Positions 1 to 58,252 of a DNA stretch of 58,252 bases are shown one piece after another; within the stretch, counting starts at the first letter, position 1, and the number at the start of each line of letters is the position of its first letter. Source of the DNA: an uncultured Fusobacteriaceae bacterium (lineage in GTDB: Bacteria > Fusobacteriota > Fusobacteriia > Fusobacteriales > Fusobacteriaceae); assembly GCA_947038515.1 (NCBI GenBank), contig CAMQWJ010000009.1, positions 1-58,252 on the forward strand, written 5' to 3'. The notes under the pieces were generated by a model. That model saw only the letters and a program-made list of their open reading frames with translations. It ran no database searches and was not told the origin of the DNA. Position numbers and translations under genes: made by a program.

Positions 1-54
1 AGCAACGCCCTTCTAAGGCGTGGGCCAGGAGTTCGAATCTCTTCAGACACGCCA
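1..54 (+). tRNA. tRNA-Arg(TCT), 5' end missing
   Basis: The 3' part of a tRNA: a 5-bp anticodon stem closes the 7-base loop CTTCTAA (anticodon TCT), followed by a T-arm with GTTCGAATC and an encoded CCA at 52-54. The acceptor 5' strand and D-arm lie outside the window. First member of a ten-tRNA array. Confidence 0.9.
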
Positions 55-66
55 TATATATTCCGC

Positions 67-143
67 GGATCTATAGCTCAGTTGGTTAGAGCACTCGGCT
101 CATAACCGAGTGGTCGTTGGTTCGACTCCAACTAGATCCACCA
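67..143 (+). tRNA. tRNA-Met(CAT), elongator, copy 1
   Basis: A complete 77-nt cloverleaf with anticodon loop CTCATAA, 7-bp acceptor stem and encoded CCA. It differs from the copy at 779-855 at only a few positions, with compensating changes in the acceptor stem. It lacks the three-GC-pair anticodon stem of the initiator. An isoleucine tRNA read through lysidine also carries CAT, but the body looks like elongator Met. Confidence 0.9.
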
Positions 144-146
144 TCA

Positions 147-221
147 GCCCCGTTCGTTCAGTGGTTAGGACAACAGATTTTCACTCTGTAAACAGGGGTT
201 CAATTCCCCTACGGGGTACCA
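147..221 (+). tRNA. tRNA-Glu(TTC)
   Basis: 75-nt cloverleaf. The acceptor stem GCCCCGT pairs with ACGGGGT, the anticodon loop TTTTCAC gives TTC, and CCA is encoded at 219-221. Only three bases separate it from the preceding tRNA, so the array is probably one processed transcript. Confidence 0.92.
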
Positions 222-237
222 AATTATATAAGTAGTT

Positions 238-321
238 GGAGGGTTATCCTAATTGGTAAGGAATCGGTCTTGAAAACCGACGTCGTATGACTTCAGAGTT
301 CGAGTCTCTGGCTCTCCGCCA
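238..321 (+). tRNA. tRNA-Ser(TGA)
   Basis: 84-nt class II tRNA with a long variable arm, anticodon loop CTTGAAA (TGA) and encoded CCA. The acceptor stem starts GGAGGGT and pairs with GCTCTCC through two wobble pairs. Confidence 0.9.
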
Positions 322-327
322 TTATAT

Positions 328-403
328 GCCCAGATAGCTCAGTCGGTAGAGCAGGAGACTGAAAATCTCCGTGTCCGTGGTTCGATTCCGCGTCTGGGCA
401 CCA
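328..403 (+). tRNA. tRNA-Phe(GAA)
   Basis: 76-nt cloverleaf. The acceptor stem GCCCAGA pairs with TCTGGGC, the anticodon loop is CTGAAAA (GAA), and CCA is encoded at 401-403. Confidence 0.93.
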
Positions 404-415
404 CTTATAGAAAAA

Positions 416-491
416 GGTCGCATAGCTCAGTTGGGAGAGCACCTGCCTTACAAGCAGGGGGTCACAGGTTCAAGTCCTGTTGTGACCACCA
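416..491 (+). tRNA. tRNA-Val(TAC)
   Basis: 76-nt cloverleaf with anticodon stem CCTGC/GCAGG, loop CTTACAA (TAC) and encoded CCA. Confidence 0.93.
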
Positions 492-501
492 TTTAAAATT
501 T

Positions 502-578
502 GGGGGTGTAGCTCAGTTGGTTAGAGCGCATGCCTGTCACGCATGAGGTCGCGAGTTCGAGTCTCGTCACTCCCGCCA
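502..578 (+). tRNA. tRNA-Asp(GTC)
   Basis: 77-nt cloverleaf with anticodon stem CATGC/GCATG, loop CTGTCAC (GTC), D-arm GCTCAGTTGGTTAGAGC and encoded CCA. Confidence 0.93.
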
Positions 579-601
579 TTAGTATTAACAAAAGAATAAA
601 C

Positions 602-689
602 GCCTGGGTGGCGGAATAGGTAGACGCACAGGACTTAAAATCCTGAGGTATCTGATACCGTGCCGGTTCGATTCCGGCCCCAGGCACCA
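602..689 (+). tRNA. tRNA-Leu(TAA)
   Basis: 88-nt class II tRNA. The acceptor stem GCCTGGG pairs with CCCAGGC, the anticodon loop is CTTAAAA (TAA), there is a long variable arm, and CCA is encoded. Confidence 0.93.
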
Positions 690-692
690 CAT

Positions 693-768
<76 letters not shown>

Positions 769-778
769 AATAAAAAAA

Positions 779-855
779 GGATCCATAGCTCAGTTGGTTA
801 GAGCACTCGGCTCATAACCGAGTGGTCGTTGGTTCGATTCCAACTGGATCCACCA
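779..855 (+). tRNA. tRNA-Met(CAT), elongator, copy 2
   Basis: 77-nt near-duplicate of the tRNA at 67-143; the acceptor stem GGATCCA pairs perfectly with TGGATCC. Last gene of the array, followed by an intrinsic terminator. Confidence 0.92.
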
Positions 856-865
856 TAAAAAATAC

Positions 866-892
866 AAATACCTTTAAGAGGTATTTTTTTTA
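866..892 (+). terminator. Intrinsic terminator of the tRNA array
   Basis: Stem AATACCT (867-873) pairs with AGGTATT (879-885) around a 5-nt loop, followed by an uninterrupted T tract. Confidence 0.8.
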
Positions 893-936
893 TTAAATTT
901 AATAGTTATAAAAATTATGTTTGGAGGATATAAAAA

Positions 937-2673
937 ATGATGAAAAAAATCTTGAATGCTATCTTGACATTAATACTTTTTGTAATTAAGGAAGTGGCTT
1001 CTTTTTGTATAAAAATGATATTACTTTTATTTGTTTTAACAATTGTTTTTGTGGGGATAATGAAATATCAAGCTGGAAAGGAAGAAATACGATACTCTAA
1101 AGATTATACTTATATAGAGATAGATATGGGAATGCAGTTTGTAGAGACAAGTCCAAATTTAATAAAAGAGATATTAGAACCTAGTCTTAGTTACTGGAAC
1201 TTTAATGAATTGTTAAAAGAAGTTGAAAAAGATCAAGAAATAGAAGGATTAATTTTTAATGTAGATGGGATAACTTTAAATTTAGCACAAATAGAAGAAG
1301 TTGGAAAAATTATAAAAAGAATAAGTAAGAAGAAAAAAATTCATATGTATTCTACTTCCTTTGATAAAAATAGTTATATGTTTGCAAGCTATGGAACTGA
1401 GATTTTTATGCCTCCAGCAGAAAGTGCAACCTCTAATTTGACAGGATATAATATAGAAATACCATATTATAAAAGATTATTAGAAAAATTATTAATAGAT
1501 ATTAATGTTATAAGTATAGGAGAGTACAAATCTTTTGGAGAAAACCTTACGAGAAATAAAATGAGCCAAGCAAGTGAAGAAAATACGAGAACATTATTAA
1601 ATGGGAAATATTCTTTGTTTCTTGAGAGAGTGAGTAAAGGAAGAAAAATAAAAATTGAAACATTAGGATTAGAAATAGAAAAAGGAAACTTTGCTTTAGC
1701 AACACCTTTTTACTTGAAAGAAAAAGGGATAATTGACAAATGTGAATATTACTATAATTTTATAAAAAAAATTGGTAAAAAAAATATTGTCGGAATAAAG
1801 GAATATGAAAAAAAACTCTTATCTAGAAGAGAAATGAAATTAGTGAATAGAGAAAATAATTTGAAAAAATTAGGATTAATTGTGCTGAGTGGTGAAATAA
1901 ATGAGGACTCAATATTAGGAAAGGATGAAAAAAAAATAACCGTTTCAAATGCAATAGAATTATTTGATATTGCTTTTAACGATAATTCAATAGAAGGAAT
2001 TATTTTAAGGATAGATTCTCCAGGGGGTTCTGCTCTTGCTTCAGAGTTGATTCAAAATATGATATTAACAAATAAGAATAAACCAGTATATGTTTCAATA
2101 GGATCTGTAGCAGCCTCTGGAGGATATTATATAGCCACAGCAGGTGATAAAATTTATTTGAACAAGGAATCTGTAACTGGCTCCATAGGTGTAGTATCAA
2201 TAATACCAGATATCTCTAAGCTTTTAAATAAAATTGGAATAGATAATACAGTATTAAAAAATAGTGAATTGGGAGATGTTTATTCTTTGAAACAACCAAT
2301 GACAGAAATTAGAAGAGAAAAGTTGATTCAGAGTAATTTAAAAGTTTATGAAGAGTTTAAGTCAAGAGTAGCTGTTTCTAGAAAATTAACAATTGAAAAT
2401 GTAGAAAAAATATCTAAAGGAAGAGTCTATTTAGGAAAAGAAGCAGTTAAAATAGGATTGGCAGATGGTATTTTAGATTATGAGGGAGTTGTAAAAAAGT
2501 TAGCGACAGATTTATCGTTACAAGAATATAGAGTAGAAAGAATTCAAAGACAGAATATTGGTATAAATGTAAAAAATTATCTTAATGTTTATCCTTCTTT
2601 TAAATTGAATGAAAACTTGGAAAAATTTAATAAAACTCTTTTTTTGTATAATCCGAAAAAACTTTACTTTTAG
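937..2673 (+). CDS. sppA: Signal peptide peptidase SppA, 67K long form
   Basis: Membrane-bound serine protease that degrades cleaved signal peptides. 578 residues, matching the duplicated long SppA form. One strongly hydrophobic segment at about residues 24-42 anchors it in the inner membrane. The family uses a Lys/Ser dyad split between the two repeats: Lys198 in GEYKSFGENLT of the N-terminal half and Ser394 in SVAASGGYYIATAGDKI of the C-terminal half are both present, so the enzyme looks intact. The second half also has the typical RIDSPGGSALASELI strand. ATG 937 has GGAGG nine bases upstream; the next codon is also ATG. It stands alone, between a tRNA terminator and ybaB with its own promoter. 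Confidence 0.93.
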   Translation: MMKKILNAILTLILFVIKEVASFCIKMILLLFVLTIVFVGIMKYQAGKEEIRYSKDYTYIEIDMGMQFVETSPNLIKEILEPSLSYWNFNELLKEVEKDQEIEGLIFNVDGITLNLAQIEEVGKIIKRISKKKKIHMYSTSFDKNSYMFASYGTEIFMPPAESATSNLTGYNIEIPYYKRLLEKLLIDINVISIGEYKSFGENLTRNKMSQASEENTRTLLNGKYSLFLERVSKGRKIKIETLGLEIEKGNFALATPFYLKEKGIIDKCEYYYNFIKKIGKKNIVGIKEYEKKLLSRREMKLVNRENNLKKLGLIVLSGEINEDSILGKDEKKITVSNAIELFDIAFNDNSIEGIILRIDSPGGSALASELIQNMILTNKNKPVYVSIGSVAASGGYYIATAGDKIYLNKESVTGSIGVVSIIPDISKLLNKIGIDNTVLKNSELGDVYSLKQPMTEIRREKLIQSNLKVYEEFKSRVAVSRKLTIENVEKISKGRVYLGKEAVKIGLADGILDYEGVVKKLATDLSLQEYRVERIQRQNIGINVKNYLNVYPSFKLNENLEKFNKTLFLYNPKKLYF

Positions 2674-2691
2674 TCCATAATATACTATACT
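2663..2691 (+). promoter_or_regulatory. Candidate promoter for ybaB
   Basis: TTTACT (2663-2668), a 17-bp spacer, then TATACT (2686-2691). The -35 lies in the last codons of sppA. Recognised by eye only. Confidence 0.45.
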
Positions 2692-2728
2692 GTACAGATA
2701 TAATAAAAATGATATGAAGGAGAAAAAT

Positions 2729-3076
2729 ATGGTGAGAAAATTAAAAACAGGAAAAGCACAAGGAAATCAAGCAGATATTTTACAACAAGCAAAAGCAATG
2801 CAAACTGAGATGCTAGTAGTTCAAGAGCAATTAAGAACTAAAGAGCTAGAATCTTCAGTAGGTGGAGGGGCTGTTGTAGTAAAAGTGAATGGACAAAAAG
2901 AAATATTAACTGTAAAACTTTCTGATGAAATAGTAAAAGAAGCTGCGACAGATAAAGAAATGTTAGAAGACCTAATTGTATCTGCAGTAACTGAAGCACT
3001 TAGAAAAGCTGAAGAGTTATCAGAAAAAGAAATGGAAAAAATAACTGGTGGTGTAAATATTCCGGGATTATTTTAA
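2729..3076 (+). CDS. ybaB: Nucleoid-associated protein, YbaB/EbfC family
   Basis: Small dimeric DNA-binding protein of the YbaB/EbfC family. 115 residues from this start; the central ELESSVGGGAVVVKVNGQKE and the C-terminal KITGGVNIPGLF are family signatures. The start is ATG 2729 because AAGGAG lies six bases before it. An in-frame ATG at 2714 would sit just ahead of that site and is rejected. In many bacteria ybaB lies next to recR or dnaX, but here it stands alone between a promoter and a terminator. The N-terminal stretch is rich in Gln, Ala and Lys, as in relatives. Confidence 0.92.
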   Translation: MVRKLKTGKAQGNQADILQQAKAMQTEMLVVQEQLRTKELESSVGGGAVVVKVNGQKEILTVKLSDEIVKEAATDKEMLEDLIVSAVTEALRKAEELSEKEMEKITGGVNIPGLF

Positions 3077-3095
3077 AGTAAAATAGGAAGCAAGA

Positions 3096-3141
3096 AAAAA
3101 TAAAATCTCTCTAGATTCACAGAGGCGATTTTATTTTTTTT
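3096..3141 (+). terminator. Intrinsic terminator after ybaB
   Basis: ATAAAATC (3100-3107) pairs with GATTTTAT (3127-3134), with an inner CTCT/AGAG helix, followed by a T tract. Confidence 0.8.
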
Positions 3142-3212
3142 ATGAAAACAGAAGAAAAATATGATATAATAATAATAAGATAAAGTTGAAAATGATATGA
3201 AGGAGAAGAGCG

Positions 3213-3854
3213 ATGAAAGAAGAAAAAAGATATAGGATATTTGGCTTACTTCTTTACTATCTCATGAGAACAATCCAAAGAACAATAAAGATAACACAAA
3301 TTTTTCCAGAAAAATTTGATAAGGACGGAAATTTTGTTTTAGCTTTTTGGCATAATAAATTGGTAATGACTCTCTTAGGAACAGATTTTATAAAAAAAAA
3401 GGTGGGGTTAGCGAGTCCTACCAAGGATGGAGAGTTAATTTCAGTCCCCTTGGAAAAATATGGAACTACTATGATAAGAGGGTCTTCAGATAAAAATTCT
3501 GTGAGGAGTCTGCTACAGTTAATTAAGGAAGTAAAGAAAGGTGCTACAGTGGGAACCCCTGTAGATGGACCAAAGGGACCTATCTTTCAAGTCAAACATG
3601 GAATGATATATATATCTCAAAAGAGTGGAGTGCCAATAGTTCCCATGGGGGTAGCTTATTCTAAAAAATGGATTTTTAATAAGACTTGGGATAAATTTCA
3701 ACTTCCAAAACCTTTTTCAAGAGGTGTTGTTATTTTTGGAACTCCTTATAATGTAGAATTAGATGCTGACATGGAATTGGAGTGTTTGAAATTAAAGAAA
3801 AAAATAGAAGAATTGGACGAAAGAGCAGAAAAAATACTTGAAAATAAAATATGA
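3213..3854 (+). CDS. DUF374 lysophospholipid/lipid A-type acyltransferase
   Basis: 213-residue member of the DUF374 branch of membrane-associated acyltransferases. It carries the FWHNKLVM block (the H-N version of the acyltransferase active-site motif), the LASPTKDGELI stretch, and TPVDGPKGPIFQVKHG, which is diagnostic of the family. Homologues in Gram-negative bacteria sit in envelope or lipopolysaccharide gene groups; the acceptor lipid cannot be told from sequence. The hydrophobic N-terminus probably holds it at the inner membrane. AAGGAG precedes ATG 3213, in a leader (GATATGAAGGAG) repeated almost exactly before ybaB. It may be cotranscribed with metG 59 bases downstream. Confidence 0.85.
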   Translation: MKEEKRYRIFGLLLYYLMRTIQRTIKITQIFPEKFDKDGNFVLAFWHNKLVMTLLGTDFIKKKVGLASPTKDGELISVPLEKYGTTMIRGSSDKNSVRSLLQLIKEVKKGATVGTPVDGPKGPIFQVKHGMIYISQKSGVPIVPMGVAYSKKWIFNKTWDKFQLPKPFSRGVVIFGTPYNVELDADMELECLKLKKKIEELDERAEKILENKI

Positions 3855-3872
3855 ATAATAAAATATGAATAT

Positions 3873-3913
3873 AAGGAGGAGATGACACTAAAAGATTGTG
3901 TCATCTAAAAAAA
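3873..3913 (+). promoter_or_regulatory. metG ribosome binding site with a spacer hairpin
   Basis: AAGGAGG (3873-3879) is followed directly by a perfect 9-bp hairpin: AGATGACAC (3880-3888) pairs with GTGTCATCT (3898-3906) around a 9-nt loop. Then come seven A residues and the metG ATG at 3914. The linear spacing of 34 bases is too long for initiation, but folding the hairpin leaves 7. The hairpin has no T tract, so it is not a terminator. Confidence 0.65.
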
Positions 3914-5836
3914 ATGGAAAAAAACTTTTATGTAACGACACCAATATATTATGTAAACGGGGCTCCCCATGTTGGAAGTGCCTATACCACAATAGCTGCA
4001 GATGTAATAGCAAGATATAAAAAAACACAAGGGTATAATGTATACTCTTTAACAGGAACAGATGAACATGGACAGAAAGTAGAAGAAACTGCCCTATTAA
4101 AAGGATTAACACCTCAAGCTTGGACAGATTTAATGGCTCCTAAGTTTCAAGAAATGTGGAAATTATTAAATATTGAAAATGATGATTTTATAAGAACAAC
4201 AGAGCCACGTCATAAAAGTGCAGTTGTGAAAATCTTATCAACTGTTTATGAAAAAGGTGATATTTATTGTGGCGAATATGAAGGTAAATATTGTGTAAGT
4301 TGTGAAAATTTTGTTCCTGAAAATCAAATTGTTGAAAATAAATTTTGTCCTGACTGTGGTAAAGAATTAAGAGTGGTAAAAGAAGAATCTTATTTTTTTA
4401 AAATGAGTAAATACCAAGATGAATTATTGAAACATATAGATGAAAATCCTAATTTTATTTTACCACAATCTAGAAGAAATGAGGTAATAAACTTTATTAA
4501 ACAAGGATTACAAGATTTATCTATTTCAAGAAACACTTTTACTTGGGGTATTCCCATTGAGTTTGCACCAGGTCACATAACATATGTATGGTTTGATGCA
4601 TTAACAAATTATTTAACAGCAGTAGGTTATGAAAATAATCTTGAAAAATTTGATGAATTTTGGAATAATTCAGAAGTTGTTCATTTATTGGGAAAAGATA
4701 TAGTAAGATTTCATGCTATAATATGGCCTTGTATGCTACTTTCTGCAGGAATAAAATTACCAGATAAAATTGTTGCTCATGGTTGGTGGACCTCAGAAGG
4801 TGAGAAAATGTCTAAATCAAAAAATAATGTAGTTGATCCAATAGAGGAAGTAAAAAAATATGGAGTGGATGCATTTAGATTCTGTTTAATGAGAGAAGTA
4901 AATTTTGGAAATGATGGAGATTATTCAACTAAAAATATTATTAGTCGAATAAATAATGATTTGGCAAATGATTTAGGAAATCTTCTGAATAGAACTTTAG
5001 GAATGTATAGCAAATATTTTGATGGTGTCATTGTTGAAGGAAAAAATGAAGACGAGTTTACAAAAAATTTATATATTTTGTTTGAAGAAACTTTGATTGT
5101 TGTAGAGCGTTCAATGGAAAAATTGGAATTTTCAAAATCTATGGAAGCTATTTGGAAATTCATATCTCGTATGAATAAATATATAGATGAAACAATGCCT
5201 TGGTTACTTGCAAAAGAAGAAAGTGAAAAAGTTAAACTTGGTGGTGTTATGAATACTTTAGTAGAGGGACTGTACAAGGTTGCTGTATTGATATATCCAT
5301 ATATGCCAGTTAAATCTCAAAATATTTGGGATCAACTAGGAGTTGAAAAATCTATAAAAAATTCTTTAATAGAGGATATAAAAGAATGGAATCATTTTAA
5401 AAAAGGTGATAAACTTGGTGTAGCAACAGTATTATTCCCAAGACTAGAAGTTCTTGTTGAAGAAGCAAAAAATGAATTAGAGATAAATGAAAATTTAAAA
5501 ATAGAAAATCCGACAACTATAGAAAAATTTGGAGAAACAAAGATTGAAGTTGTAGAAATAATATCAGTTGAAAAAGTTGAAGGAGCAGACAGATTACTTA
5601 AGTTTAAAGTTAAAACAGGAAAAGAGATTCGACAAATAGTTTCTGGAATAGCTAAAAATTATCCTGAATTTAAGTTGTTAGAAGGGAAAAAAGTTTTAGC
5701 AGTTTTAAATTTACCTCCTGTAACTCTTCTTGGAATATTATCTCAAGGAATGATATTATCAACAGAAGATAAAAAAAATGGAATAAAATTGGTAGAAATT
5801 TCTCAAGAAATAAAAGTTGGAGCAAAACTAAAATAG
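3914..5836 (+). CDS. metG: Methionyl-tRNA synthetase
   Basis: Charges tRNA-Met and initiator tRNA with methionine. 640 residues from this start. The class I signature appears as HVGS (19-22) and KMSKS (298-302). A zinc knuckle CVSCENF...CPDCGKE lies in the connective domain, and a C-terminal tRNA-binding (Arc1p-like/EMAP) domain beginning near KIEVVEIISVEKVEGADRLL gives the dimer form. The start is taken as ATG 3914, where similarity to the family begins (MEKNFYVTTPIYYVNGAPH). A TTG at 3896 lies in the loop of the upstream hairpin and is less likely. The unusual ribosome binding site is described separately. galU follows 21 bases later. Confidence 0.95.
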   Translation: MEKNFYVTTPIYYVNGAPHVGSAYTTIAADVIARYKKTQGYNVYSLTGTDEHGQKVEETALLKGLTPQAWTDLMAPKFQEMWKLLNIENDDFIRTTEPRHKSAVVKILSTVYEKGDIYCGEYEGKYCVSCENFVPENQIVENKFCPDCGKELRVVKEESYFFKMSKYQDELLKHIDENPNFILPQSRRNEVINFIKQGLQDLSISRNTFTWGIPIEFAPGHITYVWFDALTNYLTAVGYENNLEKFDEFWNNSEVVHLLGKDIVRFHAIIWPCMLLSAGIKLPDKIVAHGWWTSEGEKMSKSKNNVVDPIEEVKKYGVDAFRFCLMREVNFGNDGDYSTKNIISRINNDLANDLGNLLNRTLGMYSKYFDGVIVEGKNEDEFTKNLYILFEETLIVVERSMEKLEFSKSMEAIWKFISRMNKYIDETMPWLLAKEESEKVKLGGVMNTLVEGLYKVAVLIYPYMPVKSQNIWDQLGVEKSIKNSLIEDIKEWNHFKKGDKLGVATVLFPRLEVLVEEAKNELEINENLKIENPTTIEKFGETKIEVVEIISVEKVEGADRLLKFKVKTGKEIRQIVSGIAKNYPEFKLLEGKKVLAVLNLPPVTLLGILSQGMILSTEDKKNGIKLVEISQEIKVGAKLK

Positions 5837-5857
5837 GTAGAAAATAATGGAGGAAAA

Positions 5858-6736
5858 ATGAATAAAGTTACAAAAGCAGTGATACCTGCGGGAGGATTAG
5901 GGACAAGAGTTTTGCCAGCTACAAAATCCCAGCCTAAAGAAATGCTTGTTATTGTGGATAAACCTTCACTTCAATATATTGTGGAAGAATTAGTTGAATC
6001 AGGAATTACTGATATTGTCATAGTTACTGGAAGAAATAAAAATTCCATTGAAGATCACTTTGATTATTCTTTTGAATTAGAAACTACTTTAGAAAAAGAA
6101 GGAAAAGCTGAACTTTTAGAAAAAGTTTCAAAAATTTCAAAAATGGTAAATATATATTATGTTAGACAAAATAAACCTTTAGGTCTAGGTCATGCAATAT
6201 TAAAAGCTAAATCATTTATAGGAAACGATCCTTTTATTGTTGCACTAGGAGATGATATAATGTATAGTCCTACAAAATCTGTTTCTAAACAATTGATAGA
6301 AAAATATAATGAATATGGTACGAGTGTAATTGGAGTGCAAGAAGTAGAGCAAAATGATGTTTCTAAGTATGGAATAGTATCACCAGGAAAAACACTGGAT
6401 AATTCCACTGTTGAAATTGAAAACTTTATTGAAAAGCCTTCATTAGAAGAAGCACCATCAAGAATGGCTTGTTTAGGAAGATATTTATTAGATGGAAAAA
6501 TCTTTAAATATTTAGAGGAAACAAAACCTGGAAGTGGTGGAGAAATCCAATTAACAGATGGTATTCTAAAGATGATCCAGGATAAAAATAAAGTTATAGC
6601 ATATAATTTTCAAGGGAAAAGATATGATATTGGGAACAAAATAGGGTTATTAAAAGCTAATATAGAATTTGGACTTAGAAATAATGAAACTAAAAAAGAT
6701 TTAGAAGAATATTTAAAAAAAGAATTAAAAATTTAA
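5858..6736 (+). CDS. galU: UTP-glucose-1-phosphate uridylyltransferase
   Basis: Makes UDP-glucose from UTP and glucose-1-phosphate for glycan and envelope synthesis. 292 residues, the normal GalU length. The N-terminal GGLGTRVLPATKSQPKEML is the nucleotide-binding signature; PLGLGHAIL, FIVALGDDI and FIEKPS are the expected sugar-nucleotide motifs. GGAGG lies before ATG 5858. It is followed by a phosphohexomutase that can supply its glucose-1-phosphate substrate, so the two form a functional pair. Confidence 0.95.
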   Translation: MNKVTKAVIPAGGLGTRVLPATKSQPKEMLVIVDKPSLQYIVEELVESGITDIVIVTGRNKNSIEDHFDYSFELETTLEKEGKAELLEKVSKISKMVNIYYVRQNKPLGLGHAILKAKSFIGNDPFIVALGDDIMYSPTKSVSKQLIEKYNEYGTSVIGVQEVEQNDVSKYGIVSPGKTLDNSTVEIENFIEKPSLEEAPSRMACLGRYLLDGKIFKYLEETKPGSGGEIQLTDGILKMIQDKNKVIAYNFQGKRYDIGNKIGLLKANIEFGLRNNETKKDLEEYLKKELKI

Positions 6737-6802
6737 AATAAAAAAAATTTTAAAATAAAATATTGTTAAGAAAATTTTAGATTTTCATTACAAGGAGAAA
6801 AA

Positions 6803-8536
6803 ATGAATAAAGAAATAGAAGTAAGATATAACCAATGGCTAAACTCTGAATGTATTGATAAAAAAGATAGAGAAGAACTGGAATTAATTAAAAATAATGA
6901 AAAAGAAATAGAAAGTAGATTTTTTCAAGAGATTTCTTTTGGAACTGCAGGAATAAGAGGAATAAGAGGAATTGGTACAAATAGAATTAATAAATATATG
7001 ATAAGGAAAGCAACTCAAGGATTAGCTAATTATATAAAAAAAAATTGGACAGATAAAATGGCTGAAACGACTCAAAAGGCAGTTGTTATTGCTTATGATT
7101 GTAGGATTGGTTCTAAAGAATATGCTATGAATACCGGGTTAGTCTTGGCTGCAAATGGTATAAAAGCATATCTTTTTAAAGATATGCATTCAACCCCAGA
7201 ACTATCTTTTGGAGTAAGGTATTTAAAAACTGTTTCAGGAATAGTTATAACAGCTTCTCATAACCCAAAAGAGTATAATGGATATAAAGTTTATTGGAGT
7301 GATGGAGCTCAATTGGTTGAACCTCAATCAACAGGAGTTATTAATGAAATAGAGAGAATAAAGAGTTTTGATGAAATAAAAATTATGAGTGAAGAAGAAG
7401 CAGAAGATTCAAAAATGCTAAAAATATTAGATGATAGTATAGATTTTGAGTATTTTTCAGAAATTAAAAAACAAGCTCTTAATATAGAATTAAAAGAGAA
7501 GAAAACAATAAAAATTGTATATACACCTCTACATGGAACAGGGGGAAGACCAGTACTACATATACTTAAAGAGATGGGATTTGAAAGTATCTATCCTGTA
7601 TTAGAGCAACTAGAGGGAGATGGAACTTTTCCAACGTGTGTCAATGCAAATCCTGAAGATCCCAATGCTTTTCAGTATGCAATAAAACTAGCAGAGAAAG
7701 TAGGAGCTAGAATATGTATGGCTAATGATCCTGATGCAGATAGAATTGGAATTGCCGTTAAAAATAAAGAGAATGTATGGGAATATCCATCTGGTAATCA
7801 AATTGGACTTTTAATTTTAAATTATATTTTAGAAAATAAAAAAAATATTCCTGAAAATTCTTTTGTGATATCAACAATAGTATCAACTCCCATGCTTGAT
7901 GTAATAGCTAAAGAAAAACAAATAAAATTATATAGAACTTTAACTGGTTTTAAATATATCGGTGAGAAAATAAGACAATTTGAGGATGGGGAACTAGAAG
8001 GGAGTTATTTATTTGGATTCGAAGAGTCTTTTGGATATCTTGTAGGAACACATGCTAGAGATAAAGATGCTATTGTAACAACAATGCTTTTATGTGAAAT
8101 GATTGCATATTATCAAGAAAAAGGAACTTCTATTTTAGAAGAGTTAGAGAAATTATATAAAAAATATGGATATTATAGAGAAAAAATAGTGGCGGTAACA
8201 AAAGTTGGAGAAGAAGGAATGAAAGAAAACTCTAAACTGATGTCTATGTTAAGAAGTGGAAAATATAAAAAAGAATTGATTGGGAAAAAAATAATATATT
8301 TTCGTGATTATTTGAATCAAATAGAAAAAAATATTCAAACTAATAAAGAAAATTTGATTGATTTACCTAAGTCAGATGTTATTCAATATGTTTTAGAAGA
8401 TGGAACTTATATAACTGTAAGACCATCAGGAACAGAACCTAAGATGAAATATTATTATACTATTAATAGTAATAGTGAAGAAACTGCAGAAAAAAAATTA
8501 GAGGAAGTAGTTAGAAAATTTGAAGCATTGGTTTAA
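6803..8536 (+). CDS. Phosphoglucomutase/phosphomannomutase family
   Basis: Interconverts hexose-1-phosphate and hexose-6-phosphate through a phosphoserine. 577 residues, the length of the long PgcA-type bacterial enzymes. The phosphoserine loop is TASHNPKEYNGYKVYW with Ser152; the metal loop is DPDADRIG; GFEESFGYL recognises the sugar and RPSGTEPKMKYYY binds the phosphate. All four catalytic blocks are intact. AAGGAG precedes ATG 6803. Next to galU it most likely provides glucose-1-phosphate, but glucose and mannose specificity cannot be separated by eye. Confidence 0.92.
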   Translation: MNKEIEVRYNQWLNSECIDKKDREELELIKNNEKEIESRFFQEISFGTAGIRGIRGIGTNRINKYMIRKATQGLANYIKKNWTDKMAETTQKAVVIAYDCRIGSKEYAMNTGLVLAANGIKAYLFKDMHSTPELSFGVRYLKTVSGIVITASHNPKEYNGYKVYWSDGAQLVEPQSTGVINEIERIKSFDEIKIMSEEEAEDSKMLKILDDSIDFEYFSEIKKQALNIELKEKKTIKIVYTPLHGTGGRPVLHILKEMGFESIYPVLEQLEGDGTFPTCVNANPEDPNAFQYAIKLAEKVGARICMANDPDADRIGIAVKNKENVWEYPSGNQIGLLILNYILENKKNIPENSFVISTIVSTPMLDVIAKEKQIKLYRTLTGFKYIGEKIRQFEDGELEGSYLFGFEESFGYLVGTHARDKDAIVTTMLLCEMIAYYQEKGTSILEELEKLYKKYGYYREKIVAVTKVGEEGMKENSKLMSMLRSGKYKKELIGKKIIYFRDYLNQIEKNIQTNKENLIDLPKSDVIQYVLEDGTYITVRPSGTEPKMKYYYTINSNSEETAEKKLEEVVRKFEALV

Positions 8537-8545
8537 ATAATAAAA

Positions 8546-8572
8546 AATCTGCTGAAAAAATTTCAGCAGATT
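8546..8572 (-). terminator. Terminator for the minus-strand secreted protein gene
   Basis: AATCTGCTGAAA pairs perfectly with TTTCAGCAGATT around a 3-nt loop. Only the minus-strand reading is followed by a T tract (TTTTTTATTA), so it mainly ends the gene at 8582-8956. It may also stop plus-strand transcription from the mutase. Confidence 0.8.
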
Positions 8573-8581
8573 AGATATAAA

Positions 8582-8956
8582 TTAATATTGACCTTCTGAT
8601 AGAAGAACGTTGTCTCCAATATCAGGATCTAGGACAAGAGTGATTAGAACTTTTTGAGTACTTCCAAGTGTAGTTCTTAACTCATTTGCCATGTTGGTAG
8701 CAATTTTTTTGTATGCTTCCTTATTGAATTTATCCCAACTCCCTTTACCTATAAAAGTTTCCACTTCGATATTAATGAAAGGTATGTTATTGATTACTCC
8801 AATATCTACATCATCAATTTTTAATTGAGTAGTTCCATCAGTAAGTTGTGTGTGCTTCAATTCAAATCTATCCTCAAGAATATCAAAGCTATTGCTGCTA
8901 TCAGCAAAAGTAAGGAATGAACCAAGTAAGAATGAAACTAATAATAATTTTTTCAT
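8582..8956 (-). CDS. Small secreted protein, unknown function
   Basis: 124 residues starting with a clear Sec signal peptide (MKKLLLVSFLLGSFLTFADS, cleavage probably after the first FA). The mature part is acidic and contains no Cys or catalytic motif I recognise; the stretch FINIEVETFIGKGSWDKFNKEAYKKI is followed by a helical NMANELRTTLG. It is expected in the periplasm or outside. It has its own promoter, a GGAGG site nine bases before ATG, and its own terminator, so it is a free-standing transcription unit. I do not recognise the family and give no function. Confidence 0.8.
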   Translation of the reverse strand: MKKLLLVSFLLGSFLTFADSSNSFDILEDRFELKHTQLTDGTTQLKIDDVDIGVINNIPFINIEVETFIGKGSWDKFNKEAYKKIATNMANELRTTLGSTQKVLITLVLDPDIGDNVLLSEGQY

Positions 8957-8998
8957 ATAAACCTCCTTAAAATAAATATGTATTTATGGGACGTATAT

Positions 8999-9027
8999 AT
9001 TATACACCTTAGGGAGGAAAATAACAA
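8999..9027 (-). promoter_or_regulatory. Promoter of the small secreted protein gene
   Basis: On the minus strand: TTGTTA (9027-9022), a 17-bp spacer and a consensus TATAAT (9004-8999), about 40 bases before the start codon. Confidence 0.65.
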
Positions 9028-9051
9028 TATATATTTGAAAATTATGAAGTT

Positions 9052-9083
9052 AATAGAGAGGTATAATAATAGAGAGGTATAAG
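9052..9083 (+). repeat. Tandem 16-bp duplication upstream of hemW
   Basis: AATAGAGAGGTATAAT (9052-9067) is followed directly by AATAGAGAGGTATAAG (9068-9083), 15 of 16 identical. Each copy ends in a -10-like hexamer (TATAAT, TATAAG), 28-44 bases before the hemW start. Confidence 0.8.
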
Positions 9084-9110
9084 GTACAAGAACTAAGGAG
9101 TAAAAATAAT

Positions 9111-10214
9111 ATGCTTTTAAATAAAATAGAAAAAAAATTAGGACTATATATTCATATTCCTTTTTGCCTAAAAAAATGTAATTATTGTGATTTTTTATCA
9201 TTTTCAAATATAAGTAATCAAAAAATTCAAGAATATGTTAAATATCTCTGTGAAGAAATAAAAATTTATTCTGAATATAGTTATGATACTATTTATTTTG
9301 GTGGTGGAACTCCTTCGTTATTAAATCCTAAATTAATAGAGAAAATTTTATTAGAAATTAAGAATTGGAAAATAGCTAAAGAGATTACAATAGAAATAAA
9401 TCCAGGTACGATTAGTATAAAAGAACTGGAAGCTTTAAAAGAAATAGGTATAAATAGACTGAGTATAGGAATTCAAAGTTTTGATCCGACTACGTTGGAG
9501 GTATTAGGGCGAATTCATACAAGAGAGAAAAGTTTAGAACTATATCATAGTGCAAGAGAGGTAGGCTTTAAAAATATAAGTTTAGATTTGATGTTTGCAA
9601 CTCCTGGTCAGACGAAAGAAGAGTTAGAAAATGATTTGAAAGAGATCTTTAAGTTAAATCCAGAGCATTTTTCTATATATTCTCTTAGTTGGGAAAAAGG
9701 AACACCATTTTATAAAAAACTATTAGCAGGAGAGCTTTCAGAGACAGATGAAGAATTAGAAAGTGAAATGTTTGAAATGATTATATTGAAAGCGAAAGAA
9801 AATGGCTATACTCAATATGAAGTTTCAAATTTTTCAAAAAAAGGTTATGAATCTGAACATAATAAAAAATATTGGAAAAATAGTGAGTATGTAGGAGTGG
9901 GTGTAGGTGCCAGTGGGTATTTAAATGGTGTTAGATATAAAAATAGTGAAATAATAGAAGAGTATTATAAGAAGTTAGATCTTTTAGAGCTTCCTATGTT
10001 TGAAGAGGAAATACAAAATGAAAAAACTATAAAAGAGTATTATTATATGATGGGATTACGCCTTTTGGAAGAGGGAGTAATACCCTATGTAGAAGATGAA
10101 GAAAAATTTGAAAAGATGAGAGAGCAAGGATTTTTAAATAAAAAAAATAAAAATTATACTCTTACAAAGAAAGGACTTTTTCTTGCAAATGATGTGATTA
10201 TAGAATTACTTTAA
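9111..10214 (+). CDS. hemW: HemW-type radical SAM protein
   Basis: Radical SAM protein of the HemW (oxygen-independent coproporphyrinogen oxidase-like) family, a heme chaperone in characterised cases. 367 residues. The 4Fe-4S ligands Cys19, Cys23 and Cys26 are in IPFCLKKCNYCDF; YFGGGTPSLL binds SAM; GIQSFDPTTLEVLGRIH is typical of the family. True HemN has an additional N-terminal region that is absent here, so coproporphyrinogen oxidation is not claimed. AAGGAG lies about ten bases before ATG 9111. yggS and sepF follow closely. Confidence 0.9.
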   Translation: MLLNKIEKKLGLYIHIPFCLKKCNYCDFLSFSNISNQKIQEYVKYLCEEIKIYSEYSYDTIYFGGGTPSLLNPKLIEKILLEIKNWKIAKEITIEINPGTISIKELEALKEIGINRLSIGIQSFDPTTLEVLGRIHTREKSLELYHSAREVGFKNISLDLMFATPGQTKEELENDLKEIFKLNPEHFSIYSLSWEKGTPFYKKLLAGELSETDEELESEMFEMIILKAKENGYTQYEVSNFSKKGYESEHNKKYWKNSEYVGVGVGASGYLNGVRYKNSEIIEEYYKKLDLLELPMFEEEIQNEKTIKEYYYMMGLRLLEEGVIPYVEDEEKFEKMREQGFLNKKNKNYTLTKKGLFLANDVIIELL

Positions 10215-10241
10215 AGATATAAATAGAGAGGGAATAGAATA

Positions 10242-10949
10242 ATGAATGAAAAACGAAAAAAATTAATAGAAAATAATATTGAAAAAATTAATAAAGATAT
10301 ACATATTCATTCTAAAACTCCAGAAGTAGTAAAATTAGTAGTGGTTACAAAATTCGCAGAACTTGAAGATGTAGAAATACTATATGAATTGGGCTTAAGA
10401 GACTATGGAGAAAATAAAGTTCAAAAAATAAAAGAAAAAAAAGAGTACTTTGAAAATAAAAAAAATGATATAAAATGGAATTTTATTGGTAATTTACAAA
10501 AAAATAAGGTAAAATACATTGCAGAGGATATATGTTTAATCCATTCTATAAATAAATTATCTTTAGCTTCAGAAATAGAGAAGCAAGGTAAGAAATATAA
10601 TAGAGTAATAAAAGGATTGATAGAAATAAATATCTCTAACGAGGAAGGAAAAGAGGGATATATTTTAGAGGAGTTTCTAGAAGATATACCAGAATATTTG
10701 AAAATGGAAAATTTAAAAATTGTTGGTTTGATGGCTATGGCTCCATTTACAAGTGATGATGAGATTATAAGAACAGTGTTTTCTAAAATGAAGAAATTAC
10801 TAGAGGAGCTTAATTGTCGTTTTTTTAAAGGAGAATTAGTTGAGCTTTCAATGGGAATGTCTAATGATTATAAAATAGCTCTTGAAGAAGGGGCTACTAT
10901 TATAAGGGTAGGAACAAAAATATTTGAGGAGGAAAAATGGGAAAAGTAA
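10242..10949 (+). CDS. yggS: YggS/PROSC pyridoxal-phosphate homeostasis protein
   Basis: Single-domain PLP-binding protein with an alanine racemase-type barrel; it buffers free PLP rather than catalysing a known reaction. 235 residues. The PLP lysine is Lys37 in VVVTKFAELED, and DYGENKVQ, WNFIGNLQKNKVKYI and LSMGMSNDYKIALEEGATIIRVGT are family blocks. It overlaps sepF by 13 bases, a linkage seen in many bacteria where yggS and sepF sit together. Its own ribosome binding site is GAGAGGGAAT, weaker than its neighbours'. Confidence 0.93.
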   Translation: MNEKRKKLIENNIEKINKDIHIHSKTPEVVKLVVVTKFAELEDVEILYELGLRDYGENKVQKIKEKKEYFENKKNDIKWNFIGNLQKNKVKYIAEDICLIHSINKLSLASEIEKQGKKYNRVIKGLIEINISNEEGKEGYILEEFLEDIPEYLKMENLKIVGLMAMAPFTSDDEIIRTVFSKMKKLLEELNCRFFKGELVELSMGMSNDYKIALEEGATIIRVGTKIFEEEKWEK

Positions 10950-11464
10950 TGAGTAAATTAAAAGAATTCTTAGGGGTTGAGGATATCTCTAATCCAGAAG
11001 TAGAAGAAATTGTAAGTGAGGAAAAAATAGAAGAAGTTAAAATAAAAAAAAGTGAGGAAACTTTTAATTCAGTTGTGAAAGAAAAGGAAAATATAGTAAA
11101 TGAAGAGATAAAAGTGAATAAAGAGTTGTTGAACAATGATACTAGTAGTGAAAATAGTGATGGAGAGGAAGAAAGTATAAACTATCAAACTATTTTTATC
11201 GATCCAAAATCTTTTAATGATTGCAAAAAAATTGCTAAATATATAAAAAATGATAAAATGGTTACTTTGAATTTAGAGTATTTGAATTCTGAAACTGCTC
11301 AAAGAATGATGGATTTCTTAATGGGAGTTATGTTAGTAAAGGGAGCTAGTTTTATAGAGATAAGCAAAAAAGTTTATACTGCTGTTCCAGGAAATATTAA
11401 GGTTCATTATGAAGGTAAAAAAAACCTTAATGATAAAATGTATTCAGAAATGAGTGAGGAATAA
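10937..11464 (+). CDS. sepF: Cell division protein SepF
   Basis: FtsZ-binding division protein acting at the septal membrane. 175 residues: an N-terminal amphipathic region (MGKVMSKLKEFLGVED) suited to membrane contact, an acidic variable linker of about 70 residues, then the SepF domain (TIFIDPKSFNDCKKIAKYI ... TAQRMMDFLMGVMLVKGASFIEI ... AVPGNIKV). It starts inside the end of yggS with GAGGAGG five bases upstream, so the two are translationally coupled. SepF is mostly known from Gram-positives, cyanobacteria and archaea; its presence here is consistent with Fusobacteriota. Confidence 0.9.
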   Translation: MGKVMSKLKEFLGVEDISNPEVEEIVSEEKIEEVKIKKSEETFNSVVKEKENIVNEEIKVNKELLNNDTSSENSDGEEESINYQTIFIDPKSFNDCKKIAKYIKNDKMVTLNLEYLNSETAQRMMDFLMGVMLVKGASFIEISKKVYTAVPGNIKVHYEGKKNLNDKMYSEMSEE

Positions 11465-11467
11465 GCT

Positions 11468-12505
11468 ATGGAAAGAAAAAAAATCAAAGCTTTAGCTCTC
11501 TTTTCAGGTGGTCTAGATAGTGTATTAGCTATAAAGTTGATGGAAAAACAGGGCATAGAAGTAATCGCTTTGAATTTTGTTTCATATTTTTTTGGTGGTA
11601 AAAATGAAAAAGCAGAAAAAATGGCAAATCAACTAGGAGTCCAGCTGGAATATATAGATTTTAAAACTAGACATCTAGAGGTAGTGAAAGAACCTGTTTA
11701 TGGACGGGGAAAGAATATGAATCCTTGTATCGATTGTCATTCTTTAATGTTTAAAGTTGCAGGAGAGTTATTAGAAAAATATGAAGCCGATTTTATAATA
11801 TCGGGAGAAGTTTTGGGTCAAAGACCTATGTCACAAAATTCCCAGGCTTTAGAGAGAGTTAAAGAATTATCTGGAATGGGTGATTATTTAGTTAGACCAC
11901 TTTCAGCAAAATTGCTTCCCATTTCAAAACCAGAAGAACTAGGGTGGATAAATAGAGAGCTTTTACTTGATATAGAAGGGAGAAGTAGAAAATATCAAAT
12001 GGAACTTACTGAAGAATATGGAATAGTAGACTATCCAAGTCCTGGTGGCGGTTGTCTTTTGACAGATATAGATTATTCAAAAAAACTTTCAGTTTTTGAA
12101 GAAGATGAAATGTTGGAAAATGAATTTAACTATCTATTTAACTTAACTAAAATTGCACGTATGTTTAGGTTTGGAGAAAAAAAATATGTTTTTGTTGGAA
12201 GAGATAATGAGGGGAATCATAAAGTAATGGAGTATCAAGAAAAAGCTGATCATATAATTAGAGCTTTTGATACACCAGGTCCTGTGATAGGGTTATTTGG
12301 AGATTTTCAGGAGGAAGAGATAGAACTTGCCTGTAAATTTTTCTCTAGATACTCCAAAGTAAAAGGAAAAGAAGTAGTTAGTTTATTATTAGATAATCAA
12401 AAAAAGACCATTTCGACCATTGATGTTGAAGAGATTGAAGGATTAATGAGAGAATATCAAAAAATAGATAAAAAAAGAAGAAATTTAATCTTTAATAAAA
12501 GATAA
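11468..12505 (+). CDS. PP-loop ATP pyrophosphatase, tRNA thiolation-like
   Basis: 345-residue protein with an N-type ATP pyrophosphatase domain: SGGLDS at residues 13-18, a NPCIDCHSLMFK block resembling the catalytic Cys region of MnmA-type thiouridylases, GQRPMSQ, and a second Cys in SPGGGCLLTD. Two well-placed cysteines suggest sulfur transfer to tRNA. The C-terminal part (about 200-345) resembles the RNA-binding extension of proteins often annotated as ThiI- or TrmU-like with an NFACT-type domain. True MnmA is longer and differently ordered, so I do not use a gene symbol. It starts four bases after sepF. Confidence 0.65.
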   Translation: MERKKIKALALFSGGLDSVLAIKLMEKQGIEVIALNFVSYFFGGKNEKAEKMANQLGVQLEYIDFKTRHLEVVKEPVYGRGKNMNPCIDCHSLMFKVAGELLEKYEADFIISGEVLGQRPMSQNSQALERVKELSGMGDYLVRPLSAKLLPISKPEELGWINRELLLDIEGRSRKYQMELTEEYGIVDYPSPGGGCLLTDIDYSKKLSVFEEDEMLENEFNYLFNLTKIARMFRFGEKKYVFVGRDNEGNHKVMEYQEKADHIIRAFDTPGPVIGLFGDFQEEEIELACKFFSRYSKVKGKEVVSLLLDNQKKTISTIDVEEIEGLMREYQKIDKKRRNLIFNKR

Positions 12506-12525
12506 AATTACAATAACTATAATTT

Positions 12526-12561
12526 ATTAAGGGGTCCTTCTAAGAAGAATCCCTTATTTTA
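12526..12561 (+). terminator. Intrinsic terminator after the PP-loop gene
   Basis: ATTAAGGGGTCCTTC and GAAGAATCCCTTAT form a hairpin with a TAA loop, followed by TTTT. It separates the yggS-sepF group from citC. Confidence 0.7.
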
Positions 12562-12583
12562 AAATGAATAAAAGGAAGAAAAC

Positions 12584-13660
12584 ATGAACTTGGAATATAT
12601 AAACCTAAAAAGTGAAAGTCAAAAAAAAGAAGTTAAAGAATTTTTGAAAATACTGGATTTAGAATATGAAGCAGGCATGGATTCAACAATTGTTATGAGA
12701 AATAATGATTATAAAATAGTAGCGACAGCTTCTAAAAATAAGAATGTTATTAAATGTTTTGGAATAGATTTAACCATGAGAGGGGAAGGTCTTGCAAATA
12801 TAATGCTAACAGAACTAATTAATAAAAGTTTCCAAGAAGGAAATTATCATAATTTTCTTTTTACTAAACCCAGTAATTTAGAGATATTTACAGGAATAGG
12901 TTTTAAAGTTATTTCTAAAACTGATAAAGTAGCATTTTTAGAAATTGGAATACAAAATATAGAAAAAACCATTGAAAAAATAAAGAATGATATATTTATT
13001 GAGTTAGAGGATAAAAGGAAAGCGAGAGTTGAAGGAGATTTATTAGATAAACCAAGATCAATGATTGTTATGAATTGTAACCCTTTTACACTGGGACATC
13101 TTTTTTTGATAGAACAAGCAAGTAAGAATAGTAGGGAAGTTTTAGTTTTTATTGTTGAAGAAGATAAATCAGTATTTCCCTTTGAAGTAAGATATGAATT
13201 AGTAAAGGAAGGAACAAAACATCTTGAAAACGTTGTAGTGATAAGAGGAACAGAATATATAATATCTTCAGCAACTTTTCCTAGTTACTTTTTGAAAAAA
13301 GAAGATGATACTATGCTGGAATATATTAAGTTAGATGTAACTGTAACGGCAGAACATTTTTGTAAGAAACTCAATATAAAAAGGAGATATGTAGGAGAGG
13401 AACCATATTGTGAAATAACAAAAAAATATAATGAAACAATGAAGGTAATATTGGAGAAAAATCTTATAGAAGTTGTGGAAATTCCAAGGAAAGAAAAAAA
13501 TAATAAGGCTATAAGTGCTTCTGAAGTAAGAGAACTTATGAAAGAGGGGAAAGAAAAACAGTTGGAAGAAATGGTTCCAAAAATTACTTATGATTTTATA
13601 ATGTCTGAAAAAAGTAGGGGGATTAAGGAAAGTATTCAAAAGTTGAATTCTTTTTGCTAA
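12584..13660 (+). CDS. citC: [Citrate (pro-3S)-lyase] ligase
   Basis: Acetylates the thiol of the prosthetic group on the citrate lyase acyl carrier protein, using acetate and ATP. 358 residues: an N-terminal GNAT-like domain (about 1-120, with GIDLTMRGEGLANIMLTELI), then a nucleotidyltransferase domain whose NPFTLGHLFLIE contains His172 of the T/HxGH motif. ISASEVRELMKEG near the end matches the family's second ATP-binding block. AAAGGAAG precedes ATG 12584. It is followed by the citXG fusion, so two activation genes for a citrate or citramalate lyase are present here, but no lyase subunits. Confidence 0.92.
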   Translation: MNLEYINLKSESQKKEVKEFLKILDLEYEAGMDSTIVMRNNDYKIVATASKNKNVIKCFGIDLTMRGEGLANIMLTELINKSFQEGNYHNFLFTKPSNLEIFTGIGFKVISKTDKVAFLEIGIQNIEKTIEKIKNDIFIELEDKRKARVEGDLLDKPRSMIVMNCNPFTLGHLFLIEQASKNSREVLVFIVEEDKSVFPFEVRYELVKEGTKHLENVVVIRGTEYIISSATFPSYFLKKEDDTMLEYIKLDVTVTAEHFCKKLNIKRRYVGEEPYCEITKKYNETMKVILEKNLIEVVEIPRKEKNNKAISASEVRELMKEGKEKQLEEMVPKITYDFIMSEKSRGIKESIQKLNSFC

Positions 13661-13666
13661 TTAAAT

Positions 13667-15067
13667 ATGGAAATTGAGGTTGAGTTGAAAATACCCATAA
13701 AAAAAAATTTTGATATAAGAGAATTTCTAGAAGAACGAGAAAAAAGAGTTTTATATCAAAGAGAATTAATAAAAAAATGGGGAACCAGTATTATCTCTAT
13801 GAGAGCCAATTATCCAGGTGAAGAAAAAAATGAAGCTCTTCCTCTGAACATAGTAGAGATAGTTAAAAATGAAATATGTGATATATTAAAAAATAAAATT
13901 ATAGGTATAGAAAAATTAAATACTCTAGAAGGTAGAAGCTATATAATTGGAATAGATATGCCGGAAATGGAGATAAAAAAAATAAGTATTGAAGTAGAAG
14001 AAAACCATTTGTTAGGACGTTGTGTAGATATTGATATTTTTTCTTCAGAAGGAACTCCAATATCAAGAGAAAATTTGGGATATTCAAAAAGAAAATGCTA
14101 CATTTGTGGAGAATCTGCTTTTGTTTGTGGTCGTAGTGGAAAACATAGTTTAATAGAGATAAAAGAAAATATTCGTCAAAGATATGAAGAATATCTCGTA
14201 ACACAACAAAGAAATGAAAATTATAGTGATGGGCTAGCAGATTTAGCTCTTAAATCTATGATATTGGAAGTTTCTACAAACCCATCCTTTGGGTTGGTGT
14301 CACCAATGACAAAAGGGGCACATGATGATATGGATTTTTTTATGTTTATTGATAGCTCTTTTGCTATAAAACCATACTTAAAAGAAATGGCTATGTGTGG
14401 GTTTTCTTCTCTCCCTTTAAAGATAATTTTTCAAAAAATAAAGAATATTGGTATAGAAGCTGAAAAGAAGATGTTTGAAATAACAAAAGGAGTAAATACT
14501 CATAAGGGAATGATATTTTTACTTGGAATAGGAATTTCAGCAGTGGGGAAATGTTTGTATGAAAAAAAAAATAATAAAGAAATAAAAAAAATAATTATTG
14601 AAATGTGTAGTGACATATTGAAAGATTTTGAAGACATTAATAAAAAAGAGAAAATAACCAATGGAGAAAAACTATATTTAGAATATGGAGTGACAGGAGT
14701 TAGAGGCGAAGTCTTTAATGGATTAGAGATTGTATTTGAAAAAGGTCTGAAAGAATTAGAAAAATTATTGCTCGGAGGAGTAAAAATTAATTCAGCAATG
14801 GTACAAACTCTCTTGTATTATATGACCTTTGTAGAGGATACTACAATTCTTCATAGACATAAACTTAAAGGTTTAAAAGCAGTTCAAGAAGAAACAAAAG
14901 AAGTTTATGAAATAGGTGGATATTTAATAAAAGAGGGACAAACAAAAATAGAAGAGTTGGAAAAAAAATATACAAAAAATAGAATAAGTCCCGGTGGAAG
15001 TGCTGATTTACTAGCAATTACTTTGTTTTTTTATGAAGTTAAACAAAAATATTTTAACGGTGTATAA
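13667..15067 (+). CDS. citXG: CitX-CitG fusion: prosthetic group transferase and synthase
   Basis: Makes and attaches the 2'-(5''-triphosphoribosyl)-3'-dephospho-CoA group of citrate lyase. 466 residues in two parts. Residues 1 to about 165 are CitX (holo-ACP synthase), with SMRANYPGEEKN and a Cys-rich KRKCYICGESAFVCGRSGKH block. About 190-466 are CitG, with FGLVSPMTKGAHDDMDF, GVNTHKGMIF, DTTILHRHKL and SPGGSADLLA. Fused CitXG proteins are known. ATG 13667 lies six bases after citC and I see no Shine-Dalgarno, so it probably depends on translational coupling. Confidence 0.9.
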   Translation: MEIEVELKIPIKKNFDIREFLEEREKRVLYQRELIKKWGTSIISMRANYPGEEKNEALPLNIVEIVKNEICDILKNKIIGIEKLNTLEGRSYIIGIDMPEMEIKKISIEVEENHLLGRCVDIDIFSSEGTPISRENLGYSKRKCYICGESAFVCGRSGKHSLIEIKENIRQRYEEYLVTQQRNENYSDGLADLALKSMILEVSTNPSFGLVSPMTKGAHDDMDFFMFIDSSFAIKPYLKEMAMCGFSSLPLKIIFQKIKNIGIEAEKKMFEITKGVNTHKGMIFLLGIGISAVGKCLYEKKNNKEIKKIIIEMCSDILKDFEDINKKEKITNGEKLYLEYGVTGVRGEVFNGLEIVFEKGLKELEKLLLGGVKINSAMVQTLLYYMTFVEDTTILHRHKLKGLKAVQEETKEVYEIGGYLIKEGQTKIEELEKKYTKNRISPGGSADLLAITLFFYEVKQKYFNGV

Positions 15068-15102
15068 TATAGTTGATAAAAATGGTTGTTTAGGGAGAAA
15101 AA

Positions 15103-15654
15103 ATGAAGATAGAAATAATAACTCTAGAGGAAGGGATTAAAAATAAGTGGATTGGAGGAGAAACAACTCAACTTTATATCGAACCTACTGGAATGTCTAT
15201 AAAGGAAGAATTTGATTTGAGAATATCAATTGCTAGTGTTAATAAAGGAGAAAATGAATTTTCAAATTTTTCAAATTACAATAGATATTTAACAGTATTA
15301 CAAGGTGAAATAGATCTATCTCAAGATGGAAAAAAAATAAAAATTAAAGAATTAGAAGAATTGAGATTTGATGGAGGAGTAAAAACAATTGGAAAATGTG
15401 CAAATGATATTATGGATTTTAATATTATTTGGAAAAAAGAAATTGGAGAAATTAAAATAAACATTCAAAAGGAAAGTGATGAAAGAAATAGCATAGGGGC
15501 AAATAGTGAAGTCTTTGTCTTTGCCATGGAACAAGTCAAGATTCAAATAGGGGAAATAGAAATTAGGTTGAAGAAAAATCAACTATTGATACTGAAAGAA
15601 AATTATTTGGCTTGTTGTTTTATAGAGGGAAAGTGTATATATGGTTCAAAATAA
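15103..15654 (+). CDS. HutD/Ves-family cupin protein
   Basis: 183-residue protein of the HutD/Ves family of double cupins. The segment DLRISIASVNKGENEFSNFSNYNRYLTVLQGEIDLS fits the family core (a F-x-x-F-x-x-Y-x-R-x-L-x-V-L-x-G-E pattern). HutD is linked to histidine utilisation in Pseudomonas and Ves to cold response in E. coli; the chemical role is unsettled. No hut gene is near. AGGGAG precedes ATG 15103, 35 bases after citXG, so it may share the cit transcript. Confidence 0.75.
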   Translation: MKIEIITLEEGIKNKWIGGETTQLYIEPTGMSIKEEFDLRISIASVNKGENEFSNFSNYNRYLTVLQGEIDLSQDGKKIKIKELEELRFDGGVKTIGKCANDIMDFNIIWKKEIGEIKINIQKESDERNSIGANSEVFVFAMEQVKIQIGEIEIRLKKNQLLILKENYLACCFIEGKCIYGSK

Positions 15655-15692
15655 AAAATAAAAAAATTTTAGAAATGAAAAAGTAAAAAAAG

Positions 15693-15721
15693 TTGACTAA
15701 AAGTAAAAAAAATGGTATGAT
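15693..15721 (+). promoter_or_regulatory. Promoter of the rpmG-trnW-secE-nusG operon
   Basis: TTGACT (15693-15698), a 17-bp spacer and TATGAT (15716-15721) preceded by TGG, an extended -10. The leader to rpmG is about 100 bases and contains the palindrome ACCTTTAAGGT near 15790. Confidence 0.75.
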
Positions 15722-15828
15722 AATTAATGTCTTAAGAAATATATCGATTTAAAAACTCTATTATTACCATAGGATTTAAATATGGGAGGACCTTTAAGGT
15801 ACCGTTAGAGCAAGTGGAGGTGTGAAAG

Positions 15829-15981
15829 TTGAGAGTAAATATTCAATTAGAATGTACAGAGTGTAAAAGAAGAAATTACAGTACTACAAAGAACAAAAAG
15901 AATACTACTGACAGATTAGAAGAAAATAAATACTGTAAGTGGGACAAAAAAGTTACTTTACATAAAGAAACTAAAAAGTAG
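15829..15981 (+). CDS. rpmG: 50S ribosomal protein L33
   Basis: 50-residue L33 starting at TTG 15829 ([21 protein letters not shown]). GGAGG at 15816-15820 gives an eight-base spacing and fixes the start. The first zinc-ribbon pair is present (CTEC), but the second is CKWD where complete L33 has CxxC, so only three of four cysteines remain. The C-terminal VTLHKETKK is typical. The place directly before tRNA-Trp, secE and nusG is conserved in many bacteria and supports the call. Confidence 0.9.
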
Positions 15982-16019
15982 GACTAGTTCTTCGTAGAGA
16001 GAAAGAGGTTACAACATGC

Positions 16020-16095
16020 AGGTCAATGGCTCAATTGGTAGAGTGTCGGTCTCCAAAACCGAGGGTTGTGGGTTCGAGTCCCTCTTGACCTGCCA
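16020..16095 (+). tRNA. tRNA-Trp(CCA)
   Basis: 76-nt cloverleaf: AGGTCAA pairs with TTGACCT, the anticodon stem TCGGT/ACCGA closes loop CTCCAAA (CCA), and the 3' CCA is encoded at 16093-16095. It lies between rpmG and secE with no separate promoter or terminator visible, so it must be cut from the mRNA. Confidence 0.95.
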
Positions 16096-16129
16096 TTATA
16101 AACAAAAAATAAGGTGTAAGGTGGATACA

Positions 16130-16312
16130 ATGAATCTATTGCAAGGAATCCGAATGGAGTACGCTAAGGTTCAATGGCCAAAAAAATCAGAAATTAAACA
16201 TACAACTGTATGGGTAATTGTGATGAGTAGTGTTTTGAGTTTATATTTAGGAGTTTTTGATATAATAGCTTCAAGACTATTGAAAATGCTCGCGTCTGTG
16301 ATTGGAGGTTAA
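16130..16312 (+). CDS. secE: Preprotein translocase subunit SecE
   Basis: Essential small subunit of the SecYEG channel. 60 residues: an amphipathic N-terminal part with EYAKVQWPKKSEI, the family signature, and one membrane helix at about 27-52. The single-helix form is usual outside the Enterobacteria. ATG 16130 is chosen because similarity starts there; the frame stays open upstream into tRNA-Trp, which is not coding. It overlaps nothing and ends four bases before the nusG start. Confidence 0.93.
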   Translation: MNLLQGIRMEYAKVQWPKKSEIKHTTVWVIVMSSVLSLYLGVFDIIASRLLKMLASVIGG

Positions 16313-16316
16313 TACA

Positions 16317-16934
16317 TTGAACGATGAAAACAACGTAGAGAAAAGAATTGAAAAAAGATGGTTTATGATACATACTTATTCAGGATATGAAAAAAAAGTA
16401 AAAACTGATTTAGATCAAAAGATAGATGCTTTAGGTGTTAGAGATGTTGTTACTAGAATATTAGTTCCAGAAGAAGAAACAATTGAAACTGTTAGAGGGA
16501 AAAAAAAGGTAGTTGCAAGAAAACTTTTTCCTGGCTACGTAATGTTAGAAATGATGACAACGCGTGAAGAAACAGATAACGGAATAAATTATAAAGTGGA
16601 TTCTGATGCTTGGTATGTTGTTCGGAATACGAACGGGGTAACAGGTTTTGTAGGAGTGGGTTCAGATCCAATCCCTATGGAAGAAGAAGAGACAGAAACT
16701 ATATTTAAAGCTATTGGTTTTAATGAACCTGTAGAAGCTCGTGAAATAGTTGAAATAGATTTTGGAATTGATGACTATGTTGAAGTTATAGAAGGTGGAT
16801 TCCAAGGACAAGAAGGAAAAATTTATGAGATTGATTATGAGCAAAGTAAAGTGAAAGTTATGATTGATGTGTTTGGAAGAATGACATCTTTAGAACTGGA
16901 ATTTAAAAGCATAGAAAAATATAAAAAAATATAA
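16317..16934 (+). CDS. nusG: Transcription termination/antitermination factor NusG
   Basis: Binds RNA polymerase and couples transcription to Rho or the ribosome. 205 residues from TTG 16317, with GGAGG (16304-16308) eight bases upstream. An in-frame TTG at 16302 would lie inside secE and before the ribosome binding site and is rejected. The NGN domain is at the N-terminus (RWFMIHTYSGYEKKVKTDL, PGYVMLEMM), and the C-terminal KOW domain contains DYVEVIEGGFQGQEGKIYEID. Confidence 0.95.
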   Translation: MNDENNVEKRIEKRWFMIHTYSGYEKKVKTDLDQKIDALGVRDVVTRILVPEEETIETVRGKKKVVARKLFPGYVMLEMMTTREETDNGINYKVDSDAWYVVRNTNGVTGFVGVGSDPIPMEEEETETIFKAIGFNEPVEAREIVEIDFGIDDYVEVIEGGFQGQEGKIYEIDYEQSKVKVMIDVFGRMTSLELEFKSIEKYKKI

Positions 16935-16961
16935 AAAAGAATTGCGGAGGTGTAAAACAAA

Positions 16962-17387
16962 ATGGCAAAAGAAATAATTGGAAAAATAAAATTACAATTA
17001 CCTGCAGGAAAAGCTAATCCAGCTCCACCAGTAGGACCAGCATTAGGACAACATGGAGTTAACATAATGGAGTTTTGTAAAGGGTTTAACGCACAAACAC
17101 AAGATAAAATGGGTTGGATTATACCGGTAGAAATATCTGTATACAATGATAGAAGTTTTACTTTTATATTGAAAACTCCACCTGCTTCTGATTTGTTGAA
17201 AAAAGCTGCTGGAATAACTTCAGGAGCAAAAAATTCAAAAACTGATGTTTCAGGACAAATAACAAAAGCTAAATTACAAGAGTTAGCAGAAACTAAAATG
17301 ACAGATTTAAATGCAGGAACAATTGAAGCAGCAATGAATATAATTGCAGGTTCTGCAAGATCAATGGGAATAAAAATAGAAGGTTAA
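16962..17387 (+). CDS. rplK: 50S ribosomal protein L11
   Basis: 141 residues, the standard length. Binds the GTPase centre of 23S rRNA. The N-terminal [31 protein letters not shown] and the C-terminal [12 protein letters not shown] are family signatures. GGAGG lies upstream of ATG 16962. First of the L11-L1 pair; a folded RNA element separates it from rplA. Confidence 0.97.
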
Positions 17388-17425
17388 TCATATAATCATA
17401 ATTAGAAACAAATGATTTTAATTTA

Positions 17426-17451
17426 GTGGTAGGATAAAATCCGTGGACCAC
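17426..17451 (+). promoter_or_regulatory. Candidate L1 autoregulatory hairpin before rplA
   Basis: GTGGT (17426-17430) pairs with ACCAC (17447-17451). Inside, GGAT pairs with ATCC around an AAA loop, leaving an asymmetric internal loop of A against GTGG. Two short helices joined by an asymmetric loop is the known architecture of L1-binding RNAs. It ends four bases before the rplA Shine-Dalgarno. Confidence 0.5.
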
Positions 17452-17469
17452 ATAGGGAGGAACTTAAGA

Positions 17470-18183
17470 ATGGCAGGTAAGAGAGGTAAAAAATACCTAG
17501 AAATATCTAAGTTGGTAGAGATAGGAAAACTATATGAAGTAAAAGAGGCTTTAGATCTTGTTGGAAAGACAAGAACAGCTAACTTTGTAGAAACTGTTGA
17601 AGTTGCATTGAGACTAGGAGTAGATCCAAGACATGCAGACCAACAAGTTAGAGGTACAGTAGTACTTCCAAATGGAACAGGAAAAACTGTAAAAATATTA
17701 GCGATAACATCAGGAGCTAACATAGAGAAAGCTTTAGAAGCTGGAGCAGATTATGCTGGTGCAGAAGAATATATAGAAAAGATTCAACAAGGGTGGTTTG
17801 AGTTTGATTTAGTAATAGCTACTCCAGATATGATGCCTAAACTTGGAAGATTAGGAAAAGTATTAGGTACAAAAGGATTAATGCCAAATCCAAAATCAGG
17901 AACTGTTGCAACTGATATCGCAGGTGCAGTATCTGAATTTAAAAAAGGAAAATTAGCATTTAGAGTAGACAAATTAGGTTCTATTCATGTTCCAATTGGA
18001 AAAGCTGATTTCAGTCCTGAAAAAATTGAAGAAAACTTCAGAGCTTTTCTTACTGAGATATCAAGAATGAAACCAAGTGCTTCTAAAGGTCAATACCTTA
18101 AAACAGTAGCAGTATCATTAACAATGGGGCCAGGAGTTAAAATGGATCCATTATTAGTTGCAAAATATGTTGAAACTAAGTAA
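17470..18183 (+). CDS. rplA: 50S ribosomal protein L1
   Basis: 237 residues from ATG 17470; GGGAGG at 17455-17460 selects this start over an in-frame GTG at 17443. Forms the L1 stalk near the E site and usually represses its own operon by binding m[31 protein letters not shown] and the C-terminal GPGVKMDP are family motifs. The hairpin just upstream is a plausible target. Confidence 0.96.
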
Positions 18184-18220
18184 TGGTATACTGAAAAAGT
18201 TGGATAAATAATAAAAAATA

Positions 18221-18342
18221 GATCCAAGCCCAAGACCGTAGGTAGCCTAGCTATAAAACCTACCGAGGTTGGAAGTGAAAAATTCTTAGATATATTTGAG
18301 AATATATGAAGCCTCCGATTCTCACAAGGAGTCGGAGGCTTT
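18221..18342 (+). promoter_or_regulatory. L10 leader (rplJ autoregulatory RNA) with attenuator-like hairpin
   Basis: Contains the CCAAGCCCAAGACCGTAGGT sequence typical of L10 leaders, with GTAGGT (18238-18243) pairing with ACCTAC (18258-18263) and an outer CCAA/TTGG closure. Further on, AAGCCTCCGA (18309-18318) pairs perfectly with TCGGAGGCTT (18332-18341), 23 bases before rplJ. The T tract after it is short (TTT), so it may be an attenuator rather than a full terminator. Confidence 0.8.
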
Positions 18343-18364
18343 AAAAAAAGGGAGGTGAAATAAA

Positions 18365-18874
18365 ATGGCAGCAAACCAATTTAAAAAAGATGCAGTAGCA
18401 GAGTTAAAAGATAAAATATCTAAAGCACAATCGATAGTTTTAGTTGATTATCAAGGACTTACTGTTAATGAAGAAACTGCTTTAAGAAAAAACATGAGAG
18501 AAAGTGGTGCTGAATATCTAGTTGCAAAAAATAGATTATTTAAAATAGCGCTTGCTGAAGCTGGTATAACAGAATCTTTTGATGATCTTTTAGAAGGAAC
18601 TACAGCTTTTGCTTTTGGATATGATGACGCAGTAGCACCTGCAAAGGTAGTTTATGAAGTTTCTAAAACAAAAATGAAAGAAGAAATGTTTAAAATAAAA
18701 GGTGGACTTTTAACTGGTAAGAGAGTTGAAGCTTCTGGAATGGAAGATTTAGCTAAACTTCCATCAAGAGATCAACTTTTATCTATGATATTAAACTCAA
18801 TGTTAGGGCCAGTTAGAAAACTAGCTTATGCAGCAGTGGCAATATCAGATAAAAAAGAATTAGAAACAGCGTAA
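18365..18874 (+). CDS. rplJ: 50S ribosomal protein L10
   Basis: 169 residues. Forms the base of the ribosomal stalk and holds L7/L12 dimers through its C-terminal helix; the L10-L12 complex represses its own synthesis. SIVLVDYQGLTVNEETALRK and EYLVAKNRLFKIAL are typical. GGGAGGTG precedes ATG 18365. The L10 leader lies immediately upstream. Confidence 0.96.
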   Translation: MAANQFKKDAVAELKDKISKAQSIVLVDYQGLTVNEETALRKNMRESGAEYLVAKNRLFKIALAEAGITESFDDLLEGTTAFAFGYDDAVAPAKVVYEVSKTKMKEEMFKIKGGLLTGKRVEASGMEDLAKLPSRDQLLSMILNSMLGPVRKLAYAAVAISDKKELETA

Positions 18875-18915
18875 AAAAAATAAAAAAATAATTTAAAGAC
18901 TATAGGAGGAATAAA

Positions 18916-19278
18916 ATGGCATTTGATAAAGTAAAATTCATATCAGAATTAGAAACTATGACAGTATTAGAATTAAAAGAATTAGTAACATCTCTTGAGG
19001 AGCACTTCGGAGTTACAGCAGCAGCACCAGTAGCAGTAGCAGCAGCAGGTGGAGCTGCAGCAGAAGAGAAAACTGCTTTTGATGTAGTAATAGTAAATGC
19101 AGGATCTGCAAAAATAAGTGTAATTAAAGAAGTTAGAGCTATAACTGGTTTAGGATTAAAAGAAGCGAAAGAATTAGTAGATAACGGTGGAACAGTTAAA
19201 GAGGGAGTTTCAAAAGACGAAGCTGAAACTGTTAAAGCACAATTAGAAGCAGTTGGAGCAGAAATAGAAGTTAAATAG
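18916..19278 (+). CDS. rplL: 50S ribosomal protein L7/L12
   Basis: 120 residues: an N-terminal dimerisation domain, an alanine-rich hinge ([18 protein letters not shown]) and a C-terminal factor-binding domain with [15 protein letters not shown]. Present in several copies on the stalk and contacts translation GTPases. AGGAGG precedes ATG 18916. Followed by a terminator. Confidence 0.97.
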
Positions 19279-19299
19279 TTTTTTATTGAAAATATGAAT

Positions 19300-19336
19300 A
19301 AATAGGCGCTCGAATTGGGTGCCTATTTATTCTTTT
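19300..19336 (+). terminator. Terminator after rplL
   Basis: AATAGGCGC pairs with GTGCCTATT (one wobble pair) around a 9-nt loop, followed by TATTCTTTTC. It separates the ribosomal genes from rpoB, probably allowing partial readthrough. Confidence 0.7.
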
Positions 19337-19671
19337 CTTCTGTATTTTGACTTTGAAGAACTGTTTTAAAAGTAGAGGACAGTAATTTTAAAAAATATAG
19401 ATTATGAACAACTTTTTTCTATATTTTTATGAGTGGGTCTTGCTTATATAAAAAAAAAGTGTTATAATAAACTTTGCTAAAGTTATATTATCTTAAGTTT
19501 TACTTGATAATGATTTTAATTGTTATGCTAAGTAATATTAGGATAATTTTATGCTATACTAATGCTTAATCTTTTGAAAAAAAGGTTAAAAATTTAAAAT
19601 ATTTTATAAAATAGTTTTATTTTAAAAAGATTAAACATTGATTTTCAAAAAATTATAAGGAGTGTGAATTA
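19337..19671 (+). other. rplL-rpoB intergenic region
   Basis: 335 AT-rich bases without a credible gene on either strand. It holds one good promoter (19440-19468) and then an untranslated leader of about 200 bases. The leader shows several short TTAA/TATTA-type repeats but no strong hairpin that I can define. Confidence 0.6.
19440..19468 (+). promoter_or_regulatory. Promoter for rpoBC
   Basis: TTGCTT (19440-19445), a 17-bp spacer and consensus TATAAT (19463-19468) preceded by TGT, an extended -10. Confidence 0.75.
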
Positions 19672-22600
19672 ATGGGGAAACTCGTTGAAAGATTGAATTT
19701 TGGAAGAATTAAAGATAGAGGTGAGATGCCGCATTTTCTTGAATTCCAACTGGACTCCTATGAGGACTTTTTACAAATTAAAGAGAAAAGTAATCAAAGA
19801 ATAAACAGAGGATTAGAGTCTGCTTTTAGAGAAACGTTTCCAATAGAGTCATCAAATGGGGACATAAAATTAGAGTACAAGGGATATGAATTGTCACCTG
19901 CTGAAGGAGTTTTAAAAGAAGAATTAGAGTGTAAGAAAAGAGGTAAAACTTACTCTGACTCTCTAAAGGTGAGATTACAATTAACTAATAAAAAGAATGG
20001 TAATGAAATCCAAGAAACATTAGTTTATTTCGGAGAAGTTCCTAAGATGACAGAGAGAGGAACCTTTGTAATTAATGGGGCAGAAAGAGTAGTTGTATCA
20101 CAATTACATAGATCACCAGGGGTATCTTTTAATAAAGAAGTAAATATTCAAACAGGAAAAGATATTTTTTCAGGGAAAATAATTCCTTATAAAGGTACTT
20201 GGTTAGAATTTGAAACAGATAAAAATGATTTTTTAAGTGTTAAAATAGATAGAAAAAAGAAAGTTTTAGCTACAGTATTTTTAAAAGCTATAGATTTTTT
20301 TAATAGTAATGATGAAATTAGAGAGTTTTTTCTAGAAACTAAAGAATTTGACTTAAGTTCTTATTATACTAATCCTAAGTACAAAACAAAAGAAGATTTA
20401 TTTGAAAAGTTTTGTACTGATTTTGAAGGAAGTTTCATAAAAGAAGAAATATATGATATGGAAACAGGAGAGGTAATTGCTGATAAAGGTGACTTAATAT
20501 CTAAGGCAGTTATTGAAATTTTAATCCTGAATAAAATAGAAAAAATAACATGTTGGAAAGTTAATCCTGAAGATGCACTTCTTGCGAACACAATTGTAGG
20601 AGATACAACTCTTACAAATGATGAAGCTGTTACAGAGGTATTTAAAAAATTGAGACCAGGAGATCTTGTAACTATTGATTCAGCTCGTTCATTAATCAAG
20701 CAAATGTTCTTTAATCCTCAGAGATATGATTTAGAACCAGTTGGAAGATATAAAATTAATAAAAGATTAAAGTTAGATTTACCAGAAGAGCAAATTTTAT
20801 TAACAAAAGAAGATATAATAGCAACAATGAAATATGTAATTGATTTAAATGCTGGAAATGGACATACTGATGATATTGATAATCTTTCAAATCGTCGTGT
20901 AAGAGGGGTAGGAGAATTACTTCTTATGCAAATAAGATCAGGACTTGGAAAAATGAGTAAGATGGTAAAAGAAAAAATGACTGTTCAAGACTCAGAAAAT
21001 ATTTCTTCACAATCTCTATTGAATACAAGACCATTAAATGCTTTAATTTTAGATTTCTTTGGTTCAGGGCAATTGTCACAATTTATGGACCAATCTAATC
21101 CACTTGCTGAGTTGACTCATAAAAGAAGAATATCAGCATTGGGACCTGGGGGTCTATCAAGAGATAGAGCAGGTTTTGAGGTAAGAGACGTTCATGATTC
21201 ACATTATGGAAGAATTTGTCCAATAGAGACTCCAGAAGGTCCAAATATAGGTCTTATAGGATCACTGGCTACATATGCAAAAGTTAATAAATATGGATTT
21301 ATAGAGACACCTTATGTGAAAGTAGAAAATGGAATAGCAAATTTTGATGATATTAAATATCTTGCTGCTGATGAGGAAGAAGGACTATTTATTGCACAAG
21401 CCGATACGGAAATAGCAAAAGATGGAACAATATTAGGACTTGCAGTATGTCGATTTGGACATGAAATAGTTAATATAACTGGTGGAAAAGTAGATTATTT
21501 AGATGTTTCACCAAAACAAGTAGTGTCAGTATCAGCCGGATTAATTCCATTCTTAGAAAACGATGATGCAAATAGAGCACTAATGGGTTCAAATATGCAA
21601 CGGCAAGCAGTTCCACTTTTAAAAGCGGAAGCTCCATATATAGGAACAGGACTTGAAAGAAAAGTTGCTGTTGATTCAGGTGCTGTAATAGTAAATAGAT
21701 TAAAAGGAAAAGTTACATATATAGATGCATCTAAGATTACAGTTACAGGAAAAGATGAAGAGTCAGTGACTTATAGACTACTAAATTATGAGAGATCAAA
21801 CCAAGCCATGTGTCTGCACCAAACTCCACTAGTTGATTTAGGGGATAAAGTAGAAGTGGGAGATATTATTGCTGATGGACCTGCAACAAAAGGTGGAGAT
21901 TTAGCATTAGGAAGAAACATCTTAATGGCATTTATGCCATGGGAAGGATATAACTTTGAGGATGCTATGCTAATATCAGATAGATTGAGAAAAGAAGATG
22001 TATTTACATCTCTTCACATTGAAGAGTACGAAATAGAGGCAAGAGCCACTAAACTTGGAGATGAAGAGATTACACGAGAGATTCCAAATGTTTCAGAAGA
22101 AGCATTGAGAAATCTTGATGCAACAGGTGTTATAAAAATAGGTTCTGAAGTTTTACCTGGAGATGTTTTAGTTGGAAAAACTGCTCCAAAAGGGGAAACA
22201 GAGCCTCCAGCAGAAGAAAAATTATTAAGAGCAATTTTTGGAGAAAAAGCTCGTGATGTTAGAGATACTTCTCTTAAAATGCCACATGGTTCAAAAGGAA
22301 CAGTTGTAGATATTTTAGAACTTTCAAAGGAAGCTGGAGATGACTTGAAACCTGGTATAAACAAGGTAATAAGAGTCTTTGTAGCAGAAAAAAGAAAGAT
22401 AACTGTAGGGGATAAAATGTCTGGAAGACATGGAAATAAAGGGGTAGTTTCAAGAGTACTGCCAGCTGAAGATATGCCATTTTTAGCTGATGGAACTCAT
22501 TTAGATGTAGTAATAAACCCCCTTGGAGTACCGTCACGGATGAATATAGGACAAGTTCTTGAAGTACATATGGGAATGGCTATGGGAAAATTAAATAATG

Positions 22601-23187
22601 GAACTTGGATCAAAACACCAGTATTTGATGGTGCAAAAGAGGAAGAAGTTAAAGATTATTTAGAAAAAACAGGTTTTCCAAGAGCAGGAAAAGTAGACCT
22701 TTATGATGGAAGAACAGGAGATATATTTGATAATCCTGTTACAGTAGGAAGAATGTACATGTTAAAACTACATCACCTTGTAGAAGATAAAATGCATGCA
22801 AGAGCAATAGGACCATATTCACTAGTAACACAGCAACCACTTGGTGGAAAAGCACAATTTGGTGGACAGAGATTAGGTGAGATGGAAGTATGGGCATTAG
22901 AGGCTTATGGAGCATCTAATATACTACAAGAAATGTTAACTGTTAAATCAGATGATGTTAATGGAAGAACTAAAACTTATGAAGCAATAATAAAAGGTGA
23001 ATCAATGCCAGAACCTGATTTACCAGAATCATTTAAAGTACTTTTAAAAGAGTTTCAAGCTTTAGCATTAGATGTTGAATTATTTGATAAAGAGAATGTT
23101 TTAATTGATGTGAACGATGAGTTTGGGAATGAGGAAACAGTAACGGAATTTTCATTGGCTGACTTTATTGATGAAATTCAGGAGTAA
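19672..23187 (+). CDS. rpoB: RNA polymerase beta subunit
   Basis: 1171 residues, a compact beta subunit. The rifampicin-binding region reads [20 protein letters not shown] followed by [18 protein letters not shown], with the usual Asp, His and Ser of sensitive enzymes at the positions corresponding to E. coli 516, 526 and 531. The catalytic [20 protein letters not shown] and the C-terminal [14 protein letters not shown] are present. AAGGAG precedes ATG 19672. Its own promoter lies about 200 bases upstream. Confidence 0.98.
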
Positions 23188-23204
23188 TTAAAAAAAGAAA
23201 GATA

Positions 23205-23236
23205 CCAAGATCTAATATGTAGGTCTTGGATTAGTT
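23205..23236 (+). promoter_or_regulatory. Hairpin between rpoB and rpoC
   Basis: CCAAGATCT (23205-23213) pairs with AGGTCTTGG (23221-23229), nine pairs including one wobble, followed by ATTAGTTTTTC. The weak T tract suggests partial termination or an RNA processing site that adjusts the rpoB/rpoC ratio. Confidence 0.5.
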
Positions 23237-23265
23237 TTTCTCACTAAGGGAGGTTTTCGTTTAAT

Positions 23266-26200
23266 ATGGGAATAAAAAACTTTGATAAAATAAGAATAAG
23301 GTTAGCGTCTCCAAGTAAGATAGCAGCTTGGTCTTATGGCGAAATAACAAAGCCTGAAACGATAAATTATAGAACTCTTAATCCAGAGATGTCAGGACTA
23401 TTTTGTGAGAGAATATTTGGTCCAACAAAAGATTGGGAATGTGCTTGTGGAAAGTATAAGAGAATGAGATATAAGGGTGTTGTTTGTGAAAAATGTGGTG
23501 TTGAAGTAACGAGAGCAAAAGTTAGAAGAGAAAGAATGGGACATATTGATTTAGCAGCGCCAGTTTCACATATTTGGTATTCAAAAGGAACACCAAATAA
23601 AATGGCCTTAATTATTGATATTTCACCAAAAGAATTAGAGTCAGTACTGTATTTTGCTAGATATGTTGTAATAAAATCAGGAGAAAGTGGTTTAGAAGTT
23701 GGAAAGATTCTTACTGAAAAAGAATATAGAAAAGCAAAACAAGATTATAGAGATACTTTTGGAGCTGCAATGGGAGCAGAAGCTATTTTGAAGCTTCTAG
23801 AAAATATCCAATTAGAGCCTCTGAAAAAAGAGTTAGAAGCAGATTTAGAAGTTGTAACTTCAGCTCAAAAACGTAAAAAATTGGTAAAAAGACTAAAAAT
23901 AGTAAGAGACTTTATAAATTCAGAAAATCAACCTTCTTGGATGATTTTAAGAAATGTTCCTGTTATCCCTGCAGATTTAAGACCAATGGTTCAATTAGAT
24001 GGTGGAAGATTTGCTACTTCTGATTTGAATGATCTGTATAGAAGAGTGATAAATAGAAATAATAGACTTAAGAAACTATTAGATATTGGAGCACCAGAAA
24101 TAGTTGTTAAAAATGAAAAAAGAATGTTACAAGAGGCAGTAGATGCTCTTATAGATAATGGAAGAAGAGGAAAACCTGTTGTAGCTCAAAATAATAGAGA
24201 ATTAAAATCTCTTTCTGATATGTTAAAAGGAAAGCAAGGTAGATTTAGACAAAACCTATTAGGAAAACGGGTTGACTATTCAGCGAGATCAGTTATAGTT
24301 GTTGGTCCTTCATTGAAAATGAGTCAGTGTGGTATTCCTAAAAAAATGGCTCTTGAGCTATACAAACCTTTTATTATGAGAGAACTTGTAAAAAGAGGTT
24401 TAGCAACAAATATTAAAACTGCAAAAAAATTAGTAGAAGAAGCAGATGACAAAGTATGGGATGTTATTGAAGATGTAATTCAAGATCATCCAGTATTATT
24501 GAACAGAGCCCCTACACTACATAGACTTTCAATACAGGCTTTTGAACCTGTATTAATTGAAGGGAAAGCTATAAGATTACATCCTCTAGTATGTTCTGCA
24601 TTCAATGCAGACTTTGATGGAGACCAAATGGCAGTTCACTTAATGCTATCTCCAGAAGCAATAGCAGAGGCAAAATTATTAATGCTTGCACCAAATAATA
24701 TTATTGCACCTTCAAGTGGAGAACCAGTAGCAGTTCCTTCTCAAGATATGGTTATGGGATGTTTCTATATGACTAAAGATAGAGTAGGATCCAAAGGTGA
24801 AGGGAAATTATTCTCTAATATCCCTCAAGCTTTAATGGCCTATGAAACTGGAATATTAACTACTCATGCAATTATTAAAGTAAGAATTAATGGTGAAATG
24901 ATAGAAACTACTCCAGGAAGAGTACTTTTTAATGAGATGCTTCCAATTGAAAATAGAAATTATAATTGTACTTTTGGAAAGCAAGAGTTAAAAATCCTTA
25001 TTGGTGACTTATATGAAATGCATGGTTTCACTATTACAGCAGAACTTATAAATGATATTAAAGATTTTGGATATCATTATGCAACATTTGCCGGAGTATC
25101 AGTAGGAATAGAAGATTTAGAAATTCCAAAAACTAAAAAAGCTATACTTGAAAAAGCAGATATTGAAGTAGCAGAAATAGAGCAGGAATATAGAGATGGA
25201 AAAATAATTAATGAAGAAAGATATAGAAAAACAATTGCAGTATGGGCAAACACAACAGAAGCTGTTACTGATGCAATGATGAGTGGTCTTGACCAATTTA
25301 ACCCAGTATATATGATGGCAAATTCTGGTGCAAGGGGTTCAATTGCTCAGATGAGACAACTAGCTGCTATGAGAGGAAATATGACTGATACTCAAGGTAG
25401 AGTTATAGAAATCCCCATTAAAGCCAATTTCCGTGAAGGTCTAACTGTAATGGAATTCTTCATGTCATCACATGGTGCAAGAAAAGGTCTAGCCGATACA
25501 GCATTAAGAACTGCAGATTCTGGATATTTGACAAGAAGACTTGTTGATATTTCGCATGAGGTTATTGTTAATTCAGAAGATTGTGGAACAATGCAAGGAA
25601 TTGAAGTTGCTGAACTAGTTTCAGAAGGTGTGGTAATTGAAAAGCTAAAAGAGAGACTAAACGGTAGAGTTCTTGCAGAAGACTTAATTGATGAAGAGAA
25701 TGGAGAAATTATTGCAGTAAGAAATACTCTAATCAAGAAAGATTTAATTAAAATAATAACAGATAAAGAGATTAAAAAAGTAAAAATAAGATCACCTTTG
25801 ACTTGTTCATTAGAAAAAGGAGTTTGTCAGAAGTGCTACGGAATGGATCTTTCAAACCATAAAGAGATTCTTATTGGTGAAGCAGTAGGAGTTATAGCGG
25901 CTCAATCAATAGGAGAACCTGGAACACAATTAACGATGAGAACATTCCATACAGGTGGAGTTGCGATGACAAAAGTAACAGCCCGTAGTATAATAGCAGA
26001 AAACAAGGGAAAAATTAAGTTTAAAGATGTAAAAATCCTTGTTAACGAAGAAACAAAAGAGAGAATTGTTGTAAGTCAATCAGCAAAATTAATAATAGGA
26101 AACTATGATTATGAAGTTCTTTCAGGTTCAATTTTAAAAGTAAAAGAAAATCAAATGATAGAAATAGGAGATACTCTTGTTACATTTGATCCATATCATA

Positions 26201-27213
26201 TTCCAATTATAGCCGATCAAGATGGAAAAGTTGAGTATAGAGAGCTTTACATTAAAGAGAGATATGATGAGAAATATGACGTTACTGAATACATGGCTGT
26301 AAAACCAGTTGAATCAGGAGATATAACTCCAAGAATAATCATCTATGATGATGAAGGAAACAAGAAAGAGAGTTATACTATTCCATTTGGAGCTTATTTA
26401 ATGGTTAAAGAGGGAGTAGAAGTAAAAATTGGTCAAACAATAGCTAAAATTATAAAAGAGGGAGAAGGAACTAAAGATATAACGGGAGGTCTTCCTAGAA
26501 TTCAAGAGCTATTTGAGGCACGTAATCCAAAAGGAAAAGCTATTTTGACTGAAATAGATGGAAAAATTGAAATTACGAATAGAAAGAAAAAAGGTATGAG
26601 AATACTTATAGTTAGATCAATAACAAATACTGAAGACTTTAGAGAATATCTAATACCAGCAGGAGAACATTTAGTTGTTACAGATGGTATGCTTGTAAAA
26701 GCAGCTGACAAATTAACTGATGGTCCACGATCACCATTTGATGTACTAAATATCCAAGGATTAGTTGCGGCAGAACAATTTATTCTTGAGTCAGTACAAC
26801 AAGTATATAGAGATCAAGGGGTTGGAGTTAATGATAAGCATATAGAAATTATCGTTAAACAGATGTTTAAAAAAGTTAGAGTAACTGATTCAGGTAATTC
26901 TCTATTCTTAGAAGATGAAGTTGTTGAAAAGCGATTGATTGATCAAGAAAATATTGAATTAGCTAAAAATAAAAAATCTTTAATTAAGTATGAGCATGTA
27001 ATTCAAGGAATAACAAAAGCAGCAGTAAATACAGGAAGTTTCATCTCTGCAGCTTCATTCCAAGAAACAACAAAAGTACTATCAAATGCTGCAATTGAAG
27101 GGAAAATAGACTACTTAGAAGGACTAAAAGAAAATGTAATTATTGGAAAGAAAATACCGGCTGGAACTGGTTTTAGTGCTTATAAAGATATTGTAGCTAA
27201 ATATCAAGGTTAA
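23266..27213 (+). CDS. rpoC: RNA polymerase beta' subunit
   Basis: 1315 residues. The N-terminal zinc site is [20 protein letters not shown]; the catalytic loop is [12 protein letters not shown] with the Mg-binding aspartates; a second zinc site lies at [13 protein letters not shown]; the trigger-loop region [10 protein letters not shown] is intact. GGGAGG precedes ATG 23266. Transcribed with rpoB and followed by a terminator. Confidence 0.98.
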
Positions 27214-27230
27214 TATTTAATTTGTAAAAA

Positions 27231-27266
27231 TAGAGGCTATCCCTTAGGTGAAGCCTCCTATTTTTT
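27231..27266 (+). terminator. Terminator after rpoC
   Basis: GAGGCT and AGCCTC form the stem, extended by an inner TCCC/GGTG helix, followed by ATTTTTT. Only about 20 bases precede gmk, so some transcription may read through. Confidence 0.7.
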
Positions 27267-27285
27267 AAAAAAAAAAGGACAAAAT

Positions 27286-27849
27286 ATGAAGAAAGGAAAT
27301 TTATTTGTAATTTCAGGACCAAGTGGTGCAGGAAAATCAACGGTTTGTAAACTAGTTAGAAAAATTTTAAGGATTAATGTAGCTGTTTCAGCAACTACAA
27401 GAGCCCTACGAAAAGGTGAGGTAGAAGGTAACGAATATCACTTTCTAACAAAAGATGATTTTGAAAATAAAATTGCTAAGGATGAATTTTTAGAATATGC
27501 TAAAGTACATGAAAATTATTATGGGACTCTTAAATCAGAAGTTGAAAATAAGCTAGCTAATGGAGAAAATGTAATTTTAGAAATAGATGTTCAAGGTGGA
27601 ATCCAAATTCGAGAGATTTATCCAAATGCAAAATTAATTTTTTTCAAAAGTCCGAGTTTGGAAGATCTTGAAAAAAGACTTCGTTTTAGAGGTACAGAAT
27701 CGGAAGAAACAGTGCAATTGAGACTTAAAAATGCCAAGGAAGAACTAGAGATTGGTAAGGGATATGATGAGACTGTAATAAATTGTCGTATAGAACAGGC
27801 TTGTACTGATATAGTAAACCTTATTGAAAAATATACCAGAGAAAATTAA
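27286..27849 (+). CDS. gmk: Guanylate kinase
   Basis: Phosphorylates GMP to GDP with ATP. 187 residues. P-loop GPSGAGKS at 11-18; SATTRALRKGEVEGNEYHFL and YYGTLKSEVE bind GMP; ILEIDVQGG is the family's next block. A short AGGA lies before ATG 27286. gmk-rpoZ linkage is common in bacteria and links nucleotide balance with RNA polymerase. Confidence 0.95.
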   Translation: MKKGNLFVISGPSGAGKSTVCKLVRKILRINVAVSATTRALRKGEVEGNEYHFLTKDDFENKIAKDEFLEYAKVHENYYGTLKSEVENKLANGENVILEIDVQGGIQIREIYPNAKLIFFKSPSLEDLEKRLRFRGTESEETVQLRLKNAKEELEIGKGYDETVINCRIEQACTDIVNLIEKYTREN

Positions 27850-27863
27850 AATTAGGAGGATAT

Positions 27864-28118
27864 ATGGTAGCTAAAATTACTTTTGATCAATTAATAGAAA
27901 AAATACCTAATAAATATGAACTGGCAATAATTGTTGGAAATAGAGCAAGAAATCTAGGTGGACATATTGTAATAAACTCTAAAGCAGGTTTAAAGGAAAC
28001 TACCCTTCAAAAATGTTTTAAGGAAATATTGGAAGGTGAATTAGTACCTAGTGATGCTCAAGAAATGGAGAGAGAAAAACTAATGCTAGAAGAACTTTCT
28101 GGAAATGATGAAAATTAA
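27864..28118 (+). CDS. rpoZ: RNA polymerase omega subunit
   Basis: 84-residue omega subunit, which helps assemble beta'. ITFDQLIEKIPNKYELAIIVGNRAR is the family signature. AGGAGG precedes ATG 27864. It follows gmk by 14 bases, and its last codons overlap apbE by 14 bases. Confidence 0.92.
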   Translation: MVAKITFDQLIEKIPNKYELAIIVGNRARNLGGHIVINSKAGLKETTLQKCFKEILEGELVPSDAQEMEREKLMLEELSGNDEN

Positions 28119-29118
28119 AAACTCTAAGGCAGGTATAGTATTTATTACTATACTGCTATTTTTTTTATGTGGTTGTTTTAGTGGAAAAATGAAACGATAT
28201 GAAGATGAAAAGTTTCTGTTTGGAACCTATATTAAAATAATCGTATATTCAACCTCTAAGAAAGAAGCAAAAAAGAATATAGAAATAGGATTTCAAGAAA
28301 TTGAAAGAGTAGAAAATAAGTTTAATAGTAAAGTTTCTGGAAGTATCATAGAAAGTCTTAATACTTCAAAGAAAAGAGAAATTCTATTGGATCCAGAAGG
28401 TCTTTATATGTTTAAAAAAATAGATGATATTTATAAATTGACAAAATATAAATATGATATAACAATTAACCCTCTTTTAGAAGTGTGGGGATTTTTTAGT
28501 AGTAAAGAGTCTGAAAATATTCCAACAACTTTGGAAATTGAAGCTGCTAAAGAGCTTGTTGGTTTTGAGAAAGTTAGTGTCAAAAATGGATTGTTAAAAT
28601 TAAATGGAAATGTAAAAGAATTGGATACAGGTTCATTTTTAAAAGGATATGCCTTAGAGATGGCTAAAAAAAAGATGATAGAAGCAGGAGTAACCAAAGC
28701 TTTTCTTACTTCTGTATCAAGTATAACAACAATTGGAGTAAAACCTAGTGATGTTCCTTGGAAAGTAGGGATTCAAAATCCAAATATTTCAAAAGAAATT
28801 TTAGGATATGTAACACTTGATGGTGAAAGTATGGGGATTTCAGGAGATTATCAGACTCTTGTGGAAATAAATGGAAAAAAGTATCATCATATTATTGATA
28901 AAAATACAGGATACCCTATTTTAGATAAAAAAATGGTTGTTATTGTTGGAGATGATGGATTTATGGTAGACTTACTTTCAACAGGATTATTTTTAATGGG
29001 AAAAGAAGAGGTTGAAAGCTATATAAAGGACAATAAAAAATTTAAAATATTAGTTGTTTGGAAAAACATGAGTATTTCTAAAAGTAAGAATTTTGAATTG
29101 AATTCTTTGAAGAATTAG
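28105..29118 (+). CDS. apbE: FAD:protein FMN transferase, lipoprotein
   Basis: Attaches FMN covalently to threonines of exported redox proteins such as Rnf or Nqr subunits. 337 residues. The N-terminus is a lipoprotein signal ending in LCGC (Cys24), so the enzyme is anchored facing the periplasm. ApbE blocks: GSFLKGYALEMA, TSVSSITTIG, GESMGISGDYQ and YHHIIDKNTGYPI. The start overlaps the end of rpoZ and lacks a strong Shine-Dalgarno, suggesting translational coupling. No Rnf or Nqr genes are in this window, so its substrate lies elsewhere. Confidence 0.92.
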   Translation: MMKIKNSKAGIVFITILLFFLCGCFSGKMKRYEDEKFLFGTYIKIIVYSTSKKEAKKNIEIGFQEIERVENKFNSKVSGSIIESLNTSKKREILLDPEGLYMFKKIDDIYKLTKYKYDITINPLLEVWGFFSSKESENIPTTLEIEAAKELVGFEKVSVKNGLLKLNGNVKELDTGSFLKGYALEMAKKKMIEAGVTKAFLTSVSSITTIGVKPSDVPWKVGIQNPNISKEILGYVTLDGESMGISGDYQTLVEINGKKYHHIIDKNTGYPILDKKMVVIVGDDGFMVDLLSTGLFLMGKEEVESYIKDNKKFKILVVWKNMSISKSKNFELNSLKN

Positions 29119-29147
29119 AAAAAAATAAAAAAAAACTTGTAAAAAAC

Positions 29148-29176
29148 TTGTAAAAAAATTATTCTTATAATATAAT
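29148..29176 (+). promoter_or_regulatory. Promoter for hppA
   Basis: TTGTAA (29148-29153), a 17-bp spacer and TATAAT (29171-29176). A second TATAAT overlaps at 29166-29171, and another ACTTGTAAAAAA copy lies 11 bases upstream. Confidence 0.6.
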
Positions 29177-29209
29177 TGGAATAAGTAAAAATAAAAACGG
29201 GGGGATAAA

Positions 29210-31222
29210 GTGGAAAATTTAGAAAATTTGCTATATTTTGGAGTCGTAGGTGGAATAGTATCATTGTTAGCTGCATTTTTATATGCAAAGAAAGTAGAAC
29301 GGTATACAATTGATATACCTAAAGTTGCAGAAATAACAGAAGCAATAAGAGATGGAGCAATGGCCTTTTTAGCAGCTGAGTATAAAATTTTAGTATGGTT
29401 TGTGGCGGGAGTTTCGATTTTACTTGGAATATTTTTAAATATTTCAGTTGCAGTAACATTTGTTTTGGGAGCAGTTATTTCTGGAATTGCAGGAAATTTA
29501 GGAATGAGAATAGCCACTAAAGCCAATGGAAGAACCTCAATGGCAGCAAAAGATGGTGGACTAGCAAAAGCGTTAGATGTAGCATTTGCTGGTGGAGCTG
29601 TTATGGGATTATCAGTGGTAGGACTTGGAATCTTAGGTCTATCAATCCTATTTTTATTTTTAGGAGTAAATAAAGAAACAATAGAAATAGTAACTGGATT
29701 TGGAATGGGTGCTTCATCAATAGCTCTTTTTGCTAGAGTAGGTGGTGGAATTTATACTAAAGCTGCCGATGTTGGAGCAGATTTAGTAGGAAAAGTTGAA
29801 GCTGGAATACCAGAGGACGATCCTAGAAACCCAGCAACAATAGCAGATAATGTTGGAGATAATGTTGGAGACGTTGCAGGAATGGGTGCAGACCTTTTTG
29901 AATCATATGTAGGTTCTTTAATTGCAGCAATGGCAATAGGTGCAACAATGAGTACTATGAAAAGTGAATATATGTTAGCTCCAATTTTGATATCATCATT
30001 TGGAATAGTAGCATCAATATTGGCAACTTTAACAGTTAGAACTTCTGATCCTGAACAAGTTTATCATAAATTAGAAAATGGAACTAGAATAGCAGGTGTC
30101 TTAGCTCTAATAGGTTCATTTGGAATAGTAAAATATCTAGGTCTTCCTTTAGGTGTATTTGGAGCTATAGTAGCTGGATTGGTTGCTGGATTAGTAATAG
30201 CATTCTTTACTGGATTATATACAGATACTGGAAAGAAAGCAGTTAATAGAATAGCAGATTCAGCAGCAACAGGTGCAGCAACAACATTGATAGAAGGACT
30301 AGCAGTGGGAATGGAATCTACAGTAGCACCAATTATTGTAATTTGTATTGCAATTATGTCTGCTTTTTCAATGGCAGGATTATATGGAATAGCAATAGCT
30401 GCAGTGGGAATGCTTGCAACAACAGGGATGGTAGTAGCAGTAGATGCTTATGGTCCAGTAGCAGATAATGCAGGTGGAATAGCAGAGATGGCAGGATTAC
30501 CACCAGAAGTTAGAGAGTGTACAGACAAGTTAGATGCAGTAGGAAATTCAACTGCAGCAGTAGGAAAAGGATTTGCAATAGGTTCAGCAGCTTTAACTGC
30601 ACTATCTTTATTTGCAGCATATAAATCAACAATTGAATCAGCAACAGGAAAAGTACTTGCAATAGATATAGTAAATCCAAAAGTAATTGTTGGATTATTT
30701 ATAGGTGGAATGTTAACATTCTTGTTCTCTGCTCTTACAATGACAGCAGTAGGAAAAGCAGCTATGGAAATGGTTGAAGAAGTTAGAAGACAGTTTAGAG
30801 AAATCCCAGGAATTCTTGAAGGAACTGGAAAACCTGATTATAAGAGATGTGTTGAAATTTCTACAAATTCTTCACTAAGAGAAATGATTTTACCAGGGAT
30901 ACTAGCAATAGCAGCCCCAGTAATTGTTGGTCTTTGGTCTGTAGAAGCCCTAGGAGGACTTCTTGCAGGTGCTTTAGTTACAGGAATTCTTATGGCTATA
31001 ATGATGGCTAATGCTGGTGGAGCTTGGGATAATGCAAAAAAACAAATTGAAGCTGGATATAAAGGGGATGGAAAAGGTTCAGACCGTCATAAAGCAGCAG
31101 TTGTTGGAGATACTGTAGGAGATCCATTTAAGGATACATCAGGACCTTCTTTAAATATATTAATAAAATTAATGACTATAGTTTCATTAGTTTTAGTTCC
31201 ACTTTTTGTTAAATTTATGTAA
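29210..31222 (+). CDS. hppA: Membrane-bound ion-translocating pyrophosphatase, K+-dependent type
   Basis: Pumps Na+ or H+ across the inner membrane using pyrophosphate. 670 residues and about 16 membrane helices, the family size. The pyrophosphate site [20 protein letters not shown] and the late [18 protein letters not shown] are complete. [11 protein letters not shown] has Ala where K+-independent enzymes have Lys, which by family knowledge marks the K+-dependent class. Na+ versus H+ cannot be decided by eye. Starts at GTG 29210 after GGGGGGA. Monocistronic, with its own promoter and terminator. Confidence 0.95.
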
Positions 31223-31249
31223 TAAAAAGTTATAACAATTTTCAAGGGA

Positions 31250-31285
31250 AAACTCTAGTAGAAAAAGTCTACTAGAGTTTTTTCA
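31250..31285 (+). terminator. Terminator shared by hppA and the convergent sigma gene
   Basis: AAACTCTAGTAG (31250-31261) pairs with CTACTAGAGTTT (31269-31280) around a 7-nt loop, then a T tract for hppA. The stop codon of the minus-strand sigma gene lies inside the right arm. Read from the minus strand it is followed by four T, so it can work both ways. Confidence 0.85.
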
Positions 31286-32093
31286 TTTTTTTAGCTAAGA
31301 TCATTAGTCTTTTCATGGATTTCAAATGAATCTGCCTAACTGCTTCTTTGGTAAGATTAAGCTTAAGTGCTATTTTCATAAAAGAACTCTCCTCTGAACC
31401 ATTAAGACCATAGCGTTCTTGAAAAATAAAATTTTCTCGTGGAGTTAAAGTATTTAAAATTTTTTTTAGACATGCTTCATTTTCTCTGTTTTCAATGATT
31501 TTTTCTGTAGAAAAAAAATTACTAGAATAGTCATAAGGATGGTTAAGAGTTTCAGAGATTAAATCTTGTTTTTGAATAGTACTAGAGTTTTCAATATTAG
31601 ATAGAATAGAAAGTAATTTTTTTGGAGTAATATTTAAATGGTTAGCACTAATTTCAAGTGTAGGAAGAGATCCTTTAGTTTTTAAAAAATAAGAAGAAAA
31701 TGCTATGTTTTTATTAAGAATACGAATAATATTTTGTGGCAACCGTATCATTCTTTGCTGTTGATATTTAGAAATATATTCTTTAATCCAAGGAGTAGCA
31801 TAAGTTGAGAGTCTAAAATTTAGAGTATGGTCAAATTTATTAATTGCATGTATTAAACCTAGTGTCCCTTCTTGGATTAGATCTTGAATATTGTGAGGGG
31901 GTATTAAAGAGGATCTAGCAATGTTGATAACTAATTTTAAATTTGAATTTATTAAAAGTTCTCTTGCAATAATATCATTATCAAGCAATAATAAAAATAA
32001 TCTTTTTTCCTCTTGGGGAGTAAGAAGTTGAAATTCTTCTACAGCCTTTAAGTATAATTGGTATGAATTTTCATTGAAATCTTTATTTTTCAT
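31272..32093 (-). CDS. Alternative sigma-70 family factor (group 2/3)
   Basis: 273 residues from the ATG with GGAGG five bases upstream; a TTG four codons earlier overlaps that site and is rejected. It has the sigma-70 region 2 core (NLKLVINIARSSLIPPHNIQ, DLIQEGTLGLIHAINKFD, LSTYATPWIKEYI), a region 3, and a region 4 helix-turn-helix (LTPRENFIFQERYGL ... LNLTKEAVRQIHLKSMKRL). It is too short and lacks region 1.1, so it is not the housekeeping factor. No anti-sigma gene lies beside it. Its regulon is unknown. Confidence 0.85.
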   Translation of the reverse strand: MKNKDFNENSYQLYLKAVEEFQLLTPQEEKRLFLLLLDNDIIARELLINSNLKLVINIARSSLIPPHNIQDLIQEGTLGLIHAINKFDHTLNFRLSTYATPWIKEYISKYQQQRMIRLPQNIIRILNKNIAFSSYFLKTKGSLPTLEISANHLNITPKKLLSILSNIENSSTIQKQDLISETLNHPYDYSSNFFSTEKIIENRENEACLKKILNTLTPRENFIFQERYGLNGSEESSFMKIALKLNLTKEAVRQIHLKSMKRLMILAKKMKKL

Positions 32094-32133
32094 AGTGACC
32101 TCCAAAGTGATCTTAAAATAAAAAAAATAGGAA

Positions 32134-32153
32134 AACTTCTTATTAAAGAAGTA
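32134..32153. repeat. Palindrome in the sigma/DUF2164 divergent region
   Basis: ACTTCTT and AAAGAAGT-type arms around TATTA, an AT-rich inverted repeat about 45 bases before the sigma start. It could be an operator or a weak hairpin in the sigma leader; the sequence alone does not decide. Confidence 0.35.
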
Positions 32154-32164
32154 GATATCAATTG

Positions 32165-32192
32165 TTGCTTAAATTAAAATTCATGATATAAT
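32165..32192 (+). promoter_or_regulatory. Promoter of the DUF2164 gene
   Basis: TTGCTT (32165-32170), 16-bp spacer, TATAAT (32187-32192) with TGA directly in front (extended -10). Confidence 0.65.
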
Positions 32193-32235
32193 AATTAAAT
32201 TAGAGAAAATAAAGTAAAGAAAGGAGAAAAATCAA

Positions 32236-32457
32236 ATGATTAGATTAAAAAAAGAAGAAAAAGAAGAAATTATTAGAGAAATCCAATATTTTTATCAAGA
32301 TGAACGAGAGGAAGAAATTGGAGCATTGGCTTCAGAAATACTTTTAGATTTTATAACACTGAAGTTGGGCAAATTTTATTATAATAAAGGGGTTCAAGAT
32401 TCAGAAAAATATTTAAAGGAAAAGTTATCAGAATTATCAGAAATTGAAAAATACTAA
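32236..32457 (+). CDS. DUF2164 family protein
   Basis: 73 residues matching the DUF2164 pattern: an N-terminal basic stretch, FYQDEREEEIGALASEILLDFI, and YYNKGVQDSEKYL. Function of the family is unknown. AAGGAG precedes ATG 32236. It is a single-gene unit divergent from the sigma factor, with its own promoter and a shared terminator downstream. Confidence 0.75.
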   Translation: MIRLKKEEKEEIIREIQYFYQDEREEEIGALASEILLDFITLKLGKFYYNKGVQDSEKYLKEKLSELSEIEKY

Positions 32458-32461
32458 AAAG

Positions 32462-32489
32462 GGATAACTTATATTGGAATAAGTTATCC
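32462..32489 (-). terminator. Terminator between the DUF2164 gene and the AGCS symporter gene
   Basis: GGATAACTTAT pairs perfectly with ATAAGTTATCC around a 6-nt loop. The T tract (CCCTTTTTAG) is on the minus-strand side, so it primarily ends the symporter transcript; it can also stop the convergent DUF2164 transcript. Confidence 0.75.
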
Positions 32490-32547
32490 GTTTATGTGTA
32501 GTTGGTCTATATTGATTTTTTACTTGGTAGCATTGAAGTTAATAAAA

Positions 32548-33951
32548 TTAATTTAAGTCATCATCCCAACATTGAACATTTTGAGGATTAGGAAGATCGA
32601 TGTTGTTTTTACTAAATGTAGGATCAAGTCCTTGTTTCTTTTGATGATCATAATCAGCTAATGCTGAGAAAGCAACTTTTCCAAGAAGAAGAATTGCAAT
32701 GATATTTAGAATTGTCATAAGTGCCATAAATAAATCAGCAGTATTCCAAATAAATTTCATTTCGGCAATGGAACCAAAAAATACCATTCCTATAACGAAA
32801 CCTCGATATAAATTAAGCCATAATTTATTAGTGCTTAAGAATTCTATATTGGTTTCACCATAATAATAATTACCTATAATAGAGCTAAAAGCGAAGAGTA
32901 GAATACAGATTGCAATAAAAATTCCTCCCCAACTTCCGACTTGTGAAGTAAGAGCATTTTGTGTTAATTGAATTCCATTAAGATTAGGGATAGTATGAAC
33001 TTTAGAGATAAGAATCATAAAAGCTGTACAAGAACAAATAATGATTGTATCAGTAAAAACACCTAAAGTTTGAACTAATCCCTGTTTAGCAGGGTGAGAA
33101 GTATGGGCACTAGCAGCAGCGTTGGGTGCAGATCCCATTCCAGCTTCATTAGAAAAAAGCCCTCTTTGTACTCCTGTTGAAATAACAGCACCAAAAGTTC
33201 CTCCAATAGCAGGTTTTATTGAAAAAGCATTGGAGAAAATATCTGAAAAAATTTGAGGAATCATTCCAATGTTTTTAATAATAACAAATAAAGAAACTAA
33301 AATATATAAAGTTGCCATAATAGGTACTACAACAGCACTAAAATTAGCAATTCTTTGAACACCACCAAAAATAATGATAGCAGTAAAAATAGCTAAAATA
33401 GAACCAACAATTAATCTATTAAATTGAAATGCTTCTTCAAATGCTAAGGTAATAGTATTGGATTGAACAGAATTAAAAATTAAACCAAAAGTTACAGTGA
33501 TAAGAATAGAAAAGAAGATTCCCATATATTTCATATTAAGAGCTCTCTCCATGTAATAAGCAGGTCCACCTCTGAAAGCCTCACCATCTTTAACTTTGTA
33601 GATTTGTGCAAGAGTACTCTCAACAAAACTTGAAGCACCTCCAAGTAAAGCAACAACCCACATCCAAAAAATTGAACCAGGTCCCCCTACAGAGATAGCA
33701 ATAGCAACACCGGCTAAGTTTCCTGTCCCCACCCGTGAGGCAGTACTCATACAAAAGGCTTTAAAAGAAGAAACGCCTTTTTTTTCTCCAACACTATCAG
33801 TGAGTAATTCAATCATATGCCGAATATATCTTAATTGGACAAAGTTTGTCCGAATAGAAAAATATATTCCTGTAAAAAGAAGTAAAGCCACTAAAATGTA
33901 ATTGTTTAAAAATCCTTTTAAAAAAGATATAGCATTATTTAAAAAAATCAT
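32548..33951 (-). CDS. Alanine/glycine:cation symporter, AGCS family
   Basis: 467-residue polytopic membrane protein importing small amino acids with Na+ (or H+). Family signatures: STASRVGTGNLAGVAIAISVGGPGSIFWMW, EAFRGGPAYYMERALN and GLFSNEAGMGSAPNAAASAHT. About 10-11 membrane helices. A clear GGAGG lies before its ATG and a good promoter further upstream. It diverges from an NSS-family symporter gene, so two Na+-driven amino acid uptake systems share one control region. Confidence 0.93.
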   Translation of the reverse strand: MIFLNNAISFLKGFLNNYILVALLLFTGIYFSIRTNFVQLRYIRHMIELLTDSVGEKKGVSSFKAFCMSTASRVGTGNLAGVAIAISVGGPGSIFWMWVVALLGGASSFVESTLAQIYKVKDGEAFRGGPAYYMERALNMKYMGIFFSILITVTFGLIFNSVQSNTITLAFEEAFQFNRLIVGSILAIFTAIIIFGGVQRIANFSAVVVPIMATLYILVSLFVIIKNIGMIPQIFSDIFSNAFSIKPAIGGTFGAVISTGVQRGLFSNEAGMGSAPNAAASAHTSHPAKQGLVQTLGVFTDTIIICSCTAFMILISKVHTIPNLNGIQLTQNALTSQVGSWGGIFIAICILLFAFSSIIGNYYYGETNIEFLSTNKLWLNLYRGFVIGMVFFGSIAEMKFIWNTADLFMALMTILNIIAILLLGKVAFSALADYDHQKKQGLDPTFSKNNIDLPNPQNVQCWDDDLN

Positions 33952-33991
33952 AACTCTCCTCCTTGAATATAAAAAAAAATATAATTATTTA

Positions 33992-34020
33992 AGTATACTT
34001 ATATATTGACAGTAAGTCAA
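33992..34020 (-). promoter_or_regulatory. Promoter of the AGCS symporter gene
   Basis: On the minus strand TTGACT (34020-34015), 17-bp spacer and TATACT (33997-33992). The -35 lies within the inverted repeat TTGAC-AGTAA-GTCAA (34006-34020), which may be an operator. Confidence 0.7.
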
Positions 34021-34215
34021 GAGGCAAAATTTTATTTTGTGAAATAAAGATTGATTTTTTAGGTATTATGAAGTAAAATTTAATAAAAAATAAGTTATTA
34101 TTTTTAGAAGTTCTGAAATTATTAAGAGAATTTATAGTAAAGAAACCAAAAAATAAAAAAAAAGTTTAATGTACTCCTTTTTTTTTAAATTAGTTTCAAT
34201 AAAAAGGGGTTGGAG

Positions 34216-35538
34216 ATGGAGAAAAATAAAATAAAAAGTAGAGATAAATTTAGTTCAAAACTAGGTTTTATAATAGCATGTATTGGTTCAGCTGTTGGAA
34301 TGGGTAATATATGGATGTTTCCATATAGAGTTGGACAATTTGGAGGGGCTAGTTTTTTAATTCCTTATTTTATTTTTGTCATTCTAATTGGATTTACAGG
34401 TGTTATTGGAGAAATGACATTAGGTCGTTCTATGAAAACAGGACCTTTAGGTGCATTTGAAAAAGCCTTTGAAAGAAGAGGTCTTAAAGGTGGAAAACTA
34501 ATAGGGATGATCCCGGTGTTAGGTTCTCTGGCAATAGCAATAGGGTACTCTGTTGTTATAGGTTGGATTCTAAAGTATATCTTTTTGTCTTTTACAGGAG
34601 AGATAATATCACAATCTAGTGGAGAAATTTTTGGAAAATTGGCAATAAATTTTGGAAGTTTGTCATGGCATATGACTGCTTTAATAATAACTTTTTTAGT
34701 GATGTCTTTAGGCGTGGCAAAAGGAATAGAAAAAATTAATAAAATATTAATGCCATTATTTTTTTGTATGTTTGTATTTTTGGCTATCAAAATTTATTTT
34801 TTACCAAATTCAGGAGCCGGGTACAATTACTTGTTTCAGTTTGAATGGAAGTCACTTTTGAATTTAAAAACTTGGCTATATGCCCTAGGGCAAGCTTTCT
34901 TTTCACTTTCACTGGCAGGTTCAGGAACTGTAGTATATGGAAGTTACCTAGATAAAAAATCTGACATAGTAAATTCAGCAATGAATGTATCAATTTTTGA
35001 TACCTGTGCAGCAATGTTGGCTGCCTTGGTAGTTATTCCAGCAGTTTTTGCTTATGGAATAGCTCCAACAGCAGGTCCTGGTCTGATGTTCGTAGTTTTA
35101 CCTATGGTATTTAAAAGTATGCCTGGAGGACAATTAATTTCAATTCTTTTTTTTGTTGCAGTTCTCTTTGCTGGGATAACATCACTGATAAACTTATTTG
35201 AAACACCGATTGAGACATTGGAACATAAGTTAAAACTATCGAGACGTTCTTCTATAATAATAATTGGAGCCATAGCTTTTGGAGTAGGAATATTTTTAGA
35301 GGGAGACTATTTATCACCTTGGATGGATTTTGTTTCTATTTATATAATTCCATTAGGAGCATTATTAGCAGGAATAGTTATTTTCTGGATATGTGAAACA
35401 GGTTTTGCAAGAAAAGAAGCTCAGTTAGGAAGAGAAAAAATTATAGGGGCATGGTTTGAACCAATGACTAAATATGTATTCTGTGGAATCGCATTATTAG
35501 TATATATAGCGAGTTTAGTTTATGGTGATTTAGGATGA
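34216..35538 (+). CDS. Neurotransmitter:sodium symporter (NSS) family amino acid transporter
   Basis: 440-residue Na+-coupled transporter. The first helix contains SAVGMGNIWMFPYRVGQFGGASFLIPY, the Na+/substrate-binding signature of LeuT-type proteins; FFSLSLAGSGTVVYGSY is the helix 6 region. At this length it resembles the 11-helix bacterial NSS proteins such as Fusobacterium nucleatum Tyt1, a tyrosine transporter, but the substrate here is not proven. ATG 34216 is preferred with AAAGGGG upstream; TTG 34210 is an alternative. Divergent from the AGCS symporter. Confidence 0.9.
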   Translation: MEKNKIKSRDKFSSKLGFIIACIGSAVGMGNIWMFPYRVGQFGGASFLIPYFIFVILIGFTGVIGEMTLGRSMKTGPLGAFEKAFERRGLKGGKLIGMIPVLGSLAIAIGYSVVIGWILKYIFLSFTGEIISQSSGEIFGKLAINFGSLSWHMTALIITFLVMSLGVAKGIEKINKILMPLFFCMFVFLAIKIYFLPNSGAGYNYLFQFEWKSLLNLKTWLYALGQAFFSLSLAGSGTVVYGSYLDKKSDIVNSAMNVSIFDTCAAMLAALVVIPAVFAYGIAPTAGPGLMFVVLPMVFKSMPGGQLISILFFVAVLFAGITSLINLFETPIETLEHKLKLSRRSSIIIIGAIAFGVGIFLEGDYLSPWMDFVSIYIIPLGALLAGIVIFWICETGFARKEAQLGREKIIGAWFEPMTKYVFCGIALLVYIASLVYGDLG

Positions 35539-35755
35539 AAATTGTGAAAATCTATGTTTTAGACAAGGTTTTGAAAAAGAAAAAAGTTTAAATATTAAAT
35601 GAAATATATGAAAAAATAAAAGGTCATATATTAAATGATACTTTATAGGAAAGAAACTATCAAAAATAAGAATTAGAGTTAGAATTATTTATTTATTTGT
35701 GGTATAATATTTTATAGTTAATGAAAAAAGATGTTAAAGCAAAGGGAGACTTATT

Positions 35756-36328
35756 ATGTTACGAACTGAAATATTTAGAATTTATTCGTCTGAAAGTATA
35801 ATCGAACTTAAAGAAAAAGAAAATAACCTAAGGGTTGAACTAATACTTGAACCAGATAACTATAAAAAACTTAATAAATTAGGAAAAATATTATATTATA
35901 CAAAAGATTTAGAAGGTGCAATATCTATTTATGAAAAATTGGTAAAGTTGAAACCAGATAATCATGGATTTATTAGTTTCTTAGGATACCTTTACTATGA
36001 AAAAGATTATTTTCAACAAGCAATTGAGTGTTTGGAAAAATCTTTGGAATTAGATCCAGAAGGAGCATTTAGATATTTTATTTTAGGTAATGCTTACTCA
36101 AGAATAGGTGCAATAAAGCAAGCAGTATCAAATTATGATTTTGCTATATTTTTAGATTTTGATATATATAAAGCTCATTTAGATTTTGCTAAAAAATTTG
36201 AAAACATGAATAGATTAAAGAGAGCTATAAAAGCATATATTGCAGCTTATGAAATTGATCCAAGAGATAAAAAAATAAAAGCTAAAATAGAAACTCTTAA
36301 AATAAAAATCTCTGAAAATTATAAGTGA
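35756..36328 (+). CDS. Tetratricopeptide repeat protein
   Basis: 190 residues with about four TPR units between residues 30 and 180 (for example LGKILYYTKDLEGAISIYEKLVKLKPDN and LGYLYYEKDYFQQAIECLEKSLELDPEG). No signal peptide or membrane segment, so it is probably a cytoplasmic scaffold for protein contacts. AGGGAG precedes ATG 35756; a TATAAT at 35703-35708 is a likely -10. Function unknown. Confidence 0.85.
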   Translation: MLRTEIFRIYSSESIIELKEKENNLRVELILEPDNYKKLNKLGKILYYTKDLEGAISIYEKLVKLKPDNHGFISFLGYLYYEKDYFQQAIECLEKSLELDPEGAFRYFILGNAYSRIGAIKQAVSNYDFAIFLDFDIYKAHLDFAKKFENMNRLKRAIKAYIAAYEIDPRDKKIKAKIETLKIKISENYK

Positions 36329-36361
36329 AAATTGGGTAGAAGCAATTCTATCCAATTTTTA
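36328..36361 (+). terminator. Terminator after the TPR gene
   Basis: AAAATTGGGTAGA pairs perfectly with TCTATCCAATTTT around a 6-nt loop, ending in a T tract. It begins at the stop codon. Confidence 0.8.
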
Positions 36362-36401
36362 TAGAGGCAAGGTTAATTAAGTAGGGCGAGGATGGTGAGG
36401 A

Positions 36402-36956
36402 ATGAGTGGTACTATTTTTATATTAATAATAATTTTAATAGTCTTTGGATTATCAAGTGGAAAAATATTAAATTATATTCCGTTTATATTTTTGTTAGGC
36501 CTGCTGTGGATGCTATCTTTTGGCTTTGGAATTTTTAGTTGGTTACTAGGTCATCCTATGATATTTTTAATTTTGATAGTAGGTTATTTGTTAATGCCTA
36601 AAAATGCAACACCAAAGAAAAAAACAACGTTTTATTATAAAAATACAGGAGATAGCAAAGGGTTTGAAGATTTTTTTAGACAGAGCGGAAACTTTTACGA
36701 GGGTAATAATAATGGCAGTTATCAAAATAACTATCAAAATTTTACAGGGTACCAAGATCTATCAGGAGATTATAGAAATATAGGTGTGAATGAACAAAGT
36801 ACAAAAGAGGAAGTAAAAAAAGCATATCGAGAACTAGCTAAAAAATATCATCCGGATAAATTTATGAATGCAACGGAGAAAGAGAAGTTGGAAAGTGAAA
36901 GAAAGTTTAAAGAAATTAATGAAAGTTATGAAAAAATCTCTAAAAAATTTAATTGA
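36402..36956 (+). CDS. Membrane-anchored J-domain protein
   Basis: 184 residues: two or three hydrophobic helices in residues 3-65, a polar Asn-rich linker, then a C-terminal J domain (about 125-184) with the HPD motif at 150-152 (KYHPDKF). A J domain recruits and activates Hsp70/DnaK, here presumably at the membrane surface. It is not DnaJ itself (no zinc region) and not classic DjlA (no TerB domain). The start has AGGATGGTGAGGA upstream. The gene ends 61 bases before glmU. Confidence 0.85.
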
Positions 36957-37017
36957 TTTTAATTTTAAGAGTATAAAAATGAAAAAAGTTAAATTAGAAA
37001 ATAAAGGAGCTGAGCAA

Positions 37018-38367
37018 GTGGAACTTAAGGGGCTTATCTTAGGTGCAGGAAAAGGAACTAGAATGAATTCAGAAATACCCAAAGTTATTCACAGGGTAAA
37101 TGGGGTTCCCATGATAAAGAAAATATTAAATGTTTTGGGTGAGGTTGGAGTTTTAGAAAATATTTTAATTTTAGGGCATAAAAAAGAAGAGGTTTTAAAG
37201 GAACTTGGAAATGTAGAGTTTGTTGTTCAAGAGGAACAACTGGGAACAGGGCATGCTGTTATGATGGCGAAAGAAAAATTTCAAAATTATTCTGGTGATA
37301 TAATGGTTCTTTGTGGAGACACTCCTTTATTAAAACCAGAAACTTTAAAAAATCTTTATTTAACTCATAAGAAAACAGGGAGTGTAACAACAATATTAAC
37401 TTCAATTTATGAAAATCCTTTTGGTTATGGAAGGATAGTAAAGGAGTTGGATAAGATAAAGGGTATTGTTGAGGAAAAAGAAGCAAATGAAGAAATTAAA
37501 AAAATAAAAGAAGTAAATGCAGGGGTTTATTGCTTTAATTCTAAAGAATTATTTAAAGCTTTAGAAAAAGTAAAATCTGATAATTTAAAAGGTGAATGCT
37601 ATCTTACAGATGTTATTGGCATTCAAGTGGAAGAGGGAAAGGAAGTAGCAACATATTGTTTAGATGATAATATGGAGATTTTAGGAGTTAATTCAAAAGT
37701 GGAACTTTCTATTGCTGAAAAAGTTTTGAGAGAAAGAAAAAATTTGGAGTTAATGGAAGAAGGTGTAATTTTAATTGATTCAAATACTGTCTATATAGAG
37801 GAACAAGTTAAAATAGGAAGAGATACTATTATTTATCCAAATACAATTATACAAGGTAAAACAGAAATCGGTGAAAATTGTAAAATACTTGGAAATACAA
37901 GAATAATAGATTGTATAATAGGTGATGGGGTAGAAATAGAAAGCTCAGTACTGGAAGAGAGTATAATAGAAAAGAATTGTACAATAGGACCTTTTGCTCA
38001 TCTAAGACCTTTAGCTCACTTGAAAGAAAAAGTACATATAGGAAACTTTGTAGAAGTAAAAAAATCAATACTTGAAACAGGGGTAAAAGTCGGACATTTG
38101 ACTTATTTAGGAGATGCAACTATTGGAGAGCATACTAATATAGGGGCAGGGACAATAACCTGCAATTATGATGGTGTTAATAAATATAAAACAACGATAG
38201 GAAAAAAAGTTTTTATAGGTAGTGATACTATGCTTGTTGCACCAGTTTTTATAGGGGACAATGCTGTAACAGGGGCAGGCTCTGTAATAACTAAAGATGT
38301 TCCAAAAAACAGCTTAGGGGTAGAAAGAAATAAACAAATAATAAAAATTGACTGGAGGAAAAAGTAA
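37018..38367 (+). CDS. glmU: Bifunctional UDP-N-acetylglucosamine pyrophosphorylase/acetyltransferase
   Basis: Makes UDP-GlcNAc for peptidoglycan and lipopolysaccharide. 449 residues from GTG 37018, chosen because AAAGGAG lies eight bases before it and similarity starts there. N-terminal uridylyltransferase with LGAGKGTRM (8-16) and CGDTPLL; C-terminal left-handed beta-helix acetyltransferase with hexapeptide repeats, [20 protein letters not shown] and [11 protein letters not shown]. The reading frame stays open far upstream into the J-domain gene, but that part is not coding. prs starts directly after the stop codon, as in many bacteria. Confidence 0.95.
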
Positions 38368-39330
38368 ATGATTAATTCAAAAGATGTGAAAATATTTTGT
38401 GGGAATTCAAATCATGAGTTGGCTGAAAAAATTGCTAAGTATTGTGGAGCAGAGTTAGGAGCAGTAGCAGTTATGAAGTTTGAAGATGGGGAAATAAATA
38501 TAAGAATTGATGAAACAGTTCGAGGAAGAGATGTTTTTTTAATTCAGTCAACTTCTAATCCAGTAAATGAAAACTTGATGGAAGTTCTTATATTTATTGA
38601 TGCACTAAGAAGAGCTTCAGCAAAAAGTATAACTGTTGTAATGCCATATTATGGATATGCAAGACAAGATAGAAAAGCAAATCCTAGAGAACCAATTACA
38701 TCTAAATTAGTTGCTAATCTTCTAACTAAAGCTGGAGCAACGCGAGTAATGACAATGGATCTTCATGCAGACCAAATACAAGGATTTTTTGATATTCCTG
38801 TTGACCATTTACAGGCTTTACCACTACTTGCTAAATATTTTATAGACAAAGGACTACATGGAGAAAAAGTTGTAGTAGTATCTCCAGATATTGGTGGAGT
38901 TAAAAGAGCTAGAAAATTAGCAGAATGGTTAGATTGTAAAATTGTTATAATTGATAAAAGAAGACCTAAACCTAATATGTCAGAAGTTATGAATGTTATA
39001 GGAGAAGTTGAAGGGAAAATTGCAATATTTATAGATGATATGATAGATACTGCCGGAACAATAATAGGTGGTGCAGATTCAATTATTGCAAGAGGGGCCA
39101 TTGAAGCCTATGCTTGTTGTTCGCATGGTATTTTTTCAGGACCAGCAATTGAAAGAATAAAAAATTCAGCATTAAAAGAGGTTGTAATAACAGACTCTAT
39201 TCAACAGAATGAAGATAAAAGATTAGATAAAATAAAAATTTTAACTTCTTCAGAAATATTTGCAGAAGCAATTTCGAGAGTGGTTCGTAATGAAGCTCTC
39301 TCAGAACTTTTTGAAAAAAAAATAATGTAA
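38368..39330 (+). CDS. prs: Ribose-phosphate pyrophosphokinase
   Basis: Makes PRPP from ribose-5-phosphate and ATP for nucleotide, His and Trp synthesis. 320 residues. The substrate loops [54 protein letters not shown] and the PRPP motif [12 protein letters not shown] are all intact. ATG follows glmU's TAA immediately, with GGAGGA upstream inside glmU. Confidence 0.97.
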
Positions 39331-39356
39331 TAAATAATGTAATAAGGAACATATCA

Positions 39357-39385
39357 TTGACAGAATTAAAAAAAAATGATAATAT
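39357..39385 (+). promoter_or_regulatory. Promoter for rpsB
   Basis: Consensus TTGACA (39357-39362), 17-bp spacer and TAATAT (39380-39385); the TATAAT at 39383-39388 gives a 20-bp spacer and is less likely. Confidence 0.6.
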
Positions 39386-39418
39386 AATATGTTATTAAAA
39401 TATACACATTAATTGTTT

Positions 39419-39451
39419 CTAGGCATGGTGCCTCTATTTTGGGGAGTCTAG
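39419..39451 (+). promoter_or_regulatory. Candidate S2 leader RNA
   Basis: CTAG (39419-39422) and CTAG (39448-39451) bracket a hairpin AGGCA-TGG-TGCCT and a GC-rich CCTC...GGGGAG pair, an unusually GC-rich island in this leader between the promoter and rpsB. Several folds are possible. Confidence 0.4.
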
Positions 39452-39503
39452 TTTTAAGATTAATGGAAGAATAACCTAATAAAAATCTTGAGGAGGAAAA
39501 AAA

Positions 39504-40247
39504 ATGGCAGTAATTACAATGAAACAATTATTAGAAGCTGGGGTTCACTTTGGACATCAAGCAAAGAGATGGAATCCAAAAATGAAACCTTATATTTTTA
39601 CAGAGAGAAATGGGATTCATGTTATTGATCTTCATAAATCTTTAAAGAAAATTGAATTAGCTTATGATGTTATGAGAGATATCGCATCAAAAGGTGGAAA
39701 GGTTCTATTTGTTGGAACTAAGAAACAAGCACAAGATGCAGTGAAAGAACAGGCTGAGAGATCAGGAATGTATTATGTAAACAATAGATGGCTAGGTGGA
39801 ATGCTTACTAACTATAAAACAATAAAAGCTAGAATAGCTAGACTTAAAGAACTTGAAACTATGGAAGCAGATGGAACTTTAGATACAGCTTATACTAAAA
39901 AAGAAGCAGCAAATTTCAGAAAGGAATTAGTAAAACTTTCTAAGAACTTAACTGGAATAAAAGATATGAAAGATGTTCCACAAGCTATATTTATTATAGA
40001 TGTTAAGAAAGAAACTCTTTCTGTTGTAGAAGCGGCTAACTTAGGGATTCCTGTATTTGCTATGATAGATACAAATGTAGATCCAGATTTAATAACTTAT
40101 CCAATTCCTGCAAATGATGATGCAATAAGATCAGTAAAGCTTATTACAACTGTAATGGCAAATGCTATTATTGAAGGAAACCAAGGTAAAGAAGTTGCTG
40201 CAGAAGAAACTGTTGCTGTTAATGTAGAAGAAGGTTCTGCAGAGTAA
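39504..40247 (+). CDS. rpsB: 30S ribosomal protein S2
   Basis: 247 residues. [27 protein letters not shown] and [17 protein letters not shown] are S2 signatures, and the C-terminus is acidic as usual. GAGGAGG precedes ATG 39504. First gene of the rpsB-tsf-pyrH-frr group. Confidence 0.97.
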
Positions 40248-40272
40248 TAGTGGTAAAAACTAAAAAAAATGT

Positions 40273-40310
40273 AGAATTGAGTGATTGTTTTAGATTACTC
40301 AATTCTTTAT
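40273..40310 (+). terminator. Attenuator-like hairpin between rpsB and tsf
   Basis: AGAATTGAGT (40273-40282) pairs perfectly with ACTCAATTCT (40297-40306), followed by TTAT. The short T tract suggests partial termination. Confidence 0.6.
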
Positions 40311-40318
40311 ATAAAATT

Positions 40319-40356
40319 AACAATAATAAAGGAGTAAATTCTCACTTTTTATTGTT
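40319..40356 (+). promoter_or_regulatory. Second hairpin before tsf
   Basis: AACAATAA pairs with TTATTGTT at the base, continuing with AAAG/CTTT and GGAG/CTC pairs around a 6-nt loop. It buries an AAAGGAG sequence, while the real tsf ribosome binding site follows it. Confidence 0.5.
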
Positions 40357-40378
40357 ATATAAAATAAGGAGGAAGAAA

Positions 40379-41272
40379 ATGGCAGAGGTAACGGCTGGTT
40401 TAGTAAAAGAATTAAGAGAAAGAACTGGTGCTGGAATGATGGATTGTAAAAGAGCACTTATAGATATGGGTGGAGATATGGAAAAAGCTATCGACTTACT
40501 TAGAGAGAAAGGAATAGCTAAAGCTGCTAAAAAATCTGGAAGAATTGCAGCAGAAGGTTTAATTTTTGAAGGAGTATCTTCTGATAAAAAAACTGCGGTA
40601 GTATTAGAATTTAATTCTGAAACTGATTTTGTAGCTAAGAATCCTGAGTTTATAGCTTTAGGAAACAAGTTAGTAGAAATAGTTTTAAAAAATAAAAATG
40701 TAAATACTGTTGAAGAGCTTAATGCTGTAGAAATCGAAGCAGGAAAAACAGTAACTGCTACAATATCAGAGCTTATAGCTAAAATTGGTGAAAACATGAA
40801 CCTAAGAAGATTCTCAAAAGTTTCTACTGAAGGATTTGTAACTACATATAATCACTTAGGTGGAAAATTGGGAGTTATTGTAGAATTAATAGGTGAGGGA
40901 ACAGATGCAAATGTTGCTAAAGCAAAAGATATTGCTATGCATGTTGCTGCTATGGATCCTAAGTATGTTACTAGTGAAGAAGTTACAAAAACAGATTTAG
41001 AGAGAGAAAAAGAAATATCTAGAAAGCAATTGGAAGCAGAAGGAAAGCCAGCACAAATAATTGAAAAAATATTAGTTGGTAAAATGAATAAATTTTATGA
41101 GGATAATTGCTTAGTTGATCAAATATTTGTAAAAGCAGTAAACAAAGAAACTGTTGCTACTTTTGCAGGAGATTGTAAAGTAATATCTTTTAGAAGATAT
41201 AAAGTTGGAGACGGAATTGAAAGAGAAGAAGTAGATTTTGCAGCAGAAGTTGCAGCTCAGCTTAAAGGATAA
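40379..41272 (+). CDS. tsf: Translation elongation factor Ts
   Basis: Nucleotide exchange factor for EF-Tu. 297 residues from ATG 40379, where AAGGAGGA lies upstream and similarity begins ([27 protein letters not shown]). The frame is open for 43 codons upstream across two hairpins, but that part is non-coding. [14 protein letters not shown] and [10 protein letters not shown] are conserved blocks. Confidence 0.96.
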
Positions 41273-41286
41273 TTAAATTCTATTAG

Positions 41287-41317
41287 TGAGGTACAACTTT
41301 AGTTGTACCTCTTTTTA
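41287..41317 (+). terminator. Terminator-like hairpin between tsf and pyrH
   Basis: GAGGTACAAC and GTTGTACCTC form a strong stem, followed by TTTTTA. Confidence 0.8.
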
Positions 41318-41353
41318 CATAACTTAAAGAAAAAAATAATAAGGGAGTAAAAA

Positions 41354-42070
41354 ATGAAACCAGCTTATAAAACAGTTCTTTTAAAATTGAGTGGAGAGGC
41401 TTTAATGGGAGAACAAGAATTTGGAATCTCTTCTGAAGTTATAACATCATATGCGAATCAGATTAAGGAAGTTACAGAATTAGGTGTTGAACTTGCTGTT
41501 GTAATTGGTGGTGGTAACATTTTTAGAGGTCTTTCTGGGTCTTCGCAGGGGATAGATAGAGTTACAGGAGACCATATGGGGATGCTTGCAACTGTTATAA
41601 ATTCTTTAGCACTTCAAAATGCAATAGAAAAAATAGGTGTTGAATGTAGAGTTCAAAGTGCAATTGAAATGCCTAAAATCGCAGAACCTTTTATCAAGAG
41701 AAAAGCCCAAAGACATTTATCAAAAGGGAGAGTTGTAATATTTGGTGGAGGGACAGGAAATCCTTACTTTACAACAGATACTGCTGCAGCTCTAAGAGCA
41801 ATTGAGATAAATGCTGATGTAGTTATGAAAGCTACAAAAGTTGATGGAATTTATGATAAAGATCCAATGAAATATAGTGATGCAAAAAAATATATGGAAG
41901 TGACTTATACAGAAGTATTAAACAAAGATTTGAAGGTAATGGATGCAACAGCAATATCACTTTGTAGAGAGAATAAATTACCTATAATTGTTTTTGATTC
42001 TGTTACAGCGGGAAATATTGTAAAAGTGATTTGTGGAGAAAAATTAGGAACAACAGTTGTTGAAAAATAA
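41354..42070 (+). CDS. pyrH: Uridylate kinase
   Basis: Phosphorylates UMP to UDP. 238 residues of the amino-acid-kinase fold: [42 protein letters not shown] and [14 protein letters not shown] are the bacterial PyrH motifs. AAGGGAG precedes ATG 41354. frr follows, the usual gene order. Confidence 0.96.
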
Positions 42071-42121
42071 AAATTTAATAGATGTTGAACGATTGAGTAA
42101 GTGAAAATAGGAGAGTATAAA

Positions 42122-42682
42122 ATGCCAGCAAATAAAGTAATTTCAGAAGCAAAAGAAAAAATGGGGAAAGCAGTAGAAGCAACAAGACAGAAGTTTACTT
42201 CGATAAGAGCAGGAAGAGCAAATGTAGCAATGCTAGATGGTATAAAAGTTGATATGTATGGAACAGATACACCTCTTAATCAAGTAGGAACAGTATCGGC
42301 TCCAGAGGCAAGATTATTAGTGATAGATCCTTGGGATAAATCGGTAATACCTAAAATAGAGAAGGCATTAATGTTTTCAAATATTGGATTAGTACCTAAT
42401 AATGATGGAAAAGTAATTAGAATGATGATACCAGACCTTACAGCTGAAAGAAGAAAAGAGTATGCTAAGTTGGCTAAAACAGAAGCAGAAAATGGAAAAA
42501 TAGCTGTTAGAAATATAAGAAAAGATATTAATAATGGTTTAAGAAAATTAGAAAAAGACAATGAAATTAGTGAAGATGATTTAAAAAGATTTGAGATAGA
42601 TGCTCAAAAACTTACTGATGGTACAATAAAAGAGATAGATGAAATTTTAACTAAAAAGGAAAAAGAAATAACAACAGTATAA
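42122..42682 (+). CDS. frr: Ribosome recycling factor
   Basis: Splits post-termination ribosomes with EF-G. 186 residues from ATG 42122, with AGGAGAG seven bases upstream; a GTG 21 bases earlier precedes that site and is rejected. TRQKFTSIRAGRANVAMLDGI and RREYAKLAK-type segment RRKEYAKLAKTEAENGKIAV are signatures. Last gene before the eut operon. Confidence 0.96.
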   Translation: MPANKVISEAKEKMGKAVEATRQKFTSIRAGRANVAMLDGIKVDMYGTDTPLNQVGTVSAPEARLLVIDPWDKSVIPKIEKALMFSNIGLVPNNDGKVIRMMIPDLTAERRKEYAKLAKTEAENGKIAVRNIRKDINNGLRKLEKDNEISEDDLKRFEIDAQKLTDGTIKEIDEILTKKEKEITTV

Positions 42683-42686
42683 TATA

Positions 42687-42740
42687 AAAGACGACTTAAA
42701 TGATTAATGAAAAATTATAAATTAAGTAGTCTTTATTTTT
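42687..42740 (+). terminator. Terminator between frr and eutS
   Basis: AAAGACGACTTAA (42687-42699) pairs with TTAAGTAGTCTTT (42722-42734) with one mismatch around a 22-nt AT-rich loop, followed by ATTTTT. The loop contains ATGATTAA, which could form a weak 3-bp hexaloop hairpin of EutV type (loop AATGAT), but no convincing partner hairpin is present. Confidence 0.65.
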
Positions 42741-42769
42741 AAAGTTTTTAAAGGAAAAAGGAGTTATGT

Positions 42770-43111
42770 ATGGAAAAATTAAGAAGTGTTCAAGAATATG
42801 TTCCAGGGAAACAAGTTACTTTAGCTCACCTTATCGCTCATCCAGATTCTTCTATTTATAAGAAATTGGGTTTAGTGATGGAAAAAAAAGATGCTATTGG
42901 AATATTGACAATTACTCCTGGAGAAGCAGCAATAATAGCAGCAGATATAGCTACAAAATCTGGAGATGTTGAAATAGGCTTTTTAGATAGATTTAGTGGA
43001 ACATTGGTAATTACAGGAGATGTTTCAAGTGTAGAATGCTCTTTAAGGTCTATAACAGATTTTTTAAAAGATGTTTTGAAGTTTTCTACTTTCTCTATGA
43101 CTAGGTCTTAA
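42770..43111 (+). CDS. eutS: Ethanolamine microcompartment shell protein EutS
   Basis: Bent hexameric BMC-H shell protein with circular permutation. 113 residues; [39 protein letters not shown] and [15 protein letters not shown] match EutS/PduU. The preceding AAAAAGGAG gives a strong start at ATG 42770. It stands first in the eut operon and ahead of the regulator genes, three bases before eutP. Confidence 0.95.
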
Positions 43112-43113
43112 AG

Positions 43114-43548
43114 ATGAAAGTAATGCTGATTGGTCGAACAGGATGTGGAAAAACTACGTTGGCTCAGATATTAAATGATGAAGTTATAGAATATCGAAAG
43201 ACTCAGATGATACTTTATGAAGGTGAGATTATAGATACGCCTGGTGAATATTTAGAGAATAGAAATTATTATAGAGCTCTATCTGTTGCAAGTGGAGATG
43301 TAGATATAATTTTTATGTTACAATCTGCTGAGGATAAAGAAAGTTTGTATCCTCCAAATTTCACAGAAATGTTTCACGGGAAGACTATATATGGAATAAT
43401 CACTAAAACAGATTTAAATTCCAATATAGAAAGAGCGAGTAAATTTTTGAAATATTCTGGTGTAGAAAAAATATATGCAATAAATTCATCAGAAAAAGCT
43501 AATATAAAAGAGATTAGAAAACTATTGAAAATAAGTCATTCTGAATAA
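43114..43548 (+). CDS. eutP: EutP, P-loop NTPase of ethanolamine utilisation
   Basis: 144 residues. P-loop GRTGCGKT at 7-14, the switch region IIDTPGEYLENRNYYRAL and the TKTD base motif identify the EutP/PduV family of Ras-like GTPase-fold proteins. Acetate kinase activity has been reported for EutP in Salmonella, which would recover ATP from the acetyl-phosphate made by PduL. Located between eutS and eutV. Confidence 0.93.
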   Translation: MKVMLIGRTGCGKTTLAQILNDEVIEYRKTQMILYEGEIIDTPGEYLENRNYYRALSVASGDVDIIFMLQSAEDKESLYPPNFTEMFHGKTIYGIITKTDLNSNIERASKFLKYSGVEKIYAINSSEKANIKEIRKLLKISHSE

Positions 43549-43574
43549 AAAATGATACAATATGAGGTAAAATT

Positions 43575-44153
43575 ATGAAGTTGAAAATTTTAATTGCTGA
43601 AGATAGTTCTTTAATTAGAATGGATTTGTCAGAGATTTTGAAATTAAATGGTTATGAAGTCATTGGTGAGGCCTGTGATGGCTTAGAGTGTCTGAATTTA
43701 GTGAAAATATTAAAACCAGATATAATTTTACTAGATATAAAAATGCCTTTATTAAATGGGATTAATGTAGCTAGAATTTTGAAAGAAGAAAATTATCAAG
43801 GCTGTATTATAATGCTAACTGCCTATAGTAATAAGGATTATATAAAAGAAAGTTCAGAAAACGGAGTTGCTGGATATTTAATAAAACCTTTAAATGAAGA
43901 TGTTTTATTGGGACAAATAAGTTTTTGTTATAAAAACTTTAAAGAAAAAAAAGATTTAGAAGAATCAGTAGTAAAAATAGAAAAAAAACTAAAAGAAAGA
44001 AAAGAATTGGATAAAGCGAAGGGTATTTTGATGGCAAAATATTCTTTAACAGAAGAAGAAGCGTACAAAAAAATAAGAACAATTAGCATGGAGAAACGAA
44101 TGGAAGTTTCAGTTTTAGTAGAAATTATTAATAGAAGTGGGGAACTTTTGTGA
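43575..44153 (+). CDS. eutV: ANTAR response regulator EutV
   Basis: RNA-binding antiterminator. 192 residues: a receiver domain (1-120) with the phosphoacceptor Asp54 in LLDIKMP, a coiled linker (about 120-140) and a C-terminal ANTAR domain (KELDKAKGILMAKYSLTEEEAYKKIRTIS). When phosphorylated by EutW it dimerises and binds paired hexaloop hairpins to block terminators. Its probable target lies ahead of eutA. Overlaps eutW by four bases. Confidence 0.95.
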   Translation: MKLKILIAEDSSLIRMDLSEILKLNGYEVIGEACDGLECLNLVKILKPDIILLDIKMPLLNGINVARILKEENYQGCIIMLTAYSNKDYIKESSENGVAGYLIKPLNEDVLLGQISFCYKNFKEKKDLEESVVKIEKKLKERKELDKAKGILMAKYSLTEEEAYKKIRTISMEKRMEVSVLVEIINRSGELL

Positions 44154-45559
44154 TAAGAAATTTTTGTAAAAGCTGTGGAACTTTGACACCTATTGAAATA
44201 AATAAAGTTGAGACCATAGTAGAAACAGTTAGAGTATTAGGAAATATTTTGAATTTAGATATTTTTATTGATTGTCCAACAAAAGATTCAGGAAAAGCCA
44301 TGGTGGTTTATCATTATAGACCTGAGAATAAGAGCTTATATTCTGAAAATATAAGTGGACAGTTTGCTTTAGAGAAAAATGAACCTGCAGTTTTTAGAAC
44401 ATTATCAACCACCTTACCTTCAAAGAATTATAAAGCAATAACTCAAGAGGGTGAGAGTGTATTACAAAATGTACTACCTATTAAAACTGATGATGGAGCA
44501 ATTGTGGGAGCAATAATTGTAGAGTTTTCAGGAGAACAAAATTTATTAGCATTAAAACAGTTGAATGTTGCAACTAAGAGGATTATTAGGACCATTGATG
44601 ACTCTAAAAATAATATATCAGATTTTATGAATGATGGAATAATTGTATTTGACCATAAAGGAATAGCAACTTATGCCAATAGATCAGCTAAGGAGATATA
44701 TAGTTGTCTTGGATTTAGTGAAATGATAGTAGGAGAACATTTTCAAAATATTGTAATCAGCAAAATAACATATGAAGAGATTTTAAAAATAAAAAAAGTG
44801 AATATAGCAGAAATAAATATTTCAACTCGTTCTATTTCAGTCAGTTATTTTGTTACAAAAGTAAAAAAAAATAAAGAAAATATAATTATGGTAATTAGAG
44901 ATATTACGAAAGAAAGGAATAAAGAAAAAGAATTAGTATATAAATCTGTAGCAATAAAAGAAATTCATCATCGAGTAAAAAATAATTTGCAAACAATTGC
45001 GAGTCTATTAAGGATTCAAAAAAGAAGGACGATGAATGATGAAGTAAAAAAAATTTTAACAGAAACAATAAGTAGAATATTAAGTATTGCAATTACACAT
45101 GAAGTTTTGTCAGAGAATGGCTTGGAGAAATTGGATATAAAAGAGATAATTGGTTTGATTTTAAAAAATTTCTCTACAACAGCACTTGACAAAAGTGAAA
45201 AAATAAGCTTTAATATAGTAGGAGATAGTTTTAATATATCTTCAGATAAAGCAACAGCAATTGCATTAGTAATAAATGAAATTTTTCAAAATATAATTGA
45301 TTATGCTTTTCCAGAAAAATTTCAAGAAAAATTTTTAAGGGTTGGAAAAATAGATATATTGATTGAAAAAAAAATGTTCTATTCTACTATTATAATTACT
45401 GACAATGGAGTCGGTATAGAAGAGAAGAAGATTAAAAAATATGGTTTAGGATTAACAATTGTAGAAAAAATAATTATAGAACAATTAAGTGGAAAATTTA
45501 TATTAGAAAGCCTTGTAGGAAAGGGAACAACTATTAAAATTGAAATGAAAAATGAGTAA
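44150..45559 (+). CDS. eutW: Ethanolamine sensor histidine kinase EutW
   Basis: 469 residues, GTG start overlapping the eutV stop. The N-terminal part is a soluble sensor region (about 1-150) beginning with FCKSCGTLTP, then a PAS-like segment (about 160-260), then the HisKA_2-type block KEIHHRVKNNLQTIASLLRIQ with His273/His274 and an ATPase domain with NEIFQNIIDYAF and TDNGVGIEEKKIKKYGLGL. No membrane segments, so it senses cytoplasmic ethanolamine. It is the partner of EutV. Confidence 0.94.
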   Translation: MIRNFCKSCGTLTPIEINKVETIVETVRVLGNILNLDIFIDCPTKDSGKAMVVYHYRPENKSLYSENISGQFALEKNEPAVFRTLSTTLPSKNYKAITQEGESVLQNVLPIKTDDGAIVGAIIVEFSGEQNLLALKQLNVATKRIIRTIDDSKNNISDFMNDGIIVFDHKGIATYANRSAKEIYSCLGFSEMIVGEHFQNIVISKITYEEILKIKKVNIAEINISTRSISVSYFVTKVKKNKENIIMVIRDITKERNKEKELVYKSVAIKEIHHRVKNNLQTIASLLRIQKRRTMNDEVKKILTETISRILSIAITHEVLSENGLEKLDIKEIIGLILKNFSTTALDKSEKISFNIVGDSFNISSDKATAIALVINEIFQNIIDYAFPEKFQEKFLRVGKIDILIEKKMFYSTIIITDNGVGIEEKKIKKYGLGLTIVEKIIIEQLSGKFILESLVGKGTTIKIEMKNE

Positions 45560-45602
45560 TAAATACAATGGAGTATTTATCTATAATTAGCAAAGAAGCT
45601 AA
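45559..45602 (+). promoter_or_regulatory. EutV-responsive antiterminator upstream of eutA (P1 and P2)
   Basis: P1: ATAAATAC (45559-45566) pairs with GTATTTAT (45573-45580), loop AATGGA. P2: TTAGC (45587-45591) pairs with GCTAA (45598-45602), loop AAAGAA. Both loops are six bases with A at position 1 and G at 4, the ANTAR recognition pattern. P2's right arm is the start of the terminator's left arm, so the two folds exclude each other. Confidence 0.85.
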
Positions 45603-45643
45603 AGAAAGTAGTTAATTATGAACTATTCTCTTTAGCTTTTTTA
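45596..45643 (+). terminator. Regulated intrinsic terminator before eutA
   Basis: AAGCTAAAGAAAGTAGTT (45596-45613) pairs with AACTATTCTCTTTAGCTT (45621-45638) with one mismatch and one wobble, followed by TTTTTT (45637-45642). EutV binding to P1/P2 should prevent it. Confidence 0.88.
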
Positions 45644-45658
45644 AAAAAAGGAGTTTTT

Positions 45659-47083
45659 ATGAAAGAGGAAATAATAAGTGTAGGAATAGATATAGGTACT
45701 TCGACAACACAAATTGTTTTTACTAAAATAATATTAGAAAATATTTCTTCTGGTGCCAGAGTGCCACAAATTCAAATTATAGATAAAAAAATAGTTTATA
45801 GAAGTGAAATATATTTTACCCCTTTAAAAAGTCAAAATGAAATAGATATTATTGAACTCAGAAAAATAATAGTGGATGAATATCAAAAATCAGGAATAGA
45901 AATAAAAAAAATTATTACTGGAGCAGTTATAATAACAGGAGAAACAGCAAGAAAAAATAATGCAAGAGAAGTGTTGGACTCTTTGAGTGACATGGCTGGA
46001 GACTTTGTGGTTGCAACAGCAGGCCCAGAATTGGAAAGCATTATATCTGGAAAAGGTTCTGGAGCAATGAAGTTTTCAAATGATAAAAATACTAGTATTT
46101 TTAATTTAGATATAGGTGGTGGAACTACAAATATTTCTAAATTTAAGAATGGAGAAGTAATTGATAATAACTGCTTAGATATAGGTGGAAGGTTAATAAA
46201 ATTTGATTTGTCTGGTGAAAAAATAATTTTTATATCAGAAAAATATAAACAAATTATTTTAGAATTAAAGTTAAATACAATAAAAGTAGGACTAGTACCT
46301 AAGCTGGAAGAATTAAGATGCTTATGTGAGAAATTAGGTGAAATTTTATTGGAGTCAATAGGAATAAAAGAGAAAAGTAAGGATTATTTTAACCTAATAA
46401 CAGACAAAAAGTTAAAAGATGATACTTTAGCTGAATATGTAAATTTTTCTGGTGGAGTTGCAGATTATATTTATACGGAACCAGGAATAGATTTATTCAA
46501 ATATGGGGATATAGGAATAATTTTAGGAATGGCAATTCAAAAGAAATTAAAAAAAGAAAATGTTAATGTGGTACAGTTAGGAGAAACGATAGGTGCTACT
46601 GTAGTGGGAGCTGGTTCTCATACAACAGAGATTAGTGGAAGTACAATCTACTATTCAGAAAGTATTCTACCATTAAAAAATATCCCTGTTATAAAGATTG
46701 ATGAACAAAAATTTTCTGGTGATTATAAAAAACTAGAAGAAAAAATTAAAGAAAAATTAGAATGGTTTAGACTAGAAGATGGACTCCAAGATGTTGCAGT
46801 AGGTCTTGTGGGACAAGATAATATAAGTTATAAAGAGATAATAGCAATTGCAGAAGTTTTATATAAAATTTTTGAAAAATCAACTAAATTAGTAGTAATA
46901 GTGGAATCAGATATGGGAAAAGCCCTAGGGCAAATGTTATCATTAAAATATGAGAAAGATTTTCCGATAATTTGTGTTGATGGAATAAAAGTTGGGGATG
47001 GTGATTTTATTGATATAGGAGAACCCCTTGGAAATGGAAGCGTTTTACCAGTTATTGTTAAGACATTGATTTTAAATTTTTAA
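45659..47083 (+). CDS. eutA: Ethanolamine ammonia-lyase reactivase EutA
   Basis: Actin-fold ATPase that exchanges damaged cobalamin in EutBC. 474 residues. VGIDIGTSTTQIVFTK (phosphate 1) and FNLDIGGGTTNISKFKNGEVI (phosphate 2), with LGETIGATVVGAGSHTTEISG, identify EutA. AAGGAG precedes ATG 45659. First gene behind the EutV antiterminator, so the catalytic and shell genes are expressed only with ethanolamine. Confidence 0.95.
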   Translation: MKEEIISVGIDIGTSTTQIVFTKIILENISSGARVPQIQIIDKKIVYRSEIYFTPLKSQNEIDIIELRKIIVDEYQKSGIEIKKIITGAVIITGETARKNNAREVLDSLSDMAGDFVVATAGPELESIISGKGSGAMKFSNDKNTSIFNLDIGGGTTNISKFKNGEVIDNNCLDIGGRLIKFDLSGEKIIFISEKYKQIILELKLNTIKVGLVPKLEELRCLCEKLGEILLESIGIKEKSKDYFNLITDKKLKDDTLAEYVNFSGGVADYIYTEPGIDLFKYGDIGIILGMAIQKKLKKENVNVVQLGETIGATVVGAGSHTTEISGSTIYYSESILPLKNIPVIKIDEQKFSGDYKKLEEKIKEKLEWFRLEDGLQDVAVGLVGQDNISYKEIIAIAEVLYKIFEKSTKLVVIVESDMGKALGQMLSLKYEKDFPIICVDGIKVGDGDFIDIGEPLGNGSVLPVIVKTLILNF

Positions 47084-47108
47084 AAAATATAAATAAAGAG
47101 GTGAAGTA

Positions 47109-48485
47109 ATGAGATTAAACACAATTCTTTTTGGAGAAGAGTATACCTTCAAAACATTGTATGATGTAATGGCAAAAGCAAATGAACAAAAATCAGGTGA
47201 CGAATTAGCAGGAGTAGCAGCAAAAACAACAAAGGAGAGAATCGCAGCAAAAGAAGTTCTTTCAGATATTAAGTTGAAAGAATTTAAAGAAACCCCTGCA
47301 GTACCCTATGATGAAGATGAAGTTACTAGAATAATTATTGATGGACTTAATTTAAGAATTTATGAAGAAATAAAAGAGTGGACAGTTGGAGAATTGAGAG
47401 ACTGGCTACTTAGTACAGAAGTTAGAGATCGTGAAATTCAATGGATTAGACGTGGTTTGACTTCAGAGATGATAGCAGCAGTAACAAAATTAATGTCAAA
47501 TTTAGACTTAGTACATTGTGCAAAGAAAATAATTGTAAAAAAACACTGTAATACCACAATTGGTGGAAGTGGAGTATTAGCAGCAAGATTGCAGCCTAAT
47601 CATACAACTGATGATCCAGATGGGATAATGATATCACTATTTGAAGGATTAAGTTACGGGGTGGGAGATGCTTTGATAGGTCTAAATCCAGTAGATGACA
47701 CTGTAGATAGTGTAATTAGAGTACTTGAGCGATTTGATGAAATAAAAAGAAAATGGAAAATTCCAACTCAAATTTGTGTGTTAGCTCATGTTTCTACTCA
47801 AATGGAAGCGATAAAACGTGGTGCTCCAACAGATTTAATATTTCAAAGTATAGCAGGTTCAGAAAAATCTAATGAAGCATTTGGAATTGATGGAAAAATG
47901 ATACAAGAAGCATATGAGTTAGGTTTGACTCACGGAACTGCAGCAGGTCCAAATGTTATGTATTTTGAAACAGGACAAGGGTCAGAATTATCATCAGACG
48001 GTCATCACGGGGTAGATCAACTAACAATGGAAGCAAGATGTTATGGTTTTGCTAAGAAGTATGATCCATTTATCGTAAATACTGTTGTTGGATTTATAGG
48101 ACCAGAATATTTATATGATAGTAAACAAGTAACAAGAGCAGGATTGGAAGATCATTTCATGGGGAAACTTCATGGACTATCTATGGGAGTAGACGTTTGT
48201 TATACTAATCATATGAAAGCTGATCAAAATGATATAGAAAATTTAGGAGTACTATTATCAGCAGCAGGATGTAACTATTTTATGGGTGTACCTGCTGGAG
48301 ATGATATAATGCTTAATTACCAAACTACAGGATATCATGATATTCAAACTTTAAGAGAAACTATGAATTTACGTCCTATAAAAGAATTTGATGTGTGGTT
48401 AGAAGCTATGAATATTAGAACTAGTAACGGTGAATTAAGTGAAATAGCAGGAGATGCTTCACTATTTTTAAAGGAGGGAAGATGA
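47109..48485 (+). CDS. eutB: Ethanolamine ammonia-lyase large subunit
   Basis: Catalytic TIM-barrel subunit of the adenosylcobalamin-dependent lyase that converts ethanolamine to acetaldehyde and ammonia. 458 residues, close to the usual 453. The LQPNHTTDDPDG and YFETGQGSELSSDGHHGVDQ segments are signatures. GAGGTG precedes ATG 47109; overlaps eutC by four bases. Confidence 0.97.
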   Translation: MRLNTILFGEEYTFKTLYDVMAKANEQKSGDELAGVAAKTTKERIAAKEVLSDIKLKEFKETPAVPYDEDEVTRIIIDGLNLRIYEEIKEWTVGELRDWLLSTEVRDREIQWIRRGLTSEMIAAVTKLMSNLDLVHCAKKIIVKKHCNTTIGGSGVLAARLQPNHTTDDPDGIMISLFEGLSYGVGDALIGLNPVDDTVDSVIRVLERFDEIKRKWKIPTQICVLAHVSTQMEAIKRGAPTDLIFQSIAGSEKSNEAFGIDGKMIQEAYELGLTHGTAAGPNVMYFETGQGSELSSDGHHGVDQLTMEARCYGFAKKYDPFIVNTVVGFIGPEYLYDSKQVTRAGLEDHFMGKLHGLSMGVDVCYTNHMKADQNDIENLGVLLSAAGCNYFMGVPAGDDIMLNYQTTGYHDIQTLRETMNLRPIKEFDVWLEAMNIRTSNGELSEIAGDASLFLKEGR

Positions 48486-49369
48486 TTTCAGAAAGAGATT
48501 TAAAAAATTTAATTTCAGAAGTAATGAAAGAATTAAATGTTAAAGATACAGGGAAAAAGGAGTATAATACTCAAACTACTGGTTCAGAAAATAAAAATCT
48601 ACAGGATAGTAAAGTAATAGATATAAGTAAAGTAGATTTACGTGAAGTTATTGGAATAAAAAATCCAATCAACAGAGAAGAATTATTAAAATATAAAAGA
48701 AAAACACCAGCAAGAGTAGGGATTTCACGTAGTGGAACGAGATATACAACAGATACTATGCTGAGATTTAGAGCAGACCATGCTTCAGCAATTGATGCAG
48801 TTTTTACAGATTTAGAGGAAGAATTTTTAGAAAAGAATGGGTTATTTACAATTCAATCTAAATGTGAATCAAAAGATGAATATATTACAAGACCAGATTT
48901 GGGAAGAAGAGTGTCAGAAAATGGTATAAAGTTACTACAAGAAAAATGTGAAAAAAATCCTCAAGTTCAAATTTATATATGCGATGGATTAAGTTCTACA
49001 GCTGTTAAAGCAAATTTAGAAGATATTTTACCATCACTGTTGAATGGATTAAAATCTTTTAATATTTCATCAGGAACACCGTTCTATATGAAGTATGGAA
49101 GAGTAGCGGCAGAAGACGAGGTTACAGAAGTTGTAGGCTCAACGGTAACTTGTGTTTTAATAGGAGAAAGACCAGGGTTAGCAACTGCAGAAAGTATGAG
49201 TGCATATATTACATATAAGGGTTATATTGGGATACCTGAATCAAAAAGAACAGTAATTTCTAATATTCACAGAAAAGGTACTCCAGCAGTGGAAGCTGGT
49301 GCCCATATTGCACAGGTAATTAAGAAAATGTTAGACGCTAAAGCAAGTGGTCAAGATTTAAAGTTATAA
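48482..49369 (+). CDS. eutC: Ethanolamine ammonia-lyase small subunit
   Basis: 295 residues. TPARVGISRSGTRYTT, DHASAIDAVF and VTCVLIGERPGLATAESMSAY are EutC signatures; the subunit completes the B12 pocket with EutB. The first 20 residues (SERDLKNLISEVMKELNV) form an amphipathic helix followed by a loose linker, the layout of a microcompartment targeting peptide. Four-base ATGA-type overlap with eutB indicates coupling. Confidence 0.96.
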   Translation: MISERDLKNLISEVMKELNVKDTGKKEYNTQTTGSENKNLQDSKVIDISKVDLREVIGIKNPINREELLKYKRKTPARVGISRSGTRYTTDTMLRFRADHASAIDAVFTDLEEEFLEKNGLFTIQSKCESKDEYITRPDLGRRVSENGIKLLQEKCEKNPQVQIYICDGLSSTAVKANLEDILPSLLNGLKSFNISSGTPFYMKYGRVAAEDEVTEVVGSTVTCVLIGERPGLATAESMSAYITYKGYIGIPESKRTVISNIHRKGTPAVEAGAHIAQVIKKMLDAKASGQDLKL

Positions 49370-49393
49370 TAAAAAATTAAAAGGAAGTGGATA

Positions 49394-50047
49394 ATGGTTA
49401 ACGATAAGTTAAAAGCATCGATATTGTCAATAAAATTAATTGCTAATATTGATGATAAAATGGCAGAAGAACTTCAAATTCCAAAAGGATATAAAAGTAT
49501 AGGGATATTAACTGGTGATTCAGATGATGTCATGTATACAGCATTAGACAATGCAACAAAAATGGCAGAAGTTGAAGTTATATATGGAAAATCTTTCTAT
49601 GGTGGAGCAGCTAATGCTAATACGAAATTAGCTGGTGAAGTTATAGGGATTATTGCTGGACCAACTCCAGCAGAAGTAAGAAGTGGATTGGATACAATAG
49701 TAGAATTTGTTGAGAATGAAGCTTGTTTCTATAGTGCGAATGAAGATGATACAATCCCTTATTATGCACACTGTATAGCAAGAACAGGAACATATTTATC
49801 AAAAACAGCAGGAATTGAAGCAGGAGAAGCACTAGCATATTTAGTAGCACCACCTCTTGAGTCTATATATGCTTTAGATGTAGCTCTAAAGTCAGCAGAT
49901 GTAGAACTAAAAGCACTATTTGGACCACCAACTGAAACAAACTTTGGAGGGGGACTTCTAACAGGTTCTCAATCAGCTTGTAAAGTAGCTTGTGAAGCTT
50001 TTGCTGAGGCAGTTAAATTTGTAGCTGAAAATCCAAAAAAATATTAA
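49394..50047 (+). CDS. eutL: Trimeric shell protein EutL
   Basis: 217-residue tandem, permuted BMC-T shell protein, the normal EutL length. SVKL-type opening LKASILSIKLIANIDDKMAEEL, FYGGAANANTKLAGEVIGIIAGPTP and FGPPTETNFGGGLLTGSQSACKVACEAF are family blocks. EutL trimers have a gated pore and bind ethanolamine. AAGGAAGTGG lies before ATG 49394. Confidence 0.95.
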   Translation: MVNDKLKASILSIKLIANIDDKMAEELQIPKGYKSIGILTGDSDDVMYTALDNATKMAEVEVIYGKSFYGGAANANTKLAGEVIGIIAGPTPAEVRSGLDTIVEFVENEACFYSANEDDTIPYYAHCIARTGTYLSKTAGIEAGEALAYLVAPPLESIYALDVALKSADVELKALFGPPTETNFGGGLLTGSQSACKVACEAFAEAVKFVAENPKKY

Positions 50048-50059
50048 TAGGAGAAAATT

Positions 50060-50506
50060 ATGAAGGCTTTGGGTTTAATAGAAACAATGGGATTGGTTGG
50101 AGCAGTTGAAGCATGTGATGCAGCTTGTAAAACTTCAGATGTTGAAATATATAATAAGCATTTAATTACTGGTGGAATAGTAACAGTAGAATTTGTTGGA
50201 GATATAGGTTCAGTAAATGCAGCAATGGAAGCTGCAGTGTCTGCAACAAAAAAAATGGGTGTATATATTGGTAGTACTATAATGGCAAGACCAGATATTG
50301 AAATATTTAAAATGCTGGATAGATCTAATAAATTAAAAGAAAAAGAAGAGCAAAAACCAATAGAACTAACAAAACCAACAGAACCAAAACTAGAAGAAAT
50401 AATAATAGAAAAAAAGATAGATGAAAAAAAGGCCCCAGATCTAGAAGAGGGTATTATAAAAGATAGCACTAAAAAACAAAAAATAAAAAAAACTAAAAGG
50501 AGTTGA
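50060..50506 (+). CDS. BMC-H shell protein with long charged C-terminal tail
   Basis: 148 residues: a complete BMC domain at about 1-90 ([25 protein letters not shown] ... [23 protein letters not shown]), then about 55 residues of Glu/Lys/Pro-rich linker ending in a basic [12 protein letters not shown]. EutK of enterobacteria is also BMC plus an extension, but that extension is a folded helix-turn-helix; here the tail looks disordered. It could bind nucleic acid or enzymes on the inner or outer shell face. Its stop codon overlaps the region just before eutM, and the next gene's ribosome binding site lies in its last codons. Confidence 0.85.
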
Positions 50507-50511
50507 TTCAA

Positions 50512-50796
50512 ATGGCAACATTAAACGCATTAGGAATGATAGAAACAAAAGGATTGGTAGCAGCAATAGAGGCAGCAGATGCAATGGTTAAAGCAGCAAA
50601 TGTTACTCTTATAGGAAAAGAAATGGTAGGTGGAGGACTAGTAACTGTATTAGTTCGAGGAGATGTAGGAGCAGTTAAAGCAGCTACAGATGCAGGAGCA
50701 GCAGCAGCTGATAGAATAGGTCAATTAATATCAGTACATGTAATTCCAAGACCACATTCAGATGTAGAAGCTATTTTACCAGAAATAAAACAATAA
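50512..50796 (+). CDS. eutM: Major hexameric shell protein EutM
   Basis: 94-residue BMC-H protein. [48 protein letters not shown] and [15 protein letters not shown] are typical of EutM/PduA. ATG 50512 is chosen because AAAAGGAG lies nine bases before it; a TTG at 50503 overlaps the spacer. Probably the most abundant shell subunit; a stable RNA hairpin follows. Confidence 0.95.
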
Positions 50797-50804
50797 ATCC
50801 AAAG

Positions 50805-50832
50805 AGGAGGCCCTAGTTGTCTAGGGTCTCCT
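50805..50832 (+). promoter_or_regulatory. Strong intercistronic hairpin after eutM
   Basis: Twelve pairs: AGGAGGCCCTAG (50805-50816) with CTAGGGTCTCCT (50821-50832), one wobble, TTGT loop. No T tract follows, so it is not a terminator. It is far more GC-rich than its surroundings and directly precedes the next ribosome binding site. Confidence 0.7.
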
Positions 50833-50847
50833 ATAATAAGGAGAAAA

Positions 50848-51363
50848 ATGAATACAATAGGAATAGTAGAATTTAAAGATATCCCAACAGGAATATGGAC
50901 TTTAGATAAAGTTATTAAAAATTCAGAAGTTGGAGTATATAAAGCAGGTACAACTTGTCCAGGAAAATATTTTTTTATAATTTATGGAGATAATGAATCT
51001 GTAAAAATTGCATTGAATGAAGTAGAAGTATCTTTAAAAATAAAATTAATATCTGGTGTTTCAAAAAAAATATTAGAAATTTTGAAAGGTAAAAATAATG
51101 TTGAAATAGAAAAATCAATAGCAATAGTAGAATATACTACAATATCAGAAAGTATAAGTTCTCTAGATCATGTACTTAAAAATACTGATGCAAAAGTTTT
51201 GAAATTGGTCTTAGGTTATGGAATAGCAGGAAAAAGTTATTATGTAATTACAGGAGATGTGAGCTCAATAGAAGAAGCGGTAGTTTTAATTACAGGATTA
51301 TCGGAATATAAAGATTTAAAGGTTGTAAATAATCCAAGTTTTGAAATGAAAAAATATATATAA
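50848..51363 (+). CDS. Tandem-domain BMC-T shell protein, PduT-like
   Basis: 171 residues with two BMC domains: NTIGIVEFKDIPTGIWTLDKVI at the start, and a second copy from about residue 92 ([41 protein letters not shown]). In Salmonella PduT the segment ICPGK carries Cys38, one of three cysteines that hold a 4Fe-4S cluster in the trimer pore; here TTCPGKYFF has Cys37 at the matching place. By family knowledge it may pass electrons across the shell. AAGGAG precedes ATG 50848. Confidence 0.82.
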   Translation: MNTIGIVEFKDIPTGIWTLDKVIKNSEVGVYKAGTTCPGKYFFIIYGDNESVKIALNEVEVSLKIKLISGVSKKILEILKGKNNVEIEKSIAIVEYTTISESISSLDHVLKNTDAKVLKLVLGYGIAGKSYYVITGDVSSIEEAVVLITGLSEYKDLKVVNNPSFEMKKYI

Positions 51364-51395
51364 ATAAAAAATATAGAGGTATATGGAGGAAAAAA

Positions 51396-52832
51396 ATGGA
51401 TAGAGATTTAGAATCAAGACAACAGGTAAGAAATTTGATAGAATTATCAAAGGTGGCTCAGAAAAAATATGCTTTATTTTCACAAAAAGAGATAGATGAA
51501 GTAATATATAAACTTTCAATGGGAATAAGAAAACATACTGAAAAATTGGCAAAAATGGCTGTAGAGGAAACAGGATTTGGAATATATGAAGACAAAATTA
51601 TAAAAAATAATTTTGCTGCAATAGCTGTATATGATTATATAAAAGATATGAAAACTATTGGAATTTTAAAAGAAGAGAATAATGTTATAGAAATTGGTGT
51701 TCCAATGGGTGTAATAGCAGGGTTAATTCCTTCAACAAATCCAACTTCAACAGCAATTTATAAAGTATTAGTTTCATTAAAAGCCGGGAATGGAATTATA
51801 GTAAGTCCTCACCCTAATGCAAAAAATTGTATAATTGAAACTGTGAATATACTAAAAGAATTGGCAAAAGAAGCTGGAGTACCAGAAGGATTGATAGGTG
51901 TAACAACACTTATTAGTATGGAGGCAACAGATGAGCTAATGAAACATGAAGATATAGCTCTAATATTGGCTACTGGTGGAGAAGCAATGGTAAAAGCAGC
52001 CTATCGATCAGGAAATCCTGCTATAGGAGTAGGTCCTGGAAATGGTCCAGCATTTATAGAGAAAAGTGCAAATAAAAAATTAGCTGTAAAAAGAATATTA
52101 GATAGTAAAACTTTTGATAATGGAGTTATTTGTGCTTCAGAGCAATCAATTATAGTAGAGACAGAAAGTGAAGAAGAGGTAGTAAGAGAATTAAAAGAGC
52201 AAGGAGCACATTTTTTAGCAAGAGAAGAATCTAAAAAATTAGGACAATTTATTTTAAGAATGAATGGAACTATGAATCCGGCAATAGTTGGAAAAAGTGT
52301 AGAAAAAATAGGTGAACTTGCAGGAATAAAGTTCCCACAAGGGACAAGAGTTATAATTTCAAAAGAAGAAACTGTTTCTAAAAAGAATCCATATTCAAGA
52401 GAAAAATTAGCACCAATTCTAGCTTTTTATGTTGAAAAAAATTGGGAAAAAGCTTGTGATAGAGCTATTGAAATATTAAATGTTGAAGGGATCGGTCACA
52501 CAACAATGATACATTCTGAAAACAAAGAAATAATAAGAGAATTTGCATTAAAGAAGCCAGTATCAAGACTATTAATAAATACCCCTGGTGCATTGGGTGG
52601 AATAGGAGGAACAACTAATTTAGCTCCAGCTCTAACACTGGGATGTGGTGCTGTTGGTGGTAGTTCAACTTCGGATAATGTAACACCTCTAAATTTAATT
52701 AATGTAAGAAAAGCAGTTTGGGGTGTGAAAGAATTAGAAGATATAAAGAAAGTAGAGAAAAATTGTTCTGTAGAAACTGAAAAAATGGAAGAAATAATAA
52801 GAAAAATAATGAAGGAAATTCTGGAAAAATAG
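51396..52832 (+). CDS. eutE: CoA-acylating acetaldehyde dehydrogenase EutE
   Basis: Oxidises acetaldehyde to acetyl-CoA with NAD+. 478 residues. The catalytic Cys246 lies in NGVICASEQS; PMGVIAGLIPSTNPTSTAIYK and GVGPGNGPAFIEKSA are family motifs. After the catalytic domain there is a short linker and a C-terminal amphipathic helix (KMEEIIRKIMKEILEK) that looks like a shell-targeting peptide, here at the C-terminus. GGAGG precedes ATG 51396. Confidence 0.95.
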   Translation: MDRDLESRQQVRNLIELSKVAQKKYALFSQKEIDEVIYKLSMGIRKHTEKLAKMAVEETGFGIYEDKIIKNNFAAIAVYDYIKDMKTIGILKEENNVIEIGVPMGVIAGLIPSTNPTSTAIYKVLVSLKAGNGIIVSPHPNAKNCIIETVNILKELAKEAGVPEGLIGVTTLISMEATDELMKHEDIALILATGGEAMVKAAYRSGNPAIGVGPGNGPAFIEKSANKKLAVKRILDSKTFDNGVICASEQSIIVETESEEEVVRELKEQGAHFLAREESKKLGQFILRMNGTMNPAIVGKSVEKIGELAGIKFPQGTRVIISKEETVSKKNPYSREKLAPILAFYVEKNWEKACDRAIEILNVEGIGHTTMIHSENKEIIREFALKKPVSRLLINTPGALGGIGGTTNLAPALTLGCGAVGGSSTSDNVTPLNLINVRKAVWGVKELEDIKKVEKNCSVETEKMEEIIRKIMKEILEK

Positions 52833-52842
52833 GGAGAAATCA

Positions 52843-53601
52843 ATGGTATTGACAGAAGAAAAACTAAGAACTCTTTATAAAAAAGAGAATATAAAAGAAT
52901 TGAGAGTAGAGGAAGACACAATAGTCACTCCATCGGCTCAAGAATATATGTCTCAAATGTCAATAAAATTAGTAATTGGAGAAAAAATTCAAAGTGGAAT
53001 TTTAAAAGAAAAGAAATCAGAGATAGAAAAAGAAATCAAACCAATAGCTAAGTATAAAGGTGTTGATGGAGGTTTTTATTTTGAAAAACCAGAATATATG
53101 ACTCAAATAAAAGATAATATTCTAGTGAAAAAAAATAATAAAAGAATAATTTTGAGAGGGAAACTAGATATATTGAAAAGTAAGTTTATATTATTGTCCA
53201 ATATATTGAAAACAAATAAAAAATTGAAATTAAATGAAGATTTAGATTCAATAGAAAAATTTATTAATAAAATTGTTATATCAGAAATTTTAGAGAGTGA
53301 CTTGGAAGAAATTACTCTATGTGGTGAGAATTTAGAAGATATAAAAAAAATCTCTCATAACCCTAAGAAATATTTTAAAATAGAGCACTTATTTGATGTA
53401 TCTTCAGAAGGTAGTCTGGTTATGTTAAGATTAAATGAAGTTAGAAGTTTAGTTAGAGAGGTAGAAATATCTGCAATAGAAGCCTATTTAGATAAAAATG
53501 ATGAATTAGAAAGGGAAGATATTGTTAAAGCTTTAAATAGACTAAGTAGTGGAATATACGTTATGATGCTAAAGGAAGTGAAGGGGATTTATGGAAATTG
53601 A
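52843..53601 (+). CDS. eutT: Corrinoid adenosyltransferase EutT
   Basis: Makes adenosylcobalamin for EutBC. 252 residues. VTPSAQEYMSQMSIKLVIGE at 28-47 is the N-terminal TPSA-type region; the C-terminal VKALNRLSSGIYVMMLKEV matches EutT well. Salmonella EutT has a metal-binding CCxxC stretch after the N-terminal region; the corresponding part here (about 60-90) has no Cys at all, so this enzyme belongs to a metal-motif-free form. AGGGAG precedes ATG 52843; overlaps pduL by 11 bases. Confidence 0.88.
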   Translation: MVLTEEKLRTLYKKENIKELRVEEDTIVTPSAQEYMSQMSIKLVIGEKIQSGILKEKKSEIEKEIKPIAKYKGVDGGFYFEKPEYMTQIKDNILVKKNNKRIILRGKLDILKSKFILLSNILKTNKKLKLNEDLDSIEKFINKIVISEILESDLEEITLCGENLEDIKKISHNPKKYFKIEHLFDVSSEGSLVMLRLNEVRSLVREVEISAIEAYLDKNDELEREDIVKALNRLSSGIYVMMLKEVKGIYGN

Positions 53602-54217
53602 TGAGTTGGTAAAGATAATAAAAGAGAAAATTACAGAACAAGTGAAAATAAAAAAAATACCTATCGAATCTTCAGGAAGACATGTTCATCTATCAAAAAA
53701 AGAAGCTGAAATATTATTTGGAGTGGGATATGAATTTACAATATTAAAAGAACTGTCACAATTGGGACAGTATGCCTACAAGGAAAGAGTTAGATTAATA
53801 GGACCAAAAGGAATTTTAGAAAATGTGATAATACTGGGACCTTTCAGAGAGGAAACACAAATAGAATTATCATTAACTGATTCAAGAATATTGGGTACAG
53901 TTCCTGTATTAAGAAATTCAGGTTCAATAGAAAATACACCAGGAGTAATAATTAATAATGGTGAAAAAATTGTAAGAATAGATAGAGGTGTAATTGTAGC
54001 CAAAAATCATATTCATATGAATGAAGAAGATGCTAATAGATTAAATGTTAAAGACAAAGATATAGTAAAAATAAAGATTAATAGTGAACGCCCAGGAATT
54101 TTTGAGAATGTTTTAATAAGAGTAAATAAAGATTTTATTTTGAACATGCACATAGATTATGATGAAGCCAATGCTTTTTTTATAACAAAAGATTCTTATG
54201 GTGAGATTTATGAATGA
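53591..54217 (+). CDS. pduL: Phosphotransacylase PduL
   Basis: Converts acetyl-CoA to acetyl-phosphate and recycles CoA in the microcompartment. 208 residues. SSGRHVHLSKKEAEILFG, AKNHIHMNEEDANRL and MHIDYDEANAF are the metal-binding PduL motifs. The N-terminal EIDELVKIIKEKITEQVK is an amphipathic targeting-type helix. It replaces the Pta-type EutD found in enterobacterial eut operons. It starts inside the end of eutT. Confidence 0.94.
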   Translation: MEIDELVKIIKEKITEQVKIKKIPIESSGRHVHLSKKEAEILFGVGYEFTILKELSQLGQYAYKERVRLIGPKGILENVIILGPFREETQIELSLTDSRILGTVPVLRNSGSIENTPGVIINNGEKIVRIDRGVIVAKNHIHMNEEDANRLNVKDKDIVKIKINSERPGIFENVLIRVNKDFILNMHIDYDEANAFFITKDSYGEIYE

Positions 54218-54788
54218 AGAATTAAAAAATGAGATTATAGAAATAATAAAAAAAGAATTAAATGCTCTAAAAAATAAAAAAGATCAGATAACTATTTTAG
54301 GAGAAGATAATCTTTTAAAACAGGAATTAGAAAATAGTTTTGAAATTGTAAAGAACGCTGAAAAAATAATAGTAAGTACATTGTCGATTCCATCATTGGT
54401 TAATATTTCAATGGGGACTTACAGCACAGAACAATGTGAACAATTGTTAAAATTAATTTTAGAAAACAAACAAATTTTTATTTTAGAAGAGGGAATAGAG
54501 TGGAGAAATTATAGTTTGATTCCACTAGTATTGAGAAAAAAATATTTATCTTATGAAGAAAAACTTAAAGAATATGGTGTTATAATAGTTAAGAAAGCTG
54601 AAATAAAAAACTTGTTAGAAAATAAAGGAATGGAGTTAGAGATATTTGAAAAAGTTTTAGATGAAAAAAAAATAAAAGAGAGTTTGGTTAATAGAGTAGA
54701 AACTCTTTATATCTCTGAAGAAACGATTATAACAGAATTAGCAAAAGATATAATTAGAAAAAATAATATAAAACTAGTAAGAAGGTGA
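54210..54788 (+). CDS. PduM-like / conserved eut-operon protein
   Basis: 192 residues from ATG 54210, which overlaps the pduL stop codon. An amphipathic N-terminal helix (NEELKNEIIEIIKKELNAL) is followed by a domain with VSTLSIPSLVNISMG, a helical central part, and a C-terminus IITELAKDIIRKNNIKLVRR, which resembles the end of PduM (a structural assembly factor of Salmonella Pdu compartments). Similar conserved proteins of unknown role occur in Firmicutes eut operons. The PduM relation is by eye and only moderate. Confidence 0.6.
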   Translation: MNEELKNEIIEIIKKELNALKNKKDQITILGEDNLLKQELENSFEIVKNAEKIIVSTLSIPSLVNISMGTYSTEQCEQLLKLILENKQIFILEEGIEWRNYSLIPLVLRKKYLSYEEKLKEYGVIIVKKAEIKNLLENKGMELEIFEKVLDEKKIKESLVNRVETLYISEETIITELAKDIIRKNNIKLVRR

Positions 54789-54792
54789 AATT

Positions 54793-55044
54793 ATGGAAAT
54801 CGGAAAAATTGTTGGAAATGTTTGGGCAACTAGAAAAGATCCTGCACTAAATGGAGTAACATTTTTAGTGGCTGAACTAGAAGATGGGAAAAAAATAGTA
54901 GTTTCAGATTCCATAGGTGCTGGAATAGGTGATAGAGTCATAATAACAAAAGGTAGTAGTGCTAGAAATGGTGCAACAACAAAATCTTTACCGATTGATG
55001 CTATAACAGTCGGGATAATCGATGAAAAGGAGGGAGAAAAATAA
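54793..55044 (+). CDS. eutN: Pentameric shell vertex protein EutN
   Basis: 83-residue BMC-P (EutN/CcmL) protein that caps shell vertices. MEIGKIVGNVWATRKDPALNG, VVSDSIGAGIGDRVIITKGSSAR and DAITVGIID match the family. GAAGG precedes ATG 54793, four bases after the preceding gene. Confidence 0.95.
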   Translation: MEIGKIVGNVWATRKDPALNGVTFLVAELEDGKKIVVSDSIGAGIGDRVIITKGSSARNGATTKSLPIDAITVGIIDEKEGEK

Positions 55045-55045
55045 A

Positions 55046-55321
55046 ATGAAAAAAATATTAATAAAGTTAGATACTATTAGTAACTATATAAAAGAAAATA
55101 AATTCTATAAAACCCAAGAGATGATTATAACTCCTATGATAAAAGATTACTTAGCTAAAGAAAATATTGAAATAATCTATGAAACTACAGGGTTAGAAAA
55201 AAATATTAATAAAATTGATTCTTGTGATGAATTAATAAAAAAAATTCTTAAAGAAAATTATAATATAGTTAGTTGTGAAGAAGTAAGAAAAATAACTAAA
55301 AAAATTAAGGAGATGATATAG
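55046..55321 (+). CDS. Stand-alone EutQ N-terminal domain
   Basis: 91 residues from ATG 55046 with AAGGAGGG upstream. EMIITPMIKDYLAKENIEIIYE matches the ASIITPEAREVADLLGFTIT segment at the N-terminus of full-length Salmonella EutQ, and the C-terminal IKKILKENYNIVSCEEVRKITKKI fits the helical linker (REAIIAQLP ... ESLVAQLMEKVLKEK) that follows there. EutT shares the same ITPSA-type module. The matching C-terminal EutQ domain is encoded separately beyond eutH, so EutQ appears split. Function of this module is unknown. Confidence 0.65.
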   Translation: MKKILIKLDTISNYIKENKFYKTQEMIITPMIKDYLAKENIEIIYETTGLEKNINKIDSCDELIKKILKENYNIVSCEEVRKITKKIKEMI

Positions 55322-55322
55322 A

Positions 55323-56399
55323 GTGGGGATAAATGAAATTATAATATATTTGATGGTTATTTTTATGGTTATAGGTGCGATAGATAAGTGCTTAGGAAAT
55401 CGTTTTGGATATGGAGAAAAATTTGAAGAAGGGATACTTGCAATGGGTTCACTAGCCCTTGCAATGGTTGGAGTAATATCTCTTGCTCCTGTATTAGCAA
55501 AAATTTTAAGACCAGTAATATCTCCGATATACTCACTAGTAGGGGCAGATCCTGCCATGTTTGCAACAACACTACTAGCTAACGATATGGGAGGATACCC
55601 TCTTGCCGTAGAATTGGCTTTGACGCCAGATGCAGGAAAATTTGCAGGATTAATATTAGGTGCAATGATGGGACCAACTCTTGTATTTACTATTCCAGTA
55701 GCTCTTGGAATAATTGAAAAAGGTGATAGAGAATTTTTAGCTAAAGGTATTTTAGCAGGAATAATTACAATTCCTTTAGGTTGTATAGTAGGTGGAATTG
55801 TAGCAGGTTTCCCTATGGAGATGATATTAGTAAATATATTACCAATAATTATAGTGGCTTTATTAATTGCTTTAGGTCTTTGGAAAGCACCTGAAAAAAT
55901 GACAAAAGGCTTTACTGTTTTTGGAAAAGGAGTTGTTATTGTAATAACAATAGGATTAGCAGCAGGTATTATAGAAAAATTAACAGGTTTTGTTGTTATC
56001 CCTGGAATGGCACCTTTATCAGAAGGATTTAAAATTGTAGGAGATATAGCAATAACACTAGCTGGTGCCTTTCCATTGGTATATTTTTTAACAAAAGTCT
56101 TGAAGAAACCATTAAGTAAAATGGGAGAAATGTTAGGAATGAATGAGGAATCAGCAGCAGGAATGGTTGCCACATTAGCTAACAGTATACCTATGTTTGG
56201 ATTAATGAAAAACATGAATAATAAAGGAAAAATACTCAATGTAGCATTTGCTGTAAGTGGAGCATTTGTTTTTGGTGATCACTTAGGATTCACTGCTGGA
56301 GTAGATAAAAGTATGATTTTTCCAATGGTAGTTGGAAAGTTAGTTGGTGGAATTTCTGCAGTCATATTAGCTAAAATTATGTTTAAAAATGTTAAATAA
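55323..56399 (+). CDS. eutH: Ethanolamine transporter EutH
   Basis: 358-residue polytopic inner-membrane protein with about ten helices. VGAIDKCLGNRFGYGEKFEEGILAMG, ANDMGGYPLAVELALTPDAGKFAG and FGDHLGFTAGVD are EutH signatures. It brings ethanolamine in when the external level or pH is low. GTG start at 55323; AAGGAG about 11 bases before it. Overlaps nothing; the next gene's ribosome binding site is just past its stop. Confidence 0.94.
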   Translation: MGINEIIIYLMVIFMVIGAIDKCLGNRFGYGEKFEEGILAMGSLALAMVGVISLAPVLAKILRPVISPIYSLVGADPAMFATTLLANDMGGYPLAVELALTPDAGKFAGLILGAMMGPTLVFTIPVALGIIEKGDREFLAKGILAGIITIPLGCIVGGIVAGFPMEMILVNILPIIIVALLIALGLWKAPEKMTKGFTVFGKGVVIVITIGLAAGIIEKLTGFVVIPGMAPLSEGFKIVGDIAITLAGAFPLVYFLTKVLKKPLSKMGEMLGMNEESAAGMVATLANSIPMFGLMKNMNNKGKILNVAFAVSGAFVFGDHLGFTAGVDKSMIFPMVVGKLVGGISAVILAKIMFKNVK

Positions 56400-56412
56400 A
56401 TTAGGAGGCCAA

Positions 56413-56859
56413 ATGAATATTACTAGTATAGAATTAGAAAAAATCATAAGAAAAGTTATAGAAAAAGAGATGGGAAATAAAAAAGAACAGATAAAATTTA
56501 TGGATAAAAGTGGAATTGGTGTCATAAAAAGTGAAAAAATAGAAAAAGTTAAATTTGATACTGGAAATCCTAACGATCAAGTATATGTAACAGATTTATT
56601 TTCATTAGAAGAAAGCCCAAGAATAGGTGCTGGAATGATGGAAATGACTGAAAGTACTTTTGATTGGACACTATCATATGATGAAATTGATTATATTATT
56701 GAAGGTAGATTAGAAATAATAGTGGATGGAAGAAAAATTGTAGGAGAAAAAGGGGATGTAATGCTAATTCCTAAGAATTCTAAAATAAAGTTTAGTGCAC
56801 CAGAACATGCTAAATTTATATATGTTGTTTATCCTGCTAATTGGCTTGAGGAAAAATAA
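56413..56859 (+). CDS. eutQ: EutQ, C-terminal cupin form
   Basis: 148 residues from ATG 56413, with AGGAGG upstream; an in-frame ATG at 56389 lies inside eutH and before that site. The cupin core FDWTLSYDEIDYIIEGRLEIIVDGR and KGDVMLIPKNSKIKF match the C-terminal half of the 230-residue enterobacterial EutQ, for which acetate kinase activity has been reported. An amphipathic N-terminal helix (SIELEKIIRKVIEKEMGNK) replaces the usual N-terminal domain, which is encoded at 55046-55321. Confidence 0.9.
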   Translation: MNITSIELEKIIRKVIEKEMGNKKEQIKFMDKSGIGVIKSEKIEKVKFDTGNPNDQVYVTDLFSLEESPRIGAGMMEMTESTFDWTLSYDEIDYIIEGRLEIIVDGRKIVGEKGDVMLIPKNSKIKFSAPEHAKFIYVVYPANWLEEK

Positions 56860-56874
56860 AAGGAGTGAAAATAA

Positions 56875-57993
56875 ATGAGTAGTTTTTACATTAAACCTAA
56901 AATAGAATTTGGTGAAAATTCATTGAATGTTATAAGAGAACATAATATAAAAAAATGTTTTATTGTAACTGACAAATCCATAGTTGATTTAAAACTTATT
57001 AATAAAGTTCTTAATGTGCTAGCCTCAGAAGTGAAGGTAGAAATATTTTCAAAAGTAACTCCTAATCCAACAATTGAAATTATAGAAGAAGGAATGAAAG
57101 AAATGATATCTTTTGATCCTGACTATGTTATAGCGATAGGAGGAGGTTCCCCTATTGATGCTTGTAAAGGCATGCTATATTTTGAAAAAAAAATAGCAGA
57201 AGAAATTGGAGAACCACATCCAAAAAGATATTTTATAGCAATTCCAACAACAAGTGGTACTGGTTCAGAAGTTACATCATATTCTGTAATAAGTGCAGGG
57301 AAACGAAAAATAGCATTAGCAAATGATGAAATGCTTCCTAATTTAGCAATATTAAATCCTAGCTTTATGGAAACGCTCCCGCCCCATATTATAGCAGATA
57401 CAGGAATGGATGTTCTTACACATGCTATGGAGTCGTTTGTATCAAAAGAAAGAAGTGTATTTACTAACCCTATTGCATTAGAGTCTATGAAGTTGATAAA
57501 TGAGAATTTGCTTGAACATTATAAAAATCCTAAAGAGATAAAATATAGAGAGAATGTACAAAATGCTTCTTGCATGGCTGGAATAGCTTTTAATAACTCC
57601 TCTTTGGGGATTAATCATAGTATAGCTCATATTGTGGGTGCAATATTTAAATTGAGTCATGGAAGAGCAAACGCAATAGTAATGCCATATATAATAGATG
57701 AAAATACAAATGCTGATAAATATTATTCATTAATAGCTCAAGAGTTGAAGATAAAAAGTTCTTTGCAGTTAAGTGGAAAAGAAGCATTGATTGAACATAT
57801 AAAAAATATGAAAAAAACAATGCAAATTCCTACTTCACTTAAAGATGTAGGAATAAAATTAGAAGTTTTTAAAAATGAAATTCCAACAATGATTTCAGAG
57901 ATAAAAAAAGATATTTGTACAAGTGGAAATCCAAATAAATTTGATGATGAAAAATTGATTAGAATATTATTAAGAATATATTTTGGAGACTAA
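56875..57993 (+). CDS. eutG: Iron-dependent alcohol dehydrogenase EutG
   Basis: Reduces acetaldehyde to ethanol, regenerating NAD+ for EutE. 372 residues of the group III (FucO-like) family. GGGSPIDACKGMLYF and TSGTGSEVTSYSVI bind NAD; metal ligands are Asp179, His183 (GMDVLTHAMESF), His248 and His262 (GINHSIAHIVGAIFKLSHGRANAIVMP), with the family's spacing. AGGAGTG precedes ATG 56875. Last gene of the eut operon. Confidence 0.94.
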   Translation: MSSFYIKPKIEFGENSLNVIREHNIKKCFIVTDKSIVDLKLINKVLNVLASEVKVEIFSKVTPNPTIEIIEEGMKEMISFDPDYVIAIGGGSPIDACKGMLYFEKKIAEEIGEPHPKRYFIAIPTTSGTGSEVTSYSVISAGKRKIALANDEMLPNLAILNPSFMETLPPHIIADTGMDVLTHAMESFVSKERSVFTNPIALESMKLINENLLEHYKNPKEIKYRENVQNASCMAGIAFNNSSLGINHSIAHIVGAIFKLSHGRANAIVMPYIIDENTNADKYYSLIAQELKIKSSLQLSGKEALIEHIKNMKKTMQIPTSLKDVGIKLEVFKNEIPTMISEIKKDICTSGNPNKFDDEKLIRILLRIYFGD

Positions 57994-58040
57994 AAATAAA
58001 AACTAAATAAAAGCATTAATAGAGTAAAAAAAAGAAAAAA

Positions 58041-58082
58041 AGATTCTCACATAATCCTAATTATGAGAATCTTTTTTTTCTT
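58041..58082 (+). terminator. Terminator of the eut operon
   Basis: AGATTCTCACATAAT pairs with AATTATGAGAATCT (one bulged C) around CCT, followed by TTTTTTTT. An A tract precedes it, so it may act in both directions. Confidence 0.88.
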
Positions 58083-58197
58083 TTTATAAAAGTTGAAAAA
58101 ACAAAGGAAAACCTGATGAAAAAGATATGTTTTGAAATGAATTTCAAATCTTTTTTAAAAATATATTTAAAATTTTTATAATAAAGAAAAAAAGAGG

Positions 58198-58226
58198 TTG
58201 ACGTTTTTTAAAAATTATGGTATTAT
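58198..58226 (+). promoter_or_regulatory. Promoter for a gene beyond the window
   Basis: TTGACG (58198-58203), 17-bp spacer and TATTAT (58221-58226), preceded by an A/T-rich stretch. Confidence 0.65.
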
Positions 58227-58252
58227 TTTACTTGTCCACAGGAAATATTGAA

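Follow-up and report, generated by a model that had tools for sequence, protein, structure and literature searches.

Palindromes between Shine-Dalgarno and start codon at metG and other genes of a Fusobacteriaceae genome

How could metG be translated from a Shine-Dalgarno (SD) sequence that lies 34 nt upstream of its ATG? The locus that raises this question lies in a window of 58,252 nt (the whole stretch of DNA analyzed) from a Fusobacteriaceae genome of 1.78 Mb, here called G000. Hairpins that bridge SD and AUG are textbook knowledge from two genes of phage T4. An initial annotation had proposed such a bridge at metG and, beyond it, a switch in which opening of the stem would turn off translation of methionyl-tRNA synthetase (MetRS).

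Anatomy of the metG leader

Direct reading bore out the proposed layout, with AAGGAGG 34 bases from the metG ATG and a perfect 9-bp hairpin (3880-3906) beginning right after it. The features of the region are as follows.

3213..3854, + strand: 213-aa gene preceding metG in the presumed operon (from the sequence); by eye, we take its product to be putatively lysophospholipid acyltransferase-like (DUF374-type)
3844..3871, + strand: 14-bp tandem duplication ATAAAATATGAATA, directly 5' of the metG SD
3873..3879, + strand: SD AAGGAGG, read directly in the sequence
3880..3888, + strand: 5' arm of the hairpin, AGATGACAC (sequence and predicted fold)
3882..3908, + strand: possible upstream ORF MTLKDCVI*, 8 codons, its ATG 2 nt past GGAGG
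3889..3897, + strand: 9-nt hairpin loop, TAAAAGATT (sequence and predicted fold)
3898..3906, + strand: 3' arm of the hairpin, GTGTCATCT (sequence and predicted fold)
3907..3913, + strand: seven-A spacer AAAAAAA (sequence)
3914..5836, + strand: metG, methionyl-tRNA synthetase, 640 aa, start ATG 3914 (from aligned N-termini of relatives)

The full leader reads TAAGGAGG, AGATGACAC-TAAAAGATT-GTGTCATCT, AAAAAAA, ATG; without the hairpin it is AAGGAGG-A7-ATG. Structure prediction for the 44-mer returns precisely this 9-bp hairpin (-12.9 kcal/mol, z -5.2), an energy matched by 0 of 200 dinucleotide shuffles, and the same stem is predicted when longer context is folded. Both the SD and the AUG are unpaired in this prediction, with their distance reduced from 34 nt (linear) to 7 nt (folded). 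As perfect hairpins are not rare in the window (12 of at least 9 bp vs 5.15 expected from shuffles), what sets this one apart is that it fills the gap from SD to start exactly.

In normal genes of G000, GGAGG stands 3-13 nt from the start, mostly 4-9 nt. Measured against this range, the linear 34 nt is exceptional and the folded 7 nt unremarkable, so that the seven A residues left after folding do provide the good spacing claimed for them. None of the SD-like tetramers AGGA, GGAG and GAGG was found at a normal distance 5' of ATG 3914. The MetRS N-termini of relatives align as M(S/T/E)KNFYVTTPIYYVNG. Because they share M-x-KNFYVTTPIYYVNG, and the only in-frame alternative start, TTG 3896, has no counterpart among them, this alignment identifies ATG 3914 as the right start; the TTG, which the initial annotation had named as evidence that could overturn its reading, gains no backing. 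The upstream ORF is probably untranslated, since an SD spacing of 2 nt is absent among normal genes.

Several further features were observed. The upstream gene ends inside the first copy of the 14-bp duplication, which holds its stop codon. At least 10 tRNA genes, three of them with anticodon CAT, cluster at window positions 1-855, about 3 kb 5' of metG, and a ribosomal protein L10 leader (Rfam RF00557) lies at 18211-18353. In two relatives (L141 and L143, of G017 and G019), MetRS carries at its N-terminus a short extension that contains cysteine (MCRDCNCGKEDKKE..., MCREC...).

The check for stem conservation proposed along with the switch was run, and it spoke against conservation among the relatives compared. 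In G002, the nearest relative compared (same genus, MetRS 72% identical), the metG leader is AAGGAG, 8 nt, ATG, with no stem, and nearly all of about 57 Fusobacteriaceae metG leaders have ordinary SD-ATG spacing. Long gaps that fold as SD-hairpin-ATG were found at metG in the distant G050 and G051 (genus g12) as well, with hairpins of -13.9 and -19.1 kcal/mol and unrelated stems. Since relatives are mostly ordinary and these stems unrelated, the metG hairpin is, judged from the leaders compared, lineage-specific, with separate origins at least three times at this gene. The relatives' lack of the stem also precluded a covariation test at metG.

Recurrence at other gene starts

To place metG among its neighbors, G000 was read as sequence stretches covering 48% of the genome, and relatives were represented by one genome per species. 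Gene calls were crude, structures are thermodynamic predictions, and names of bridged genes were assigned by eye from N-termini.

A comparison in which selection did not require a hairpin covered 703 G000 genes and 678 genes in four relatives. A distal SD was defined as a strong SD 16-60 nt 5' of the ATG of a gene without a normally spaced one. Normally spaced SDs precede 558 of the 703 G000 genes; a strong distal SD occurs in 18 of the remaining 145 (about 20% of the 703). The spacer folds as a hairpin in 15 of these 18 genes, and in 13 the fold is better than that of 95% or more of dinucleotide shuffles, such that distal SDs with no hairpin are rare (3/18). The four relatives had 3 distal SDs and 0 hairpins. 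Bridged starts thus number 15/703 in G000 vs 0/678 (Fisher p 4e-5).

Searches by form gave more examples. Scanning first 458 and then 849 kb for starts composed of SD, perfect hairpin, 6-10 nt and ATG yielded hldD, thiD, fabH, kdsC, genes for a dipeptidase, an amidohydrolase and a binding protein, and others. The pattern AGGAGGNNATGATA...TATCAT...ATG matched 17 times in 61 family genomes (8 in G000), while the reversed pattern, used as control, matched 0 times in the same 61. All 17 matches lie directly 5' of an open reading frame, mostly of a recognizable gene, including rsmH, dnaB and aroC in G000 and secD (G001), coaBC (G056) and a ferredoxin gene (G028-G030) elsewhere. MAFFT alignment of the leaders was poor; a covariance model (R1) of the bare architecture was built from random architecture probes. 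It found 14 matches in G000, every one a bridged start, and added purB, an M18-type peptidase gene, a cobI-like gene and psd. By the same procedure G000 had more matches than any other genome, and matches in the others were a mix of real bridged starts and many ordinary SDs. An outgroup scan (508 kb, mostly Firmicutes loci) gave one dubious match among 410 genes.

All searches together bring the bridged starts known in G000 to about 22. Their linear spacings are 27-44 nt and their folded spacings 7-14 nt, mostly 7-12; one candidate, C13:7544, is doubtful, with a folded distance of 2. Bridged genes retain strong, intact SDs and have no common pathway. Recurrence at this many real gene starts strengthens the bridging idea. 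Because at least 20 other G000 genes share the arrangement with different hairpins, the T4 device looks recurrent on this chromosome. Searches of the available literature for bacterial chromosomal examples of hairpin-bridged ribosome binding sites (RBSs) found none.

Origin of the hairpins

Relatives carry ordinary RBSs at their orthologues of hldD, purB, rsmH, thiD and fabH, the relatives including the same-genus G001/G002 for hldD, purB and rsmH. When the hairpin is taken out of any of the metG, fabH, hldD and amidohydrolase leaders, what remains is an ordinary RBS. At coaBC, the palindrome of G055/G056 (L401, L404) lies exactly between the AAAGGAG and the ATATATC-ATG of G053/G054/G058 (L402, L403, L405), so that, on comparison of these close relatives, a palindrome appears to have been inserted cleanly into an existing RBS. 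At rnhA in Leptotrichiaceae (L372-L382), some species have acquired, further downstream, the reverse complement of a segment that lies upstream, and the hairpin is absent in G076, G079, G080 and G074. We did not use the rnhA leader as support for bridging, since its SD falls within the end of the fabG-like gene before it and SD and start are closer together in the linear sequence. For the ferredoxin gene of G028-G030, neither SD nor stem varies among the three species, the proteins of which share 75-79% identity with the query, although conservation of the hairpin above its flanks is not significant.

These comparisons suggest that the palindromes arose as insertions, e.g. by template switching, a known source of perfect hairpins (PMC8794818). 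A self-folding insertion keeps the folded SD distance, and its tolerance would thereby be explained. By the same logic, ordinary folded spacing is not independent evidence of function, as a random insertion would preserve the original spacing anyway. Strict hairpins of at least 9 bp number 5 in SD-ATG gaps vs 75 elsewhere in intergenic DNA, many of the latter terminators, a count that does not by itself demand selection.

Our proposal for metG is that an ordinary RBS, AAGGAGG-A7-ATG, would have received a 27-nt perfect palindrome between SD and start in the G000 lineage. Once transcribed, the palindrome would fold into a hairpin in the metG mRNA, and the ribosome would see the SD about 7 nt from the AUG across it, as a hairpin-bridged ('accommodated') RBS. 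G000 would then have at least 20 such starts, metG among them, with scattered cases elsewhere in Fusobacteriota. Formation of the hairpin in vivo and use of the distant SD are what we infer from this arrangement. On balance, we think it likely that lineage-specific palindromic insertions are tolerated, and probably used, as hairpin-bridged RBSs, and that they are not a metG-specific switch.

Alternative readings and known systems

A more ambitious reading makes hairpin-bridged RBSs an evolved, functional second mode of initiation, genome-wide and serving essential genes, perhaps through a UAUGAUA/UAUCAUA stem with an AUG 2 nt past the SD that is recognized by the ribosome or a protein. We regard this as rather unlikely.

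Also unlikely, in our judgment, is that the palindromes are relics of template switching that survive where they are nearly harmless, initiation being A-rich and SD-independent or coupled to the upstream gene. The seven A residues before the metG ATG, followed by A-rich first codons, would suit such initiation, which is possible given that about 20% of G000 genes (145/703) have no SD at normal spacing. The frequency of gap hairpins does not clearly exceed what random intergenic birth of palindromes would give, template switching does produce perfect hairpins (PMC8794818), and insertion preserves spacing by construction. Against neutrality, the bridged genes keep intact, strong SDs, few distal SDs (3/18) lack a hairpin, and the ferredoxin gene has held its SD and stem across three species.

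Temperature, an RNA-binding protein or an antisense RNA might instead open the stem and so turn metG translation off. The geometry is compatible with this, and three lineages (G000, G050 and G051) have a bridged metG, more than expected from the low rate elsewhere; yet the stem is not conserved even within the genus, and bridged genes have no pathway in common. Moreover, the stem sequence is unique in the genome and therefore does not represent a regulon motif. No Rfam match to a curated RNA family (riboswitch, T-box) was found near 3873-3916, and the metG hairpin showed no sign of a ligand, an antisense partner or sequestration as in a thermometer. An RNA thermometer or RBS-sequestering hairpin would have the SD or the AUG paired, and here both are unpaired. 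As nearly all relatives compared lack the metG hairpin, the conserved, metG-specific switch of the initial annotation is unsupported, and we consider regulation of this kind improbable.

More doubtful still is an upstream minigene, in which the SD would direct initiation at the 5'-arm AUG and ribosomes would get to the main gene by termination and reinitiation. At metG the 8-codon ORF ends 5 nt before the ATG, and an ATG exactly 2 nt past GGAGG occurs in 7 of 19 unselected bridged G000 starts (about 0.4 expected). However, such an ATG is missing from about half of the bridged genes, and the stop varies from codon 2 to an out-of-frame overlap with the main gene (in rsmH the frame is shared), which together make the minigene very unlikely; a spacing of 2 is, besides, absent among normal G000 genes. 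This ATG usually lies in UAUGAUA/UAUCAUA (TATGATA/TATCATA) stems, which are preferred in bridged G000 leaders, and a base-pairing or protein reason for its position is possible.

An element acting at the DNA level (operator palindrome, transcription terminator or mobile repeat) can be dismissed almost outright: the metG feature is an inverted repeat, but it is a single copy in the genome, seven A stand where a terminator would have its U-run, no terminator was called there, and ATGATA/TATCAT palindromes outside RBSs are no commoner than control hexamers. We found no look-alikes of the metG hairpin in the genome at up to 3 mismatches, which together with the lack of enrichment outside RBSs sets aside a mobile repeat or regulon motif. 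An intrinsic terminator was rejected as the leader does not combine a GC-rich stem with a U-run and no call fell in 3000-4000. A promoter search at the metG site returned nothing.

If hairpin-bridged RBSs are indeed in use, about 20 chromosomal housekeeping cases would provide natural material for studying how the 30S subunit copes with a stem that separates SD from AUG. Bridged starts illustrate the tolerance of RBSs for self-folding insertions, and start-site annotation limited to 5-13 nt upstream will misjudge bridged genes.

Three known systems bear comparison. Like the template-switch hairpins of PMC8794818, those described here are perfect inverted repeats, each apparently a single insertion in one lineage, whereas their origin is deduced here from distant orthologues and from the coaBC and rnhA comparisons. 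RNA thermometers and RBS-sequestering hairpins also place a hairpin in the translation initiation region; unlike in these, the metG SD and AUG lie outside the stem, and its opening would separate rather than free them. The closest parallel, that with T4 genes 38 and 25, held up as a real precedent: there a hairpin shortens the SD-AUG distance from 22 to 5 and from 27 to 11 nt, destabilizing mutations in the stems lower translation, and the stems are lineage-restricted, with distant relatives lacking them (PMC3014915). As at metG, a strong SD is too far away, a hairpin restores a short distance (34 to 7 at metG), and relatives do without it. The present cases differ in concerning chromosomal housekeeping genes, in numbering at least 20 with unrelated stems, and in being predicted from sequence. 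With a linear SD-AUG distance that is too long (34 vs 3-13 nt), a stable predicted structure that leaves SD and AUG free at a folded distance of 7, and no alternative SD at a normal distance, the metG leader has, as far as sequence can tell, every anatomical feature of the T4 38/25 kind.
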